DNA of 64,000 nucleotides from Fusobacterium massiliense (GTDB lineage Bacteria > Fusobacteriota > Fusobacteriia > Fusobacteriales > Fusobacteriaceae). Where the stretch lies: contig NZ_LT608326.1 in assembly GCF_900095705.1 (NCBI RefSeq), positions 186,001 to 250,000 of the forward strand. The letters are read 5' to 3'. A model generated the notes under the pieces. The model was not told the DNA's origin. It saw only the letters and a list, made by a program, of their open reading frames with translations, and ran no database searches. Position 1 is the first letter of the stretch. Every line of letters begins with the position of its first letter. The translations under genes were made by a program, and so were the position numbers. Below are positions 1 to 64,000 of the stretch, one piece after another.

Positions 1-749
1 AAATGTTCTTCATTTACAGGAAATCTTGGTTCTATAAATTTTACAGTTACCCATGTTATTATAAAAATTTGTAATATGGCATTTGCCATATTAAAATAAA
101 TAGTCATAGTAGGACTTTTTTGGAAAGTTGATTCTAATATTTGAGCTGCTGGATTAGTGAATGAACTCAAAAGTATATCATTCATTCCAACAAAAAATCC
201 TGAACAAAAACCTATTGCAGCACCAGCAAATGATAAAAATATCCCAATTAGAGGATTCTTTTTAATATTTATAAATATTATTGCTGCCAATGGAGGTAAA
301 ACTATAAAACCCCCATCACCAATAGCTGTAAAAATTAAACCTGCAAATACAACTGTGAAGTAAATTAATCTTTTAGGTACTTTTTTTATTGTTAATGTCA
401 ATAAAACTTCTAAATATCCACTTTTATCAGCTAGCCCTATCCCTATCATTGTTACTAAAACAGCTCCTAATGGTGGGAATGTTTGGAAAACCTTTACAGT
501 AGAAACTAAAATAGCTTTTAGGTTATCTGAACTTAATAAATTTTCTGCTTTTATAATTTCTTTTGTTCCAGGATGCTCTACTGAAACTCCAAACTTGCTA
601 AGTATAAATGAAATAATAAAAATTAAAATACACAATATTAAAAAAATTGATGTAGGGTCCGGCATTTTATTCCCAATTACTTCAACTTTATTTAATATCT
701 TGTTTAAAAAACTCAATTTTTCTTTTTCAACTTTTTTATTTGTTTCCAT
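1..749 (-). CDS. AbgT-family transporter, 5' part only
   Basis: Partial gene: it starts at ATG 749 behind GGGGGATATT and runs off the left edge, so about 249 N-terminal residues are visible. The start reads METNKKVEKEKLSFLNKILN and continues with VEVIGNKMPDPTSIF, the usual beginning of AbgT-type carriers (p-aminobenzoyl-glutamate/H+ symport and related efflux). Several long hydrophobic segments follow, with a glycine-rich IGDGGFIVLPPLAA stretch. It lies 110 bases downstream of the methylthioribose kinase gene on the same strand, so it may belong to that operon. The gap holds an inverted repeat (ACTACTTTT 797-805 / AAAAGTAGT 823-831) of unknown role. Family assignment is good; substrate is unknown. 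Confidence 0.8.
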   Translation of the reverse strand, partial: METNKKVEKEKLSFLNKILNKVEVIGNKMPDPTSIFLILCILIFIISFILSKFGVSVEHPGTKEIIKAENLLSSDNLKAILVSTVKVFQTFPPLGAVLVTMIGIGLADKSGYLEVLLTLTIKKVPKRLIYFTVVFAGLIFTAIGDGGFIVLPPLAAIIFINIKKNPLIGIFLSFAGAAIGFCSGFFVGMNDILLSSFTNPAAQILESTFQKSPTMTIYFNMANAILQIFIITWVTVKFIEPRFPVNEEH

Positions 750-859
750 AATATCCCCCTAAATTATAAATCAATCTCTAATTATATTTCTACTTTACTA
801 CTTTTTATTTATATATTTATCTAAAAGTAGTATATTATGCATATTTTAATACAAAAATT

Positions 860-2002
860 TTATTCGATTAATAATGAAATAGCTTTATTTATTAATTCTC
901 TTTCAAACTCTAATTTTTTTTCTGAAATTTTTAAACTAGTAAGTTCTAACACTTTCGAATCTCCAACAACTCTACGAATAATCTCAGTTCCAGCATATTT
1001 TAAAGAATCTTCTAAAATTGTTTTTATATAATATTCAAAATAAGTTTCATTTTTAAAGAAATTATTATTTGGAATTTTATTCCATAATTTTTTAGATTTT
1101 ATATAAAAAAGTTCAGGAATATTTTTTATTGTCTCTTCTAGCCATTCAACAAATTCTTTACTATTCTCCATAAAGTATTTAGCTCTGTATAAAGGAAAGT
1201 ATAAATTCCCAAGAACATTTCCAATATCATATGCCATTGGTCCATAAAATGAAAATTCTGGATCTATTATTTTTATTCCATTCTCATTAATAAAAATAGA
1301 ACCTGAATGAAGATCTCCATGAATTAATGATTGACTATAAGTCATAAATTTTTCTTTTAACTTTAAAACTGCAAATTGTAAATCCAAATTTTTATATAAT
1401 TTTCTTTCTACAAAATCTTCATTCCCCTCACTTATAATATTTCTACTTTTATTGTTATTATATGGTTCTGTAAAAACTAAACATTCGCTTATAGCACATA
1501 ATTCTGGATTAATAAATTTTTTCACATTTTCTTTTTTTTCATTATTGTCCATAAATAAATCTGTTGTAAGGAGTAATGTAGTCGATAAAAATTCTGCAAT
1601 ATTTTCTGCTAAATTTGGGAATATTTTTCCTTTCATAAGTTCTAATCTTAAATTTTTATAATTAGAGATATCTTCCATAGCTAGCACACACATAGCTTTA
1701 TCATATAAATATATTTTAGGGACATAGTTTGGAGCTAACTTACTTTCAATCTCTAGAATATTAGCCTCAATTTGGCTTCTTGCTAGACTTAAATTTCTCC
1801 CCGAAGAACGTAATAACTTATCAGCTTGCTTCAAAACTATGGATTTACCTGTTTTTTCATCTTTTACTCTAAATATATAATTTATATTTCCATCTCCAAT
1901 TTCCTGACAAACCAAGTTTGTTTCTTTAGAAAAAAGTCCTTTTTCTTTAGTATAATTAATAGCTTCATTACAATCTAATAAAAAATGGTTAGCATATCTC
2001 AT
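860..2002 (-). CDS. mtnK: 5-methylthioribose kinase (MtnK-like)
   Basis: About 380 residues, the usual length for MtnK. It phosphorylates C1 of 5-methylthioribose in methionine/SAM by-product salvage. Kinase-fold motifs are visible: IGDGNINYIFRV (nucleotide loop), catalytic LIHGDLHSGSIF near residue 230, and metal-binding IIDPEFSFYGPMAYDIG just after. The reading frame extends to 2014, but ATG 2002 is preferred because GGAGGT lies at the right distance before it. The upstream isomerase gene ends at 2014, so the two are translationally close. 5-Deoxyribose may be an alternative substrate, because related kinases act on both sugars. Function of the fold is sure; exact substrate is inferred. Confidence 0.88.
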   Translation of the reverse strand: MRYANHFLLDCNEAINYTKEKGLFSKETNLVCQEIGDGNINYIFRVKDEKTGKSIVLKQADKLLRSSGRNLSLARSQIEANILEIESKLAPNYVPKIYLYDKAMCVLAMEDISNYKNLRLELMKGKIFPNLAENIAEFLSTTLLLTTDLFMDNNEKKENVKKFINPELCAISECLVFTEPYNNNKSRNIISEGNEDFVERKLYKNLDLQFAVLKLKEKFMTYSQSLIHGDLHSGSIFINENGIKIIDPEFSFYGPMAYDIGNVLGNLYFPLYRAKYFMENSKEFVEWLEETIKNIPELFYIKSKKLWNKIPNNNFFKNETYFEYYIKTILEDSLKYAGTEIIRRVVGDSKVLELTSLKISEKKLEFERELINKAISLLIE

Positions 2003-2013
2003 AAAGACCTCCA

Positions 2014-3063
2014 TTAATAATATTCTTCTGTATCTGTTTTGAAATAATTACTCAAGTTATAAGGAGAAAATATTTCTTTATCTGTTACTACTCCATCAAT
2101 AAGATATGGTGGAGTTATATCAAAAGCTGGATAATAAGCTCTAACTCCATTTAAAGTATGCTTTTGTCCATTAAGAGAAAGAACTTCTTCTTCATTTCTT
2201 TCTTCTATAACAATATTATCTCTAAATTTGTTCATATCAGGTATCCCAGTAACAAAATACGGAATACCAAAGTGCTTACAAAGTAAAGCTATTTGAAAAG
2301 TTCCCACTTTATTTACAATATTCCCATCCATACATATGCTATCAGCTGCAGAAGTGAATATATTAATACCTTTTTGTAAAATAGTCCAAGCTACCATATT
2401 ATCAGTTATTACAGTTGTTTTAAAACCTTGTTCTTTTAAAACACTAGCAGTTAATCTAGCTCCTTGTAAATAGGGCCTGGTTTCAGCACAAAAAAATTCG
2501 ATATCCTTATCTTGATTTCTAATTTCTCTAGCCATACATCCAACAATTGTTTCTCCAAAACATTGAGTCAAAATTTTTGCTTTTTGTGGGAATAAAGTTA
2601 CTAGATTTTTTGCAACAATACTCATCCTTTTATAACGTCTTTCTAACGAAGCAAACGTTCGATTAAAAATAGCATCTATAGGTTCTTGATTGTTATAAAT
2701 AGCATCTTTTGCTACTCTTAAACAAGAATCTGTAATTATTCTCATCCTATTCATAGTTGTTGGTCTTGCCGTAGAGATACAATAGGCAGCTTCTTCTAAA
2801 AATTTAATTTTTTCATTTTTATTTAAATTTTTAGCTTGATAAGCAGCTAAAGCCATTCCCATCCCAGCAGCAGTATATGGTCCAGCACTTTGAGTAACCA
2901 TATTTGCTATTGCTTCCTTCACTTCCAAATAACTTTCACAAATAACGAATTTAATTTCTTTTGGATATATCCTTCTATCTAGTATTTTTACTTTCCCATT
3001 TTCATACCAAGCAACATTTTCATACCTTAATAAGAAAGCTAAACCATCATCCATTCTTTGCAT
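2014..3063 (-). CDS. mtnA: MtnA-type S-methyl-5-thioribose-1-phosphate isomerase
   Basis: 349 residues, normal for the MtnA/eIF2B-like family, which converts an aldose 1-phosphate to the ribulose 1-phosphate. Visible motifs: TQSAGPYTAAGMGMALAA, STARPTTMNRMR, the catalytic cysteine in LTQC and the catalytic aspartate in SAADSI followed by NKVGTFQIALLCKHFGIPYFV. The context of the cysteine (QCFGETIVG) departs from the usual HCNxGALA, so substrate use could differ (5-deoxyribose-1-P is a candidate). ATG 3063 follows GGGAGG. It sits between the NhaC-type gene and the kinase gene in one minus-strand operon. Family is secure; exact substrate is inferred. Confidence 0.85.
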   Translation of the reverse strand: MQRMDDGLAFLLRYENVAWYENGKVKILDRRIYPKEIKFVICESYLEVKEAIANMVTQSAGPYTAAGMGMALAAYQAKNLNKNEKIKFLEEAAYCISTARPTTMNRMRIITDSCLRVAKDAIYNNQEPIDAIFNRTFASLERRYKRMSIVAKNLVTLFPQKAKILTQCFGETIVGCMAREIRNQDKDIEFFCAETRPYLQGARLTASVLKEQGFKTTVITDNMVAWTILQKGINIFTSAADSICMDGNIVNKVGTFQIALLCKHFGIPYFVTGIPDMNKFRDNIVIEERNEEEVLSLNGQKHTLNGVRAYYPAFDITPPYLIDGVVTDKEIFSPYNLSNYFKTDTEEYY

Positions 3064-3085
3064 TACATAACCTCCCTTTTCTAAT

Positions 3086-4381
3086 TTATTTATTTTCTTT
3101 CATTTTAGGAATACCTGTTATAATTGCTAAAATTCCCATTATTATCATAAGAATAGAATACCATGAATATGAAACAATACTTATCGGAGATATCTGTGCC
3201 ATTGCTGCCGCAACTAGTATTTGTCCAGCATAAGGCATTAATCCTTGGAATGCTGAAGAAAATATATCCAACAGCCCCGCTACTCTTCTTCTATCTACAG
3301 AAAATTTATCAGCTATATCTTTAGCTAATGGCCCAGCTGTAATAATAGAAACAGTATTATTTGTAGTAGCTAAGCATAATAAACTTACTAACAATGCAAT
3401 ACCAAATTCAGCTCCCTTTTTTGTTTTAATTTTATTTGTCAAATTTTCAAGCAAGTAGTCAATTCCACCTAAATATTCCATTAGAGCTACCACGCCTCCA
3501 ACAACAAGAGCTATAATTGCCATATTTTCCATCCAACCCATTCCTCTTTGAACAATTGAAAACATTTCAACGAATGTGAAAGAACCGTTAAAAACTCCTA
3601 TAATTAAACCAAGTAAAACCCCTATACTCAAAACTATAATAACATTGACGCCTACTAAAGCTAAAATTATAATAGAAATATATGGAATTAAATTTATTAA
3701 ATTATAATCATAAATAGCACCTTGAACTCCTTTCCCTCCTATAAAAGCCAAAATTATAATATTAATTATAACTGCCGGAAAAACAATAAAAAAATTAACT
3801 TTAAATTTATCTTTCATATCAACTTCTTGTGTTCTTGTTGCAGCTATCGTTGTATCAGAAATAAAAGACAAGTTATCTCCAAACATAGCTCCTCCAACAA
3901 CAACTCCACAGACAAGAGCTAAATCAATTCCAGTTTCATTTGCAATACCTACAGCAATTGGTGTTAAAGCTGATACAGTTCCCATTGAAGTTCCCATCGA
4001 AAAACTTAAAATACATCCAATTATAAATAACCCTGGAAGTAACATTTTTAAAGGTAGTAAAGTCAATCCAAGATTAACCATTGATTTTACTCCTCCCATA
4101 CCATCAGCAACAGAATAAAAAGCTCCAGCTAACAAAAAAATTATTACTAATAATAATAATGTGGAGTCACTCGCACCTTTACAAAATATCTCCACTTTTT
4201 TTTCAAAATTTATTTTTTCTTTATTTGGATTATTAAATAAAAAGGAAACTGCAATAGTTATCACAAAAGCTACAAGCAAAGGCATATTATCAATTTTATC
4301 TGTAAATATACCTGTTCCTGCATAAATTAGTAAAAAAATTAATAATGGAAATAAACCTATAAAATTACTTTTTTTATTCAT
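3086..4381 (-). CDS. NhaC-family Na+/H+ antiporter-type membrane protein
   Basis: 431 residues with many hydrophobic helices. Characteristic pieces include FSMGTSMGTVSALTPIAVGI, GAMFGDNLSFISDTTIAATR and a C-terminal LCLATTNNTVSIITAGPLAK, as in NhaC-type antiporters (ion transporter superfamily). The start at 4381 follows GGGAGGATACTTT. It lies in the operon adh - this gene - mtnA - mtnK. In that setting it may carry a pathway substrate or product rather than only Na+/H+, but this is inference. Confidence 0.8.
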   Translation of the reverse strand: MNKKSNFIGLFPLLIFLLIYAGTGIFTDKIDNMPLLVAFVITIAVSFLFNNPNKEKINFEKKVEIFCKGASDSTLLLLVIIFLLAGAFYSVADGMGGVKSMVNLGLTLLPLKMLLPGLFIIGCILSFSMGTSMGTVSALTPIAVGIANETGIDLALVCGVVVGGAMFGDNLSFISDTTIAATRTQEVDMKDKFKVNFFIVFPAVIINIIILAFIGGKGVQGAIYDYNLINLIPYISIIILALVGVNVIIVLSIGVLLGLIIGVFNGSFTFVEMFSIVQRGMGWMENMAIIALVVGGVVALMEYLGGIDYLLENLTNKIKTKKGAEFGIALLVSLLCLATTNNTVSIITAGPLAKDIADKFSVDRRRVAGLLDIFSSAFQGLMPYAGQILVAAAMAQISPISIVSYSWYSILMIIMGILAIITGIPKMKENK

Positions 4382-4393
4382 AAAGTATCCTCC

Positions 4394-5551
4394 CTATCTA
4401 GCTAAATACAAAATATTGATAATATCTTTTTTGTCTAAATTCACAAATTTTCCAATTGATATAGAATTTTTTAAAGCTTTCTCAGCCATTAATGAAAAAT
4501 TTTCATCTGTTATCCCATAATCAGATAATTTTATTTTTAAACCAAGCTCTTTAAAAAAACTTTTTAACACTTTTATTCCTTCTTCTATATCTGAAATATC
4601 AAAAATATTTTGAAAGAATTTTTTAAAAATGTTTAAATTTGTATTTTTAACATATTCAATCCAAGCCGGGAAGATAATTGCCATCCCTATACCATGAGTT
4701 AAGTCATAAATAGCACTTATTTCATGCTCTATTCTATGAGAAGCCCAATCAGCAATTCTACCACAGCCAATCATGCCATTATGAGCTATTGTTGCTGCCC
4801 ACATAATTTGTGAGCAATAATTGTAATTATTTCTATCTTTTAAAAGAAGAGGTCCATATTTTATGACAGTTCTCATAGCAGCTTCAATCAATGAATCACT
4901 TAATTCAGTATCTGTGGATTTTGTAAAATATCTCTCCATAAGATGAGACAAGATATCCACAATTCCAGCAGCCATTAATTTATTTGGAACGGTATAACAA
5001 ACCTCTGGATTCAACACTGAAAATTTTGGGAAATTAATTTCAGAATCACAAACAGCTTTTTCATAATTAGTTTCATTAGTTATAATAATACTTTCTGACA
5101 TTTCAGATCCAGATCCCGGAATAGTTAGAATTGTTCCTACTCCTAAAGTAGATATTGGTTTATTTTTCTCACAAAAAAAATCCCAAACATCTCCGTCATA
5201 TACAGCTCCTAATGAAATAGCTTTCGCTGAATCAATAACACTAGCACCACCTATCGCCAAAATAAAAGAAACATTTTCTTTTTTACAAATATCTATTCCT
5301 TTATACACTAACGAAAGTTTTGGATTGGGAACAACACCTCCAAGTTCAATAAAATCAATATTGTTTTCTTTGAGAAGAGAGATAATCTTTTCATAAATTC
5401 CTATTTTTTTGATTATTTCCCCTTGATTTTCATAATGCAATAAAACTTTTGAGTTCTCCCTGAAATAAAATTTAATGTTTCTTAGAATTTCATTATAGTT
5501 GAATTTTCCAAATATAATTCTTGTACTATTTTTAAAATTAAAATTTTCCAT
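4394..5551 (-). CDS. iron-containing alcohol dehydrogenase
   Basis: 385 residues, the normal size for group III (Fe-type) alcohol dehydrogenases, which reduce aldehydes with NAD(P)H. Visible motifs are the nucleotide-binding GGASVIDSAKAISLG near residue 100 and the metal-binding region AAGIVDILSHLMERYF with a later LTHGIGMAIIFPAW. It is the first gene of the minus-strand operon, with a promoter at 5593-5621. Sitting with kinase, isomerase and aldolase genes, it would fit reduction of the aldehyde released by the aldolase (methylthioacetaldehyde or acetaldehyde). That role is inferred from context. Confidence 0.85.
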   Translation of the reverse strand: MENFNFKNSTRIIFGKFNYNEILRNIKFYFRENSKVLLHYENQGEIIKKIGIYEKIISLLKENNIDFIELGGVVPNPKLSLVYKGIDICKKENVSFILAIGGASVIDSAKAISLGAVYDGDVWDFFCEKNKPISTLGVGTILTIPGSGSEMSESIIITNETNYEKAVCDSEINFPKFSVLNPEVCYTVPNKLMAAGIVDILSHLMERYFTKSTDTELSDSLIEAAMRTVIKYGPLLLKDRNNYNYCSQIMWAATIAHNGMIGCGRIADWASHRIEHEISAIYDLTHGIGMAIIFPAWIEYVKNTNLNIFKKFFQNIFDISDIEEGIKVLKSFFKELGLKIKLSDYGITDENFSLMAEKALKNSISIGKFVNLDKKDIINILYLAR

Positions 5552-5592
5552 CGTACCATCCCCTTTAAAAATATAAAAAATTATCTACTATA

Positions 5593-5621
5593 TTTATATC
5601 TAATTTTTTAAAAAAAGTAAA
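5593..5621 (-). promoter_or_regulatory. promoter of the salvage operon
   Basis: On the minus strand, -35 TTTACT (5616-5621) and -10 TATAAA (5593-5598) are separated by 17 bases. They lie upstream of the alcohol dehydrogenase start at 5551. Confidence 0.5.
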
Positions 5622-5635
5622 GTATTTATGAAAAA

Positions 5636-5651
5636 ACTGTACAGTAACAGT
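5636..5651. promoter_or_regulatory. candidate MocR operator between divergent promoters
   Basis: A perfect palindrome ACTGTACAGT (5636-5645) is followed after one base by a second ACAGT (5647-5651), giving one inverted and one direct half-site. It lies just upstream of both -35 boxes of the divergent pair. MocR/GabR regulators are known to bind direct or inverted repeats in such shared regions. Binding is inferred. Confidence 0.45.
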
Positions 5652-5661
5652 TATAAAAGTA

Positions 5662-5689
5662 TTGATTTTTTAAAAAATAATAGTAAAAT
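5662..5689 (+). promoter_or_regulatory. promoter of the mocR-aldolase unit
   Basis: -35 TTGATT (5662-5667) and -10 TAAAAT (5684-5689) with a 16-base spacer, 24 bases before the regulator start. Confidence 0.5.
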
Positions 5690-5712
5690 ATTAGAAAAAA
5701 GGAGTTAGTTAT

Positions 5713-7086
5713 ATGAAGTATGAAGAAATTGTCCAAGACATAAAAATTAAAATATTAAAAGGCAATTGGAAAGTTGGAGAAAAGCTTCCTTCCTTAAGAC
5801 AATTAGCTCAAAAATATAAAACATCAAGAAATACTGTAGTATACTCTTTTAGAATACTAAAAGAAGAAGGTTATATTTTTCCAATTTCAGCAGTAGGATA
5901 TTTTGTAAACAAAAGAAAGGATTCTCAAATAAACAAGCAAGTAAAGATTATACTAAAAAATTATTATGATGCTGAAAATAAAAATTCAGATATTATTAAT
6001 TTTACATCTATAGCTCCATTTAAAAGATATTTAAATAATAATTTTGTATCATTTCTATTAGATAAACAAAAATTAATCCATATTGAAAAGGAAACAACAA
6101 TTTCGCTTATATCAGATCTTTTAGAAAAAGAGGAAATATTTATTCCAGAATCCGATATATTTATAACCTCTAGTTCTCAATTAACAATAGAGATGATTAT
6201 AAGATTACTATCGAATAAGAATAAATTAACTATTGCAATTTCAGATCCAAGTCACTACAGTGTTATTAATATTTTAGATAAATTGAGCAAAATAAAAGGA
6301 ATCCACTTATTAGAAGATGGTTGGGATTTTAAGGATTTCGAAAATATTCTATCCTCAGAAAAAATAGATCTAGTTTATGTAAATCCCAACTATCAAGATC
6401 CCTCTGGTATATGTTGGTCGGAAGAGAAAAAACAATATCTTCTTGAATTATCAGAAAAATTTGACTTTTATATAATTGAAGAAGATAATTACTCATCATT
6501 ATTTTTTGATAAGAAACTTACCTCATTTAAATGCTTAGACAGAATAGGAAAAGAAAGAATATTTTATATAAAAGATTATTCTAAATTACTAGGGTCATTA
6601 ATTGGGCTTACTTATGTAGCTGTTCCAGATAAGTTTAAAGAAAAATTCTTAATGGAAAAAATTGTATTTTCAATAGAAAATTCTAAACTTCAAGAGAATA
6701 TAGCTTATACGTTTTTACAAAGTGAATATTTTAATTTTTTTTTAAATAAAATAAGAATGGATTTAAAAAACAAATTAAATTTTCTAGTTAAAGAATTAAA
6801 AGCTGTACCTGAATTAAAAATAATGAATATTCCAAAAGGAGGTTTTTTTATTTGGTTAAAATTAAATAGACAAATAGATGAAGACTTGTTTTATGAATTA
6901 TGTAAAAATGAAGGGGTATTAATATTACCTGGATATATTTTTTATAAAGATGAAAGAAATAACAGTAAATTTAGATTATCATTTGCAACAAGTTCATTTT
7001 TAGAAATAAAAAATGGAATAAAAAAAATTAAAGAAGTTATATCTTTTTTAAAAACAGTTGAAAAAGGAGAAAATAATGAAGTTTGA
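5713..7086 (+). CDS. MocR-type regulator (GntR HTH plus aminotransferase domain)
   Basis: 457 residues. The N-terminal 70 residues form a GntR winged helix (KILKGNWKVGEKLPSLRQLA, then SRNTVVYSFRILKEEGYI). The rest is a class I aminotransferase fold, including DPSHYSVINILDKL, VNPNYQDPSG, EEDNYSSLFF and KDYSKLLGSLIGL, where the lysine of DYSK is the likely PLP-binding residue. MocR proteins sense amine- or aldehyde-type ligands through PLP. The gene is divergent from the salvage operon and overlaps the aldolase gene by 11 bases, so it most likely controls both units. Effector unknown. Confidence 0.85.
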   Translation: MKYEEIVQDIKIKILKGNWKVGEKLPSLRQLAQKYKTSRNTVVYSFRILKEEGYIFPISAVGYFVNKRKDSQINKQVKIILKNYYDAENKNSDIINFTSIAPFKRYLNNNFVSFLLDKQKLIHIEKETTISLISDLLEKEEIFIPESDIFITSSSQLTIEMIIRLLSNKNKLTIAISDPSHYSVINILDKLSKIKGIHLLEDGWDFKDFENILSSEKIDLVYVNPNYQDPSGICWSEEKKQYLLELSEKFDFYIIEEDNYSSLFFDKKLTSFKCLDRIGKERIFYIKDYSKLLGSLIGLTYVAVPDKFKEKFLMEKIVFSIENSKLQENIAYTFLQSEYFNFFLNKIRMDLKNKLNFLVKELKAVPELKIMNIPKGGFFIWLKLNRQIDEDLFYELCKNEGVLILPGYIFYKDERNNSKFRLSFATSSFLEIKNGIKKIKEVISFLKTVEKGENNEV

Positions 7087-7744
7087 AAACGAAAGAGAAA
7101 AAATTATAAAATATTGCCAAAAAATGGTTAAAGATGGCCTAACAAAAGGAACAGGAGGAAATATAAGTATATGTGATAAAAATCAAAAAATAATGGCAAT
7201 TACTCCTAGCGGGATAGATTATTTTAAAATGGAACCTAAAGATATTGTTATTATAGATGTAGAAAGCGGAAAAATAATTGAAGGTGATAAAGTCCCTTCC
7301 AGTGAATTAGATATGCATAGAATATTTTATAAATATAGAAAAGGAATAAAAGCCGTCGTTCATACACACTCAAAATTTGCAACTGCAGTAGCTTGTACTT
7401 CACTAAAAGGATTACCTGCAATAGATTATTTACTTGCTGTCGCTGGGGTCGATGTTCCTTGTGCTGAGTATGCTACATACGGTACAGTGAAGTTGGCTAA
7501 AAACGCTTTTAATACAATGAAAGATAGAAAAGCCGTATTACTTAGTAATCATGGAATGATCGCCGTTGGAGAAAATTTAGAAGAAGCGTATAATATAGCA
7601 GAAAATGTAGAATTTTGTTCAGAAATTTTTTGTATATCAAAATCTATAGGTGCCCCCAAAATACTCTCTGAAAAAGAAATGTTACATATGATAGATAGAT
7701 TTAAAAATTACGGGAAAAGAATAGAAGAACATGATGAAATATAA
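7076..7744 (+). CDS. class II aldolase (fuculose-phosphate aldolase type)
   Basis: 222 residues from ATG 7076; a TTG at 7058 also opens the frame, but AAGGAG at 7064-7069 points to the ATG. Family motifs: GTGGNIS near residue 28, PSSELDMH with the catalytic glutamate, HTHSKFATAVA with two zinc-binding histidines, and SNHGMIAVG with the third. These enzymes cut ketose 1-phosphates into DHAP and an aldehyde. With the kinase, isomerase and alcohol dehydrogenase genes alongside, the likely substrate is 5-methylthioribulose-1-P or 5-deoxyribulose-1-P. Substrate is inferred. Confidence 0.85.
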   Translation: MKFENEREKIIKYCQKMVKDGLTKGTGGNISICDKNQKIMAITPSGIDYFKMEPKDIVIIDVESGKIIEGDKVPSSELDMHRIFYKYRKGIKAVVHTHSKFATAVACTSLKGLPAIDYLLAVAGVDVPCAEYATYGTVKLAKNAFNTMKDRKAVLLSNHGMIAVGENLEEAYNIAENVEFCSEIFCISKSIGAPKILSEKEMLHMIDRFKNYGKRIEEHDEI

Positions 7745-7759
7745 CGAGAAAAATGTGAG

Positions 7760-7837
7760 AGAGACTGTGAAAAACTAAGTAATTCCAATCATAGAAAATA
7801 AAATTTACAGAAATAAGTTCACAGTCTCTATTATTTT
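7760..7837 (+). terminator. inverted repeat downstream of the aldolase gene
   Basis: AGAGACTGTGAA (7760-7771) is an exact inverted match of TTCACAGTCTCT (7818-7829), followed by ATTATTTTT. The loop of 46 bases is long for a standard terminator. Confidence 0.45.
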
Positions 7838-7885
7838 TACCTTATACAGTTGTTGATAAAGGTATGAATATCTCCTACAAATTTT

Positions 7886-9376
7886 CTACACACCATATAT
7901 TTTCCCATATTTTTCTTTTAGATACTCAATATAGTATTTAGGGTTCAACTCTTCTCCTGTAACTTCTTTAATAATTTCAGGAGTATCTTTTAATTTTCCA
8001 TATTTATGAATTTTTGATCCTAACCAATCAGTTATTTTCTTTAATTCTCCATTTTCTAATGCTTTTTCTACATCAAAATCCTTTTTCATAGTATTGTATA
8101 TTTGAGAAGCATAAGCATTTCCTATTGCATAAGATGGGAAATACCCCACCAATCCACAATACCAGTGCACATCTTGCATTAAGCCTTCAGAGTCATTTTT
8201 AGGCTCAATTCCAAGATATTCTTTAACTTTTTCATTCCAAATTTTTGGTAAATCATCTATGGCTATATTTTCAGAAAACATCATTTTTTCTATTTCATAC
8301 CTTATCATAATATGAAGTGAATATGTTAATTCATCAGACTCTACCCTAATAAGTCCTGTTTGAACAGTATTTATTTCTCTCATAAAATCTTCAAATTTTA
8401 TATCCGCTAGGAAAGGATAAAAATTTTGTGCTTTTTTATATAAAGGTTTCCAAAAGTTTATATTTCTTCCAACTAAATTTTCCATAAATCTTGATTGAGA
8501 TTCATGCAATCCCATTGTTCCACCTGTTCCTAACAAAGTATCAATAAGTTCATCTGCAGTTTGTTGCTCATAGATACCATGCCCTGCCTCATGAATTATA
8601 GAAAAAACTGTTGAAAAAGGTAATTGTTTTTTATTGTTTGTTGTTAATCTAACATCATTTTTATTTAAATTTAAAGTAAAAGGATGTTCACTCGTTTCAA
8701 TTAGTCCTTTATCAAAATCAAAGCCAACATAGTCTGCTAAAAATTTAACAAATTTCATTTGTTTTTCTTCATCAACTTCAACATTTAATCTAGTTTTTTC
8801 TTCCAGTTGTTTTTTCTTTTCTTGAATTTTCTTTAAGAAAGGTACAATTTCTTTTTTCAATTCAGCAAAAAATTTGTCTAATTTTTCTGTATCCATTCCT
8901 TTCTCGTAATCATTCAACAATACATCATATAAATTCTTTTCATCTGTTTTTCTGTATTCAGCAAACTTTTTACTAAAATAAAATATTTTTTCAAGTCCCT
9001 CTTTTATAATAGAGAAATCTTTTTTACTCTTTGCTTCTTCCCAAATCCCTTGATTTAAGCTAGTTAATTTTGAATATTCTTCATATTCAGCAGCAGGAAT
9101 TTTCTTCATTCTTTCTATTTCTTTCAATGAAATTTCTATCTCTTTTTTTTCAATATCAGATAAACTTTCTTTATTCTTATTTAAATTTTCAACAAGATTT
9201 ACAAATTCTTCAGATGTAAAAAGATTATACTCTTGCATACTTAGCTCTCCACTTAACTCTGAAAGATAAGCTCTTGATTTTTTAGGAGTTTTTGTTTCTA
9301 AATCCCAGTAAACTAAAGCTAAATTAGCTCCTATTCTATTTTTCTTCTTAACTAATTCTCTAAATTCTTCTCTCAT
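7886..9376 (-). CDS. M32-family metallocarboxypeptidase
   Basis: 496 residues, the usual size for thermostable carboxypeptidase 1 (Taq-type). The zinc motif is HEAGHGIYEQ near residue 265, followed by the M32 signatures GTGGTMGLHESQSRF and HIMIRYEIEKMM and later the IGNAYASQIY segment. It trims C-terminal residues from cytoplasmic peptides. No signal peptide. ATG 9376 follows CAGGAGGAGAA. It stands alone, with hairpin-repeat copy A1 just upstream. Confidence 0.92.
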   Translation of the reverse strand: MREEFRELVKKKNRIGANLALVYWDLETKTPKKSRAYLSELSGELSMQEYNLFTSEEFVNLVENLNKNKESLSDIEKKEIEISLKEIERMKKIPAAEYEEYSKLTSLNQGIWEEAKSKKDFSIIKEGLEKIFYFSKKFAEYRKTDEKNLYDVLLNDYEKGMDTEKLDKFFAELKKEIVPFLKKIQEKKKQLEEKTRLNVEVDEEKQMKFVKFLADYVGFDFDKGLIETSEHPFTLNLNKNDVRLTTNNKKQLPFSTVFSIIHEAGHGIYEQQTADELIDTLLGTGGTMGLHESQSRFMENLVGRNINFWKPLYKKAQNFYPFLADIKFEDFMREINTVQTGLIRVESDELTYSLHIMIRYEIEKMMFSENIAIDDLPKIWNEKVKEYLGIEPKNDSEGLMQDVHWYCGLVGYFPSYAIGNAYASQIYNTMKKDFDVEKALENGELKKITDWLGSKIHKYGKLKDTPEIIKEVTGEELNPKYYIEYLKEKYGKIYGV

Positions 9377-9390
9377 TTCTCCTCCTGGTA

Positions 9391-9516
9391 TTAAATAAAG
9401 TCTCTTGATAGCCGTATGAGTTCTACGAACTCAATGAGCACAGGCTCTTCGAACTAAATATACGGACGTCAGAGACTGATTTTTGCTATTTAATTTTATA
9501 CTTTCCTATAAAAATA
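9391..9516 (+). repeat. dispersed hairpin element, copy A1
   Basis: Copy of the intergenic family. The order is AAATAAAGTCTCTTGA arm, loop with GAGCTC-like centre, CGGACGTCAGAGACT arm, then the AT-rich tail ending CTTTCCTATAAAAATAAA. It sits in the leader region of the M32 gene. Confidence 0.9.
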
Positions 9517-9585
9517 AAGTCCCTTGAAATGCACAGTTATTTTTAAAAAATATCTAAGTAAGTCCATACTACTTTCAAGGGATTT
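9513..9585 (-). terminator. terminator of the D-Ala-D-Ala carboxypeptidase gene
   Basis: TCCCTTGAAA (9520-9529) pairs with TTTCAAGGGA (9573-9582). Read on the minus strand it is followed by CTTTATTTTT. Confidence 0.55.
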
Positions 9586-9590
9586 TTATT

Positions 9591-10880
9591 TTATCTATTC
9601 AAATAATTCTTTTTATAGGTATCAAGAACTTCTAAAACAACTCCATCTCTTGCCTTATAAGTTTCTCCTCCCATAACAACAATTATAACATCTTTTCCAT
9701 TTACTTTACTAGCAACACTTATATTATATTTTGCTTCCTTATGATATCCCGTTTTTATACCATAAATTCCTTCTTCTCCCAATAAGTGGTTTCTATTTCT
9801 TATCTTTATTTTTCCATTATGTATTGTTGTTGAAGTAATTCCTGCTATTTCTAAGTATTTTTTATATTTTAAAGCTTCTATTGACAATTTATAAATACCT
9901 TTTGCTGTTCCTTCATCCATTGGTTGCTTAGTCACTCTTGTAGGTAATCCTGCTGGAGTGTAGTAACTTATTTCATTTGATAAACCTAAACTATCAAGTT
10001 TTGCATTCATTTTTTTCACAAAATTACTAACACTACCTTTCCCGACATATTCGGCTATTGCATAAGTTGCATTATTTGCTGAATATATTGCCGAAGCTTT
10101 TATTAAATCTTCTAAAGTAAATACTTGCCCAGCTTTCAATGGTATTCCACTACCACCGTATCTTAAAGGATTTTTACTTATTGTTACTTCATCTGTTAGT
10201 GATATATTTCCTGCATTTATCTCATCAAATGTAACTAAAAGTGTCATAATTTTTGTTACGGAAGCAAGAGGATATTTTATATTAGCATCTTTTGAAAAAA
10301 TAATATTTCCTTTTAAATCTCCTATCAATACAGACCTAAAATTATCAGGTAATTCCCATTCAACACCATTGTGATGATACTTAGTTCTTGTAACTTCTTT
10401 CTTATCTTCATTTGGATTTTCAGGTTCTTCTAAAGCTAAAGGCTCCTTTTTATATATATCTAAAGATTTTGTTTGAGCTTTTATTTCATTTTTCTTGTTA
10501 GTTTCTGTTTTTTCATTTTTTATTTTTTTAGAAACATTTTCAATTTTTGACTTAGAAAAAATAGGAAGAGCTTTTCTTACAGCTTCTTTTTTTTCTTTTT
10601 TAGTAAGTTCTTTAGTTACTATTTCTTTTACTTTTTCTAGTTTTTTTATTTCTTCAATTTTTACTTCGTTTTTTATCTCTCTATCTTCAATTATTTTCTT
10701 TACTTCTTTTATTTCAACATTCTCAAGTTTAGGTTCTTCCTTTTTAAAATTTTGATCCAAAATATTATTAGAATAATCTTCTAAAGTTGTAATTTCTTGG
10801 ATTTCGTTAGAAAAAACATCTAAAGAAATAGTAGTTGATAATAACATTACCATTGATAAAACTTTAAATTTTTGATACAT
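9591..10880 (-). CDS. D-alanyl-D-alanine carboxypeptidase (S11, PBP5-type)
   Basis: 429 residues with an N-terminal signal segment (VLSMVMLLSTTISLDVFS). Three active-site motifs are present: SVTK (about residue 205), SANN and KTGYH. It trims stem-peptide D-Ala in the periplasm. Two oddities: about 140 residues of Lys/Glu-rich sequence lie between the signal and the catalytic domain, and the protein ends soon after the catalytic domain, so the usual C-terminal beta domain and amphipathic anchor are not evident. The leader holds repeat copy A2. Confidence 0.9.
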   Translation of the reverse strand: MYQKFKVLSMVMLLSTTISLDVFSNEIQEITTLEDYSNNILDQNFKKEEPKLENVEIKEVKKIIEDREIKNEVKIEEIKKLEKVKEIVTKELTKKEKKEAVRKALPIFSKSKIENVSKKIKNEKTETNKKNEIKAQTKSLDIYKKEPLALEEPENPNEDKKEVTRTKYHHNGVEWELPDNFRSVLIGDLKGNIIFSKDANIKYPLASVTKIMTLLVTFDEINAGNISLTDEVTISKNPLRYGGSGIPLKAGQVFTLEDLIKASAIYSANNATYAIAEYVGKGSVSNFVKKMNAKLDSLGLSNEISYYTPAGLPTRVTKQPMDEGTAKGIYKLSIEALKYKKYLEIAGITSTTIHNGKIKIRNRNHLLGEEGIYGIKTGYHKEAKYNISVASKVNGKDVIIVVMGGETYKARDGVVLEVLDTYKKNYLNR

Positions 10881-10900
10881 TTTTACTTCTCCTGTTAAAA

Positions 10901-11021
10901 CTTAAATAAAGTCTCTTGACAGCCGTATAAGTTCTACGAGCTCAATGAACACAGGCTCTTCGAACTAATACGGACGTCAGAGACTAATAAGCATTTAATT
11001 TTATACTTTACTATAAAATAA
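10901..11021 (+). repeat. dispersed hairpin element, copy A2
   Basis: Near-consensus copy with AAATAAAGTCTCTTGACAG, inner GAGC/GCTC stem, CGGACGTCAGAGACT and the tail TTATACTTTACTATAAAATA. It lies in the 378-base gap 10881-11258, which also holds copy A3, a promoter and a terminator. Confidence 0.9.
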
Positions 11022-11049
11022 AAAATTTACTTTTATTAAAATGACATCT

Positions 11050-11064
11050 TTCATTATATCACAA
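11050..11064 (-). promoter_or_regulatory. extended -10 promoter for the D-Ala-D-Ala carboxypeptidase gene
   Basis: On the minus strand TGATATAAT (TATAAT at 11053-11058) forms an extended -10 element. No good -35 is visible. The resulting leader of about 165 bases would contain copy A2. Confidence 0.4.
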
Positions 11065-11091
11065 AATATAATTTTTTTTATTTTTTTACTT

Positions 11092-11208
11092 AAAAAAATC
11101 TCCTGACAGCCGTATTACTCTTCCGAGCTCATCGAAATGCTCTCCAGAGTAATACGGACGTCGGAGACTAATTTTTATATTAAATTTATACTTTCCTACA
11201 AAATAAAA
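11092..11208 (+). repeat. dispersed hairpin element, divergent copy A3
   Basis: Same architecture and tail, but the arms differ in a paired way: CTCC/GGAG replaces CTCT/AGAG, and ATTACTC/GAGTAAT replaces the usual AGTTC/GAACT. The inner GAGC/GCTC stem is kept with a different loop. Confidence 0.85.
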
Positions 11209-11214
11209 CAAATA

Positions 11215-11248
11215 AAAAAGTTGCTACAAAATTTATAGCAACTTTTCT
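11215..11248 (-). terminator. terminator of nifS-nifU
   Basis: AAAAGTTGCTA pairs with TAGCAACTTTT around a 9-base loop. The minus-strand RNA would end in a U run. Confidence 0.8.
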
Positions 11249-11258
11249 TATTCTTTAT

Positions 11259-11636
11259 TTATTTTGCATCTCTTTTTGAAATATAGTCTTCTATTGCCAT
11301 TTTAATAGCTTCTTCTGCTAAAACAGAACAGTGCATTTTTACAGCTGGTAATCCCCCTAAAGCATCAACAACTGCTTTATTTGTTACTTTTAAAGCTTCT
11401 TCAACTGGTTTTCCAATTATCATTTCTGTTGATATAGATGAACTTGCTATTGCCGAAGCACAACCAAAAGTTCTAAATTTTACATCTGTTATAATGTCTT
11501 TATCAACTTTTATAAAGATTTCCATTATATCTCCACAAGACGGGTTTCCAACTTTTCCATATCCATCTGGATTTTCTATTACTCCAACATTTTGTGGATT
11601 CATAAAGTGTTGCATTACTTTTTCTGTATATTGCAT
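11259..11636 (-). CDS. nifU: NifU/IscU-type Fe-S scaffold
   Basis: 125 residues, a single IscU-type domain. The three cluster-ligand cysteines are in GNPSCGD, FGCASAIASSS and MHCSVLAEEA, and the start YTEKVMQHFMNPQNVG is typical. It receives sulfur from the cysteine desulfurase encoded 62 bases upstream and builds Fe-S clusters. Longer NifU C-terminal domains are absent. Confidence 0.93.
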   Translation of the reverse strand: MQYTEKVMQHFMNPQNVGVIENPDGYGKVGNPSCGDIMEIFIKVDKDIITDVKFRTFGCASAIASSSISTEMIIGKPVEEALKVTNKAVVDALGGLPAVKMHCSVLAEEAIKMAIEDYISKRDAK

Positions 11637-11698
11637 TTATAATCATCTCCTCTAATTGTATCTTAACTATTTACTCAACTTCTATAGAATTTAACTAA

Positions 11699-12874
11699 TT
11701 AATTTTTATTATGTTGAAAAGCATTCCATAAAGGAGAAAGTTCTCTCAATTTTGAAATTATTTCAACTAAACACTCTATTGTATAATCTATTTCTTCTTT
11801 TGTATTATATTTTCCTAATGAAAATCTTAAAGTTCCATGAGCAAATTCAGCAGGTATTCCCATTGCTATCAATACATGTGATGGTTGTAAACTGTCTGAA
11901 GAACAAGCTGACCCAGAACTTACTGCTATTCCTTTTAAACTTAAATTAAGTAGCATTGCTTCCCCTTCAAGATATTTAAAAGTAATGCTTGAAGTTCCTG
12001 GTAATCTTTTTGCATTTTTCCCATTTACAACAACTTCTGGAATTCTTTTAACTACTTCTGCTTCAAAATAATCTCTTAATTCCTCTTCTTTTTTCCATTC
12101 TTCTTCCATAGTTTCTGTTGCCATTTGTAAAGCTTTAGCCATTCCAACTATATATGGAACATTAGAAGTTCCTGGTCTTCTTTTAGATTCTTGGTTTCCA
12201 CCTGTTAAAACTTTACCTAAACGAACACCATCTCTTTTATATAATACTCCTATTCCTTTTGGAGCATAAAATTTATGCCCTGAAAATGATAATAAATCTA
12301 TTCCAATTTTTTCAGGATAGATAGGTAATTTCCCCATAGTTTGAACTGCATCAACATGTAATATTATTTTGTGTTCTTTTGTTATTTTTGCAATTTCTTC
12401 TATCGGTTGAAAAGTTCCAACTTCATTATTTGCATGCATAACACTAACAAGTATTGTATCTTCCCTCAATGCTTTTTTAAATTCATCTATTTTAATGACA
12501 CCATTTTCATCAACAGGTATTACAGAAATTTCAAAACCGTCTTGTATTAAGTCCACAAAAGTATTTTTTACTGCTGGATGCTCAATAGAAGTTGTAATTA
12601 TATGTTTCCCTCTATGTTTATATGCTCTAGTTATTCCTCTGATTGCCATATTATCAGATTCACTTCCAGATGCAGTAAAAATTATTTCACTTGGATTTGC
12701 TTTCAATATATCTGCTATTATTTTTCTTGATTCTGTTACAGCTTTTCCAGTTTCAGTTGCAAATAAATGCATGCTGAATGGGTTACCATAATATTCAGAA
12801 AAATAAGGTATCATTGCTTCAACTACTTTTTCATCAACTTTTGTTGTTGCGTTGTTATCTAAATAAACTTTCAT
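11699..12874 (-). CDS. nifS: cysteine desulfurase (NifS/IscS)
   Basis: 391 residues. It starts MKVYLDNNATTKVDEKVV; the PLP lysine is in SFSGHKFYAPKGIG, and the active cysteine is in SSGSACSSDSLQPSH. It supplies sulfur to the NifU scaffold encoded next downstream. A good promoter lies at 12909-12937. No IscR-type regulator gene is present nearby. Confidence 0.95.
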   Translation of the reverse strand: MKVYLDNNATTKVDEKVVEAMIPYFSEYYGNPFSMHLFATETGKAVTESRKIIADILKANPSEIIFTASGSESDNMAIRGITRAYKHRGKHIITTSIEHPAVKNTFVDLIQDGFEISVIPVDENGVIKIDEFKKALREDTILVSVMHANNEVGTFQPIEEIAKITKEHKIILHVDAVQTMGKLPIYPEKIGIDLLSFSGHKFYAPKGIGVLYKRDGVRLGKVLTGGNQESKRRPGTSNVPYIVGMAKALQMATETMEEEWKKEEELRDYFEAEVVKRIPEVVVNGKNAKRLPGTSSITFKYLEGEAMLLNLSLKGIAVSSGSACSSDSLQPSHVLIAMGIPAEFAHGTLRFSLGKYNTKEEIDYTIECLVEIISKLRELSPLWNAFQHNKN

Positions 12875-12908
12875 ATAAAATTCATCTCCCTAATAATTTC
12901 TATAAATA

Positions 12909-12937
12909 TATATACCATTCTTTAGCATTTTTGTCAA
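12909..12937 (-). promoter_or_regulatory. nifS-nifU promoter
   Basis: Minus strand: -35 TTGACA (12932-12937), 17-base spacer, -10 TATATA (12909-12914). Confidence 0.7.
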
Positions 12938-12945
12938 GAAATAAT

Positions 12946-13602
12946 TTAGACTTTTTTAGTTATGTTTAATAACTTTTTCCCATATTCACAATAGTCTACT
13001 ATCTCACAAGCAGAACATTTTGGTCTTCTTGCAATACAAGTTGCTCTTCCATGTAAAATAATATAATGAGAAAAATCTATCCAAGATTCTCTAGGAACTA
13101 TTTTCATAAGTTCACGTTCTATTTTTATAGGGTCTTCACTTTTCACAAGTCCTATTAAATTTGTAATTCTTCTAACATGCGTATCTACAGTAATTCCATC
13201 AGCTAATCCCCAAATTTCTCCTCTTACAACATTTGCTGTTTTCCTTCCAACTCCAGCAAGCTCTGTAAGTTGATCCATACCTTGTGGAATTTCTCCCTTA
13301 TATTTTTCTAACAATTGTTGACTACATTTTTGAATATTCTTAGCCTTATTTCTAAAAAAACCAGTAGTTTTTATATATTCCTCTATTTTTTCTAAAGGCA
13401 TATAAGCAAAATCTTCTGGTTTATTAACATATTTAAACATTTCTTCTGTAACAATATTAACTCTTTTATCTGTACATTGTGCAGAAAGAATAACAGCAAC
13501 TAGAAGTTCAAAAGGAGTTTGATAGTTTAAAGCACACTTTGGTTTCCCAAACTTTTTCTCTAATTCAATTAAAATTTTTTTTACTTTTTCCTTTTTTGTC
13601 AT
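12946..13602 (-). CDS. nth: endonuclease III
   Basis: 218 residues, standard length. It is a bifunctional DNA glycosylase/AP lyase for oxidised pyrimidines. Visible are the helix-hairpin-helix LTELAGVGRKTANVV with its catalytic lysine, the aspartate of ITVDTHVRR, and the C-terminal [4Fe-4S] cysteines in CIARRPKCSACEIVDYC. Start ATG 13602 follows AGAGG. The nifS-nifU promoter begins just after its stop, so the genes look separately transcribed. Confidence 0.95.
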   Translation of the reverse strand: MTKKEKVKKILIELEKKFGKPKCALNYQTPFELLVAVILSAQCTDKRVNIVTEEMFKYVNKPEDFAYMPLEKIEEYIKTTGFFRNKAKNIQKCSQQLLEKYKGEIPQGMDQLTELAGVGRKTANVVRGEIWGLADGITVDTHVRRITNLIGLVKSEDPIKIERELMKIVPRESWIDFSHYIILHGRATCIARRPKCSACEIVDYCEYGKKLLNITKKV

Positions 13603-13656
13603 TGTATCCTCTTAATTATATCAATTTTTATTTTTAAAATTAACGTATAGAAATAG

Positions 13657-13770
13657 TTAAATAAAGCCTCTTGATAGCCGTATTAGTTCTGTGAGTTCAA
13701 AGAATATAGGTTCGACTAATACGGACATCAGAGAGTACTTTCACTATTTAATTTTATAATTGCCTGTAAT
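13657..13770 (+). repeat. dispersed hairpin element, degenerate copy A4
   Basis: AAATAAAGCCTCTTGATAG arm, shortened loop, ACTAATACGGACATCAGAGA arm and an eroded tail. It fills most of the gap between nth and the acetyltransferase gene. Confidence 0.75.
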
Positions 13771-13785
13771 TTTTTCTATAACTCA

Positions 13786-14283
13786 CTATAAATATTTAAT
13801 AAAAACTTGATATTCAAGTCCATCTTTTCCAATTTCTACTTCATTTTGTAAAGTGAAACCTAAATCTATAAATATTTTTTTTGAAATAGAATTTTCTTCT
13901 AAAATATTAGCTTGTATCTTTTCTATATTTTTTTTATTATGAGTTAAAAATTCTAATATACCTAAATCTAAAATACTTTTAGAATATTTTTTACCACGAA
14001 AATTTTTATTAACATAAATACTGACAAGGGCTTTATCTTCTAAAAGTTGATAACTTGTTAAGCCAACAAATTCATCTGAATCATTTTCAAAAATATAAAT
14101 TAAATATTCTTCAGAAGAAAGATGAGATCTATACCATTTATCATGATTTTTATGTACTTCTTTTTGTTTTTCTATGCTTTTAAAATACTTATTCACAAAA
14201 TCTAAGTGTAAATTTTTATACACAGTCTCAATGTCTTCTTCTTTCATTTTTCTTACTTTGAATCTGATCAAAAATACCACCAC
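13786..14283 (-). CDS. GNAT-family acetyltransferase
   Basis: Up to 165 residues with an N-acetyltransferase fold: an N-terminal KVRKMKEEDIETVYKNL, a middle strand ALVSIYVNKNFRGKKYSKSI holding the acetyl-CoA loop, and a late NSISKKIFIDLGF. The frame opens with GTG 14283, five bases after the tyrS stop; a TTG at 14271, giving MIRFKVRKM, is an equally good start. Probably co-transcribed with tyrS. Substrate unknown. Confidence 0.75.
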   Translation of the reverse strand: MVVFLIRFKVRKMKEEDIETVYKNLHLDFVNKYFKSIEKQKEVHKNHDKWYRSHLSSEEYLIYIFENDSDEFVGLTSYQLLEDKALVSIYVNKNFRGKKYSKSILDLGILEFLTHNKKNIEKIQANILEENSISKKIFIDLGFTLQNEVEIGKDGLEYQVFIKYL

Positions 14284-14288
14284 TATCT

Positions 14289-15497
14289 CTATTTTTTCAC
14301 TATATTAAAAAATTTCTTTTTCCCCATTTTTAGAAGTCCTAAAGTTTCTGAGCTTAGTAAAAACTTAACATCACTAATTTTTTCATCATTCAATGACATT
14401 CCATTTTGTTCTATAAGTCTTCTTCCTTCACTCTTAGTCTTTAATATTTTTCTTTCAACTAATATATCTAAAAGTTCTTTAGAAAAATCATCTTCTGTAA
14501 TTTCTATTTTTGGAGCATTTTCTAAATTATTTCCTCCACCAAAAAGAGCTTCTGTTGCTTCTTTAGCTTTTTTAGCTTCCTCTTCTCCATGAATAATTTT
14601 TGTAATTTCATAAGCTAAAACTTTTTTAGCTTCATTTATTTCAGCATCTTTTAGTGCTCCTAATCTTCTAACTTCATCCATAGGTAAAAATGTAAGAAGA
14701 GCTAAACATTTTTCAACATCTTGATCATCTACATTTCTCCAATATTGATAAAATTCATATGGACTAGTCTTTTTAGGGTCAAGCCATAATGCACCTTTTG
14801 CTGTTTTTCCCATCTTTTTACCTTCACTATTTGTTAGTAAAGTACAAGTCATAGCATAAGCTTGTTTTCTATCTTTTCTTCTTATAAGTTCAACCCCTGC
14901 TATCATATTTGACCATTGGTCATCTCCACCAAGTTGCATAGTACAATTATATTTTCTATTTAACACATGGAAATCATAAGCTTGCATTATCATATAGTTG
15001 AACTCTAAAAATGATAATCCATTTTCCATTCTCGATTTGTAACATTCAGCTGCAAGCATTCTGTTAACAGAAAAATGCTCTCCAACATCTCTTAAAAATT
15101 CAAGATAATTTAAATTTCTCAACCAATCAGCATTATTTACAAGTATAGCTTTTCCCTCTGAAAAATCTATAAATTTTTCCATTTGTTTTTTTATACAATC
15201 AACATTGTGATCTATAGTTTCAACTGTCATCATAGTTCTCATATCTGATCTTCCACTCGGATCTCCTATCATTCCAGTTCCACCACCAGCAAGTGCTATC
15301 GGTCTATGCCCATGTTGTTGCATATGAGCCATAAACATCATAGCTATAAAATGCCCAACATGTAAACTATCAGCTGTTGGATCAAAACCTATATAAAAAG
15401 TAACTTTTTCTTTTCCTAAGATTTCTCTCATTTCCTCTTCATGAGTGAATTGTTTTAAATATCCTCTTTCCATAAGGACGTCATATACATTCGCCAT
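14289..15497 (-). CDS. tyrS: tyrosyl-tRNA synthetase
   Basis: 402 residues. Class I signatures are HVGHF (HIGH-type) near residue 42 and KKMGKT (KMSKS-type) near residue 230; the C-terminal S4-like domain carries the [17 protein letters not shown] motif. It charges tRNA-Tyr. No T-box fits in the 64-base gap upstream, which holds an ordinary promoter. Confidence 0.96.
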
Positions 15498-15529
15498 TTT
15501 ATCCCCCTAAAAATTTTAATTCTAGTATA

Positions 15530-15558
15530 ATTATATAAGTAAGTTTATTATATTTCAA
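15530..15558 (-). promoter_or_regulatory. tyrS promoter
   Basis: Minus strand: -35 TTGAAA (15553-15558), 17-base spacer, -10 TATAAT (15530-15535). Confidence 0.65.
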
Positions 15559-15561
15559 TTT

Positions 15562-16842
15562 TTATTTTGTTTTTTCATCTTTTATAAAATAACAACAAAA
15601 TCCTACCACTACTGATGGAACTAACCATGGTAAACCTAAATCTATAAGTGGTAATGAATTATAAATATTTGTAATCATTGCAGGCATAGTAACTCCTGTA
15701 ACACTTATTCCTTCATATAACCCAATCAAACCTGTTACAAGTGTAACCCCTTTGAATACATTTGCATTTTTTATGTTGAATAGATTTATGATTATAAGTC
15801 CTATACTTATTGGATATAAAAGTACAAGTATAGGCACAGAAATTTTTATAATTTGATTAACACCTAATATTGCAAATATAAACCCAATTGCTGTTGTTAT
15901 TATAACAAGTTTTTCATAAGAAATTTTTAAAAATCCACTAAAATATTCAGAAACTGTAACTATAAGTCCTATAGATGTTGTAAGACAAGCTCCAGCAACA
16001 CAGATAGCTAGGATTAAATATCCAATTTTTCCTAATAAAGTTATAGATAATTTTACTAATAAATCTGTTTTTTCAGCTCCAGCAATTAACTCATATGATC
16101 CAAAAGTTGCACCTATATATGAAAGTCCTGTATAAACTATTGCAAGACCAACTGCTGCAATAAGTCCAACTTTTAGCAAAAATGAAAATTCTTGTTTTTT
16201 TGTAAGTTCTTTTCCATTGTTTACAGCATTTAAAATAACTGTTGAAAACACAATTCCTGCCAATGCGTCCATAGTTTGATATCCTTCAATAAATCCTTTT
16301 TTGAAAGGTAGTTCAAATACTTTAGTGGCAACTTCTTGATCATTAAAAAATACACCTTTTGCCAAAATTATAAATAAAACTATAAGTAATATTGGTGTTA
16401 ATATTTTCCCTATTCTATCAACAACTTTTGATGATTTTAACGAGAACATCAATGCTAATAAGAAATATATTATCAAATAAACATATTTCATTGTTTGTGA
16501 AGTAAATCCTGCATGGAAGAAAGTTACTTCATACGCTGTTGCACCTGTTCTTGGTAGTGCTAATAATGGGCCTATTGATAAAATTAAAGCTATACCATAC
16601 ACTCTTGCAAATAAAGGACTAACCTTATTTGAAAAATCATCTAATTTTTTCCCAGCATTAGCTGAAGCAATTATGGCAATCAATGGGAATCCAACTGCTG
16701 TTAAAATAAAAGCAAAAACTGCTATTCCCCAGTTGTTACCTAAATCATATCCTAGCATAGGTGGAAATATTAAATTCCCTGCCCCAAATAACATTGCAAA
16801 CAAAGCAAACCCAGATGTTATTACATCCATTATACTATACAT
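15562..16842 (-). CDS. brnQ: branched-chain amino acid carrier (LIVCS family)
   Basis: 426 residues from ATG 16842, preferred over the upstream ATGs because GGAAGGAG directly precedes it. The N-terminus (GFALFAMLFGAGNLIFPPMLG) is the family signature, followed by about 12 hydrophobic segments. It imports Leu/Ile/Val with Na+ or H+. It follows the ExoIII fusion gene at a short distance on the same strand and may be co-transcribed with it. Confidence 0.92.
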   Translation of the reverse strand: MYSIMDVITSGFALFAMLFGAGNLIFPPMLGYDLGNNWGIAVFAFILTAVGFPLIAIIASANAGKKLDDFSNKVSPLFARVYGIALILSIGPLLALPRTGATAYEVTFFHAGFTSQTMKYVYLIIYFLLALMFSLKSSKVVDRIGKILTPILLIVLFIILAKGVFFNDQEVATKVFELPFKKGFIEGYQTMDALAGIVFSTVILNAVNNGKELTKKQEFSFLLKVGLIAAVGLAIVYTGLSYIGATFGSYELIAGAEKTDLLVKLSITLLGKIGYLILAICVAGACLTTSIGLIVTVSEYFSGFLKISYEKLVIITTAIGFIFAILGVNQIIKISVPILVLLYPISIGLIIINLFNIKNANVFKGVTLVTGLIGLYEGISVTGVTMPAMITNIYNSLPLIDLGLPWLVPSVVVGFCCYFIKDEKTK

Positions 16843-16872
16843 TTTTTCTCCTTCCATTCTATTCATTTAAGT

Positions 16873-18051
16873 CTATTTCTTAAAAAATTCTTTCCATTCT
16901 TCTTCTTTAAATCCTATTAAAACTCCATTTTTACTAATAACCAAAGGTCTTTTTACTAATTTACCATCTGTTGCCAGGAGCTTTATTTGTTCATCTTCTG
17001 ACATATTTGGAAGTTTATCTTTTAATCCCATTTCTCTATACAGTATTCCACTTGTATTAAAAAATTTTTTTAATTCTTTTCCACTGTTTTGATAAAATTC
17101 TTTAAGCTCACTTTCATTTGGATTAAGTTTCACTATATCTCTTTCATTAAACTTAATATTATTTGTTTCTAGCCATTTTTTAGCTTTTTGACAAGTTGAG
17201 CATCTTGGATAACATAAAAACTTTACTTCTCCCATTTCTTTTAGCACTTCCTTTTTATCTTCTATTTTAGTTTTTACTTTTTTTCTATTTTCTCCTTCAA
17301 AGTCTAAAAATAATACTACTGGGCAATGGTCTGAACCTTCTGTTTGAGCATGTATTTCAGCATCTTTTAAATTCTTTTCAAGCCCAGAAGATACAACAAA
17401 ATAATCTATTCTCCACCCTGTGTTGTTTTTTCTAGCATTAGCTCTATAAGACCACCACGAATAAGCATGTTCTAAGTTTGGATAAAAATATCTAAATGTA
17501 TCTACAAAACCACTATCTAGCAACTTTGAGAATTTTTCTCTTTCTTCATCTGTAAAACCTGGATTTCTTCTATTTGTTTTTGGATTTTTTAAGTCTATCT
17601 CTTTGTGAGCAACATTCAAATCTCCACAAACAACAACAGGCTTAAATTCTTCCAATTTTTTTAAATATTTTCTAAACTCATCTTCCCAAACCATTCTATA
17701 ATCTAATCTTAAAAGTTCATCTTTTGAATTTGGTGTATATACTGTTATCATATAAAACTTTTCAAATTCAAGAGTGATTACTCTACCTTCTTTATCGTGC
17801 TCTTCTATTCCAATTCCATAAGCTACAGATAATGGTTTTTCTTTCGTAAAAATTGCTGTCCCTGAGTAACCCTTTTTTTCTGCATAATTCCAGTATTGAT
17901 AATAGCCTGGCAGTTCTAAATTTAGTTGTCCTTCACTTAACTTAGTCTCTTGCAAGCAAAAAATATCTGCATCTTGTTCATTAAAGTAATCTAAAAAACC
18001 TTTTTTTATTGCTGCTCTAATTCCATTTACATTCCACGATATTAATTTCAT
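16873..18051 (-). CDS. exodeoxyribonuclease III fused to an ArsC/Spx-like domain
   Basis: 392 residues. Residues 1-255 are an ExoIII-type AP endonuclease: start [21 protein letters not shown] with the catalytic glutamate, [10 protein letters not shown], and terminal GSDHCPV. After a charged linker comes a complete ArsC/Spx-like thioredoxin-fold domain of about 115 residues ([17 protein letters not shown] with a CxxC, later [15 protein letters not shown]). The frame opens at 18156, but ATG 18051 behind GAGAGGG is the real start. ExoIII is normally a single domain of about 255 residues, so this is a true fusion. Confidence 0.88.
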
Positions 18052-18065
18052 ATTTATCCCTCTCT

Positions 18066-18500
18066 TTAAATCTCCATCAAATATTTCACAGCTAAAATAT
18101 AGCCATATTTTCCTAAACCTGTTATTTGTCCAATACAAGCTGGTGAAGTAATACAAACTTTTCTAAAATCTTCTCTTGCATGTATATTAGAAATGTGTAC
18201 TTCCACAGTAGGTATACTTACAGCTTTTATAGCATCATGTATAGCAACAGATGTATGTGTGTAAGCCCCTGGATTGATAATTATCCCATCATATTTTTCA
18301 TTATATGCTTTTTGAATACAGTCTACAATTTCTCCTTCTATATTACTTTGAAAAAAAGTAAAATCTATATTTTTATTTTTAAACTCTGAATTTTTTTTAA
18401 TATATTCACACAGTTCTTCATAAGTAAAAGAGCCATATATATTTTTTTCTCTCACTCCAAGCATATTTAAATTAGCTCCATTAATTACCATTATTTTCAT
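18066..18500 (-). CDS. aroQ: type II 3-dehydroquinate dehydratase
   Basis: 144 residues, standard for AroQ. Motifs: [18 protein letters not shown] with the catalytic tyrosine, [17 protein letters not shown], and [14 protein letters not shown] with the catalytic histidine. It catalyses step 3 of the shikimate pathway. It overlaps the aroE gene by 20 bases, so translation is coupled. Confidence 0.95.
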
Positions 18501-19284
18501 TTTTTTCTCCCATTTCTATGATAATTTCTTCTCTAATTTTATTTTTCATCATTTCTGAAATTTCTTTCTCAAACAATATTTCATCTGTTTTTATAGCCTG
18601 TTCTATAAGCATATCCATTCCATTAATAGCAACAAGTCCATTTTCTTTAGCAAGTTTTAAAAATTTTGTTTCAATAGGATTATATATTAAATCTATTGCA
18701 ACCTTAAATTTCTTGATAACATTTTCATCTGCAATACTTTCATATATATTAGGGTACATTCCAACAGGAGTTGTATTTATTATTATATCTCCCTCAGAAA
18801 TTTTAGAAAAATCTACTTTGCTATCTTTATCTTTTCTAAAGCAAAAAATAATTTCTCCAGCTCTCATATCTTTCAAAACTTTACTTACACTTGCACTAGC
18901 TCCACCTCTCCCGATGACTGCTACTTTTTTATTTTTTACATCTATATTATTTAAAATAAGAGTTTGCATAAAACCATAATAGTCTGTATTAGCACCAAAA
19001 TATTTATTATCTTTTATATACAATAAATTAATTGCTCTTATTTCTTTTGCCTCATTACTTAAACTATTCAACTTATCTATAAAAATTTTCTTATAAGGTA
19101 TTGTAATATTAACTCCCTTAATATTATTAGCTTGCATATATTCTTTAAAATTAATAATATCTTCTTTAGAAACTTCATATAAAACATATTCTGCTTGTAT
19201 ATTTAAATTTTTTAAAATTATTTTATGTAGGATTGGAGAAAGAGAGTGAGACAATTTTTCTCCCAACAGACCAATCTTAATCAC
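18481..19284 (-). CDS. aroE: shikimate dehydrogenase
   Basis: 267 residues with a GTG start at 19284 behind AAGGAGG. The substrate site includes GEKLSHSLSPILH and NITIPYKK (catalytic lysine). The cofactor loop is VIGRGGASASV, and the C-terminal NGMDMLIEQA is typical. It reduces dehydroshikimate to shikimate. It overlaps both neighbours, chorismate mutase upstream by 8 bases and aroQ downstream. Confidence 0.95.
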   Translation of the reverse strand: MIKIGLLGEKLSHSLSPILHKIILKNLNIQAEYVLYEVSKEDIINFKEYMQANNIKGVNITIPYKKIFIDKLNSLSNEAKEIRAINLLYIKDNKYFGANTDYYGFMQTLILNNIDVKNKKVAVIGRGGASASVSKVLKDMRAGEIIFCFRKDKDSKVDFSKISEGDIIINTTPVGMYPNIYESIADENVIKKFKVAIDLIYNPIETKFLKLAKENGLVAINGMDMLIEQAIKTDEILFEKEISEMMKNKIREEIIIEMGEKNENNGN

Positions 19285-19537
19285 TTTTTTGAACCTCCTT
19301 GCTAATATCCATAAGCGTTCTCAAAAATTTTTCCACATATTTTTTCTGATTATCATCTATATTCTTAAGAGACATACCTATAATCTCTTCTTCTCTCTTT
19401 GGGTCATAGATTTTCATATTATTTTCTTTTTTTAATTCACCAATTTCTTTTGATATATCTAGTCTTTTTAAAAATAAAGCTATAAGCTCATCATCAATAT
19501 CATCTATCTTTTTTCTCAAGAGATTTAATTTTATCAT
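19277..19537 (-). CDS. chorismate mutase (AroQ-class helical domain)
   Basis: 86 residues, a single CM_2 domain: LRKKIDDIDDELIALFLKRL, then the KREEEIIGMSLKN helix. It converts chorismate to prephenate. It is the first gene of the chorismate mutase - aroE - aroQ unit and stands alone rather than fused to a prephenate or DAHP enzyme. Confidence 0.9.
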   Translation of the reverse strand: MIKLNLLRKKIDDIDDELIALFLKRLDISKEIGELKKENNMKIYDPKREEEIIGMSLKNIDDNQKKYVEKFLRTLMDISKEVQKSD

Positions 19538-19576
19538 AAAATATCTCCATTTCTATTTGGAATTTCTACTGAAATT

Positions 19577-20116
19577 TTAAGGGGTAATTTTTGATTTAAC
19601 TTTATCATCAAGTATCTCCTTTTCTATCTCCTGTAGTTTTCCTATCATCTCTGTATCTTTAAATTTAAGAAGAATTTTAGCATCTTTACTATAAGATGTT
19701 ATTATCCCACTTGTATAGTCATATGTATATATTAAATTTTCATCTTCATCAAAATATTGCCAAATATCTATCATTTCATTATTATTTATTCTACCAACAC
19801 TGAGTTTTTTACCTTCTTCATCATAATTTATAACATAACCCAATTCTGTCTTAGAAATCGGTTCATAGAAAATTTCTGTTTTTAGTTTACCACTTTCATA
19901 AAAATATTGCCATCTACCATACTTTTTATTAGAGATATAAAATTCTTTAGATTTTAATTTCCCGTTATCATAGTATTTTTCTTTAACTCCATTTAAGTTA
20001 TTTTGATTTAAAACTTTATAATCTTCTTTATTATTAAAAAAATATTTTAAAAACTTTTCACTTGAAAATAAATTTAAACTTAATATCATCATCAAAAGAA
20101 TAATAATTTTTTTCAT
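19577..20116 (-). CDS. exported MORN-repeat protein (YwqK-like)
   Basis: 179 residues with a signal peptide (KKIIILLMMILSLNLFSS). MORN_2-type repeats follow: GVKEKYYDNGKLKSKEFY, YGRWQYFYESGKLKTEIFY, IDIWQYFDEDENLIYTYDY. Fusobacteria often carry many such proteins. The repeats are sure; the role is unknown. A 39-base gap separates it from the chorismate mutase gene. The 290 bases upstream (20117-20406) hold only the divergent promoters. Confidence 0.8.
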   Translation of the reverse strand: MKKIIILLMMILSLNLFSSEKFLKYFFNNKEDYKVLNQNNLNGVKEKYYDNGKLKSKEFYISNKKYGRWQYFYESGKLKTEIFYEPISKTELGYVINYDEEGKKLSVGRINNNEMIDIWQYFDEDENLIYTYDYTSGIITSYSKDAKILLKFKDTEMIGKLQEIEKEILDDKVKSKITP

Positions 20117-20406
20117 TTTTATTCTCCTTTCAGTATAATGTGATTTTTTTATTCTATCATTTTTTTATAATAATTGTAACTAAAAAAATAAAGATTTCAA
20201 ATAAAGTTTCTAAATACTAACATCATTTTTTCTATATGAACTGTCTTTATCCTACAAACTTTTTATCTCTTTTATAAAAATATTATTGAAAAATAAAAAA
20301 ATTTTTCTTAAAAACCGAACAATTAAATTTTTAAATTGTTATCTATAGTTTTATCCTTTCTTTATGCTAAAATTCACCCATAAATAAAAAATCTTGGGAG
20401 GGAATT

Positions 20407-21342
20407 ATGAAAAAAATACTAACTATATTAGGACTATGCTTAGGACTTACAACAATAGCTATTGCTGAAGAAAAAGAAAAGGAAATAAAAATAGGAATTA
20501 CACAAATTGTTGAGCATCCATCTTTAGATGCTGCAAGAAAAGGAATTGAGAAGGCTTTAAAAGACAAGGTTTCAAATAAAAAAATTAAAATAGATTATCA
20601 AACAGCTCAAGGGGATTTTGGAACTGCTCAACTAATAACAAAATCATTTGTTTCATCTAAAAAAGATATAATAGTTGCAATATCAACACCGAGTGCTCAA
20701 GCTGCTTTAAATGCAACTAAAAATATTCCAATCATTTATACTGCTGTAACTGATGGAGCAAGTGCAGGACTTAAAGGAGCAAATATAACAGGTACTTCTG
20801 ATATGTCCCCACTAGACAAAGAAATTTCCCTTATAAAAGATATGCTTCCAAAAGCTAAAAAGGTTGGTTTCATATATAATACAAGTGAACAAAATTCTGT
20901 AATATTGTTAAAAAAATTTAAAAACCTTGCTAAATCTAAAAATCTTGTCGTTGTTGAAAAAGGTGTAAGTTCAGTAAATGATATAAATTTAGCACTAGAT
21001 ACTCTACTAAATCAAATAGATGTATTATTCATTCCAACAGATAATTTAGTATATTCTTCAGCAAGTTTAGTTTTACAAAAAGCTAATAGAAAAAATGTTC
21101 CTATTATAGCTTCAACAAAAGATATTGTTGAAAAGGGTGCTTTAGCAACTGAAAGCATAGACTATGAAAAATTAGGTTATCAAACTGGAGAAGTTATTAT
21201 AAAAATTATGAATGGTAAAAATCCTAAAGATATCCCTGTTGAAACTTTGAAAGAAACTAACTTGATTATAAACAAAAAAATGGCAAAAAAATATAATGTA
21301 AACATTGACGATATAAAATATAAAAAAGCAGAAAAAATTTAA
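20407..21342 (+). CDS. ABC importer substrate-binding protein (TrpX-like)
   Basis: 311 residues. The signal peptide (KKILTILGLCLGLTTIAIA) has no lipobox cysteine. The mature part starts KIGITQIVEHPSLDAARKGI and belongs to the COG2984-type binding proteins, as does DMSPLDKEISLIKDMLPKAK. Relatives in Gram-positive bacteria are linked to tryptophan uptake (TrpXYZ), but that substrate is only a guess here. The RBS GGGAGGG is strong. No T-box or other riboswitch is seen upstream. Permease and ATPase genes follow directly. Confidence 0.85.
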   Translation: MKKILTILGLCLGLTTIAIAEEKEKEIKIGITQIVEHPSLDAARKGIEKALKDKVSNKKIKIDYQTAQGDFGTAQLITKSFVSSKKDIIVAISTPSAQAALNATKNIPIIYTAVTDGASAGLKGANITGTSDMSPLDKEISLIKDMLPKAKKVGFIYNTSEQNSVILLKKFKNLAKSKNLVVVEKGVSSVNDINLALDTLLNQIDVLFIPTDNLVYSSASLVLQKANRKNVPIIASTKDIVEKGALATESIDYEKLGYQTGEVIIKIMNGKNPKDIPVETLKETNLIINKKMAKKYNVNIDDIKYKKAEKI

Positions 21343-21364
21343 AAAGATAAAAAGGAGTTTTAAA

Positions 21365-22195
21365 ATGTTTCAAGCAACAATAGAACAAAGCTTAATTTTT
21401 GCAATTATGGTTTTGGGTGTATATATATCTTTCAAAATATTAAATTTTCCCGATATGACTGTTGATGGAAGTTTTCCATTAGGTGCAGCTATTTCAGCAA
21501 AACTTTTAACTTTAGGAGTTAATCCTTATTTAACTTTATTTGTTGCTCTTATTTGTGGAGCTCTTGCTGGAGGAATTACAGGTCTTATACATGTAAAATT
21601 AAAAGTTCAAGATTTACTTGCTGGAATTTTAACTATGACTGCTCTATACAGTATTAATCTAAGAATTATGGGAAAATCTAATATTCCTTTATTTGAAGAA
21701 GAAAATATATTTAACACAGACTATTCTATAATTATAACAATAATAATTTTAATTTTAATAAGTAAATTATTTTTAGATTATTTATTGAAAACAAAGTTTG
21801 GCTTTGCATTAAAGGCTTTAGGAGATAATGAAAATCTTGTAGTTTCTTTAGGTTTAAACGAAAAAAAATATAAGGTATACGGTCTTATTATAGCAAATGC
21901 TTTTGTTGCTTTTTCTGGTGCTATACTTGCTCAATATCAAGGATTTGCTGATATAGGTATGGGAACAGGAACTATAGTTATAGGTCTTGCCTCTATAATT
22001 ATTGGAGATACAATTTTTGGAAAGACTAGAAAAATCAGTGGGACTTCTGTAGTAATAATAGGTTCTGTTCTTTATAGAGCTGTTCTTGCTCTAACTTTAT
22101 CTTTGGGAATGGATGCAAGTGATTTAAAACTAATTACAACAATTATAGTCTTAATAATCCTATGGTTACAAAAGTTAAAAAATAAAAGGAGATGA
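21365..22195 (+). CDS. ABC importer permease (TrpY-like)
   Basis: 276 residues, an integral membrane protein of the branched-chain permease type (BPD_transp_2, COG4120). FPDMTVDGSFPLGAAISAKL near residue 35 and GEN-type segment ALGDNENLVVSLGLN are typical. It pairs with the ATPase encoded 6 bases further on. Confidence 0.85.
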   Translation: MFQATIEQSLIFAIMVLGVYISFKILNFPDMTVDGSFPLGAAISAKLLTLGVNPYLTLFVALICGALAGGITGLIHVKLKVQDLLAGILTMTALYSINLRIMGKSNIPLFEEENIFNTDYSIIITIIILILISKLFLDYLLKTKFGFALKALGDNENLVVSLGLNEKKYKVYGLIIANAFVAFSGAILAQYQGFADIGMGTGTIVIGLASIIIGDTIFGKTRKISGTSVVIIGSVLYRAVLALTLSLGMDASDLKLITTIIVLIILWLQKLKNKRR

Positions 22196-22201
22196 TAAGA
22201 A

Positions 22202-22978
22202 ATGATGACACTTTCTAATATAAATAAAACTTTTTATTCTGCATCAGGAGAAGAAAAAGCAATATTCACAGACTTAAATCTTAAAGTAGCTAAAGGAGAA
22301 TTTATCTCTGTTATTGGAAGTAATGGAGCAGGTAAGTCTACTCTTCTTAACCTTATTAGCGGAAACATTGACTTAGATAATGGTACTATTGAAATAGAAG
22401 GAGAAAATATAACAAATTTAGCAAAACACAAAAGAAGTAAAATTATTTCTAAGGTTTATCAAAATCCATCTATGGGAACTGCTCCATCTATGACTATTTT
22501 TGAAAATTTATCTATGGCAGACAACAAAGGAAAAATATTTGGATGGTCTCTAGGTTTAAATCAATCCAAAAGAGAATATTACAAAAATTTATTAAAAGAA
22601 TTAGATTTGGGACTTGAAAATTTAATGGAAACAGAAGTTCAATATCTATCTGGAGGTCAAAGACAATGTCTTGCTTTAATTATGGCAACTTTAAATCAAC
22701 CAAAAATATTGCTTTTAGATGAACATACAGCCGCTCTTGACCCTAAAACATCTCAAATTATTATGGATAAAACCAAAGATATAATAACAAAGTATGAAAT
22801 TCCTACACTTATGATTACACATAATTTACAAGATGCTATAAAATATGGGAATAGATTAATTATGCTTCACAACGGAAAAATTATTTTAGATATTAGTGGA
22901 GATGAAAAAAAAGAGCTTACTCAAGAAAAATTAATGGATGTATTTAAAAAGATTTCTACTTATTCAGATGTGTTTTAA
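22202..22978 (+). CDS. ABC importer ATPase (TrpZ-like)
   Basis: 258 residues. Walker A is GSNGAGKST (about residue 40), Q-loop KVYQNPSMGTAPSMTI, signature LSGGQRQC, Walker B ILLLDEH, and the switch histidine is in MITHN. It powers the importer with the two preceding proteins. The two adjacent ATGs at 22202 and 22205 are both possible starts. Confidence 0.9.
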   Translation: MMTLSNINKTFYSASGEEKAIFTDLNLKVAKGEFISVIGSNGAGKSTLLNLISGNIDLDNGTIEIEGENITNLAKHKRSKIISKVYQNPSMGTAPSMTIFENLSMADNKGKIFGWSLGLNQSKREYYKNLLKELDLGLENLMETEVQYLSGGQRQCLALIMATLNQPKILLLDEHTAALDPKTSQIIMDKTKDIITKYEIPTLMITHNLQDAIKYGNRLIMLHNGKIILDISGDEKKELTQEKLMDVFKKISTYSDVF

Positions 22979-23012
22979 CAATGAATTATATAAGTATTTA
23001 AAGATTTTTATA

Positions 23013-23087
23013 TGGCTGGGGTGGCTGGATTCGAACCAACGCATAACGGAGTCAAAGTCCGTTGCCTTACCGCTTGGCGACACCCCA
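23013..23087 (-). tRNA. tRNA-Gln (TTG)
   Basis: Minus-strand cloverleaf with acceptor TGGGGTG/CACCCCA, anticodon loop CTTTGAC and an encoded CCA. It is co-directed with tRNA-Pro. Confidence 0.93.
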
Positions 23088-23094
23088 AAAAAAA

Positions 23095-23171
23095 TGGTCG
23101 GAATAGCAAGATTCGAACTTGCGGCCCCCTGCTCCCAAGGCAGGTGCGCTACCGGACTGCGCTATATTCCG
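23095..23171 (-). tRNA. tRNA-Pro (TGG)
   Basis: Minus strand: acceptor CGGAATA/TATTCCG, anticodon loop CTTGGGA in a CCTGC/GCAGG stem, encoded CCA. Seven bases separate it from tRNA-Gln. Confidence 0.93.
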
Positions 23172-23188
23172 TCCTAAATGACTTTATA

Positions 23189-23217
23189 AGTTTAGCATAT
23201 ATATTTTTCTCTGTCAA
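23189..23217 (-). promoter_or_regulatory. promoter of tRNA-Pro/tRNA-Gln
   Basis: Minus strand: -35 TTGACA (23212-23217), 17-base spacer, -10 TAAACT (23189-23194). Confidence 0.7.
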
Positions 23218-23305
23218 GAAATTATTTCTTATCTAAACTAATATTTTTTATAAAAATTTAAATCAAATTAATAGTAAAATTATTTTACCTTATTTAAAAT
23301 AATTG

Positions 23306-23334
23306 TTGACAAAAACAAAAAAGAATATTATATT
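23306..23334 (+). promoter_or_regulatory. promoter of the riboflavin operon
   Basis: -35 TTGACA (23306-23311), 17-base spacer, -10 TATATT (23329-23334), about 20 bases before the FMN riboswitch. Confidence 0.75.
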
Positions 23335-23355
23335 TATAACTAAGAATAAATATAA

Positions 23356-23462
23356 ATCTTCAGGGCAGGGTGAGATTCCCGACCGGTGGTATAGTCCACG
23401 AAAGCATAGCTTTGATTTGGTGAAATTCCAAAACCGACAGTAAAGTCTGGATGAAAGAAGAT
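23356..23462 (+). ncRNA. FMN riboswitch (RFN element)
   Basis: The conserved RFN core is present: closing stem ATCTT/AAGAT, CAGGGCAGGGTGAGATTCCC, GACCGGTGGTATAGTCC, then CCGACAGTAAAGTCTGGATG. It senses FMN and controls the rib genes downstream. A terminator hairpin follows at 23518-23548, so control is most likely by premature termination. Confidence 0.96.
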
Positions 23463-23517
23463 ATAGTCTATTTAAATTTATAGTTTAAAAGATTAAATTG
23501 ATTTCTAAGTAACCAAT

Positions 23518-23548
23518 AAATACCTGAATTTTATTCAGGTATTTTTTA
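23518..23548 (+). terminator. riboswitch expression-platform terminator
   Basis: AAATACCTGAAT pairs with ATTCAGGTATTT around a 3-base loop and is followed by a T run. Confidence 0.85.
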
Positions 23549-23550
23549 TT

Positions 23551-23665
23551 CTATAGGAAAGCATAAAATTAAATAGCAAAAATTAGTCTCTTGACGTCCA
23601 TGAGTTCTACGAGCTCAATGAACACAGGCTCTTCGAACTAATACGGATGTCAGAGACTTTATTTA
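23551..23665 (-). repeat. dispersed hairpin element, copy A5 (core inverted)
   Basis: The flanks read in minus orientation (CTATAGGAAAG tail first, CTTTATTTA last), but the hairpin core reads in plus orientation (GTCTCTTGACG first, loop GAGCTCAATGAACACAGG). It lies in the rib leader between the riboswitch terminator and ribH. Confidence 0.88.
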
Positions 23666-23726
23666 CTAAAGTAGATATACAAATTTAATAAGTAATAAAA
23701 TTTTTATAAAAATTATGGAGGTAACA

Positions 23727-24188
23727 ATGAAAGTTTTTGAAGGAAAGTTTAATGGTCAAGGAATAAAAATAGCTATAGTAGCTGCTAGATTTAATGAATT
23801 TATCACATCTAAGTTAATAGGTGGTGCAGAAGACATTCTAAGAAGACATGAAGTTCAAGATGATGATATCAATTTATTCTGGGTTCCTGGAGCATTTGAA
23901 ATACCTTTAGTTGCAAAAAAATTAGCTCAATCTAAAAAATATGATGCTGTTATAACATTAGGAGCTGTTATTAAAGGTTCTACACCTCATTTTGATTATG
24001 TATGTGCTGAAGTTTCAAAAGGAGTTGCTCATGTTAGCTTAGATAGTGAAGTTCCTGTAATATTTGGAGTTTTAACAACTAACTCAATAGAAGAAGCTAT
24101 CGAAAGAGCTGGAACAAAAGCAGGAAATAAAGGAGCAGATGCAGCTATGACTGCCATTGAAATGATCAATTTAATAAAAGGTATCTAG
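23727..24188 (+). CDS. ribH: lumazine synthase
   Basis: 153 residues from ATG 23727, chosen because GGAGG at 23718-23722 precedes it. Motifs: [39 protein letters not shown] with the catalytic histidine, and the late [13 protein letters not shown]. It makes dimethyl-ribityllumazine. It is the first gene of the FMN-controlled ribH-ribD-ribE-ribBA operon, an order different from the common ribD-E-BA-H. Confidence 0.95.
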
Positions 24189-24189
24189 T

Positions 24190-25275
24190 ATGAAAAAAGA
24201 TGAAGAATATATGAAAGAAGCTATAAAACTAGCTCAACAAGGATTTGGAAAAGTAAATCCAAATCCTTTAGTTGGGGCTATTGTTGTTAAAGATGATAAA
24301 ATTATTGGTAGAGGTTGGCACAAGAACTTTGGTGGTGCTCATGCAGAAGTTTGGGCTTTAGATGAAGCTGAAGAAAATGCAAAAGGAGCAACTATATATG
24401 TAACTTTAGAACCTTGTTCACACCATGGAAAAACTCCACCTTGTGCTGAAAAAATAGTAAAATCAGGAATAAAAAGATGTATTATAGCTTGTGTGGATCC
24501 AAATCCACTAGTTGCTGGAAAAGGTATAGATATATTAAAAAATGCTGGAATTGAAGTTGAAGTTGGAATTTTAGAAAAAGAGGCAAAAGAAATAAATAAA
24601 ATATTTTTTAAATATATAACAAAAAAAGAGCCTTATTTATTTTTAAAATGTGGAATAACCTTAGATGGAAAATTAGCAACAAGAAGTGGAAAATCAAAAT
24701 GGATAACTAATGATTTAGCAAGAGAAAGAGTTCAGTATTTAAGAACTAAATATATGGGAATTATGGTAGGTATAAATACTATCCTAGCAGATAATCCTAG
24801 TCTTGATTCAAGAATGGAAAATGCAAGAAATCCTTATAGAATTGTAGTTGATCCTAAGTTAGAAACACCAATTGATGCTAAATTTTTGCATTTTGATGAT
24901 AAAAAAGCAATAATAGTAACTTCTACTAAAAATAAGACAGCTGAAAAAATAAAAGTTTTAAAGGAAATAGGGACTAATTTTATTTTTCTTGACGGAGAAA
25001 TGTTTGAAATGAAAACTATACTTAAAGAAATTGGAAAACTAGGAGTTGATTCTATTCTATTAGAAGGTGGTGGTGGATTAATTTCATCAGCTTTTAAAGA
25101 AAATATAATAGATGGTGGCGAAATCTTTATTGCTCCTAAAATCATCGGAGATAATTCAGCTATATCATTTCTAAATGGTTTTAATTTTGATAGTATTGAT
25201 GAGGTCTTTAAGTTGCCTAATCCTAAATTTAATATCTACGGAGATAACATATCAGTAGAATTTGAAATGATATAA
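24190..25275 (+). CDS. ribD: bifunctional riboflavin deaminase/reductase
   Basis: 361 residues. The N-terminal deaminase has the zinc motif HAEVWALDEA and PCSHHGKTPPC; the C-terminal reductase begins near residue 150 (FLKCGITLDGKLAT) and ends LLEGGGGLISSAF. It starts one base after ribH, so translation is coupled. Confidence 0.95.
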   Translation: MKKDEEYMKEAIKLAQQGFGKVNPNPLVGAIVVKDDKIIGRGWHKNFGGAHAEVWALDEAEENAKGATIYVTLEPCSHHGKTPPCAEKIVKSGIKRCIIACVDPNPLVAGKGIDILKNAGIEVEVGILEKEAKEINKIFFKYITKKEPYLFLKCGITLDGKLATRSGKSKWITNDLARERVQYLRTKYMGIMVGINTILADNPSLDSRMENARNPYRIVVDPKLETPIDAKFLHFDDKKAIIVTSTKNKTAEKIKVLKEIGTNFIFLDGEMFEMKTILKEIGKLGVDSILLEGGGGLISSAFKENIIDGGEIFIAPKIIGDNSAISFLNGFNFDSIDEVFKLPNPKFNIYGDNISVEFEMI

Positions 25276-25306
25276 AGATATTTTCTAAAAGAGAGGTTAA
25301 ATTATT

Positions 25307-25963
25307 ATGTTTACAGGTTTAGTTGAAGAAAAAGGAAGAGTTATTTCTATCAATAATGGAGATAAATCAATAAAATTAAAAATAAAAGCTAGCAAAGTTT
25401 TAGAAAATGTAAAATTAGGAGATAGTATTGCAACAAATGGAGTTTGTCTGACTGTAACAGAATTTTCAAAAGATTATTTTTTAGCAGACTGTATGTTTGA
25501 AACAATAATGAGATCTAATTTAAAAAGGCTAAAAGCTGGAGATGAAGTAAATTTAGAGAAATCTATTACTTTAGCAACTCCCCTAGGTGGACATTTAGTT
25601 ACTGGAGATGTTGACTGTGAAGGAGAAATTATTTCTATAACACAAGAGGGAATAGCAAAGGTCTATGAAATAAAAATCAGTAGAAAATATATGAGATACA
25701 TCGTTGAAAAAGGTAGAGCAACAATAGATGGGGCAAGCCTTACAGTTGTTGCACTAACTGATGATAGTTTTTCTATTTCTTTAATACCACATTCACAAGA
25801 AAAAATCATTCTAGGAAACAAAAAAATAGGCGATATTGTGAATGTTGAAACAGACTTAATAGGAAAATATATAGAAAAATTTTTATATTTTGATAAACTT
25901 GAAGAAAAAGAAGAAAAGAAAAATACAATTACAAGAGAATTTTTATTAAAAAATGGGTTCTAG
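25307..25963 (+). CDS. ribE: riboflavin synthase alpha chain
   Basis: 218 residues with the two internally repeated lumazine-binding domains. The first starts MFTGLVEEKGRV and contains GVCLTV; the second contains KGRATIDGASLTV. It dismutates two lumazines to riboflavin. The C-terminal 20 residues are charged (KLEEKEEKKN) and extend slightly past the usual end. Confidence 0.94.
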   Translation: MFTGLVEEKGRVISINNGDKSIKLKIKASKVLENVKLGDSIATNGVCLTVTEFSKDYFLADCMFETIMRSNLKRLKAGDEVNLEKSITLATPLGGHLVTGDVDCEGEIISITQEGIAKVYEIKISRKYMRYIVEKGRATIDGASLTVVALTDDSFSISLIPHSQEKIILGNKKIGDIVNVETDLIGKYIEKFLYFDKLEEKEEKKNTITREFLLKNGF

Positions 25964-25971
25964 GAGGAAAA

Positions 25972-27171
25972 ATGATTTACAAGATAGAAGATGTTTTTGA
26001 GGATATAAAAAATGGTATTCCTTTAATAATAGTAGATGATGAAAATAGAGAAAATGAAGGGGATATTTTTGTTGCAGCAGAAAAAGCAACTTATGAAAGT
26101 ATTAATTTTATGGCAACACATGCAAGAGGTCTAACTTGTGTTCCTATGTCAAAAGAATATGCTCAAAGATTACATTTAGATCCAATGACAGCAAATAATA
26201 CTGATGCAAAATGCACAGCTTTTACTGTTTCCGTTGATGCAAAAGAGGGGACAACTACTGGTATTTCTATAGCTGATAGATTAACAACTATTAAAAAATT
26301 AGCAGATATAAATTCTATAGATACAGATTTCACTAGACCAGGGCACATATTTCCACTTGTTGCAAAAGATAGAGGAGTTCTTGAAAGAGAAGGTCATACA
26401 GAAGCTACTGTTGATTTATGTAAAATCTGTGGTTTAGCTCCTGCTGCTGTTATTTGTGAAATTTTAAAGGACGATGGTACTATGGCAAGAATGGACGATT
26501 TAGAAATTTTTGCTAAAAAACATAATTTAAAAATAATTACAATAGAAGACCTAATAAAATACAGAAAAAAATATGAAGAACTTATGAGCATAGAAGTTGT
26601 TGCAAATATGCCAACTGATAGTGGGACTTTTAAAATTGTTGGATTTAACAATTTAATAGATGATAAAGAACATATTGCTTTAGTTAAAGGAGATGTCAAT
26701 GGCAAAGAAAATGTAACTGTCAGAATACACTCAGAATGTTTTACTGGGGACATTTTAGGTTCTTTAAGATGTGACTGTGGTTCTCAATTAAAAACTGCTA
26801 TGAGAAGAATAGAAAAAATTGGAGAAGGTGTAGTTTTATATTTAAGACAAGAAGGAAGAGGTATAGGACTTTTAAACAAATTAAAAGCATACAATCTTCA
26901 AGAACAAGGTGTTGACACCTTAGATGCAAACTTACAACTTGGTTTTGGTGCAGATATGAGAGATTATGCTGTTGCTGCTCAAATGCTTAAAGCTTTAGGT
27001 GTAAAATCTGTAAAACTATTAACTAATAATCCATTAAAAATAAATGGATTAAGTGAATATGGAATGCCAGTTGTAGAAAGAGAAGAAATTGAGATTGAAC
27101 ACAATCATGTGAATGAACATTATTTAAAAACTAAAAAAGATAGAATGGGACATTTATTAAACATAAAATAA
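25972..27171 (+). CDS. ribBA: bifunctional DHBP synthase/GTP cyclohydrolase II
   Basis: 399 residues. The N-terminal DHBP synthase half has VDDENRENEGD and GHTEATVDLCKI; the C-terminal GTP cyclohydrolase II half starts near residue 205 and has RIHSECFTGDILGSLRCDCG with its zinc cysteines, then RQEGRGIGLLNK. It supplies both precursors of riboflavin. AGGAGG precedes the start. Confidence 0.95.
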   Translation: MIYKIEDVFEDIKNGIPLIIVDDENRENEGDIFVAAEKATYESINFMATHARGLTCVPMSKEYAQRLHLDPMTANNTDAKCTAFTVSVDAKEGTTTGISIADRLTTIKKLADINSIDTDFTRPGHIFPLVAKDRGVLEREGHTEATVDLCKICGLAPAAVICEILKDDGTMARMDDLEIFAKKHNLKIITIEDLIKYRKKYEELMSIEVVANMPTDSGTFKIVGFNNLIDDKEHIALVKGDVNGKENVTVRIHSECFTGDILGSLRCDCGSQLKTAMRRIEKIGEGVVLYLRQEGRGIGLLNKLKAYNLQEQGVDTLDANLQLGFGADMRDYAVAAQMLKALGVKSVKLLTNNPLKINGLSEYGMPVVEREEIEIEHNHVNEHYLKTKKDRMGHLLNIK

Positions 27172-27201
27172 ACTTTAATTTTACAATAGAAAGGTGATAA
27201 A

Positions 27202-30006
27202 ATGAATTTTAAAAATTTACCTATTACACCTATACTTTCTGTTGAAAAGACAAAACAACAGGAAATATTACTAGAACACAATAAATTATTACGAAATCTT
27301 TTAGGAGAAACTATATTAACATATGGTGGATTACCTATATATAAAGCAGTAGAAAAACTTAAAAATGTCTCTGCTGAATATTACAAAAACAAAGTTCCTG
27401 CTAACTATGATAACTTATCTAGCTTTTGCTCTGAACTTAATAATAAGGAATTATTAAAAGTTACTAGAAGTTTTACATTTTATTCTGTATTAGCAAATAT
27501 TGCAGAAGATGTATATCAAATGCATCAGCAAAGAAGTGCTAAAATTTCAAATAATTTACAACTAGGAACTTTAGAAAGATCTATAAAAAATTTAAAAGAT
27601 AAAGGATTTAATGAGGAAAAAATACTTAAAGCAATGAAAAAGGTTTCTATTGTTCCAGTTTTAACAGCTCATCCAACTCAAGTTCAAAGAAAGAGTATAT
27701 TGGATATGATTAAAAAATTGACCGATACATTAGATAAATATGAAGATGTTAAGAATTTAAAAATATCGGAAGATGAATGGATAGATGAATTAAATAGGGG
27801 AATACAAATTTTATGGCAAACTTCTATGCTTAGAACAAGTAAACTTACCGTTGCTGATGAAGTAAATAATGCACTTAGCTATTACAGTACAACCTTTTTT
27901 CAAGAAATTCCTAAATTAATGAACAAATTTCAAGAAATTTCTGAAACAATAGCTAATAAAACTGCATTTAATAGCTATAGAAACCTACTTCCTTTAACAA
28001 TGGGAATGTGGATAGGTGGAGATAGAGATGGAAATCCTTTTGTTACTTCTGAGACTTTAGAGCTATCAGCTCAAGCTCAAGCAACAAAACTATTTCAATT
28101 TTATTTTGAAGAAATTGAAAAAGTTTATCGTGAATTGTCTATGTCTATAACAATGGTCAGAGTGAATGATGACCTTAAAAAACTTTCTGAAGATTCTGGA
28201 GAAGTTTCTCCACATAGGGTTAATGAACCTTATCGTAGAGCTTTAACTGCTATAAATGATAGACTCTTATCTACTGCTTATACTATATGTACTGACACTG
28301 ATTATTTCCCTCCAAGAAGAAAAAATGTTGTTGGGAAACCATATAAGAAAGCCGAAGAATTTCAAAAAGATTTAGAAATTGTTGCACAATCGTTAATTGA
28401 TAACAATGCAAAATTTTTAACAAAAGGTCTTTTAAATAACTTAATTAGTGCTATAAAAATATTCGGATTTCATCTAGCTACAATAGATTTGAGACAAGAT
28501 TCTAGTGTACACGAAGTTTGTGTTGCAGAATTATTGAAAAATGCAAATATTTTAGATGATTATTTAGCTTTATCTGAAGATGAACGTTGTGAAATTTTAT
28601 TAAAAGAATTAGAACAAGATCCAAGAATTTTAAGTGATCCTACAATTCCACAAAGTGAATTGCTTTCTGGAGAGCTAGAAATATTTAGAAAAGTTAAATC
28701 TTTAAGGGATAGATTTGGGGAAAAAATTATAGAAAAAAATTTAATTTCTCATGCAACAAGTCTTTCAGATATGCTAGAAGTAGCTATCTTACTTAAAGAA
28801 GCTAATCTTGCCAAAGGAACTAAAAATAATGAATTTTGTGAATTACAAATTGTTCCTTTATTTGAAACTATAGAAGATTTAGAGGTTGCTCCCCAAACTC
28901 TAAGAAATTGGTTTTCTCTTCCTTTAGTGGAAAAGTGGATGAACAAAAAAGAGAGAAAACAAGAAGTAATGTTAGGATATTCTGACAGTAATAAAGATGG
29001 TGGATATTTAACATCAAACTGGGCTCTATATGTTGCTCAAAAAAGTCTTACTGCTGTAGGACAAGAGTTTAATATTCAAGTTTCTTTTTTCCATGGAAGA
29101 GGTGGAACTGTTGGAAGGGGTGGAGGCCCAAGTTATGAAGCAATACTTGCACAACCTGAAGGAAGTACAGCAGGTACTATTCGTTTAACTGAACAAGGTG
29201 AAGTCATTGGAGCAAAATACGGAAATTCTGAATTAGGATTTAAAAATTTAGAAGCCTTAGTTTCTGCTGCTTTAGAGTCTAGTTCATTGTCAATAGAAGA
29301 TGCAAACTGGGACGAGTATGAAAAAATAATAGCTGAGATTTCGGATCTAAGCTATGGTATTTATAGAGATTTGGTTTATAATACAGAAGGTTTTACTGAA
29401 TTCTTTTTTGAAATTACCCCTATAAATGCAATAGCAGGTCTAAATATTGGTTCAAGACCATCTTCAAGAAAGAAAAATCATTCATTAGAAAGTCTTAGAG
29501 CTATTCCATGGGTATTTTCTTGGTCTCAAACTCGTATTATGCTTCCAGGTTGGTATGGTGTAGGTTCTTCATTTGAAAAGTGGATAGAAAAAAATGATAA
29601 AAATCTTGAAACACTACAAAAGATGTACAAAGAATGGCCATTCTTTAAAGCTGTAATTTCAAATGTAGACATGATTCTATCTAAAACTGATCTAGGAATA
29701 GCATACGAATATATAAAGCTAGCTTCTAATCAAAAAATTGCGAAAAATATATTCTCTTCTATTGTTAAAGAATGGGAATTAACTTTAGATATATTGAAAA
29801 AAATTACAGGTAATGAAGTTCTTCTTAAAGATAACCCGGAATTAGCAAGCAGTTTAAACAATAGATTAGCATATTTTAGCTCTATGAATTATTTACAAAT
29901 TGAATTACTAAAAAGAAAAAGAAATGGAGATGCCTCAGAAGACTTACAAAAAGCTCTACATATTTCAATAAATGGTCTGGCAACTGGTCTTCGTAATAGT
30001 GGCTAA
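27202..30006 (+). CDS. ppc: phosphoenolpyruvate carboxylase
   Basis: 934 residues, full length. Signatures: VLTAHPTQVQRKSI with the catalytic histidine, WIGGDRDGNPFVT, GYSDSNKDGGYLTSNW and FHGRGGTVGRGGGPSYEAI. The C-terminus ends NSG. It makes oxaloacetate from PEP and bicarbonate. It starts 30 bases after ribBA with no terminator visible between, so read-through from the rib operon is possible, though the functions are unrelated. Confidence 0.96.
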   Translation: MNFKNLPITPILSVEKTKQQEILLEHNKLLRNLLGETILTYGGLPIYKAVEKLKNVSAEYYKNKVPANYDNLSSFCSELNNKELLKVTRSFTFYSVLANIAEDVYQMHQQRSAKISNNLQLGTLERSIKNLKDKGFNEEKILKAMKKVSIVPVLTAHPTQVQRKSILDMIKKLTDTLDKYEDVKNLKISEDEWIDELNRGIQILWQTSMLRTSKLTVADEVNNALSYYSTTFFQEIPKLMNKFQEISETIANKTAFNSYRNLLPLTMGMWIGGDRDGNPFVTSETLELSAQAQATKLFQFYFEEIEKVYRELSMSITMVRVNDDLKKLSEDSGEVSPHRVNEPYRRALTAINDRLLSTAYTICTDTDYFPPRRKNVVGKPYKKAEEFQKDLEIVAQSLIDNNAKFLTKGLLNNLISAIKIFGFHLATIDLRQDSSVHEVCVAELLKNANILDDYLALSEDERCEILLKELEQDPRILSDPTIPQSELLSGELEIFRKVKSLRDRFGEKIIEKNLISHATSLSDMLEVAILLKEANLAKGTKNNEFCELQIVPLFETIEDLEVAPQTLRNWFSLPLVEKWMNKKERKQEVMLGYSDSNKDGGYLTSNWALYVAQKSLTAVGQEFNIQVSFFHGRGGTVGRGGGPSYEAILAQPEGSTAGTIRLTEQGEVIGAKYGNSELGFKNLEALVSAALESSSLSIEDANWDEYEKIIAEISDLSYGIYRDLVYNTEGFTEFFFEITPINAIAGLNIGSRPSSRKKNHSLESLRAIPWVFSWSQTRIMLPGWYGVGSSFEKWIEKNDKNLETLQKMYKEWPFFKAVISNVDMILSKTDLGIAYEYIKLASNQKIAKNIFSSIVKEWELTLDILKKITGNEVLLKDNPELASSLNNRLAYFSSMNYLQIELLKRKRNGDASEDLQKALHISINGLATGLRNSG

Positions 30007-30036
30007 TAGAAATAGTATTAATTTATAAAAATATAA

Positions 30037-30160
30037 TTAAATAAAGTCTCTTGACAGCCGTATGAGTTCTACGAGCTCAATAAACACAGGCTCTTCGAAC
30101 TAATACGGACGTCGAGACTAATTTTGCTATTTTTAAATTTATACTTTCCTTATAAATAAA
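30037..30160 (+). repeat. dispersed hairpin element, copy A6
   Basis: Consensus-type copy: AAATAAAGTCTCTTGACAG, GAGCTCAATAAACACAGG loop, ACGGACGTCGAGACTAAT and the AT-rich tail ending in CTTATAAATAAA. It lies just after ppc. Confidence 0.9.
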
Positions 30161-30163
30161 AAG

Positions 30164-30203
30164 AACAAGTCAAGATTCTTTGAGGAAAATTGACTTGTTT
30201 TTA
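30164..30203 (+). terminator. ppc terminator
   Basis: AACAAGTCAA (30164-30173) pairs with TTGACTTGTT (30190-30199), followed by a short T run. Confidence 0.7.
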
Positions 30204-30250
30204 AATATATTAGAACTGTAGAAAAGATCTGTAAATTATTAAAAAGTTTT

Positions 30251-30619
30251 TTATATATTTTTGTATAAAAAAGTTAAAAATTCGATTTCTTTGGGAATAG
30301 TAGCTCTATCTAAAAACTGTTTTATTTCATCTTTAAATTCACTAATTTTTTCTAAAAATATAGCTTTCTTTTCTTCTTCTTCTGCTTTTTTTCCGAATAA
30401 TATAAAAGGTACTCCTGGAAAAGTGAGAGAATTTATAATAGGTTCTATAACAGCTGCTATTTTTCCTAGTAGTGTACGTTTTTCAAATTCATGCAAAAGA
30501 GGAAAAAAGTCTGGATAGCTATCTTTACTACTATTTATTATTTTTTTTAGTTTATAATAATCCTCTTTTTTTAAAAAGATACAAATTTTTTTTATTAACT
30601 CAATTAATTTTTCATTCAT
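30251..30619 (-). CDS. hypothetical protein
   Basis: 122 residues, not recognised. Mostly helical by eye: a basic/acidic N-terminal half, a small hydrophobic stretch SLTFPGVPFILFGKK in the middle, then a Glu/Lys-rich helix (KAEEEEKKAIFLEKISEF). ATG 30619 follows GGAGGG. It lies 9 bases downstream of the HlyD-family remnant and was probably co-transcribed with the intact gene; a link to peptide export is only a guess. Confidence 0.55.
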   Translation of the reverse strand: MNEKLIELIKKICIFLKKEDYYKLKKIINSSKDSYPDFFPLLHEFEKRTLLGKIAAVIEPIINSLTFPGVPFILFGKKAEEEEKKAIFLEKISEFKDEIKQFLDRATIPKEIEFLTFLYKNI

Positions 30620-30628
30620 ATTACCCTC

Positions 30629-30984
30629 CTATTTATTTTTTAATAATAACAATTCTAATAAAAATGAAATTATTCTCTCTTTTTCTGAAATTATACTGAC
30701 TTCTACTGTCATCCCTTTTTTAAGGGCAGATATATTATTAATATTATTACTTTGAATACTTCCTATTATTAAATAAAACTTTTTACCATTTATATCAATA
30801 GAATCATTTGAAATTTTTAGAACATTTCCATAAAATTTAATTTTTTTATATGCAAAATCATTTCCTATTAGCTTATATTTTATTTTCATTGTCTTTTTTA
30901 TTTTTAAAATATCTTTTTTACTTATCAAAAATTCAATATAATAATTTTTGCTATCAGGAATAATTGTTCCAATTTGAGTTCCTA
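30629..30984 (-). pseudogene. C-terminal remnant of an HlyD-family membrane fusion protein
   Basis: The frame read from about 30984 gives IGTQIGTIIPDSKNYYIEFL and later INGKKFYLIIGSIQ and LKKGMTVEVSIISEKERIIS. These match the C-terminal beta-barrel end of HlyD-type secretion adaptors (family usually 350-450 residues). The N-terminal helices and barrel are missing: the frame closes at a stop near 31012, just before a tRNA terminator, and no good start is present. A TTG at 30928 would give a 99-residue product. Confidence 0.6.
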
Positions 30985-30990
30985 TGAATA

Positions 30991-31034
30991 AAAAAAACTG
31001 TCCCTTAATTCATAAAATTCTTAGGCACAGTTTA
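30991..31034 (-). terminator. terminator of the tRNA array
   Basis: Minus strand: AAACTGTGCC pairs with GGGACAGTTT (one mismatch) and is followed by a T run. Confidence 0.65.
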
Positions 31035-31065
31035 CAAAATATTATTAACTTACATAAATTTATAA

Positions 31066-31142
31066 TGGCGGGAGTGACGAGGCTCGAACTCGCGACCTCC
31101 TGCGTGACAGGCAGGCGCTCTAACCAACTGAGCTACACCCCC
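31066..31142 (-). tRNA. tRNA-Asp (GTC)
   Basis: Minus-strand cloverleaf; anticodon loop CTGTCAC in CCTGC/GCAGG; encoded CCA. Confidence 0.95.
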
Positions 31143-31153
31143 AGTTATAAAAA

Positions 31154-31229
31154 TGGTGGTCACAATAGGACTTGAACCTATGACCCCCTGCTTGTAAGGC
31201 AGGTGCTCTCCCAACTGAGCTATGCGACC
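31154..31229 (-). tRNA. tRNA-Val (TAC)
   Basis: Anticodon loop CTTACAA in CCTGC/GCAGG; acceptor GGTCGCA/TGTGACC; encoded CCA. Confidence 0.95.
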
Positions 31230-31234
31230 ATCAA

Positions 31235-31310
31235 TGGTGCCCAGAGGCGGAATCGAACCACCGACACGGGGATTTTCAGTCCCCTGCTCTACCGACTGAG
31301 CTATCTGGGC
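31235..31310 (-). tRNA. tRNA-Phe (GAA)
   Basis: Anticodon loop CTGAAAA in GGGGA/TCCCC; acceptor GCCCAGA; encoded CCA. Confidence 0.95.
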
Positions 31311-31320
31311 TTTTAAATTA

Positions 31321-31404
31321 TGGCGGAAGGCTAGAGACTCGAACTCTAAAGTCTTACGACGCCGGTTTTCAAGACCGGTTCCTTACCAATTAGGATAGCC
31401 TTCC
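31321..31404 (-). tRNA. tRNA-Ser (TGA)
   Basis: Anticodon loop CTTGAAA in CCGGT/ACCGG, with the long class II variable arm; acceptor GGAAGGC/GCCTTCC; encoded CCA. Confidence 0.94.
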
Positions 31405-31405
31405 A

Positions 31406-31480
31406 TGGTACCCCGTAGGGGAATCGAACCCCTGTTTCCAGAGTGAAAATCTGATGTCCTAACCACTGAACGAACGGGGC
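31406..31480 (-). tRNA. tRNA-Glu (TTC)
   Basis: Anticodon loop TTTTCAC; acceptor GCCCCGT/ACGGGGT; encoded CCA. One base separates it from tRNA-Ser. Confidence 0.93.
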
Positions 31481-31497
31481 ATCCTAACATAAAAAAA

Positions 31498-31575
31498 TGG
31501 TGGATCCAGCTGGACTCGAACCAGCGACCACTCGGTTATGAGCCGAGTGCTCTGACCAAACTGAGCTATGGATCC
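31498..31575 (-). tRNA. tRNA with CAT anticodon (Ile2 or elongator Met)
   Basis: Anticodon loop CTCATAA in CTCGG/CCGAG; acceptor GGATCCA/TGGATCC; encoded CCA. The T arm region (GTCGCTGGTTCGAGTCCAGC) resembles the lysidine-modified tRNA-Ile2 more than elongator Met, but bases alone do not settle it. Confidence 0.88.
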
Positions 31576-31582
31576 ATCTATA

Positions 31583-31659
<77 letters not shown>

Positions 31660-31667
31660 ATATTATA

Positions 31668-31743
31668 TGGTGCGTCATACAAGATTTGAACTTGTGACAA
31701 CACGATTAAAAGTCGTGTGCTCTACCAACTGAGCTAATGACGC
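31668..31743 (-). tRNA. tRNA-Lys (TTT)
   Basis: Anticodon loop CTTTTAA in CACGA/TCGTG; acceptor GCGTCAT; encoded CCA. Confidence 0.95.
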
Positions 31744-31753
31744 ATAAAATTAA

Positions 31754-31829
<76 letters not shown>

Positions 31830-31851
31830 ATAAATTCTAACTATTTAATTT

Positions 31852-31928
<77 letters not shown>

Positions 31929-31938
31929 ACATAAAAAA

Positions 31939-32026
31939 TGGTGCCTAGAGCCGGAATCGAACCGGCACGGTACTAAGTACCACAGGATTTTAAGTCCTGT
32001 GCGTCTACCTATTCCGCCATCCAGGC
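31939..32026 (-). tRNA. tRNA-Leu (TAA)
   Basis: Anticodon loop CTTAAAA in CAGGA/TCCTG, long variable arm, acceptor GCCTGGA; encoded CCA. First gene of the 11-tRNA array. Confidence 0.95.
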
Positions 32027-32064
32027 ATTTTTTACTGCTCTAAGTTCCCCTTGAGACATTAGTA

Positions 32065-32093
32065 ATGATACCATAATTCTTATAATATGTCAA
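32065..32093 (-). promoter_or_regulatory. promoter of the 11-tRNA array
   Basis: Minus strand: -35 TTGACA (32088-32093), 17-base spacer, -10 TATCAT (32065-32070). Confidence 0.7.
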
Positions 32094-32110
32094 ACTTTTT
32101 TTAATTTTTT

Positions 32111-32416
32111 TTAAATTTTTTTTGTTATTTTTATTTTTTTAATATTTTCAATATATTTTATAAAATCAGAAGGGGCTAAAATATAACTTTCTTTTTGCTT
32201 TTTTGCAAATTTTTTAAAAACATTCTCTAAAATGCTCGCCTCAGAGCGAGAATTACATATAAAAACTCTCTCTATTTTTGTAACTTTATGAGACTTTGTA
32301 TATTTAGCTCCTTTCAATTCTATATGTTCTTTATATCTTTTTTCATAATCCTTGGCTATTCCAGTATAAATGCTACGATCACTACATCTCAACATATATA
32401 AATAATAAATTTCCAT
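32111..32416 (-). CDS. GIY-YIG domain protein
   Basis: 101 residues, a single GIY-YIG nuclease domain: YYLYMLRCSDRSIYTGIAKD with both key tyrosines and the glycine, then KRYKEH with the arginine; SEASILENVFKKF carries the metal-binding glutamate. Resembles the small YhbQ/UPF0213-type proteins, of uncertain role in DNA metabolism. ATG 32416 follows AGGAGAAAA. Confidence 0.85.
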   Translation of the reverse strand: MEIYYLYMLRCSDRSIYTGIAKDYEKRYKEHIELKGAKYTKSHKVTKIERVFICNSRSEASILENVFKKFAKKQKESYILAPSDFIKYIENIKKIKITKKI

Positions 32417-32458
32417 TTTTCTCCTATTATGTATATTTATTTTTATATTTTTATATTT

Positions 32459-33451
32459 TTATATTTTCAAATCTCCACTTTTTATATAATTTTTTTTCTT
32501 TAAAGCTTTATAAATTATAAAATTTAAAATAATCGGCAATATAAAATGCAAAATTATCATAGTTGGCAAATAAGATAAGCCATTTACAGAAAAAGTAGCT
32601 ATCTGACCAACTAAACCACTTGTTCCCATACCAGAAGCTATACTATTTGAAGATAATTTGAAAATTGTGGTTGAAAACACACCTAAAATAGCACTTGAAA
32701 CTATCGGTGGTATCCATATTATCGGATTTTTTATTATATTAGGCATTTGAATCATAGAAGTTCCAAAACCTATAGAAAGCACTGTACCCCAGTCATTATC
32801 TTCACATGACATAACGGCAAATCCTATCATTTGGCAACAACACCCTGTCAAAGAAGCTCCAGCTGCAAGTCCACTTAAACCTAGTGAAATCCCTATTGCT
32901 GCCGAACTAATTGGTAAAGTTAAGATTATTCCCATTATTACTGAAATTGTTAATCCCATAAAAACAGGTCTTAGTTCAGTAGTTTTGTTTACTAGCAATC
33001 CTATTTCATAAATAATTTCTGATATATATGGAGAAAATATCTTTGCAATCAAACAACCAACTAAAATTGTTACTAAAGGTAGCAGTATTAAATCAAATTT
33101 TGTTTTTTTGGAGAACATCTTTGCTACTAATATTCCAACTAGAACTGAAACTCCTGCTCCAATAGGTTCCCCTAATTTTATAAAAACTTGATTATCTAAA
33201 TATACTAAACTTCCTGCTCCATACATTCCAACTATAAGAGATGAAATAATTATTAAAATAGGAAAACCTAATGTATAAGATATTCCAACACCAATAGCTC
33301 CTCCCATTAACAACTGAGATATAGAACCTATATAAACTAAGAAATCCAGGTTTAGTAATAATCCTAGCTGCTTTAATATAAGCCCAACTATAAGAGATGA
33401 AAACAAGCCTAAAGCCATTCCATTTAAACTTTTTATAACAAAATCTTTCAT
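32459..33451 (-). CDS. PfoR-like membrane protein (PTS EIIC-type fold)
   Basis: 330 residues, polytopic. The start MKDFVIKSLNGMALGLFSSL and the GCCCQMIGFAVMSCEDNDWG segment resemble the COG3641/PTS_EIIC_2 family that includes the clostridial PfoR protein. No EIIA or EIIB gene is nearby, so it is probably not a working sugar PTS alone. Role uncertain. Confidence 0.7.
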   Translation of the reverse strand: MKDFVIKSLNGMALGLFSSLIVGLILKQLGLLLNLDFLVYIGSISQLLMGGAIGVGISYTLGFPILIIISSLIVGMYGAGSLVYLDNQVFIKLGEPIGAGVSVLVGILVAKMFSKKTKFDLILLPLVTILVGCLIAKIFSPYISEIIYEIGLLVNKTTELRPVFMGLTISVIMGIILTLPISSAAIGISLGLSGLAAGASLTGCCCQMIGFAVMSCEDNDWGTVLSIGFGTSMIQMPNIIKNPIIWIPPIVSSAILGVFSTTIFKLSSNSIASGMGTSGLVGQIATFSVNGLSYLPTMIILHFILPIILNFIIYKALKKKNYIKSGDLKI

Positions 33452-33533
33452 TTTTTCTCCTTTCTCAACTCTTAAGAAATTTTATTTTGTATATCATACT
33501 TCATTTAATTTATTTTTTCAAGTAATAAATAGA

Positions 33534-33636
33534 ATAATAAGGGCTCTTGATAATCATATGAATCCTAAGGCTAATTGAGTACAATCTTTTTTAAACTGAT
33601 TTTCATTATTTATTTTTATACTTTCCTATAAAGTAA
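33534..33636 (+). repeat. dispersed hairpin element, degenerate copy A7
   Basis: Heavily eroded arms (GGGCTCTTGATAATCATATG) with a well-kept tail TTTTTATACTTTCCTATAAA. It lies head-to-tail with copy A8 in the 365-base gap 33452-33816. Confidence 0.7.
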
Positions 33637-33747
33637 AAAAGTCTCTGACGTCCTTTAGTTCAAAGAGCCTGTGTTCATTGAGCTCGTAGAACTCATACGA
33701 CTGTCAAGAGACTAATTTTCATTTTTAATTTTATACTTTCCTTATAA
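33637..33747 (+). repeat. dispersed hairpin element, copy A8 (core inverted)
   Basis: The tail is in plus orientation (GACTAATTTTC ... TTATACTTTCCTTATA), but the core reads in minus orientation (GTCTCTGACGTCC first, CTGTCAAGAGACT last). Confidence 0.88.
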
Positions 33748-33757
33748 AGAAGATTTT

Positions 33758-33799
33758 AAAAAAACTGTATCCTCATTTTTTGAATTTGGATACAGTTTT
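33758..33799 (-). terminator. rnf operon terminator
   Basis: AAAACTGTATCC (33761-33772) pairs with GGATACAGTTTT (33788-33799); the minus-strand RNA ends in a U run. Confidence 0.8.
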
Positions 33800-33816
33800 A
33801 CTTCAATCTAAATATT

Positions 33817-34983
33817 CTATTTTATTTCTTCTTCTAATGCTTTTGATAAACCTTTTTGAACTTCTTCATTTTGTTCAGGCACACACAATCCGTCTCCTAA
33901 AACACTACAATAAGTTGCTTCTTGTTTCTTAGCTTCTTCTTTTGTTACTGTTTTAACTTCAGTTTCACTAGCTGAAGTTGCTGCTGGACTTGCTCCAGGT
34001 TCTGGTATTATTTTTCCAGTTTTTATTTCTTCGTAGTATTTTAATAGTTCATCTTTTTGAGCTGTTTTTGCTAAATTTTCAAGTTTTTCATAAGCTTCTT
34101 TATCTCCTGAATCAAAAGCTGCTTTAAATTTAGTTAACATTCTTTTATTCTTTTCTATGAATTCTGCACTTGCTGTTATTGGTTCTCCAGTTTGAGCAGG
34201 TGCTGCTGGACTTGCTCCAGGTTCTGGTATTATTTTTCCAGTTTTTATTTCTTCATAGTATTTTAACAGTTCATCTTTTTGAGCTGTTTTTGCTAAATTT
34301 TCAAGTTTTTCATAAGCTTCTTTATCTCCTGAATCAAAAGCTGCTTTAAATTTAGTTAACATTCTTTTATTCTTTTCTATGAATTCTGCACTTGCTGTTA
34401 TTGGTTCTCCAGTTTGAGCAGATACTGCTGGACTTGCTCCAGGTTCTGGTATTATTTTTCCAGTTTTTATTTCTTCATAGTATTTTAACAATTCATCTTT
34501 GTTGGCTGTTTTTGCTAAATTTTCAAGTTTTTCATAAGCTTCTTTATCTCCTGAATCAAAAGCTGCTTTAAATTTAGTTAACATTCTTTTATTCTTTTCT
34601 ATAAATTCTGCACTTGCTGTTATTGGTTCTCCAGTTTGAGCTTTTGGTGCTTCTTTCTTTTCTACTGGTTTTTTAGCAGCAGGTTTCTTTTTAACAGGTA
34701 TTTCTACTTCAACACCCATTATTTCACCAATTTTTCCTGCAACTTTAGGTCCTCCTGGTGCACACAATGTCATCTTAGCTCCCTCTTGAGCAACCCCTGT
34801 AGCGTACCCTGAACATCCAGGATATCCACAAGCTCCACAGTTTACTCCAGGTAATATAGCCAAGATTGCTTCTACTTTAGGATCTTTTTCTACTTCAAAC
34901 TTCTTTGAAGCATATGCTAAAAATAGACCCATTAATACTCCAGTTATTCCCATTACAACAACTGGTATTAAAATCGCTTCCAT
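33817..34983 (-). CDS. rnfB: RnfB subunit with three tandem 74-residue repeats
   Basis: 388 residues from ATG 34983, behind GGAGGT. An N-terminal membrane anchor (ILIPVVVMGITGVLMGLFLA) is followed by the RnfB Fe-S domain, with cysteines in GVNCGACGYPGCSGYA and MTLCAPGG. Then, after a KKKPAAKKPVEKK linker, come three nearly identical 74-residue repeats (33970-34650, period exactly 222 bases). The C-terminus (TYCSVLGDGLCVPEQ) has only two cysteines. The usual C-terminal two-[4Fe-4S] ferredoxin domain of RnfB is not present. Last gene of the rnfCDGEAB operon. Confidence 0.88.
   Translation of the reverse strand: MEAILIPVVVMGITGVLMGLFLAYASKKFEVEKDPKVEAILAILPGVNCGACGYPGCSGYATGVAQEGAKMTLCAPGGPKVAGKIGEIMGVEVEIPVKKKPAAKKPVEKKEAPKAQTGEPITASAEFIEKNKRMLTKFKAAFDSGDKEAYEKLENLAKTANKDELLKYYEEIKTGKIIPEPGASPAVSAQTGEPITASAEFIEKNKRMLTKFKAAFDSGDKEAYEKLENLAKTAQKDELLKYYEEIKTGKIIPEPGASPAAPAQTGEPITASAEFIEKNKRMLTKFKAAFDSGDKEAYEKLENLAKTAQKDELLKYYEEIKTGKIIPEPGASPAATSASETEVKTVTKEEAKKQEATYCSVLGDGLCVPEQNEEVQKGLSKALEEEIK
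33970..34650 (-). repeat. 222-bp in-frame tandem repeats inside rnfB
   Basis: Three copies at a period of 222 bases (for example CTGGACTTGCTCCAGGTTCT begins at 33984, 34206 and 34428). They encode TGEPITASAEFIEKNKRM, then KAAFDSGDKEAYEKLENLAK and GKIIPEPGASPA in each unit. Nearly identical DNA suggests recent or homogenised duplication. Confidence 0.92.
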
Positions 34984-35007
34984 ATTTACCTCCATTTGTA
35001 TAAGTTA

Positions 35008-35592
35008 TTAAATTTGCATTCCACTAAATCCCATAAATGCCATAGCTAGTAATCCTGCTGTTACAAATGCTATTGGAACACCCTTAAAGTTTTTAGGGAT
35101 ATTTGCATATTCTAATTTTTCTCTTATACCAGCTAAAAGTAATAAAGCTAATGAAAATCCAACTGCAACACCAAAACCATTAACTATTGTTTCTATAAAA
35201 TTATACCCAGCTTGAATATTTAATATAGCAACTCCTAGAACAGCACAGTTTGTTGTGATTAATGGTAAGAAAACTCCCAAAGCTTTGTATAAACTTGGAG
35301 ATGTTTTTTGAATTGCCATTTCAACAAATTGAACTAATGAAGCTATTATTAATATAAAAGCTATTGTTTGTAAATATTCCAACCCTAAAGGTTTTAATAT
35401 TAAAGTATATACTAACCAAGTTATTCCAGATGCTATTGTTATAACGAATGTTACCGCCATACCCATTCCTAAAGAAGAGTCTATCTTTTTAGAAACTCCC
35501 ATAAAAGGACAGCATCCTAAGAATTTAGCAAATATAATATTATTTATAAATATTGAACTAACTATTATAGTAAATAATCCACCTATATTCAT
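35008..35592 (-). CDS. rnfA: RnfA subunit
   Basis: 194 residues, six-helix membrane subunit. It contains NNIIFAKFLGCCPFMGVSKK with the conserved cysteine region and FLPLITTNCAVLGVAIL. It overlaps rnfE by 4 bases. Part of the Na+/H+-pumping ferredoxin:NAD+ oxidoreductase in the inner membrane. Confidence 0.94.
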   Translation of the reverse strand: MNIGGLFTIIVSSIFINNIIFAKFLGCCPFMGVSKKIDSSLGMGMAVTFVITIASGITWLVYTLILKPLGLEYLQTIAFILIIASLVQFVEMAIQKTSPSLYKALGVFLPLITTNCAVLGVAILNIQAGYNFIETIVNGFGVAVGFSLALLLLAGIREKLEYANIPKNFKGVPIAFVTAGLLAMAFMGFSGMQI

Positions 35593-36206
35593 TTCTTAGC
35601 CACCTTCTTTTTCTTAGCATCTCTTTCTTTCTTTATATTTATACAAGCCATTATCATTCCTATTGTTATAAATCCTCCAGGAGCAAGTACAAAAATTAAA
35701 GCCGGACTAAAATTTTCTGGAACTAAAGAAACTCCAAATATTGATCCATTTCCTAAAATTTCTCTTATTGATCCTAAGAAAGTTAATGATAATGTAAATC
35801 CTATTCCTGATCCAATACCGTCAAGTATAGAGTCAAACACTCCATTTTTAGATGCAAAACTTTCTGCTCTTCCTAGAACTATACAGTTTACAACTATCAA
35901 AGGAATAAAAATTCCTAGTACACTATATAACTCTGGAGTATATGCATGCATAACCATATCAACAACTGTAACCAATGATGCTATTATCATTATAAAAGCT
36001 GGTATTCTAACTTGATCAGGGATAAACTTTTTAAATGTAGATATCAAACCATTTGAACAAGCAAGAACTGCTATAACTGCAAGCCCCATTGAAAAACCAT
36101 TCAAAGCACTATTTGTTACCCCTAATGTTGGACATAAACCTAACATTAATACAAATACCGGATTTTCCTTAAATATTCCCGCTGTAAGTATTCCTAATTT
36201 TTTCAT
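35589..36206 (-). CDS. rnfE: RnfE subunit
   Basis: 205 residues, membrane subunit homologous to RnfA: ENPVFVLMLGLCPTLGVTNS and FIPLIVVNCIVLGRAESFA. A short basic tail (KKERDAKKKKVAKK) ends it. Overlaps both neighbours. Confidence 0.94.
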   Translation of the reverse strand: MKKLGILTAGIFKENPVFVLMLGLCPTLGVTNSALNGFSMGLAVIAVLACSNGLISTFKKFIPDQVRIPAFIMIIASLVTVVDMVMHAYTPELYSVLGIFIPLIVVNCIVLGRAESFASKNGVFDSILDGIGSGIGFTLSLTFLGSIREILGNGSIFGVSLVPENFSPALIFVLAPGGFITIGMIMACINIKKERDAKKKKVAKK

Positions 36207-36739
36207 TATTGACTCACCTCAGCTTTATAGTTTTCCAATGCTCTCATAATACCAGTATAAACTGCACGTGGAGATATAGTAGCTCCAGCAAAAGCATCTA
36301 CTGCCTTATCAAATTTATAAGAGTCATCTCTTCCTATCCATTGTTGTTGCCATTTTTTACCTGTAACTTTTGCTCCTAGCCCTGGTGTTTCTGATTGACT
36401 AATTACATTAAGTCCTGTTATTTTTGCATCATTATCTATACCAACAACAAAATTTATATCTCCTGCATATCCTGGTTGAGCAACTGAAGCTACATAACCA
36501 ACTACAGCTCCACTTTCATCATATCCAGGAATATATTGTATTCCATCAACTTCTTTAGCTTCTTCTTCTTTAAATGTGCTAGCTGATGGTAAAACTTCTA
36601 CTCTTGCTTCATTTACTATTTTTAAAGCATTTTCAGCTATAACCTTACTTGTAAATCCATTTACAGTTCCTAAAATTCCAGCTGATATTGCAGCTATTAG
36701 ACCAAGGACGATTCCAAAATGTATATATCTATTTTCCAT
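36206..36739 (-). CDS. rnfG: RnfG subunit (flavoprotein)
   Basis: 177 residues: one N-terminal membrane helix, then the periplasmic FMN-binding domain. GATISPRAV near the C-terminus holds the threonine expected to carry covalent FMN. QSETPGLGAKV is also typical. It overlaps rnfD by 11 bases. Confidence 0.94.
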   Translation of the reverse strand: MENRYIHFGIVLGLIAAISAGILGTVNGFTSKVIAENALKIVNEARVEVLPSASTFKEEEAKEVDGIQYIPGYDESGAVVGYVASVAQPGYAGDINFVVGIDNDAKITGLNVISQSETPGLGAKVTGKKWQQQWIGRDDSYKFDKAVDAFAGATISPRAVYTGIMRALENYKAEVSQ

Positions 36740-37676
36740 TTTTGCTCACCCCTCCAAATTTCTTAGGTCTTATATATCTATCTATTAGAGGTACAACACC
36801 ATTCATTATTAAAATTGCATATGCAGTTCCTTCTGGGTATCCACCTTTCATTCTTATTAAAGAAATCAAAACACCTAAACCTAATGCAAATACAACTCTA
36901 CCATTTGTTGTTGTTGGACTTGTAACCATATCAGTTGCCATAAAGAAAGCTCCTAAAAATAAACCTCCTGATAAAATTTGCATTAAAGGATCTTCTGCTC
37001 CTAAAGCCCAAGTCAATACAAATACTGTACCTATCATAACTGCTGGAACTTTCCAGTCAATATGTTTTTTATAAATTAAATATATTCCTCCAACTAATAA
37101 TGCTAAAGCTGAAGTTTCTCCTAAAGAACCTCCCATTTGTCCTAAAAATGCTTGAATATGTGGATTTCCTCCTTCAATTAATGCATCTGTTAAAGGTTTT
37201 CCAAATTTCATAGCACTTAAAACTGTTGGTCCTCCTTTTCCATCGTAAGCAAATGTTGTTATTGCTACTGGCCAAGAAGCTTGAACAAAAGCTCTTCCTA
37301 TTAGTGCTGGGTTAAATATATTGTGTCCTAGTCCTCCATATACCATTTTTCCTAATGCTATTGCCACTACACACCCAACTACAACATATTGTAACGGCAT
37401 AATTACTGGAACTACGAATGAAAATAATATACCTGTTAAAATAGCACTTCCATCAAAGGCTTCTATATCTCTTTTCAATGCCTTTTGGCATATATATTCT
37501 GTAACTATACAAGTTAGTACTGCCACAACAGTCAAGATAAAAGCTCTTATCCCAAAAGTATATACAGCCATAGCAAACGCTGGTATCAAAGCTATAACAA
37601 CATCATACATTACCGACTCGACAGTTTCCGCTGTTCTGATATGAGGAGCTGGTCCTGTTTTCAAAATTGTACTCAC
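36729..37676 (-). CDS. rnfD: RnfD subunit
   Basis: 315 residues, polytopic. Signatures are GPAPHIR at the start, GGLGHNIFNPALIGRAF in the middle and MVTSPTTTNGRVVFALG, where the covalent FMN threonine is expected. It encodes the membrane partner of RnfG. Confidence 0.94.
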   Translation of the reverse strand: MSTILKTGPAPHIRTAETVESVMYDVVIALIPAFAMAVYTFGIRAFILTVVAVLTCIVTEYICQKALKRDIEAFDGSAILTGILFSFVVPVIMPLQYVVVGCVVAIALGKMVYGGLGHNIFNPALIGRAFVQASWPVAITTFAYDGKGGPTVLSAMKFGKPLTDALIEGGNPHIQAFLGQMGGSLGETSALALLVGGIYLIYKKHIDWKVPAVMIGTVFVLTWALGAEDPLMQILSGGLFLGAFFMATDMVTSPTTTNGRVVFALGLGVLISLIRMKGGYPEGTAYAILIMNGVVPLIDRYIRPKKFGGVSKNGK

Positions 37677-37701
37677 TTTTTTCCTCCTTAATTAGTTTAA
37701 T

Positions 37702-39015
37702 CTACTTTTTCTTATTTTTAGCTCTTAATTTACTTTTTCCAGTCTTGATAGCTTCAGCCAATGGTCTGTTAGCTGGACAAATATATGAACAAGAACCACA
37801 TTCTATACAATCCATTAAGTTGTGTTCTTCCATAGTATCGTATTCCTTAGCTGCTGCTAATCTATCAAACATAAGTGGTGCAAGCCCCATAGGACAAGCT
37901 GACACACATTTTGAACAACTTATACATGATTTTGTCTTGTAAGGTCTCATTTCTTCAGTTGTTAGAGCTAAAAGTCCTGAAGTACCTTTTATTACTGTTG
38001 CATCTTCTGTCATTTGAGAAAGTCCCATCATTGGTCCTCCCATAACAAGTCTTTCCATTTTTTCTCTTTCAATTCCACAATTATCAAGAATATATGAGAA
38101 TGGTGTTCCTATTGCAACTTTTATATTTTTTGGAGTTTTTATAGCTTTTCCTGAAACAGTAACAACTTTTTCTATTAAAGGTTTTCCATTTACAACTGCT
38201 TCGTATATTGCTGCTGCTGTTCCTGTATTTTGAACTACAACACCAACTGCTGATGGTAATTGTCCTGATGGAACTTTTCTATCTAAAATAGATTTTATAA
38301 GTTGTTTTTCTCCACCTTGTGGATATTTAGTTTTCAATGGAACTATATTTATTCCAGTTCCTTCACTTGCTTTTCTCATAGATTCGATAGCTTCAGGTTT
38401 ATTATCTTCAATTCCAACATATACATCTTTTACATCTAGAATTTTTTTGATAATTTTAATTCCTTCTACTATAGACTTAGGATTTTCAAGCATTAGTCTA
38501 TTATCTGAATTTAAATACGGTTCACACTCTGCTCCGTTTAAAAGTAAAGTATCAATTTTAGTATTTGCTGGAGGATTTAATTTTACATGAGTAGGGAATG
38601 TTGCTCCTCCTATACCTACTATTCCTTTTTCTCTAATTAGGTCAAGCAATTCTTTTCTATCTGCTTTTTCCCAATCTTCAATTTTACTCAAATCTGCCCA
38701 TTTTTCTTCTTTATCATTTTCAATGAAAACTGTCATCACTTTTCCTGATAAAGGGAAAACACGATTTTCAATTTTAGTTACAGTTCCACTTACTGGCGAA
38801 TGAACAGGTACCGCTAGCCCTTCTGCATCTCCAATCTTTTGTCCTTTTAAAACTTTATCTCCAACATTAACAAGAGGATTTAAAGGTGCTCCTATATGTT
38901 GTAGAAGAGGGACAAAAATCTCGTTTGGAGATTCCAATCTTTCAATTGGTAAATGTTCTGTTTGTAATTTATTTTCAGGAGGATGTACGCCGCCTCTGAA
39001 ACCAAAAAACTTCAT
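37702..39015 (-). CDS. rnfC: RnfC subunit
   Basis: 437 residues from ATG 39015 (AAAGGAG upstream; the frame opens at 39033). N-terminal barrel domain FRGGVHPPENK, NADH/FMN region with GIGGATFPTHVKL, then two [4Fe-4S] motifs, CISCSKCVSACPMG and CIECGSCSYICPANRP. It is the NADH-side subunit. First gene of the operon. Confidence 0.95.
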   Translation of the reverse strand: MKFFGFRGGVHPPENKLQTEHLPIERLESPNEIFVPLLQHIGAPLNPLVNVGDKVLKGQKIGDAEGLAVPVHSPVSGTVTKIENRVFPLSGKVMTVFIENDKEEKWADLSKIEDWEKADRKELLDLIREKGIVGIGGATFPTHVKLNPPANTKIDTLLLNGAECEPYLNSDNRLMLENPKSIVEGIKIIKKILDVKDVYVGIEDNKPEAIESMRKASEGTGINIVPLKTKYPQGGEKQLIKSILDRKVPSGQLPSAVGVVVQNTGTAAAIYEAVVNGKPLIEKVVTVSGKAIKTPKNIKVAIGTPFSYILDNCGIEREKMERLVMGGPMMGLSQMTEDATVIKGTSGLLALTTEEMRPYKTKSCISCSKCVSACPMGLAPLMFDRLAAAKEYDTMEEHNLMDCIECGSCSYICPANRPLAEAIKTGKSKLRAKNKKK

Positions 39016-39057
39016 CAAAAACACTCCTTTCATAATAGTTTATTTTCCACTTAGAGA

Positions 39058-39086
39058 ATTTTAGCATATATATACAAAATTAACAA
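39058..39086 (-). promoter_or_regulatory. rnf operon promoter
   Basis: Minus strand: -35 TTGTTA (39081-39086), 17-base spacer, -10 TAAAAT (39058-39063). Confidence 0.65.
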
Positions 39087-39089
39087 GTT

Positions 39090-39665
39090 TTATTTGTTTT
39101 TTATTTTCTTCTTATTGTACTTCTGCATAGTTTTGTTTATATCTTGAACAGTAATTAAATCTATAACACAGTTTTTTATCTTTTCTAAATTTTCAGACAT
39201 CTCTTTTTGTTCACTCTGACTAAACTCTCCTAAAACATGTTCAACTGCATCTAACTTTTTAGCCCCTATTCCACATTTGATTCTTAGAAAATTTTCTCCT
39301 ATATGTGAAATTATAGATTTTATACCATTGTGTCCTCCTGAGCTTCCTTTTTCTCTTATTCTTATATCTCCAAAATCTAAGTCCATATCATCATATATAA
39401 CTATAAGGTCCTCTGTTGGATTTAATTTATAAAAATTTACAATTTCTATAACTGCATTTCCACTTAGATTCATAAAAGTTTGAGGTTTAAAAAATATTAC
39501 TTTTTCCCCTTCGATATTTTTTTCACTCACTAATGCTTGAAATTTTTCTCTTTCTTCTGTAACATTAAATTTTTCTCTCAAACTATCCACAACTATAAAT
39601 CCTATATTATGTCTAGTTTTTTCATATTTTTTACCAGGATTTCCTAGCCCAATTACTACTTTCAT
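39090..39665 (-). CDS. pth: peptidyl-tRNA hydrolase
   Basis: 191 residues, standard. GLGNPGKKYEKTRHNIGF carries the catalytic histidine; KPQTFMNLSGNAV and IYDDMDLDFG with the catalytic aspartate follow, then GGHNGIKSII. It recycles peptidyl-tRNAs. The 306-base gap upstream (39666-39971) holds a repeat copy and the divergent promoter. Confidence 0.95.
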   Translation of the reverse strand: MKVVIGLGNPGKKYEKTRHNIGFIVVDSLREKFNVTEEREKFQALVSEKNIEGEKVIFFKPQTFMNLSGNAVIEIVNFYKLNPTEDLIVIYDDMDLDFGDIRIREKGSSGGHNGIKSIISHIGENFLRIKCGIGAKKLDAVEHVLGEFSQSEQKEMSENLEKIKNCVIDLITVQDINKTMQKYNKKKIKNK

Positions 39666-39686
39666 CCATACACCTCTTTTTATATT

Positions 39687-39719
39687 TTTGTTATTTAATT
39701 TTATACTTTTTTATAGAAT
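39687..39719 (+). repeat. isolated element tail
   Basis: TTGTTATTTAATTTTATACT and following bases match only the AT-rich tail of the dispersed element, directly before copy A9. Confidence 0.6.
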
Positions 39720-39842
39720 AGATAAAGTCTCTTGACAGCTGTATGAGTTCTACGACCTCAATAAACACAGACTCTTCGAACTAATACAGACGTCAGAGAC
39801 TAATTTTCATTATTTATTTTTGTACTTTCCCATAGAGAAATA
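39720..39842 (+). repeat. dispersed hairpin element, copy A9
   Basis: GATAAAGTCTCTTGACAGCT arm, CTCAATAAACACAGACTC loop, CAGACGTCAGAGACTAAT arm, tail ending CTTTCCCATAGAGAAATAA. Confidence 0.88.
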
Positions 39843-39912
39843 AAAGAGCTTTTAAGCTCTTATCCATGTTTTTTATTATATCATATTTTTTATTTCAAAA
39901 AAAAGTGGCTTA

Positions 39913-39921
39913 TGTTATAAT
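39913..39921 (+). promoter_or_regulatory. extended -10 promoter for the MFS gene
   Basis: TGTTATAAT (TATAAT 39916-39921), 50 bases before the start of the transporter gene. Confidence 0.5.
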
Positions 39922-39971
39922 TAATTCTAAAATTATAAATATGTATTAAGATTAAATAACAGGAGATTTTC

Positions 39972-41129
39972 ATGATAAAAAATTCTAAATTATTTTTACT
40001 ATTATTTTTAGGTACTCTGTCTGCTTTTGGTCCTTTTGTAATTGACCTTTATCTGCCAGCTCTCCCCACTATGAGTACTTATTTTAATGTTTCTACTACT
40101 TTAGTTCAATTAACTTTAACAGGAGGAATGGTTGGACTTGCAATTGGTCAAATTATAATAGGCCCTCTCAGTGATAAGTTTGGTAGAAAAAATCCATTAA
40201 TTATCAGCTTATTTATATACCTACTAAGTACTCTAGTGATTATGTTTACTAATAATATTTATATAATGATATTTTTTAGATTTTTACAAGGTACTGCGGC
40301 AGCCGGTTCTTTAGTTATGGCAAGAGCAGTTACAACAGATATATATTCCGGTGAAGAAATGAGAAAGTTTTTTGGACTTCTTATGGTAATAAATGGTATA
40401 GCTCCAATAGTTTCTCCGATTATAGGAGGATTACTTTTAGATTTATTTAATTGGAGAGCCATATTTTTGTCCCTTGCAATCATTGGTTTAATATTATTAG
40501 CAGCTTGCTTTAAATTTTATGAATCTTTACATATAGATAAAAGAGAAGTAAAATCTTTATTCTTTTCTTATTTCAATATGATTGAAGTTTTAAAAAATAA
40601 AAAATTTTTATTACTTGCCATGATACAAATGTTTTCAATGGGAGCTCTATTTGTATATATTGCGGCTTCCCCTTTTATTTTCCAAATTTATTACAAAACT
40701 TCAGTTATTATGTATTCCATTTTCTTTGCACTAAATGGAATAGCAATTGTTATAGGAAATTATTTAGCTATAAAAGTAGAAGAAGAAAAGGCTTTAAAAA
40801 TAGGTATATTTACAATGTTATTTATGAGTATTATCCTTTTTATTCTTTTAGTAACTGGAGCTAATATGTATGTTGTCGAGCTTTCTTTCTTCTTATTATT
40901 AGTTGGTTTTGGCTATATATTGACTTCTGCAGTAACTCTTGCTATGAAAACAGAAAAAGAAAAAGCTGGTAGTGCTTCTGCATTAATAGGCTTCTTTCCT
41001 TATTTTTTTGGAGGTTTAGTCTCTCCTTTGGTTGGAATAGGTAATTTTATGTATTCTTCAGCTGTATCTATACTTGCTTGTTCTGGTATTAGCTATATGT
41101 TATATTCTATTAATAAAAAAAATCCTTAA
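39972..41129 (+). CDS. Bcr/CflA-type MFS drug efflux transporter
   Basis: 385 residues, about 12 hydrophobic segments. The start FLGTLSAFGPFVIDLYLPAL is the family signature; MFS motif A is present as GPLSDKFGRKNPL, and motif C-like APIVSPIIGG follows. Expels drugs or other small molecules by H+ antiport. Stands alone. Confidence 0.88.
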   Translation: MIKNSKLFLLLFLGTLSAFGPFVIDLYLPALPTMSTYFNVSTTLVQLTLTGGMVGLAIGQIIIGPLSDKFGRKNPLIISLFIYLLSTLVIMFTNNIYIMIFFRFLQGTAAAGSLVMARAVTTDIYSGEEMRKFFGLLMVINGIAPIVSPIIGGLLLDLFNWRAIFLSLAIIGLILLAACFKFYESLHIDKREVKSLFFSYFNMIEVLKNKKFLLLAMIQMFSMGALFVYIAASPFIFQIYYKTSVIMYSIFFALNGIAIVIGNYLAIKVEEEKALKIGIFTMLFMSIILFILLVTGANMYVVELSFFLLLVGFGYILTSAVTLAMKTEKEKAGSASALIGFFPYFFGGLVSPLVGIGNFMYSSAVSILACSGISYMLYSINKKNP

Positions 41130-41153
41130 ATCAATAAAATAGCTTAATAAAAC

Positions 41154-41274
41154 AAATAAAGTCTCTGACGTCCCTATTAGTTCGAAGAGCCTGTGTTTAT
41201 TGAGCTCGTAGAACTCATACGGCTGTCAAGAGACTAATTTTTGCTATTTAATTTATACTTTCCTATAGAATAAA
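41154..41274 (+). repeat. dispersed hairpin element, copy A10 (core inverted)
   Basis: Flanks in plus orientation (AAATAAAGTCTC left, GACTAATTTTTGCTATTTAA right), core in minus orientation (CTGACGTCCCTATTAGTTCG first, CGGCTGTCAAGAGACT last). Confidence 0.9.
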
Positions 41275-41277
41275 TAA

Positions 41278-41323
41278 AAAACTGCACCTCTAATCTTTAG
41301 CCAAGATTTTGGGTGCAGTTTAT
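41278..41323 (-). terminator. terminator of the YfcC-type gene
   Basis: AAACTGCACC pairs with GGTGCAGTTT (41312-41321); the minus-strand product continues TTTTTATTTA. Confidence 0.8.
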
Positions 41324-41343
41324 TTAACTCTTTTATTTTTTTC

Positions 41344-42843
41344 TTAAGATAAGTTTATAAATACTCCTAATAGAACAAAGCAAGAACCTAAAGCAAATAA
41401 TATTAATTGAAATTTTATTTGATATTTTGCCCAAGTTCCCCATTCTATTTTAGCAATTCCTAATACTGCCATTAATATTCCAGATGTTGGAACTATCATA
41501 TTTGTAAATCCATCTCCAAGTTGGAAAGCAAGTACAGCAACCTGTCTTGTTACTCCTACTAAATCTGAAAGTGGAGCCATTATTGGCATTGTTAAAGCAG
41601 CTTGACCTGAACCAGATACAACAAAGAAATTAAATAATGATTGGAAGATATACATTACCCAAGCCGAAAATGCAGCTGACATATTACTTAAAGCTGAGGC
41701 AACATAATTTAACATTGTATTCAATATTGTAGGAGTATCTGCACTTGTTCCACCTAAAATTAGAACTATTCCTTTTGCCATTCCCACTACTAAAGCTGCT
41801 CCAACTAAATCTTCTGCACCTTTTCTAAAAGATGTAGCAATATCGTTTGTAGTCATATCATTTAATTTAAATATTACCCCAATTATTCCTGATATTAGTC
41901 CCATTATTACGAATTGAGTTGCTATTTCTGGTAAGTAGTATCCTTTTTTTACAACTCCATAAACAACCCAAGCCATTCCAATAGTTAAAACTAAAATTAC
42001 TAATTTATGCCCAAATTTAAATTCTTTATTTTTTTGTTCTTCTATTTTAAAGTCATTTCTATAATAAGCATCTGTTTTATATGCAATAGAACTTTCAGGA
42101 TTTCTTTTTACTTTTCTTGCATACATTATTGTATAAATTACACCAAAAGCTGTAAAGAAAGTCCACATTGCTATTCTAAATCCTGCTCCAGACAACACAG
42201 GTATTCCTGATACACCCTGAGCTATAGCAACACTAAAAGGATTCATCCACGAAGTTGCAAAACCTATTTGTGTAGAAATATAAGTTATTAAGATACCTGT
42301 AACAGAGTCATATCCCATTCCTATAACTATTGGAATTATTAACATTGCAAATGGAATAGCCTCTTCCCCCATTCCAAATACAGCTCCTCCTAAAGAGAAT
42401 AATATAAAAATCACTGGTATGAGTATCAACTCTGACCCTTTACTTTTACTTATCATACTATAAATTCCAGTTTCAACAGCACCTGTTTTTAGTATTATTC
42501 CAAAAGCTCCACCAACTACCATTATAAAGGCTACAATTCCTACAGCAGTTCCCCACTTATCTCCACTTGTCAAACCTTCAAAGACATAGTTAGTCATACC
42601 AACTTCTCCTCCAGGTTCAAAAAGTTTTATTCCTTTTGTTAGCTTATTCCCATTGTCATCTAACTCGTATTTAAAACTTCCAGGAACTGGTACTGTTCTT
42701 GTTTTTTCTTCACCTGTGTTTGTAACATAAGTAACTTCATGCATTTCAAACTTACCTACTGGAACAATATAAGTTAACAGTGATGCAAAAACTACAACGA
42801 AAAATATTATGACAAAGGTGTCAGGCATTTTAATCTTTTTCAT
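41344..42843 (-). CDS. YfcC-family membrane transporter
   Basis: 499 residues, polytopic. The N-terminus (MKKIKMPDTFVIIFFVVVFA) and YIVPVGKFE, plus the internal FGMGEEAIPFAMLIIPI and SGSGQAALTMPIMAPLSDLV, are typical of the YfcC family of putative carboxylate or basic amino acid carriers. The RBS GGAGG is clear. Substrate unknown. Confidence 0.82.
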   Translation of the reverse strand: MKKIKMPDTFVIIFFVVVFASLLTYIVPVGKFEMHEVTYVTNTGEEKTRTVPVPGSFKYELDDNGNKLTKGIKLFEPGGEVGMTNYVFEGLTSGDKWGTAVGIVAFIMVVGGAFGIILKTGAVETGIYSMISKSKGSELILIPVIFILFSLGGAVFGMGEEAIPFAMLIIPIVIGMGYDSVTGILITYISTQIGFATSWMNPFSVAIAQGVSGIPVLSGAGFRIAMWTFFTAFGVIYTIMYARKVKRNPESSIAYKTDAYYRNDFKIEEQKNKEFKFGHKLVILVLTIGMAWVVYGVVKKGYYLPEIATQFVIMGLISGIIGVIFKLNDMTTNDIATSFRKGAEDLVGAALVVGMAKGIVLILGGTSADTPTILNTMLNYVASALSNMSAAFSAWVMYIFQSLFNFFVVSGSGQAALTMPIMAPLSDLVGVTRQVAVLAFQLGDGFTNMIVPTSGILMAVLGIAKIEWGTWAKYQIKFQLILFALGSCFVLLGVFINLS

Positions 42844-42926
42844 ATTTTATCCTCCTTTTTTTGTTTGATTTTGTATTCTTATGTAGAATAAAAAAACAAA
42901 TTACAAACTTTTATATTTTATGTATT

Positions 42927-42955
42927 ATTATAGTTTATAATTTGTTTTTTGTAAA
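42927..42955 (-). promoter_or_regulatory. promoter of the YfcC-type gene
   Basis: Minus strand: -35 TTTACA (42950-42955), 17-base spacer, -10 TATAAT (42927-42932). Confidence 0.7.
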
Positions 42956-42996
42956 TTTTTATTCTAGTTTTTTCTTTTTAACTTATAGTTAAATTT

Positions 42997-44568
42997 TTAT
43001 TTTTTATAGTCTTTTATAAGAAGTTTTATTTTTTCTATCAATGTATTAAGCTCTACTTCACCTCTTTCACTAGCTTTTTGTAAAGTTACTTTTGGCAACA
43101 TTATTGCAGCAAGTGGAGTTTGTAAAAGTTTAAAGTTTTCAGATATTTTTACTAAATCTTCTTTTAATTTAGGATAAACTTTTAATAAATCTTTTAAATA
43201 AGTATCTCCATTAATCTTATCTAAATCAATTTCTGAACTATTTTCTTCTTTTTTTATTTCTTCATTATTTTCATCATATGTTTTAGCCTCAAAATTTTCA
43301 TTTTGCCAGTTTAATAATGTTTGAGAACCTTGTAACGAACGAATTTTCGTACAATCCTGCATCATTTCCAAAATACCTCTAAATTTTCCATTTTCATCTT
43401 TAACTGCAGTATAAGATATATAAATAAATAACTCAGGTTTATTTATCCAAAATTCTACAAAATCCTGTTCTCCTTTTCTAAATTTCTCTATAATTTCTTC
43501 AACTATATGTACACTTTTTCTTGGATGACAATTTTTTACATCTCTACCAATTACATTCTTGCTACGTGGAAATACTCTATGAGCTGTATCTGAATAAAAT
43601 TTAACAATTTCATTTTCATCAACATAAGTTATATCAACTGGTAAATGTTTAAATACTAAGTTAATCTGCTCTAAGGTCATTTTTCCTGTTGCAACATCTA
43701 ACTCCGAACTTTCATTAGAATTAGAATTAAAACCATATTTCCCAAGTAAATTTGCTAAATCTTTAGCTAAATTTCCTCCTGGATTAGTAGAACTATTATT
43801 AACTTGAATTTTTTTTGTTTCATTTGTAGTTGTACTTTCGATCTTTCCAAAAGTAAAGCCAATTTCTCTATCTCCAGATTTCATATCCTCAAATTCTTCG
43901 GCAGTAATCATTGCAAGAGATGTAGGATATAAAACTGTTTCTTCTTTTTGAATTAAATCAATTATATCTGCTGCAACACTAGTTTGAGAAGCTATAAATT
44001 CCTCCTCATTCTCCTCATCAAGCATTTTTCTATTTTCTTTCAATTCATCTCTAACAAAATCATCTAAAACCCACATTGTAGTTGTTGGTCTTGTAAAACC
44101 TTTCTTTTCTAATAAAGAGTATAGTTGATTTTGCTTTCTAGGTAAATGAAGCTTCCACCATAAATCTAATTTATCATAAAGCTCATACCATTGATTTTTT
44201 ATAACTGGAAATTGGATTAAATTTTCAACTTCCTTTAATAATTTTCTCATATCATCATTTTCTCTATAATAGCACATTATAGGATGATCTGTTGGAAGTT
44301 CTGTCGGTCTACTTGTATCCATAACTTCATCAAATAAAAGCATCATATTTTGAATATTCTCTTTTATACACTCGTCTTCTACAAAAGGCATAATTTTTTG
44401 TTCTGCATAAGCAATTTCATAAGGCTTTAGAGTTTTTACTCTCTCCTTAAGTTGTTTTTTAGCATCTGTAAGACTAATTTCTCCAGCATTATATTTTTCT
44501 TTTAATTCAATGACAAACTTTAATTTTTCTTCATCTATTTTTGGTAAATGGTTAGACATAATTTCCAT
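42997..44568 (-). CDS. DUF438 / hemerythrin-like / PAS protein
   Basis: 523 residues. Residues 20-95 are a DUF438 helical domain; 95-235 align with the hemerythrin-type HHE domain that follows DUF438 (DHPIMCYYRENDDMRKLL, LLEKKGFTRPTTTMWVLDD). Residues 300-410 are a PAS domain (ITYVDENEIVKFYSD, VIGRDVKNCHP), and the last 70 (LLKVYPKLKEDLVKISENFK) look like DUF1858. Likely a cytoplasmic redox or gas sensor. The second histidine of the usual HPVHTF, the KEN glutamate and a third ligand position appear changed, so iron binding is doubtful. Confidence 0.75.
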   Translation of the reverse strand: MEIMSNHLPKIDEEKLKFVIELKEKYNAGEISLTDAKKQLKERVKTLKPYEIAYAEQKIMPFVEDECIKENIQNMMLLFDEVMDTSRPTELPTDHPIMCYYRENDDMRKLLKEVENLIQFPVIKNQWYELYDKLDLWWKLHLPRKQNQLYSLLEKKGFTRPTTTMWVLDDFVRDELKENRKMLDEENEEEFIASQTSVAADIIDLIQKEETVLYPTSLAMITAEEFEDMKSGDREIGFTFGKIESTTTNETKKIQVNNSSTNPGGNLAKDLANLLGKYGFNSNSNESSELDVATGKMTLEQINLVFKHLPVDITYVDENEIVKFYSDTAHRVFPRSKNVIGRDVKNCHPRKSVHIVEEIIEKFRKGEQDFVEFWINKPELFIYISYTAVKDENGKFRGILEMMQDCTKIRSLQGSQTLLNWQNENFEAKTYDENNEEIKKEENSSEIDLDKINGDTYLKDLLKVYPKLKEDLVKISENFKLLQTPLAAIMLPKVTLQKASERGEVELNTLIEKIKLLIKDYKK

Positions 44569-44607
44569 AAAATATCACTTCCTTTTCAAAGATAATTGTT
44601 TACTAAA

Positions 44608-44636
44608 ATTATAAACTTTTTTCTTCCAAGTGTCAA
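44608..44636 (-). promoter_or_regulatory. consensus promoter of the DUF438 gene
   Basis: Minus strand: -35 TTGACA (44631-44636), 17-base spacer, -10 TATAAT (44608-44613), a perfect match. Confidence 0.75.
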
Positions 44637-44667
44637 TCGGATAATATTTAAAATGAACTTTATTCAC

Positions 44668-45432
44668 TTACATTTTTTTTATAATCTTATCTACTATTTC
44701 AGAAAAAATTTCTTTTGGATATAATGTTTTTCCTTTCGTTAAACTAGCAATTTGTTTTGTCATTGGAAGTTCTCCAAGCAACTCAATTTTATTTTCTTCT
44801 AAAAATTCTTGAACATCATTTTCATCTGTTAAGTAAATCTTATTATCACAACAATCACAACTAATATAACTCATATTTTCTATCAATCCAAGAATAGGTA
44901 TATTCATTTTTCTTGCCATTTTTATTGCTTTTGTAACTATCATAGAAACCATATCTTGTGGAATAGAAACCATAACTAAACCTTTTATATTAAAACTTTT
45001 CATAACAGTTAGTGGAACATCTCCAGTTCCAGGAGGCATATCTATTAATAGGTAATCTAAATCACTCCATAAAACTTCATTCCAAAATTGCATAACTGCT
45101 CCTGCAATAACAGGTCCTCTCCAAACAACCGGTTCATTTTCATCTATCATTAAATTTATAGAAACCACTTCTATCCCATCTTCATTTACAACGGGATACA
45201 TATTTTTACCGTCTGTTTTCATTTCTTTATCACTGATATTCATAAGTCTTGGTATACTTGGTCCAGTTATATCTGCATCTAAAACTCCAACAGAATATCC
45301 TTTTCTTTTTAATTCTTTAGCTAATAAAGTCGTAATTGTAGATTTTCCAACCCCACCTTTACCACTCATAACAGCAATAACATTTTTTATATTTTTATTT
45401 TCATTAACTTTTGGTGCATCTTTTGGTATCAT
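44668..45432 (-). CDS. Mrp/ApbC-type P-loop ATPase (Fe-S carrier)
   Basis: 254 residues. Deviant Walker A VMSGKGGVGKSTITTLLA near residue 20, DIDITGPSIPRL-like segment VLDADITGPSIPRL, DMPPGTGDVPLTVM, and a C-terminal CDCCDNKIYL with a CxxC for a bridging cluster. It likely carries Fe-S clusters to target proteins. The N-terminal DUF59 domain of some Mrp proteins is absent. Confidence 0.9.
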   Translation of the reverse strand: MIPKDAPKVNENKNIKNVIAVMSGKGGVGKSTITTLLAKELKRKGYSVGVLDADITGPSIPRLMNISDKEMKTDGKNMYPVVNEDGIEVVSINLMIDENEPVVWRGPVIAGAVMQFWNEVLWSDLDYLLIDMPPGTGDVPLTVMKSFNIKGLVMVSIPQDMVSMIVTKAIKMARKMNIPILGLIENMSYISCDCCDNKIYLTDENDVQEFLEENKIELLGELPMTKQIASLTKGKTLYPKEIFSEIVDKIIKKM

Positions 45433-45483
45433 AATATTTCCTCCTTAAATATCACATTTTTAAATAGTTTACTCTTTTAGTAT

Positions 45484-45540
45484 ACAAATGTCAAAGACTA
45501 TTTTCTAATATTCAAATTTATACTTTTCTATATAACAAAA
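45484..45540 (+). repeat. element fragment (3' arm and tail)
   Basis: AATGTCAAAGACTATTTTC and AAATTTATACTTTTCTATAT match the right arm and tail of the dispersed element. The rest of the 309-base gap 45433-45741 holds copy A11 and no gene. Confidence 0.6.
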
Positions 45541-45615
45541 AACTTTATTTAATTTCATCTTGAATTTTAAAATTATAACCCATATAATATTATTAAAAGT
45601 TTATATTTTTATAAT

Positions 45616-45726
45616 AATGACAGCTGTATGAGTTCTAGGAAGTCAATAAACACTAGCTCTTTGACCTAATACAGACGGCAGAAACTACTTTTTGATATTT
45701 TAATTTATACTTTACTATAAAATAAA
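45616..45726 (+). repeat. dispersed hairpin element, degenerate copy A11
   Basis: GACAGCTGTATGAGTTCT arm, AGTCAATAAACACTAGCTCT loop, CTAATACAGACGGCAGAAAC arm and tail TTATACTTTACTATAAAAT. The left end is eroded. Confidence 0.78.
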
Positions 45727-45741
45727 AATGAATGGAGAAAT

Positions 45742-46107
45742 ATGAAAAATATAAAAAAGAAAATTTACTTAGTTCTAGGTTTTATATCTGTAGCATTAGG
45801 AAGTGTTGGAATTTTTTTACCTGTGCTCCCAACTGTTCCTTTTTTATTACTAGCTATATTTTGTTTTGGAAAATCTTCAGAAAAATATAAACAATGGATA
45901 TTAAAAAACAAATATTTTGGAGAAAGTTTATCTAATTATTACGAGGGAAAAGGGCTTACAAAATTTGTAAAAATAAAGGCTATCCTATTTTTAACTTGTG
46001 GGATTGCTTTTTCCATATACAAATTAGAAAGTTTACATTTAAGAATATTTTTAGCTATTGTTTGGCTTGCTGTAAGCCTGCATATAATTATGCTTAAAAA
46101 TAAATAA
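45742..46107 (+). CDS. DUF454 (YbaN-like) membrane protein
   Basis: 121 residues. The start KKIYLVLGFISVALGSVGIF followed by LPVLPTVPFLLLAIFCF and FGKSSEKYKQWI is characteristic of the DUF454/YbaN family, with three or four membrane segments. Role unknown. RBS GGAG. Confidence 0.85.
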   Translation: MKNIKKKIYLVLGFISVALGSVGIFLPVLPTVPFLLLAIFCFGKSSEKYKQWILKNKYFGESLSNYYEGKGLTKFVKIKAILFLTCGIAFSIYKLESLHLRIFLAIVWLAVSLHIIMLKNK

Positions 46108-46222
46108 AGTCTCTTAACAGGCAATATAAGTTCTACGAGCTCAGGAACAGAGTTTCTCCAAACTAATATGAACACTAAAGACTAATTTTTTGCTATTTAA
46201 GTTTATACTTCCCCATGGGATA
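46103..46222 (+). repeat. dispersed hairpin element, degenerate copy A12
   Basis: AAATAAAGTCTCTTAACAGG, TAAGTTCTACGAGCTCAGG and CTAATTTTTTGCTATTTAAG with an eroded right arm. It begins at the stop codon of the DUF454 gene. Confidence 0.78.
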
Positions 46223-46285
46223 TAAGAATAATTATAAGTAATAAAGCTCTATAATCAACTATAAAATTTTAAGGAGGTCATAGAA

Positions 46286-47071
46286 ATGAAGACAGCTTTA
46301 TCAATAGCAGGGACAGACCCCACTGGTGGAGCAGGAATAATGGCAGATTTAAAATCTTTTCATGCAAGAGAAGTTTATGGTATGGCTGTAGTAACAAGTG
46401 TTGTTGCTCAAAATACTATGGGAGTTCAAAAAATTCAAAACATAGATTTAGATATATTAGAAAGTCAACTAAAGTGTGTTTTTGATGATATAGTACCTAA
46501 TGCCATAAAAACCGGAATGTTGCCAACAAAAGAAATAATGGAAATTATTGTAAAATATGTTAATAAAGGTATTCCATATGTCATAGATCCTGTTATGGTT
46601 GCTAGTAGTGGACATAACTTAATTGGAGAAGATGCCAAAATTTTTCTAAAAGAAAACTTATTTAAGTATGCTACTTTAGTTACACCAAACATTCCAGAAG
46701 CAGAAACAATAGTTAATTTTAAAATTAAAAATGAAGAAGATATAAAAAGAGCAGGAGAAAAAATATTAAAAGACTACAAACCAAAGTCTGTCATCATAAA
46801 GGGGGGACATCTAGTAACTGACCCTGTAGATTACCTTTTTATAGATAACAAAGTTTTAACTTTTAGTTCTCCAAGAATTTCAACTAAAAATACACATGGT
46901 ACAGGTTGTACATTTTCAGCAGTAATTACAGCTGAATTAGCAAAAGGAAAGAGCTTAGAAACAGCTGTTGGTATAGCTAAAAAATTTATAACCCAAGCTA
47001 TTTTAAAAAATCCAGAATTAGGCAAAGGACATGGTCCATTAAATCATTTTGCCTATAAAAACGATATATAA
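46286..47071 (+). CDS. thiD: HMP kinase / HMP-P kinase
   Basis: 261 residues. SIAGTDPTGGAGIMADLKSF at the start, PVMVASSGHNLI in the middle, and GTGCTFSAVITAEL with the catalytic cysteine/aspartate-loop region near residue 210. It phosphorylates hydroxymethylpyrimidine for thiamine. AAGGAGG precedes it. I looked for a TPP riboswitch upstream and saw none. Confidence 0.95.
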   Translation: MKTALSIAGTDPTGGAGIMADLKSFHAREVYGMAVVTSVVAQNTMGVQKIQNIDLDILESQLKCVFDDIVPNAIKTGMLPTKEIMEIIVKYVNKGIPYVIDPVMVASSGHNLIGEDAKIFLKENLFKYATLVTPNIPEAETIVNFKIKNEEDIKRAGEKILKDYKPKSVIIKGGHLVTDPVDYLFIDNKVLTFSSPRISTKNTHGTGCTFSAVITAELAKGKSLETAVGIAKKFITQAILKNPELGKGHGPLNHFAYKNDI

Positions 47072-47093
47072 AATTGTAAAAGAGATGATTTAG

Positions 47094-47762
47094 ATGTTTG
47101 ATAGAAATTTTTTAAAATTATATTTCATTTGTGGCACTCAAGATTGTGAATACAATATAGACAAAACAAAACATATTATAGAAACTGCTCTCAAAAATGG
47201 AGTAACTATTTTTCAATACAGAGAAAAAGGTGAATATAGCTTAACAGAAGAAGCAAAAGAAAATTTTGCAAGAGAAATTCAGATTTTATGTCAAAAATAT
47301 AAAGTTCCCTTTATCATAGATGATGATATAGATTTAGTTTTAAAATTAAATGCTGATGGGATACATATAGGACAAAAAGATGAAGATATTGAAAATATTA
47401 GAAAAAAAATTCCAAATAAAATTATAGGTTTGACAGTTTCAAACGAAGATGAATTTTCTAATTCTAAAATTGAAATGGCAGATTATTTAGGAGTGGGACC
47501 TGTCTATAATACATTTTCTAAAAAAAATCCAGCTCAAACTATTGGTGTGTCAGGAATTAAAAAAATAAGAAATTTGACAAATAAACCTATCGTTGCAATT
47601 GGTGGAATAAAAAAAGAAAATATAAAAGAAATTATTAAAAATGGTGCCGACGGTGTGGCTGTTATTTCTGCAATAACTAAAGAAAAAAATATTGAAAAAA
47701 TAACTTGTGATTTAAAAAATGAAATTAATTTGTCCAACTTTTTGGGTCAGTACACTTTTTAG
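47094..47762 (+). CDS. thiE: thiamine phosphate synthase
   Basis: 222 residues. Motifs: FQYREKGEYSL, FIIDDDIDLVLKLNADGIHIGQ, GVGPVYNTFSKKNPAQTIGV and PIVAIGGI. It joins HMP-PP and THZ-P to thiamine phosphate. It lies 22 bases after thiD. No thiM is present; the thiazole source would be elsewhere. Confidence 0.95.
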   Translation: MFDRNFLKLYFICGTQDCEYNIDKTKHIIETALKNGVTIFQYREKGEYSLTEEAKENFAREIQILCQKYKVPFIIDDDIDLVLKLNADGIHIGQKDEDIENIRKKIPNKIIGLTVSNEDEFSNSKIEMADYLGVGPVYNTFSKKNPAQTIGVSGIKKIRNLTNKPIVAIGGIKKENIKEIIKNGADGVAVISAITKEKNIEKITCDLKNEINLSNFLGQYTF

Positions 47763-47776
47763 TCATTTATACATTT

Positions 47777-47809
47777 ATTCCTAAGTGAATTAGGAACTTT
47801 ATTTTTTTT
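47777..47809 (+). terminator. thiD-thiE terminator
   Basis: TTCCTAA (47778-47784) pairs with TTAGGAA (47790-47796), followed by CTTTATTTTTTTT. It overlaps the -35 region of the toxin-like gene. Confidence 0.75.
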
Positions 47810-47826
47810 AATGTCAATGTTATAAT
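47798..47826 (+). promoter_or_regulatory. promoter of the toxin-like gene
   Basis: Extended -10 TGTTATAAT (TATAAT 47821-47826) with a weak -35 TTTATT (47798-47803) at 17 bases. Expected RNA start is near 47833. Confidence 0.6.
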
Positions 47827-47842
47827 TTTTTTGACATTTTTT
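47826..47842 (+). repeat. direct repeat DRa, copy 1
   Basis: TTTTTTTGACATTTTTT, an exact match of 48026-48042. It covers the expected 5' end of the toxin-like mRNA. Confidence 0.85.
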
Positions 47843-47865
47843 CCTCCTTGAAACTTCTAAGGAGG
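47843..47865 (+). promoter_or_regulatory. hairpin sequestering the ribosome binding site
   Basis: CCTCCTT (47843-47849) pairs perfectly with AAGGAGG (47859-47865), the ribosome binding site of the 22-residue peptide gene, around a 9-base loop. Confidence 0.75.
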
Positions 47866-47873
47866 TGAATAGG

Positions 47874-47942
47874 TTGAAAAAAGTTTATTTCATCACATTG
47901 ATAATAGTAATTTTTTTGCTATTATCTAAAAATACATATTAG
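47874..47942 (+). CDS. 22-residue hydrophobic peptide, type I toxin candidate
   Basis: Small frame with a TTG start 8 bases after AAGGAGG. The peptide begins MKKVYFITLII, continues VIFLLL, and ends SKNTY: two lysines, one membrane-spanning stretch of about 14 residues, then a short polar tail. That is the layout of type I toxin peptides, though I recognise no named family. Its RBS is locked in a hairpin, a strong terminator follows at once, and the facing RNA gene at 47995-48057 is complementary to its 5' region. No experimental support. Confidence 0.6.
   Translation: MKKVYFITLIIVIFLLLSKNTY
47884..47899 (+). repeat. direct repeat DRb, copy 1
   Basis: TTTATTTCATCACATT, 15 of 16 bases identical to 48045-48060. 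It lies in codons 4-9 of the peptide gene. Confidence 0.82.
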
Positions 47943-47952
47943 TGTTTTATGT

Positions 47953-47984
47953 GGGAGTTGCTGCAACAACTCCTGCTTTTTTAT
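47953..47984 (+). terminator. terminator of the toxin-like gene
   Basis: GGAGTTG (47954-47960) pairs with CAACTCC (47967-47973), followed by TGCTTTTTTA. Confidence 0.8.
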
Positions 47985-47994
47985 ATTATAAAAA

Positions 47995-48057
47995 ATAAAA
48001 AAGCTACTAACTGCAATTAATAGCTTTTTTTTGACATTTTTTTATTTATCTCATCAC
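47995..48057 (-). ncRNA. candidate antitoxin RNA
   Basis: Expected minus-strand RNA of about 60-65 bases, starting near 48057 (GTGATGAGATAAAT) from a perfect promoter. It carries the complements of DRb and DRa in its 5' half and ends in a hairpin (TAGCTTTTTT/AAAAAAGCTA, 48021-48030 with 47997-48006) with a U run. It encodes no evident protein. It should pair with the toxin-like mRNA at its 5' end and in its early codons. Confidence 0.6.
48026..48042 (+). repeat. direct repeat DRa, copy 2
   Basis: TTTTTTTGACATTTTTT, identical to 47826-47842, inside the candidate antitoxin RNA gene. Confidence 0.85.
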
Positions 48058-48060
48058 ATT
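48045..48060 (+). repeat. direct repeat DRb, copy 2
   Basis: TTTATCTCATCACATT, one change from 47884-47899, at the 5' end of the candidate antitoxin RNA. Confidence 0.82.
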
Positions 48061-48063
48061 TCT

Positions 48064-48092
48064 ATTATATTATCTATTTCTAGAAATGTCAA
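48064..48092 (-). promoter_or_regulatory. consensus promoter of the antitoxin RNA
   Basis: Minus strand: -35 TTGACA (48087-48092), 17-base spacer, -10 TATAAT (48064-48069), perfect at all positions. The spacer contains the palindrome ATTTCTAGAAAT (48076-48087). Confidence 0.8.
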
Positions 48093-48125
48093 TCTTATAA
48101 AATTTTTTATTTGTGTTTTTTTAGG

Positions 48126-48258
48126 TAAATAAAGTCTCTTGATAGCCGTATGAGTTCTACGAGCTCAATAAACACAGTCTCTTCGAACTAATACGGAAAT
48201 CAGAGACTAATTTTTATTATTTAATTTTTTTTATTTAATTTTATATTTTCTTTATAAA
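48126..48258 (+). repeat. dispersed hairpin element, copy A13
   Basis: AAATAAAGTCTCTTGATAG, GAGCTCAATAAACACAGTC and AATACGGAAATCAGAGAC, with a tail in which TTATTTAATTTT is partly duplicated. Confidence 0.88.
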
Positions 48259-48286
48259 AAAAGTTAAATAATTTTTTATATTTTAT

Positions 48287-48315
48287 TTGACTTTTTTGTT
48301 TTATTTATATATAAT
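48287..48315 (+). promoter_or_regulatory. promoter of the pilus-like operon
   Basis: -35 TTGACT (48287-48292), 17-base spacer, -10 TATAAT (48310-48315). Expected RNA start is near 48322. Confidence 0.75.
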
Positions 48316-48337
48316 CTGCTTAAAAGAGGGTGGTAAT

Positions 48338-48895
48338 ATAAAAAAGAATAGAGCATTTTCTGTATTTGAAATTATTTTATCAATTTTTATCTTTTCACTT
48401 TTATTAAATATAGCTTTCTTAAAATATAAAGATTTTAGAGAGCTCCAAGCAATTAACGAAGCTAAAGCAAAAATAGTTGAGACTTTTTACTTGGCTTCTT
48501 CAACATCTTTAAAACTAAATACCCGTACCAAAATCAAATTAGATCTTATTAAAAAACAAATAATTTTTGAAAAAAATTCAACAAAAACAAAAACAATAAA
48601 ACTACCCCAAAATTTAATTTATTACCACACACGTTCTAGTAATTCTAATGCAGTAGACATAGAATTTACGACGAATGGAAACACGAATAAATCATTTTCT
48701 ATTTATCTTTTTAATATGGAAAAAAATGTAAGATACAAGATATCTTTTTATGGCTTTGACAGAAGTAAATTTTTAAAAATAAACTGTTATAGAAAAAAGA
48801 AAAATGCAGACATCAAATATTCAAGTATTGGATATTATCACGACTCTACCAATGAAGATAGAGATACTTTTTATAGAGACTGGAAAAAGGAGTGA
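48338..48895 (+). CDS. type IV pilin-like protein, probably with an ATA start
   Basis: About 185 residues. The N-terminus reads (M)KKNRAFSVFEIILSIFIFSL, a prepilin signal with cleavage before F and glutamate at +5, then a GspH-like body. The frame also opens at TTG 48287, but that TTG is the -35 box of the operon promoter, so it cannot be the start of the main transcript. The next plausible initiation site is ATA 48338, 7 bases after GAGGG; no ATG, GTG or TTG fits between. First gene of the pilus-like operon. Confidence 0.65.
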   Translation: MKKNRAFSVFEIILSIFIFSLLLNIAFLKYKDFRELQAINEAKAKIVETFYLASSTSLKLNTRTKIKLDLIKKQIIFEKNSTKTKTIKLPQNLIYYHTRSSNSNAVDIEFTTNGNTNKSFSIYLFNMEKNVRYKISFYGFDRSKFLKINCYRKKKNADIKYSSIGYYHDSTNEDRDTFYRDWKKE

Positions 48896-48901
48896 GTTAT
48901 T

Positions 48902-49087
48902 ATGCATAAATATGTATTTTCTCTAATTTTATTTTTATTAATATCTATGAGCATATATTCAAATACTGATTTTAAGAGAGCTATACAAGTAGATATTTTA
49001 GGAAAAGATTCTTTTAAAACTTATTATATAATTTTCTCATCTTCTGAGAATCTTAACTCATTTAAAGAGTTAAATGTTTTGGAGTAG
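48902..49087 (+). CDS. small exported protein of the pilus-like operon
   Basis: 61 residues: a signal peptide (KYVFSLILFLLISMSIYS) and a mature part of about 40 residues (TDFKRAIQVDILGKDSFKTY). RBS GGAG. It lies between the first pilin and the ATPase genes with tight spacing. No family recognised. Confidence 0.65.
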   Translation: MHKYVFSLILFLLISMSIYSNTDFKRAIQVDILGKDSFKTYYIIFSSSENLNSFKELNVLE

Positions 49088-49094
49088 AGATATT

Positions 49095-50321
49095 ATGGAA
49101 AAAATTAAAAACTTTTTTATAACAACTATTAAAGATAAAAGTCGAGAAAACTTTATAGAAGATATCGAAAAAATGTTCGACTTAGAAAAGACCCATCTAA
49201 ATAAAGGTTTATTTTTTATTATAATTGAGGCTATAAAATGGAAAGCAAGTGATATTCATATTGAGTCTTTACTAGATAAAGTAAGGATTAGATTTAGAAT
49301 TGATGGATTTTTAAAAGAAATAGTTCAAATAGATAAAGATTTTTTAGCTCCTATAGTATCCAAAATTAAAATTTTATCATCCCTTGATATTGTTGAAAAA
49401 AGAAAACCTCAAGATGGTAGATTTTCATTAAAATACAAAAATAGAGAAATAGATATTAGAACTTCTTTTATTCCAACAGTACATGGTGAAAAAATAGTTT
49501 TAAGAATATTAGATAAATTTAATAATAAGCTAAGTATAGATGATTTATATTTATCCGAAAACAATAAAAAGCTCTTTTTAAAAAACATCAATAGAAATAA
49601 TGGAATTATCTTAATAAATGGTCCAACTGGTTCTGGAAAATCTACAACATTATATACTATTTTAAAATACAAAAACAAAGAAGAAATTAATATATCTACT
49701 GTTGAAGATCCTATAGAATACCATATAGACGGAGTAAATCAAACTCAATGTAAAATAGATATTGGATTAGATTTTGCAACAATGCTAAGAGCAATTTTAA
49801 GACAAGACCCTGATGTAATAATGATTGGTGAAATAAGGGATAAAGAAACTGCCGAAATTGCTATAAAAGCAGCTCTCACTGGACATTTAGTTTTCTCAAC
49901 CGTCCACTCAAATAATTCTCTATCTTGTATAAATAGACTGAAAAATTTAGGTTTAGACAATTATCTTCTTAGTTTAGTTATTGAGATGATTGTATCTCAA
50001 AGATTAGTTAGAAAATTATGTCCCGATTGTAAAATAATAGACACTGAAGCAATGAATAAATTAGAGAGTTTAGGAATAACTGATGAAATTCATAAAAATT
50101 CTATATTTTATAAAGCTTGTGGTTGTGAAAAATGTATGGGTATAGGTTATATAGGAAGACTTCCAATTTTTGAAGTATTGGATTTTAACGAAGAAAATAA
50201 AACATTATTTTTTGAAAATAGAGATAAAATAAGTGGAAATCTAAATACTTTACTATATGATGGTATAGAAAAAGCTAGTCAAGGCTTAACATCACTTGAT
50301 GAATTGTTGAGGCTACTATGA
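49095..50321 (+). CDS. GspE/PilB-type assembly ATPase
   Basis: 408 residues from ATG 49095. N2-like ASDIHIESLLDKVRIRFRID, Walker A GPTGSGKSTTLYT, the Asp box VEDPIEYHIDGVNQ, Walker B DPDVIMIGEIRD, His box ALTGHLVFSTVHSN, and the zinc CPDC/CGCEKC pairs. It powers pilus or pseudopilus assembly from the cytoplasm. It is shorter than usual PilB, because the N1 domain is missing. Confidence 0.92.
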   Translation: MEKIKNFFITTIKDKSRENFIEDIEKMFDLEKTHLNKGLFFIIIEAIKWKASDIHIESLLDKVRIRFRIDGFLKEIVQIDKDFLAPIVSKIKILSSLDIVEKRKPQDGRFSLKYKNREIDIRTSFIPTVHGEKIVLRILDKFNNKLSIDDLYLSENNKKLFLKNINRNNGIILINGPTGSGKSTTLYTILKYKNKEEINISTVEDPIEYHIDGVNQTQCKIDIGLDFATMLRAILRQDPDVIMIGEIRDKETAEIAIKAALTGHLVFSTVHSNNSLSCINRLKNLGLDNYLLSLVIEMIVSQRLVRKLCPDCKIIDTEAMNKLESLGITDEIHKNSIFYKACGCEKCMGIGYIGRLPIFEVLDFNEENKTLFFENRDKISGNLNTLLYDGIEKASQGLTSLDELLRLL

Positions 50322-51355
50322 AAATTAAAAAAGAAAAAATTTTATTTTTTACAAGAGAATTAAAAATAATGCTTAAAGGTGGAATTACGTTTATTAAAGC
50401 TATCGAACTAATAGGAAATGAAGAGAAAAACAACGATTTTAAAAAAATTCTAAAAAAAATTTCAAAAAATTTATCTTCTGGAAAAAATATTTATGATAGT
50501 TTTAAAATTTATAAAGATATATTTGGAGAAAACTATATACAAATGATAAAAATAGGAGAACTCAGTGGGACATTAACAGAAAGACTTGAAGATATTATAG
50601 AGCTTTTTGAATCTGAAATCTCTAATAAGAAAAAAATTTTGTCTATGCTAACTTATCCTATAGTTGTCATAATTTTTACGATATCCGTTGTAATCTTTTT
50701 ATTACTATTTATACTTCCAAATTTTATAAGTATATTTGAAGAAAACAATGTGGAACTCCCTTTTCTAACAAAAATATTATTAAGTATATCTCAAAATTTT
50801 ACTTGGATTTTATTTTTTATTATTTTAATAATTGTAGGACTTCATTTTATTAAAGTGTATATAAATAAAAATAAAAAAAGAAAACTAAAAAAAGATAAAT
50901 TTTTATTTAAAATAGTCATCTTTGGTGATTTACTAAGATTATCCACAGCTGAAAGAATATATTATTCTTTATATACATTATTAAATGTTGGAATTGGTCT
51001 AGTTGAAAGTATAGATATCATCTACACAAATACGAATAATAGCTATGTAAAAGCAAATCTACTTGAAGTAAAAAAATCCATACTTGATGGAAGTTCAATA
51101 TCTAAAGCATTAAAAAATCTTAATTTATATACTGATAGATTTTCTAATCTATTTATTTCCGGAGAAGAAAGTGGCTATTTCTTAGAAAATTTATTACAAG
51201 TTTCAAAAATATTAAAACAAGACTTTGAATACAAATTAAAAAAATTAATTTCTTTTATAGAACCTTTAGTAATAATAATTTTAGGTGTAATTGTTGGTTT
51301 AATTGTATGTGCAATATATTTACCAATACTATCATTGGGAAATGTTTTTAATTAA
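50318..51355 (+). CDS. GspF/PilC-type inner membrane platform protein
   Basis: 345 residues with the two duplicated GspF domains: ELKIMLKGGITFIKAIELI and later YTLLNVGIGLVESIDII, each followed by GE-type turns (KIGELSGTLTERL; SGEESGYFLENLL). Three membrane segments. It overlaps the ATPase gene by 4 bases. Confidence 0.92.
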   Translation: MKIKKEKILFFTRELKIMLKGGITFIKAIELIGNEEKNNDFKKILKKISKNLSSGKNIYDSFKIYKDIFGENYIQMIKIGELSGTLTERLEDIIELFESEISNKKKILSMLTYPIVVIIFTISVVIFLLLFILPNFISIFEENNVELPFLTKILLSISQNFTWILFFIILIIVGLHFIKVYINKNKKRKLKKDKFLFKIVIFGDLLRLSTAERIYYSLYTLLNVGIGLVESIDIIYTNTNNSYVKANLLEVKKSILDGSSISKALKNLNLYTDRFSNLFISGEESGYFLENLLQVSKILKQDFEYKLKKLISFIEPLVIIILGVIVGLIVCAIYLPILSLGNVFN

Positions 51356-51370
51356 AAAGGAGGATTTTTT

Positions 51371-51844
51371 ATGAAAAACAAAGGATTTTCATTGATTGAA
51401 ATTGTTGTGGCTATTGCTATAATTGGAATTTTATCTGGTATTGTTGGTTTACAATTAAGAGGATATATGGCTAAGGCTAAAGATGCAAAGGTTATTGCAT
51501 CTCTAAACTCTTTTAGAGTAGCATCTCAGTTATACCAAGCTGAAAATGAAGAGCCTCTTATAGATGAAAATTCTATTGCAACTCACGATGAAACAAAAGT
51601 TAAAGAAGCATTACAAAAATTGGAAATATATTTAGATAGTAATGCTAAGGCAATTATAAATAATCCTAAAGTTGCTATAGGTGGTTCAAGAAGTGCAGAA
51701 AATGGGGATATAAAGTATGGAGGTCAAATTAGATTCACATTTAAAAATCCAAATGGAAATAGTGACGGCTACAATTTATGGATTGAACCAGTAGATGGAA
51801 CAGGAGATTACGATACAAAAGGTAAAAAATGGATAGAATATTAA
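51371..51844 (+). CDS. major (pseudo)pilin, GspG-like
   Basis: 157 residues. Prepilin signal KNKG|FSLIEIVVAIAIIGILSG with glutamate at +5. The C-terminus LWIEPVDGTGDYDTKGKKW resembles the GspG end with its calcium-binding loop. AAAAAGGAGG precedes the start, the strongest RBS in the operon, as expected for the major subunit. Confidence 0.9.
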   Translation: MKNKGFSLIEIVVAIAIIGILSGIVGLQLRGYMAKAKDAKVIASLNSFRVASQLYQAENEEPLIDENSIATHDETKVKEALQKLEIYLDSNAKAIINNPKVAIGGSRSAENGDIKYGGQIRFTFKNPNGNSDGYNLWIEPVDGTGDYDTKGKKWIEY

Positions 51845-52320
51845 TAGTCATTCTATATATTTTATTAGCATTAATTATGTATATAGATATAAATAGAAAA
51901 TATATTCCAAATTTTTTAAATTTTTCTATATTTGTTCTTGTAATATTTATAACTGGACTTGATAACTTTGAGAGTTTCTTTATAGGTTCAGCCTGTTATT
52001 CATTACCAATAATATTTATTTACGGCTATCTATCTGATTTATTAAAAAAAGAAGTTTTTGGTTTTGGAGATATAAAATTAATAATTTCATTGGGTGGTTT
52101 AATTTATAACAATAAAATAAATTTATTTTTGCAAGTATACATATTTTACTTACTTGTTTTTTCTTTAGCTACAATTTTTATTCTTACTTTATTTTTAAAA
52201 AATATTTTTTGTAAGAAAAAAATTATACTTAGAGGTAGGGAGCTTGCTTTTGCTCCCTATATTTCTTTAACTGCTATTATAATGTTTAATTACTTAAAAT
52301 ATCTGGAGTTTCCATTATGA
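51829..52320 (+). CDS. prepilin peptidase (A24 type, short form)
   Basis: 163 residues. The two catalytic aspartates are in YIDINRKYIPNFL and GFGDIKLIISLGG. The N-terminal methyltransferase domain and its zinc cysteines are absent, so it may cleave without N-methylating. It overlaps the pilin gene by 16 bases. Confidence 0.88.
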   Translation: MDRILIVILYILLALIMYIDINRKYIPNFLNFSIFVLVIFITGLDNFESFFIGSACYSLPIIFIYGYLSDLLKKEVFGFGDIKLIISLGGLIYNNKINLFLQVYIFYLLVFSLATIFILTLFLKNIFCKKKIILRGRELAFAPYISLTAIIMFNYLKYLEFPL

Positions 52321-52727
52321 ATTCTAAGAAAGCTTTTAGTTTGGTTGAAGTTATAGTATCATTTTTTATCTTACTTTTAGTTTTAATACCAACAATAAAA
52401 TTAAATTTACAAATCTTGGAAACTTATAATAAAATCTCTGAAACAAGAAAAAATTATGAAAACTTTAGAAATATAGTCAATATGTTAATGGCAGAAGAAA
52501 ATATTAATATCAATATACATAAAACTTTTTTTAGTTTCCAAGATTTAAAAAAAGATTTTGAACTTTTTGACTCTGAGATTAAAGAAAAAAATTTTAAATT
52601 AGATTTACACACTGAAAAAGAAGAAGTTGACTACACTTTTAAAAAGAAAAAACTAATAACTATAATTGTCGAATATGAAAATGCTGGAGAGAAATTTAAT
52701 ACTAAAATTCAAAAAATAGGAGATTAG
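52317..52727 (+). CDS. minor (pseudo)pilin, GspI-like
   Basis: 136 residues. Prepilin signal NSKKA|FSLVEVIVSFFILLLVLIP with glutamate at +5, then an acidic/lysine-rich body. Overlaps the peptidase gene by 4 bases. Confidence 0.8.
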   Translation: MNSKKAFSLVEVIVSFFILLLVLIPTIKLNLQILETYNKISETRKNYENFRNIVNMLMAEENININIHKTFFSFQDLKKDFELFDSEIKEKNFKLDLHTEKEEVDYTFKKKKLITIIVEYENAGEKFNTKIQKIGD

Positions 52728-52728
52728 T

Positions 52729-53286
52729 ATGTATAAGAACAAAAATAAAGCTCTTTCATTTGTAGAATTTATAATTATCATTGTAATTACCCTATTTATA
52801 AATTTCTTTGTTTTTACAACTTTTTATTCTTTGAATAAAAGCTATATTTTTTTATTAAAAGATTATAAGAGAGAAAGGGAAATTGATGAATTTAAAGATT
52901 TAGTGAAAAGCCATCTTTCAAAAGATATGAAAGAAATCAGAGTTATAAGTTTAAAAGAATATAAAAGAATAAAAAGTGTTGATGATATTTTTAAAAATAC
53001 TAATATTACTAACACAGGAAATTTATTGATTATAAAATTTTCTTCCTATGATAAATCTAATAATAGAGAAAATACTTTTTATAGATTTTTCTTTTTTAAT
53101 GATACTAGTGCAAAAATATCTTACTCTGAAGACTATAAGAGCTATGAAGTTTATAAAATTTCTAGAGGAACAACTATTATAAATAACTGTAATGGGTCTT
53201 TTTATTACAATGGTAAAATTTTAAAAATGCTTATAAAGGATTTAATAAAAGGAAAAAATTATGAAACTATTGAATATTGTCCATAA
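52729..53286 (+). CDS. minor (pseudo)pilin, GspJ-like
   Basis: 185 residues. Prepilin-like start YKNKNKA|LSFVEFIIIIVITLFIN with leucine instead of phenylalanine after the cut site but glutamate at +5. C-terminal region has several cysteines or aromatic strands. It overlaps the next gene by 26 bases. Confidence 0.75.
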   Translation: MYKNKNKALSFVEFIIIIVITLFINFFVFTTFYSLNKSYIFLLKDYKREREIDEFKDLVKSHLSKDMKEIRVISLKEYKRIKSVDDIFKNTNITNTGNLLIIKFSSYDKSNNRENTFYRFFFFNDTSAKISYSEDYKSYEVYKISRGTTIINNCNGSFYYNGKILKMLIKDLIKGKNYETIEYCP

Positions 53287-53818
53287 AAAAAGAGCTTTTG
53301 CTTTGGTTCAAGTAATAATAGTAATATTTTTATTTATGAGTTTGCTTACAATGATGCAGTTTTTTTTAAATAATAGCTTTCGTTATTTTCAATTAGAAAA
53401 AGATACAGTTGAAAATAAGCAAGATATTCTTTTTTTAAAAAATATTTTAGATGAAGAATTTAAAATAATAGAAAATGAAATAAATAATTCAAATATAGAT
53501 AGAGCTATGGACTTCATAGCTCTATCTAAAGATAAAAAATATATTTTTTCCTTAGATAAATATAAGGATAGAATTTCTTTAGGAGGATATAGATTATTAA
53601 AGGATAATGAAAATATTAATTACTCTGAATATTTAAATAAGAAAATTATAAATTATTCGACAGAAAGATGCCCTGTGCACTTTTACAAAAAAATTAAAAT
53701 AAAAGAGAAAACATACTCTATAAAAGTAACAATTAAATATAAAATCGGTAATATAAAAAATATTGATTACTTATCTGAGCCAATTATTGAAAGGATATGG
53801 ATAAAAGAAGATGTTTAA
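53261..53818 (+). CDS. minor (pseudo)pilin lacking Glu+5, possibly GspK-like
   Basis: 185 residues. Signal HKKRA|FALVQVIIVIFLFMSLL: the +5 glutamate is replaced by glutamine. In type II secretion the tip protein GspK also lacks Glu+5, but it is usually longer (about 300 residues), so this is a tentative match. Confidence 0.7.
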   Translation: MKLLNIVHKKRAFALVQVIIVIFLFMSLLTMMQFFLNNSFRYFQLEKDTVENKQDILFLKNILDEEFKIIENEINNSNIDRAMDFIALSKDKKYIFSLDKYKDRISLGGYRLLKDNENINYSEYLNKKIINYSTERCPVHFYKKIKIKEKTYSIKVTIKYKIGNIKNIDYLSEPIIERIWIKEDV

Positions 53819-55001
53819 AAATACTTTAGAGCTATTGAGTTTAACAGATTTAAATTTAAATAATAAACACAAAAAAGTTATTCTATGCTTGGAAAACAAT
53901 TTTTTTATTTCTTTAAAAATTAAAATAGAAAATCCATTGAATGATGAAGATAGAAAAGAAAAAATTGAAGATAAGTTAGAAATAATGTACCCAAAATACA
54001 ATGATGAAGACTATATATTAAATTATGAAATAATAAGTAAAGATAAAAAATCTGAAACTTTTATAGTATATCTATTAGATTTACTCCACTTAAATGATAA
54101 TATTATTATTGATGATATGAAGGATTATGGTTTAATTTCTATAATCCCTTCTTTTTTTACATGTAGAGAAAAAAATATTGAAAACGAATATATTAATATA
54201 GATATTGGAGAAGAATTAATCATAATTAGTGAATATGAGAATAAGAAAATTAAAGATATTAGCAGTTTTAAAATATCTAATTCCATAACAAATAATGATT
54301 TTGAAGAAAACATAAGTTATGAAAATAGCTATGAAATAATAAATACCTATTTATATAATATTTCAAATGATAAAAAAATAATATTTACAGGAAATGAAAT
54401 AGATTTTAATAATCTAGATTTAGAAAATAAAAATTATGAATTTTATAAACCACAAAAAATAAGTTACAAAAATTATCTTAATTTTTTACCAAATGAATTA
54501 AAAAAAAGATATTTTTTATATTATGTTAATAGTACTTACTTATACACTTTTCTAGCTCTGTCTATACTTACTCTTATTGGAACTATTGGTCTACACTTTT
54601 TTATCCAACAATATGAAAATTCAATTAATGAAATAAATACTTCCAATGAAGAAATACAAGAATCTATAGATAATATGAGAAATGAAATGAAAGAAATTGA
54701 AAATAATATAGAAACTTATAAGAACACAAGTAAAGAAAAAGAAAACTCTTCTTTTAAAATTGGGAATTTTTTAGAAAACCTAGTAAATCTATGTCCTAAT
54801 GGTATCGAGATAAAATCTATTGAATTTGATGATAAAAAAATTTTAAATATAGAGGGATTTAGTCAATCTGTAAATCAAGTTATTGAATTTTTAGAGAACC
54901 TATATCGTTCCGAAAATTTTGAAGTTGTAAATTATGACTACATTCAAAAAAATGAAAATAGCATAGAGTTTAAATTGGAAATAAAATTTGTGAAAAAATA
55001 G
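53811..55001 (+). CDS. GspL/PilM-PilN-like assembly protein
   Basis: 396 residues. The N-terminal 240 residues resemble the actin-like PilM/GspL cytoplasmic domain (weak by eye), then one membrane helix LYTFLALSILTLIGTIGLHF, a coiled coil (NEMKEIENNIETYKN) and a PilN-like periplasmic domain (LCPNGIEIKSIEFDDKKILN). Single protein doing the PilM plus PilN job. Confidence 0.78.
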   Translation: MFKNTLELLSLTDLNLNNKHKKVILCLENNFFISLKIKIENPLNDEDRKEKIEDKLEIMYPKYNDEDYILNYEIISKDKKSETFIVYLLDLLHLNDNIIIDDMKDYGLISIIPSFFTCREKNIENEYINIDIGEELIIISEYENKKIKDISSFKISNSITNNDFEENISYENSYEIINTYLYNISNDKKIIFTGNEIDFNNLDLENKNYEFYKPQKISYKNYLNFLPNELKKRYFLYYVNSTYLYTFLALSILTLIGTIGLHFFIQQYENSINEINTSNEEIQESIDNMRNEMKEIENNIETYKNTSKEKENSSFKIGNFLENLVNLCPNGIEIKSIEFDDKKILNIEGFSQSVNQVIEFLENLYRSENFEVVNYDYIQKNENSIEFKLEIKFVKK

Positions 55002-55010
55002 GAGAATTTT

Positions 55011-55769
55011 ATGATAAACGAATTAAAGGTTAATCTAAAAAATAAAAATTTAAAGATAATATTTCTATGTTTTATGTATATAATAATTTTCTATTTTTTA
55101 ATATTTAAAAATATTTTTACACTTATGGAGCTTAAAGAAAATCTTGAACAAGAAAATATTAAAATGGCTAGTCTTGATTATGAAAAATCTAAAATTTCAG
55201 ATGCTTTAAAAGAAAAAAGAAAAAACTTGGAAGAAATAGAAAATATTATTGATAATAATCAAATAGACTCTGAAAAGGAAAACTTTGAAAACATCTATGC
55301 TCTTTTTACATATCTTGAAAATAAAATTGAAAAAAATAATATTATTTTTCAAAATTTTGGAAGAAGTAAGACTGATGGTACTCTGTTGCATTTTAGTATA
55401 GAACTTTATGGAAATGAAAATAATATAAGAAATTTTTTTGATGAAATTGAAAATGATAAATATTTTTTGGACTTCTCAGATTCATATTTTAAGATTTTTT
55501 CAGACGAAAATATCTTACATATAAAAATTACTATGTTCACAAAAGTTTTAAATAATGTCGATAAAAGAGAATACTATGGTACAAACAACAATAAAAAAAT
55601 TTTTTTCCTATCTCCTAGAGAAAATACTTCAAATAATATATCGGTTATGAGGATTGGAAATAAAGAATTTTTTAGGAAAAATTCTAATGCTATTAAAAAA
55701 GATGACCAAGAAGAAGATAAAAAAGAAAAAAATAAAAAATCAAATGCTCAAAAGGAGGAAAACAAATGA
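55011..55769 (+). CDS. PilO/GspM-like assembly protein
   Basis: 252 residues. One N-terminal membrane helix (IFLCFMYIIIFYFLIFKNIF), a coiled coil (EQENIKMASLDYEKSKISDA), a ferredoxin-like PilO domain (ENIYALFTYLENKIEKNNII) and a Lys/Glu-rich C-terminal tail. Position before the secretin gene fits PilO. Confidence 0.75.
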   Translation: MINELKVNLKNKNLKIIFLCFMYIIIFYFLIFKNIFTLMELKENLEQENIKMASLDYEKSKISDALKEKRKNLEEIENIIDNNQIDSEKENFENIYALFTYLENKIEKNNIIFQNFGRSKTDGTLLHFSIELYGNENNIRNFFDEIENDKYFLDFSDSYFKIFSDENILHIKITMFTKVLNNVDKREYYGTNNNKKIFFLSPRENTSNNISVMRIGNKEFFRKNSNAIKKDDQEEDKKEKNKKSNAQKEENK

Positions 55770-57334
55770 AAAAATTGATTTTAATATTTTTTATGTTATT
55801 TAATTATCTGCTTTATTCTTCAAACTTACCTAGAGATGTAGATATAATAAATATGCCTCTACACGATGTTTTATCAATATTATCAAAAGAAAGTGGAGAA
55901 AACATAATATGTAGTAATGATGCTAAAGATTTAATAATAGATACATATTTTAATAAAGGTGAAAATATTGATATTATTTTACAAGGTCTAGCTAATACTT
56001 ATGACTTAAATATTAGAAATGAAAATAATATGAAAATTTTATATCTTCAAAAAGAAGAAAATTCAAAAAAGGCAAAAATTATTGGAAAAATTATGGCAAA
56101 TGGAAAAAGTGTAGTCGGTGCAAAAATTGAATTGAAAGATATTAATAAAATAGCATATTCTGATAAAAATGGATTTTTTATTATTGATGGTATACCTAAA
56201 AATGTCTATTTATGTAAAATTTCTAAAGATGGATACGAAGAAAAAGGAGAAATCATAGATACAAATAAGTCTATAACAAAAATTAATATACATTTAGAAA
56301 AAAATTCAACTGATGATTTTGAAAATTTAAACATTGAAAATGAAAATTTTTATGAAAACGGAAATAAAATTTTATATACAAAAACTTTTTCTATAAAAAA
56401 TATTTCTTCAAAAGAAGTCGAAACTAGCTTAAAAGAAACTTTTGGAGATAGTATAAAAGTAAGTTCTTTAGAAAAAGTAAATAAATTAATAGTTAATGCT
56501 GAAAGAGATATTTTAGATAATGTTACTTCTGTTATAGAAAATATTGATAAAAATCCTAGACAGGTAAAAATTTCTTCTGAAATCTTAGACATATCTAATA
56601 ATTTATTTCAAGAACTTGGTTTTGATTGGTTTTATAGTAGGAATAAGATTTCAGGAAATGATTTTGCTATTAGGTATCCTGGAAAAGTATTCGGATATCC
56701 CGGAACTATTTTAAATCTTTCTAGAAATTATAGAAATAAAGAAGATGTATTAAATATAGGTTTAAAATTATTACAAGAAAATAATGATATAGTTGTAAGT
56801 TCTATCCCAACATTAACAATAGCTAGTGGAGAAGAGGGAGAATTTAAAGTTACAGATGAAGTTATTGTAGGAATAAGGAACGAAAAAAGAGATGATAAAA
56901 ATAACAAAAACAATAAAAACGATAAAAGTAATAAATATCGAAACTCTGAGCCAGTTTTTAGAGAAGCAGGGCTTGTTATGAAAGTTAAACCATTTATAAA
57001 AGATAATGATAACATCATTTTAGAAATAAGTTTAGAATTAAGTGAGTTTAAATTAAAAAGCAATTCATCCAAAGGAAATGAAATCAATTCTGGAACTTAT
57101 AATTCTGATGGTGGTTCAAAAAGTGGGAGAAGCCTAAAAACAAAAGTTAGACTTAAAAATGGGGACACTATATTACTTGGAGGCCTAAAAAGAACTCTCC
57201 AACAAACTATAGAAAATAAAATTCCATTTTTAGGTGATATTCCAATTATTGGTTTCTTTTTCAAAAATACAACTAAAAGAAATGAAAATTCAGATATGTA
57301 TATAAAATTAACTGTAAATATAGAAAAAATTTAA
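55766..57334 (+). CDS. secretin (GspD/PilQ type) with an inserted regulatory-like domain
   Basis: 522 residues. Signal KKLILIFFMLFNYLLYSS, an N0/STN-like domain (INMPLHDVLSILSKESGENI), then at about 108-180 a carboxypeptidase-regulatory-like beta domain (IIGKIMANGKSVVGAKIEL, GFFIIDGIPKNVYLCKISKD). An N1 domain follows, then the secretin domain (VVSSIPTLTIASGEEGEF; LKNGDTILLGGLKRTLQQ; IPFLGDIPIIGFFFK). Forms the outer membrane ring. The inserted domain is unusual in secretins. Confidence 0.88.
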   Translation: MKKLILIFFMLFNYLLYSSNLPRDVDIINMPLHDVLSILSKESGENIICSNDAKDLIIDTYFNKGENIDIILQGLANTYDLNIRNENNMKILYLQKEENSKKAKIIGKIMANGKSVVGAKIELKDINKIAYSDKNGFFIIDGIPKNVYLCKISKDGYEEKGEIIDTNKSITKINIHLEKNSTDDFENLNIENENFYENGNKILYTKTFSIKNISSKEVETSLKETFGDSIKVSSLEKVNKLIVNAERDILDNVTSVIENIDKNPRQVKISSEILDISNNLFQELGFDWFYSRNKISGNDFAIRYPGKVFGYPGTILNLSRNYRNKEDVLNIGLKLLQENNDIVVSSIPTLTIASGEEGEFKVTDEVIVGIRNEKRDDKNNKNNKNDKSNKYRNSEPVFREAGLVMKVKPFIKDNDNIILEISLELSEFKLKSNSSKGNEINSGTYNSDGGSKSGRSLKTKVRLKNGDTILLGGLKRTLQQTIENKIPFLGDIPIIGFFFKNTTKRNENSDMYIKLTVNIEKI

Positions 57335-57354
57335 AAAGTATATCAAAAACTGTA

Positions 57355-57383
57355 TTGACAAAAGAAAAAAAATATACTATACT
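57355..57383 (+). promoter_or_regulatory. promoter of tRNA-Ala (and ssrA)
   Basis: -35 TTGACA (57355-57360), 17-base spacer, -10 TATACT (57378-57383). Confidence 0.75.
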
Positions 57384-57395
57384 TACTAAAGTAAT

Positions 57396-57472
57396 GGGGA
57401 TATAGCTCAGTTTGGGAGAGCGACGCACTTGCACTGCGTAGGTCAGCGGTTCGATCCCGCTTATCTCCACCA
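57396..57472 (+). tRNA. tRNA-Ala (TGC)
   Basis: Acceptor GGGGATA/TATCTCC, anticodon loop CTTGCAC in ACGCA/TGCGT, encoded CCA. Confidence 0.95.
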
Positions 57473-57487
57473 TTATTTTAGTCGAGT

Positions 57488-57513
57488 AGAAGGTTTTACC
57501 TTCTTTTATTTTA
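57488..57513 (+). terminator. hairpin between tRNA-Ala and ssrA
   Basis: AGAAGGT pairs with ACCTTCT around a 3-base loop, followed by TTTATTTTA. It may terminate in part or mark a processing site. Confidence 0.6.
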
Positions 57514-57524
57514 CAATTTTATAT

Positions 57525-57869
57525 GGGGATGCAAAGGTTTCGACGGGGTTATGAGGTTATAGGTAGCAGGTCAGGTTTGTCGCTGTGAGAGACTAACTAC
57601 ATCGTTTAGATGGAAATGAAAATTACGCTTTAGCTGCTTAGTTCAGCTACACCTTGGATGACTTTTTCTATACGGGTTTTCTAAAGGTGTCGACTAGTAT
57701 AGATTACCATAAGTGATTTCTCTAAGCTCATGGGAAAACTTTAGAGGATAGTTTTAATTAGCCCTGTTTACGGGAATAATTAATACGAAATTTAATAGTA
57801 AACTAAACTTGTAGAAGCTTATGATTATTGTGATTTCGGACACGAGTTCGACTCTCGTCATCTCCACCA
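57525..57869 (+). ncRNA. ssrA: tmRNA
   Basis: The 5' end GGGGATGCAAAGGTTTCGAC and 3' end TTCGACTCTCGTCATCTCC plus CCA form the alanine-type acceptor domain. The tag frame at 57609-57641 reads DGNENYALAA then stop, the usual ALAA ending for protease recognition. It rescues stalled ribosomes. No own promoter is clear in the 20 bases after the preceding hairpin, so it may share the tRNA-Ala transcript. Confidence 0.96.
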
Positions 57870-57900
57870 TTATTTAATTTTATACTTTTCTATAAAATAA
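57870..57900 (+). repeat. isolated element tail
   Basis: TTATTTAATTTTATACTTTT and CTATAAAATAA match the tail of the dispersed element without any hairpin core, directly at the end of ssrA. Confidence 0.6.
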
Positions 57901-57902
57901 TA

Positions 57903-57944
57903 AAAAAATCGGGTTAGTCAATATTCAACCCGATTTTATTTTTT
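57903..57944. terminator. bidirectional terminator of ssrA and dnaJ
   Basis: AAAATCGGGTT (57905-57915) pairs with AACCCGATTTT (57927-57937), with A and T runs on both sides. Confidence 0.85.
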
Positions 57945-59116
57945 TATTCAACTACACTTTTAAAAAATCTTTTAACTTTTTTCATAAAATTTGATTTTTG
58001 TTCATAATTTTTTTCATTCAAACTTTCTTCAAATTTTTCTAACAACTCTTTTTGTTTTTCAGTTAATTTTTTTGGAGTTTCTATAGTAAGTTTTACCATA
58101 ATATCTCCGGTATGATCACTTCTTAAAGATTTAATTCCTTCTCCACGAACTCTCATTAATTTTCCACTTTCAGTTCCTTCAGGAATTTTTATCATTTTTT
58201 TACCGTTTAAAGTTGGAATTTCTACTTCTCCTCCTATAACAGCTGTTGCATAAGATATAGGTACTTCACAATGTAAATCTATTCCATATCTTTCAAAAAT
58301 GTCATGCTTTTTAATTCTAATAACTATATATAAGTCTCCACTAGGTCCACCATTTTCACTAGCTTCACCAAAACCACTATATCTTAATTTTTGTCCCTCA
58401 TCAATACCTGCTGGGACTGTTATTTTCTTTTCAATAGTTTCTTTTTCAGTTCCAACTCCATGACAATGAGAGCATTTCTTTTCAGGTACCTTTCCTTTTC
58501 CATGACAATCTGGACAAACAGTTTGTGATTGCATAACTCCTAAAATAGTTCTTTGTTGAGTTACTATTGTTCCCTTACCATTACATCTAGAACATGTCTT
58601 AGTTTTTCCATCTTCTCCTCCTGTTCCATGGCAATGTGAACATTGAGCAGTTCTTTTATATTTTATAGTTTTTTCTACTCCTTTGGCAGCTTCCTCTAAA
58701 GTAATTTCAAGCCCTAGTCTAATATCATCTCCAGGTTCTTGATAGTTTCTTCTGGAAGAACCTCCACCAAAGCCTCCAAAACCACTAAAACCTCCACCAC
58801 CAAAAATATCTCCAAATATATCTCCGAAGTCAAAGCCACCAGCATTAAATCCACCACCAAAACCAGCTCCACCTTGCTCAAAAGCAGCATGTCCAAACTG
58901 GTCATATTGTTGTTTCTTTTGACTATCAGAAAGAATTTGATAAGCTTCATTTACTTCTTTAAACTTTTCTTCTGCATCTTTTTTTTCTGCATCGCTTGCA
59001 TTTGCAAACTTATCAGGGTGATATTTCATAGCAGCTTTTCTATATGCCTTCTTTATATCACTTTCTCCTGCATTTTTATCTATTCCAAGGACTTCATAGT
59101 AGTCTCTTTTAGCCAT
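57944..59116 (-). CDS. dnaJ: chaperone DnaJ
   Basis: 390 residues. J domain with YHPDKF (HPD motif), a Gly/Phe-rich region, four zinc repeats (CSHCHGTG, CSRCNGKG, CPDCHGKG, CSHCHGVG) and two C-terminal substrate domains. Hsp40 partner of DnaK. Unusually, an ogt gene lies between dnaK and dnaJ. Confidence 0.96.
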   Translation of the reverse strand: MAKRDYYEVLGIDKNAGESDIKKAYRKAAMKYHPDKFANASDAEKKDAEEKFKEVNEAYQILSDSQKKQQYDQFGHAAFEQGGAGFGGGFNAGGFDFGDIFGDIFGGGGFSGFGGFGGGSSRRNYQEPGDDIRLGLEITLEEAAKGVEKTIKYKRTAQCSHCHGTGGEDGKTKTCSRCNGKGTIVTQQRTILGVMQSQTVCPDCHGKGKVPEKKCSHCHGVGTEKETIEKKITVPAGIDEGQKLRYSGFGEASENGGPSGDLYIVIRIKKHDIFERYGIDLHCEVPISYATAVIGGEVEIPTLNGKKMIKIPEGTESGKLMRVRGEGIKSLRSDHTGDIMVKLTIETPKKLTEKQKELLEKFEESLNEKNYEQKSNFMKKVKRFFKSVVE

Positions 59117-59161
59117 AATTTCCCTCCACCTCCTATTTAATATTCAATTAGTTATTATATT

Positions 59162-59674
59162 TTATTTAAAACTTTTTTCAAGTTCCAAAAGATATTTTTT
59201 TATCTCAATTCCTTTATTCTTATCTTCTCCACCACTGTATCCACCAAGTTTACCATCTTTTGATATAATTCTATGACAAGGGATAATTATTGGAATACAA
59301 TTTTTACCATTGGCTGAACCAACAGCTCTAAGTGCTTTCTCATTTCTTATCATCTTAGCTTCTTCACTGTATGAAATAGTTTGTCCATAAGGTACTTTTG
59401 CTAAAGCGTTCCAACATTGTTTTTGAAACTCAGTTCCTTTAATATCTAATTCAATATTAAATTCTTTTCTCTCTCCATTAAAATATTCTTCCAATTGTTC
59501 ACTACATTTTTTCGTTAAAGGAGATTCATTAAAAATATTATATAGATCTTTTCTTGTTTGAATATCCATATTTCCTAAAAAATTAATTTCACTTATACCT
59601 TCTTTTTCTTCAATTATTTCTAAATATCCAATTTCTTTATTGTATAAAAATGAAATTCCTTTAATATTTTTCAT
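59162..59674 (-). CDS. ogt: methylated-DNA-protein-cysteine methyltransferase
   Basis: 170 residues. The active-site IIPCHRII with acceptor cysteine is near residue 137; GTEFQKQCWNALAKVPYGQT is the usual helix-turn-helix start. It removes O6-alkyl groups from guanine. It lies 45 bases upstream of dnaJ. Confidence 0.94.
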   Translation of the reverse strand: MKNIKGISFLYNKEIGYLEIIEEKEGISEINFLGNMDIQTRKDLYNIFNESPLTKKCSEQLEEYFNGERKEFNIELDIKGTEFQKQCWNALAKVPYGQTISYSEEAKMIRNEKALRAVGSANGKNCIPIIIPCHRIISKDGKLGGYSGGEDKNKGIEIKKYLLELEKSFK

Positions 59675-59691
59675 ACTTTTCTCCTTCTAAC

Positions 59692-59802
59692 TAAAAGTAT
59701 AAACTCAAATAACAAAATTAGTCTCTGACGTCCGTATTAGTTCGAAGAGCCTATATTTATTGAGCTCGTAGAACTCATACGGCTGTCAAGAGACTTTATT
59801 AT
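59692..59802 (-). repeat. dispersed hairpin element, copy A14
   Basis: Standard copy in minus orientation: tail first (AAAGTATAAACTCAAATAAC), GTCTCTGACGTCCGTATTAG, loop CTATATTTATTGAGCTCG, CGGCTGTCAAGAGACTTTAT. It lies between dnaK and ogt. Confidence 0.9.
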
Positions 59803-59809
59803 TTTATTA

Positions 59810-61654
<1,845 letters not shown>

Positions 61655-61679
61655 CTATATTTTTTTATTACCAAAATTA

Positions 61680-62279
61680 TTATTTCTTACAAACTGTTAC
61701 CATTGCAGGTCTTATTACTTTTCCTTTCATTGTGTAACCTTTCTGTAAAACTTTTACTATTTCATCATTTTTAAAATCATCATTTGCTTCAACTGCAACA
61801 GCATTATGGTACATTGGATCAAATGCTCCTTCAGCTTTAATCTCTTCAACTCCTTCTGAAGTCATAAGATCTTTTAAATTTCTAACTATCATTTCAACAC
61901 CTTGTAAAAGTGAGTCAAAATTCTTACTTTCAACTGAAGACTCTATAGCTCTTTCAAGATTATCTAAACTTCCTAAAAATTGAGTTATAATTTTTTCAGA
62001 AGCAAATTTTTTAAGTTCTTCAACTTCTTTTTCTTTTCTTTTAGTAAAGTTTTGAAAATCTGCTTGTTTTCTTAAATAATCATTTTTCAAACCTTCTATT
62101 TCAAGCTTTAATTTTTCTATTTCTTCATTATTATGTTTGTGTCCATGTTTTCCACAACAACTGTGTCCTCCATGCTTGTGTTCATGATTTTCTTCTTTTA
62201 CTTCATTTTTTTCTTCAACTTTCTCATCTACAACTTCCGTAGCTTCTTTTATTTCTTCTTCATTTTTTATGTCTTGCAT
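61680..62279 (-). CDS. grpE: GrpE nucleotide exchange factor with His/Cys-rich segment
   Basis: 199 residues. The long helix (IEGLKNDYLRKQADFQNFTK) and C-terminal VLQKGYTMKGKVIRPAMV are typical. Between about residues 29 and 52 it has HEHKHGGHSCCGKHGHKH, rich in His with two Cys, which is not a usual GrpE feature and could bind metal. It exchanges ADP from DnaK. Confidence 0.95.
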   Translation of the reverse strand: MQDIKNEEEIKEATEVVDEKVEEKNEVKEENHEHKHGGHSCCGKHGHKHNNEEIEKLKLEIEGLKNDYLRKQADFQNFTKRKEKEVEELKKFASEKIITQFLGSLDNLERAIESSVESKNFDSLLQGVEMIVRNLKDLMTSEGVEEIKAEGAFDPMYHNAVAVEANDDFKNDEIVKVLQKGYTMKGKVIRPAMVTVCKK

Positions 62280-62294
62280 TACACCCTCCTCAAG

Positions 62295-63308
62295 CTATTT
62301 TTTTATTTTTTCCATAGAATTTATTACTTTATTAACTTCCCTACTAACATGATTTATAAGTCCCATAGTCTTAGAGTAAGCCATTCTTTTTGGCCCCATA
62401 ACTCCAATAATTCCTTGAGAACCTCCTATATCATATATTGAATAAACGAAACTAAAATCTTCAAGTTCTTTTATTCCAAGCTCATCACCCAATATAACAT
62501 TGACATTTGTTTTTGAATTTTCTTTAGCTTTTTGGTCTATTAATCTCTCAAATAGTTCTCTAATATCTTTTCTCTCATTAAAAAATTCCATTATATTAGC
62601 AATCTCAGATATATTTTCATTTTTTAACATACTAGGAAGATTATTAATAAAATATTTATTTAGGTCTTCCTCTTCCTCATTTTCATAAATAATATCAGTA
62701 GTTTCTATAAAGAATTTCTCTATGTCTCTAACAGAAATTTCATTATTTTTTATCTTTTCATTCAATTCCAAAGTTTTCTTTTCAAGTTCATCTTTTGTAA
62801 TCGGGTAAGATAAATGTATATTTTTACTTTTAACTCTTCTGTCATCTGTTATAACCACTGCCATAATCAGATATTCATCTATATAAACCGTTTCAATACG
62901 ACTAATTTTTTGATTATCTGTCTTTGGCTCTATTGCAATACCAGCATAATTTGTTAGACTAGATAATAAATTTGATGTTTTTTTCAAAACATTTTCAAGT
63001 TCATCAATTCTCCTGTTATATACATTATTTATATTCTCTATTTCTTCCTGAGTTATTCTTTCTATTTTTAAAAGCTCTGTTAGATAATATTTATACCCCA
63101 TATCTGTTGGAATTCTACCTGATGAAGTATGAGTCTTTTCAATGAAACCCATATCTTCCAAATCAGCCATAACATTTCTTATCGTAGCTGACGATAGTTC
63201 AATTCCATATTTCTTTACTAATGTTCTTGATCCTATTGTATCTCCAACAGTAAGATAATAATCAACAATAGCATTAAGTACAAGTTTTTCCCTATCAGAA
63301 ATGCTCAT
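62295..63308 (-). CDS. hrcA: heat-inducible repressor HrcA
   Basis: 337 residues. N-terminal winged helix (GDTIGSRTLVKKYGIELSSA, TIRNVMADLEDMGFIEKTHT), GRIPTDMGYKYY, and a C-terminal GAF-like part ending with IIGVMGPKRMAYSKTM. It represses the operon through the CIRCE site just upstream. First gene of the hrcA-grpE-dnaK unit. Confidence 0.96.
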   Translation of the reverse strand: MSISDREKLVLNAIVDYYLTVGDTIGSRTLVKKYGIELSSATIRNVMADLEDMGFIEKTHTSSGRIPTDMGYKYYLTELLKIERITQEEIENINNVYNRRIDELENVLKKTSNLLSSLTNYAGIAIEPKTDNQKISRIETVYIDEYLIMAVVITDDRRVKSKNIHLSYPITKDELEKKTLELNEKIKNNEISVRDIEKFFIETTDIIYENEEEEDLNKYFINNLPSMLKNENISEIANIMEFFNERKDIRELFERLIDQKAKENSKTNVNVILGDELGIKELEDFSFVYSIYDIGGSQGIIGVMGPKRMAYSKTMGLINHVSREVNKVINSMEKIKK

Positions 63309-63332
63309 AACTCACACCTCTCTCTTTTTTTG

Positions 63333-63359
63333 TTAGCACTCATTTAAAAAGAGTGCTAA
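63333..63359. promoter_or_regulatory. CIRCE operator
   Basis: TTAGCACTC (63333-63341), 9-base spacer, GAGTGCTAA (63351-63359): a perfect CIRCE element between the promoter and hrcA. HrcA binding here is well established for this element. Confidence 0.97.
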
Positions 63360-63372
63360 GATTTATAAAAAC

Positions 63373-63401
63373 ATAATACTACAGTATTTTTATTTTGTCA
63401 A
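63373..63401 (-). promoter_or_regulatory. heat-shock operon promoter
   Basis: Minus strand: -35 TTGACA (63396-63401), 17-base spacer, -10 TATTAT (63373-63378). Confidence 0.8.
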
Positions 63402-63409
63402 TAACTTTT

Positions 63410-63973
63410 TTATTTTACTATTTCTAAACTTGGAGAGTTTATAAAATCATAAGGAAAGACAAAAATTCCCCCATCTGAATCTATATCTAGTTCAATCCCC
63501 AATTCTTTTGCAGTTATGTAATATACATACCAAATATACTGAGAGCAATAAAACCCATTTGTGTCCATTTTATCTGTGTGTATTTTATAACTTTCTCCAA
63601 AATATTTTTTTATATTTTCAACAAGTTTTTTTCTAAATACATCATTCATATCTTTATATCTTAAAATTAAAAACTTTCTATTTTCTTCAAGCCAATAATT
63701 AAGATCTATTGCATAAGATTTTTCTCCAACTTTAGGATAATCTAAAACTAAAGTATTTGTCCCCATAATAGCTGCATGTCCAAATATACCTGTAGGATTT
63801 AATTCTTTTTCTTTTACAATAATATCTCCCTCCTGTACGTCTAACATAACAAAAGGGCCCTTAATTCCTTTCCATTCAACCTTTTCTTTTTTACTATAAT
63901 TTTTTGTATTTATATTAGTACAAGCTGTTAATAATATTAAACTACTTAAAAGAATTAATTTTATTTTTTTCAT
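63410..63973 (-). CDS. lipoprotein with permuted papain-like (YiiX-type) domain
   Basis: 187 residues. Lipoprotein signal LILLSSLILLTAC with lipobox cysteine. The body has VQEGDIIV, the histidine in GHAAIM and the cysteine in FYCSQYIWYVY, the arrangement of YiiX/YebB-like permuted NlpC/P60 amidases. It would act at the inner or outer membrane, on peptidoglycan or lipid amides; substrate unknown. Confidence 0.75.
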   Translation of the reverse strand: MKKIKLILLSSLILLTACTNINTKNYSKKEKVEWKGIKGPFVMLDVQEGDIIVKEKELNPTGIFGHAAIMGTNTLVLDYPKVGEKSYAIDLNYWLEENRKFLILRYKDMNDVFRKKLVENIKKYFGESYKIHTDKMDTNGFYCSQYIWYVYYITAKELGIELDIDSDGGIFVFPYDFINSPSLEIVK

Positions 63974-64000
63974 TTTGACCCCCAGTTCTATTTTTATTTA

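What the first reader, a model, noticed from the sequence alone, without database searches (positions are those of the whole stretch)
33817..34983. RnfB without its ferredoxin domain but with three identical 74-residue repeats
RnfB normally carries a C-terminal two-[4Fe-4S] ferredoxin domain that accepts electrons from ferredoxin. Here only the N-terminal Fe-S motif is present, followed by three nearly identical 222-bp repeats and a tail with two cysteines. Either electrons enter by another route or the repeat acts as a docking arm. Such near-identical repeats are also likely to vary in number among strains.
Basis: partly seen in the sequence, partly recalled or inferred. Interest (0 to 1): 0.6.

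Follow-up and report, generated by a model that had tools for sequence, protein, structure and literature searches.

The report
Rnf ion pump without ferredoxin domain
A small group of Fusobacterium species has lost free ferredoxin and has also lost the ferredoxin-accepting domain of its Rnf ion pump, which carries three copies of a new helical module instead; this suggests a pump refitted to take electrons from flavodoxin.

Summary
rnfB, last gene of an intact rnfCDGEAB operon in Fusobacterium massiliense, keeps the membrane helix and N-terminal [4Fe-4S] domain but has no ferredoxin domain. In its place are a lysine-rich linker, three 74-residue repeats (96-99% DNA identity) and a tail, YCSVLGDGLCVPE. 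It is no local deletion: both other genomes of the genus have the same layout with repeats about 60% identical to these, under purifying selection. Other Fusobacteriaceae keep a Fer-domain RnfB. No separate gene supplies the domain. The unexpected part is genome-wide: the three genomes have no free Fer4-type ferredoxin (only NifJ, RnfC and, in F. massiliense, sulfite reductase carry Fer4) and no [FeFe] hydrogenase, whereas all 58 other Fusobacteriaceae genomes searched have ferredoxin. They keep long-chain flavodoxin, the most acidic of those compared. Best explanation: NifJ reduces flavodoxin, which feeds the RnfB N-terminal cluster directly; linker, repeats and tail form a docking tether. 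Domain loss and co-loss are shown; electron route and docking are inferred. A second Fer-less RnfB (about 105 aa, no repeats) occurs in four Leptotrichiaceae genomes that do have ferredoxin. New variant of a known kind.

The parts
33817..34983 (-). rnfB variant without ferredoxin domain (open frame extends to 34995; likely start ATG 34983, 388 aa)
34696..34983 (-). membrane helix and N-terminal [4Fe-4S] shuttle domain of RnfB (Cys 53, 56, 61, 78)
   Evidence: PF04060 at 48-80; matches 7zc6, 9eri, 8ahx RnfB
34633..34695 (-). lysine-rich linker VKKKPAAKKPVEKKEAPKAQT
   Evidence: sequence; KKKP..KK pattern kept in both relatives
34411..34632 (-). repeat 1 (74 aa)
34189..34410 (-). repeat 2 (74 aa)
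33994..34188 (-). repeat 3 (core; its linker is shorter)
33862..33924 (-). conserved tail with YCSVLGDGLCVPE (C-x7-C)
   Evidence: YCSVLGDGLCVPE identical in four copies from three genomes
35008..35592 (-). rnfA
   Evidence: TIGR01943 275.6 bits, above cut-off
35589..36206 (-). rnfE
   Evidence: TIGR01948 266.5 bits, above cut-off
36206..36739 (-). rnfG, FMN-attachment motif DAFAGAT
   Evidence: TIGR01947 147.2 bits, above cut-off
36729..37676 (-). rnfD
   Evidence: TIGR01946 373.4 bits, above cut-off
37702..39033 (-). rnfC with NuoF-like FMN domain and intact two-cluster Fer4 region
   Evidence: TIGR01945 645.7 bits; Pfam

Best explanation
This is a working Rnf complex converted from a ferredoxin to a flavodoxin customer. 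In this lineage the free ferredoxins, the [FeFe] hydrogenases and the ferredoxin domain of RnfB are all gone, while pyruvate:ferredoxin oxidoreductase (NifJ) and a very acidic long-chain flavodoxin remain. NifJ reduces flavodoxin. Flavodoxin hydroquinone gives one electron to the only cluster left in RnfB, the N-terminal shuttle [4Fe-4S]; that domain swings to the RnfA/E [2Fe-2S] site, and electrons go on through RnfG, RnfD and RnfC to NAD+, driving the ion pump. The lysine-rich linker, the three flexibly linked helical repeats and the C-x7-C tail replace the ferredoxin domain as a tether and docking arm that raises the local concentration of flavodoxin. Shown: domain loss, repeat and tail conservation and selection, absence of Fer4 ferredoxin and hydrogenase, retention of flavodoxin, intact core and output subunits. 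Inferred: flavodoxin as donor, direct transfer to the N-terminal cluster, docking role of linker, repeats and tail.
For: All three genomes of the genus share linker, three repeats and tail. Repeats are under purifying selection: G001 versus G002 dS 1.2-1.4, dN 0.06-0.10; YCSVLGDGLCVPE is identical in all four tail copies. A ferredoxin profile finds nothing in these three genomes but 5-36 matches in each of the 58 other Fusobacteriaceae genomes. Fer4 at E<=10 finds only NifJ, RnfC and, in F. massiliense, AsrA/AsrC, plus one hit at E 5.8. [FeFe] hydrogenase is absent from the three, present in the 8 other Fusobacteriaceae tested. Long-chain flavodoxin is present in 90 of 98 genomes, including NifJ-bearing Leptotrichiaceae without ferredoxin, e.g. 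G092, so flavodoxin alone probably serves NifJ there. The genus' FldA carries net charge -24 to -26, against -15/-16 in its closest orthologs and -11 to -21 in the other long-chain flavodoxins of other genera compared. Literature: Rnf oxidises flavodoxin (Chowdhury 2016, known here only as a reference cited in PMC9588780); the N-terminal cluster shuttles to RnfA/E (PMC12174285, PMC11889175); a Lys/Arg-rich RnfB end was proposed as a 'fishing hook' for ferredoxin (PMC11889175).
Against: No biochemistry. Ferredoxin loss, hydrogenase loss and domain loss may all lie on one branch, so the association is not replicated. The four Leptotrichiaceae genomes with a Fer-less RnfB do have ferredoxin, so losing the domain does not by itself imply a change of donor. 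Nothing shows that the repeats bind flavodoxin: they have about no net charge and no recognisable structural relative. The acidity comparison was made after the hypothesis. Non-Fer4 ferredoxins (plant-type Fer2) were not searched for.
Confidence: 0.6

Rival explanations
1. NifJ (or another oxidoreductase) docks on the repeats and hands electrons straight to RnfB without a soluble carrier.
For: One or two NifJ copies are retained in each genome; three tethered modules could scaffold an enzyme.
Against: NifJ has ordinary length in these genomes (1190-1220 versus 1168-1211 aa elsewhere), so no matching extra domain is evident. Flavodoxin is kept and conserved (81-84% identity). Direct channelling into Rnf is not known to me.
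Confidence: 0.12
2. The repeats are only a spacer or assembly element (for example holding RnfC in place of the lost RnfB-RnfC contact); any reduced carrier gives electrons to the N-terminal cluster directly, as presumably in the minimal RnfB of Leptotrichiaceae.
For: Leptotrichiaceae RnfB of 103-108 aa works, if it works, with no replacement module. In known structures the soluble RnfB part contacts RnfC (PMC9588780, PMC11889175), so its loss might need a structural substitute.
Against: Strong purifying selection on repeats and an invariant 13-residue tail motif fit a specific interaction better than a mere spacer, though not a structural contact.
Confidence: 0.25
3. The C-x7-C tail is itself a redox or metal site (half of a cluster, or a dithiol) that receives electrons at the end of the repeat arm.
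For: Both cysteines and the nine residues around them never vary; G002 carries the motif twice, giving four cysteines.
Against: Two cysteines do not make a known Fe-S motif alone; no family or structure matches; only a very weak Fer4_15 hit (14 bits, below cut-off) for the duplicated tail.
Confidence: 0.15
4. Decayed or non-redox Rnf.
For: Loss of a domain regarded as central to ferredoxin oxidation.
Against: All other subunits are intact, score above curated cut-offs, and RnfA/RnfE show low dN with high dS; the N-terminal FeS domain is conserved.
Confidence: 0.04

Closest known systems
Rnf complex (ferredoxin:NAD+ oxidoreductase); RnfB of PDB 7zc6 (Clostridium tetanomorphum), 9eri (Na+-translocating), 8ahx
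   Same: Same operon type; all six subunits; same RnfB membrane helix and N-terminal [4Fe-4S] shuttle domain
   Different: No C-terminal ferredoxin domain (2-7 clusters in characterised RnfB, PMC12174285); Lys linker, three helical repeats and C-x7-C tail instead
Rnf of other Fusobacteriaceae, incl. Fusobacterium nucleatum type rnfCDGEAB
   Same: Gene order; close sequence in all six subunits; N-terminal RnfB 55-68% identical
   Different: Those RnfB carry 2-5 Fer4 motifs, and the genomes have ferredoxin
Minimal RnfB of four Leptotrichiaceae genomes (G066, G081, G085, G086)
   Same: No ferredoxin domain
   Different: About 103-108 aa, no linker, repeats or tail; the genomes have ferredoxin
Flavodoxin-dependent Rnf activity of Acidaminococcus fermentans (Chowdhury 2016, cited in PMC9588780)
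   Same: Proposed donor is flavodoxin
   Different: RnfB of that organism was not examined here; the paper was not held
Na+-NQR
   Same: Same membrane core with the input subunit replaced (NqrF for RnfB; PMC12174285, PMC4014512)
   Different: NqrF is an NADH-oxidising FAD/[2Fe-2S] subunit; here RnfB itself is kept in part

Membership tests
Rnf complex | all six subunits RnfABCDEG encoded together | tested here: met
   rnfCDGEAB at 33817-39033
Rnf complex | NAD-binding RnfC with FMN domain and two [4Fe-4S] | tested here: met
   PF01512, Fer4 families, TIGR01945 645.7 bits
Rnf complex | RnfB N-terminal membrane helix and FeS domain | tested here: met
   PF04060 44.2 bits; TIGR01944 84.8 bits, above its cut-off 68.7, over residues 6-99; matches solved RnfB
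Rnf complex | RnfB C-terminal ferredoxin domain with two or more [4Fe-4S] as ferredoxin acceptor | tested here: not met
   no Fer4 match and no CxxCxxCxxxC motif; no separate gene
Rnf complex | ferredoxin:NAD+ oxidoreductase activity coupled to ion transport | not testable with these tools
   needs biochemistry; no free Fer4 ferredoxin found in the genome
Flavodoxin-dependent Rnf | flavodoxin hydroquinone drives NAD+ reduction | not testable with these tools
   long-chain flavodoxin gene is present and conserved in all three genomes; activity not measured
Pentatricopeptide (PPR)-like repeat | PPR family match in a single repeat | tested here: not met
   no PPR family among Pfam hits of single repeats; designed PPR chains score only by summing weak stretches, none passing alone
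BTHB domain (PF18410) | domain-length match above cut-off | tested here: not met
   28.4 bits only as a sum over three repeats; single repeat 16.3 bits over 21 residues, below the cut-off 25.6

The most novel reading that the evidence does not exclude
A dedicated flavodoxin:NAD+ ion pump in anaerobes that have given up free ferredoxin altogether, in which a newly evolved tandem helical module and an invariant C-x7-C tail take the place of the polyferredoxin input domain as a flavodoxin-docking arm.
Probability: 0.4. Interest if true: 0.75.

Novelty: new variant of a known kind. Interest (0 to 1): 0.62.

Why it matters
Published Rnf mechanisms start with ferredoxin reducing a multi-cluster domain of RnfB. 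Here are natural Rnf operons in two families without that domain, one of them in organisms without free Fer4 ferredoxin. They make two questions testable: whether the N-terminal cluster alone is enough as electron entry, and whether an Rnf pump can be specific for flavodoxin. A ferredoxin-free fermentation with PFOR and Rnf could also be a way to save iron in a host-associated anaerobe.

Tried and rejected
Separate gene carrying the missing domain: rejected. Local deletion, assembly artefact or strain oddity: rejected, same layout in two further genomes with diverged repeats. Tail as a remnant of the ferredoxin domain: by eye CSVLGDGLC recalls the GCLGYGDC stretch of relatives, but spacing and flanks do not align; not pursued. 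PPR or BTHB membership of the repeat: rejected. Fold of a single repeat: three helices, pLDDT 88, but Foldseek gave no match with E below 2 and VIA-align Z at most 5.0 with generic helical bundles, so no fold family is named. Repeat or tail elsewhere in the phylum: nothing convincing (best outside the genus E 0.0015 for the repeat, 0.28 for the tail). The RnfA/E tree lacked several genera because of a narrow search pattern and was not used.

Full report
Identity of the genome. 

Anatomy. The operon is rnfC-D-G-E-A-B on the minus strand, 39033 to 33817. RnfB matches RnfB models and solved RnfB structures over its first ~100 residues only: a membrane helix and the FeS domain with four cysteines. 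Then come VKKKPAAKKPVEKKEAPKAQ, three 74-residue repeats, and a tail with YCSVLGDGLCVPEQNEE. Tandem Repeats Finder scores the array 1268, against at most 66 for anything else in the window.

Not an accident of one strain. G001 and G002 have RnfB of 393 and 440 residues with the same kind of linker, three repeats and tail. G002 has the tail motif twice. Repeats are 57-66% identical between F. massiliense and the other two, and 80-95% among those two. Between G001 and G002 the repeats show dN 0.06-0.10 with dS 1.2-1.4, so they are under purifying selection. Within G002 the copies are 84-87% identical in DNA, hence old; within F. massiliense they are 96-99%, hence recently homogenised. A short-read assembly could miscount such near-identical copies, but the count of three also stands in the two genomes where the copies are distinguishable.

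Distribution. Of 98 Fusobacteriota genomes, 65 have an RnfB match. In the other Fusobacteriaceae genera the open frames are about 294-366 aa; all 27 that I read (L005-L031) have 2-5 canonical Fer4 motifs. The repeat and tail profiles hit only this genus convincingly. Separately, four Leptotrichiaceae genomes have RnfB that stops after the FeS domain at about 103-108 aa, in operons with other rnf genes; in G085 the frame from the first possible start is 128 aa.

The genome-wide finding. A profile of the Fer domain of relatives found no stand-alone gene for it in the three genomes. A profile of free 2[4Fe-4S] ferredoxins found none in the three, while each of the 58 other Fusobacteriaceae genomes (G004-G061) gave 5-36 matches. 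The general Fer4 model at E<=10 found only NifJ, RnfC and, in F. massiliense alone, the AsrA and AsrC sulfite reductase subunits (named by eye); one further hit at E 5.8 is noise. The [FeFe] hydrogenase domain is absent from the three and present in all 8 other Fusobacteriaceae tested. G000 and G001 are at least 99% complete, G002 91%, so incomplete assembly does not explain this. Plant-type [2Fe-2S] ferredoxin was not searched.

What remains as a carrier. Long-chain flavodoxin occurs in 90 of 98 genomes, including Leptotrichiaceae that have NifJ but no ferredoxin, such as G092. The genus' main flavodoxin is 81-84% identical between F. massiliense and its two relatives, closest to that of G037 and G038, and has net charge -24 to -26 against -15/-16 in those orthologs and -11 to -21 in the other long-chain flavodoxins of other genera compared; a second paralogue within the genus is at -4 to -6. 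This comparison was made after the idea arose and is supportive only.

Mechanism proposed. In known Rnf structures the C-terminal RnfB domain accepts electrons from ferredoxin and the N-terminal FeS domain carries them to the RnfA/E [2Fe-2S] site (PMC12174285, PMC9588780, PMC11889175). Flavodoxin can serve Rnf: PMC9588780 cites Chowdhury et al. 2016 on sodium-dependent reoxidation of flavodoxin by Rnf; that paper itself was not held. [quoted passage not shown] I therefore propose NifJ to flavodoxin to the RnfB N-terminal cluster, with linker, repeats and tail as a docking tether. The A. woodii paper suggests that a Lys/Arg-rich C-terminal region of RnfB could be a 'fishing hook' for ferredoxin; the Lys-rich linker here is a possible analogue for an acidic flavodoxin. 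Electron route and docking are inference.

Limits. The co-loss may be a single event on one branch, so it is one data point. The Leptotrichiaceae cases show that the Fer domain can be missing while ferredoxin is present, which weakens any simple rule. No complex was modelled. The single-repeat model is confident (pLDDT 88, three helices) but matches nothing specific.

Novelty. In the open-access papers searched I found no description of an Rnf without the RnfB ferredoxin domain or of ferredoxin loss in Fusobacterium; most subscription papers were not searchable. I rate it a new variant of the Rnf complex.

Noticed in passing
L035:9499-9885, L036:976-1302, L037:9962-10273, L038:9795-10106: Four Leptotrichiaceae genomes encode a minimal RnfB of about 103-108 aa (membrane helix plus FeS only) in rnf operons; in L035 an ApbE-like gene (by eye) lies directly downstream. 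Apparently a separate loss of the ferredoxin domain, or an early form without it.
   Followed up: partly
whole genomes G000, G001, G002: No free Fer4 ferredoxin and no [FeFe] hydrogenase in this genus, unlike the other Fusobacteriaceae tested.
   Followed up: yes
L135:3054-3557 (G000:C6:457553-458056), L140:1173-1670, L145:937-1434: The genus' long-chain flavodoxin is unusually acidic (net -24 to -26); a second long-chain paralogue next to a ThiF-like gene is far less so (-4 to -6).
   Followed up: partly
36729-37676 (RnfD): The putative RnfD flavinylation motif reads DGKGGPT in F. massiliense where the two relatives have DGKAGAT: Thr kept, Ala replaced by Pro.
   Followed up: no
L134:69-2214 (G000:C6:348568-350713): Anaerobic sulfite reductase-like genes (AsrA/B/C by eye) in F. 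massiliense; their Fer4 hits are absent from G001 and G002.
   Followed up: no
33979-34641: The second half of the repeat (DELLKYYEEIKTGKIIPEP) resembles the end of designed PPR repeats by profile, without passing for any single repeat; probably convergent.
   Followed up: partly
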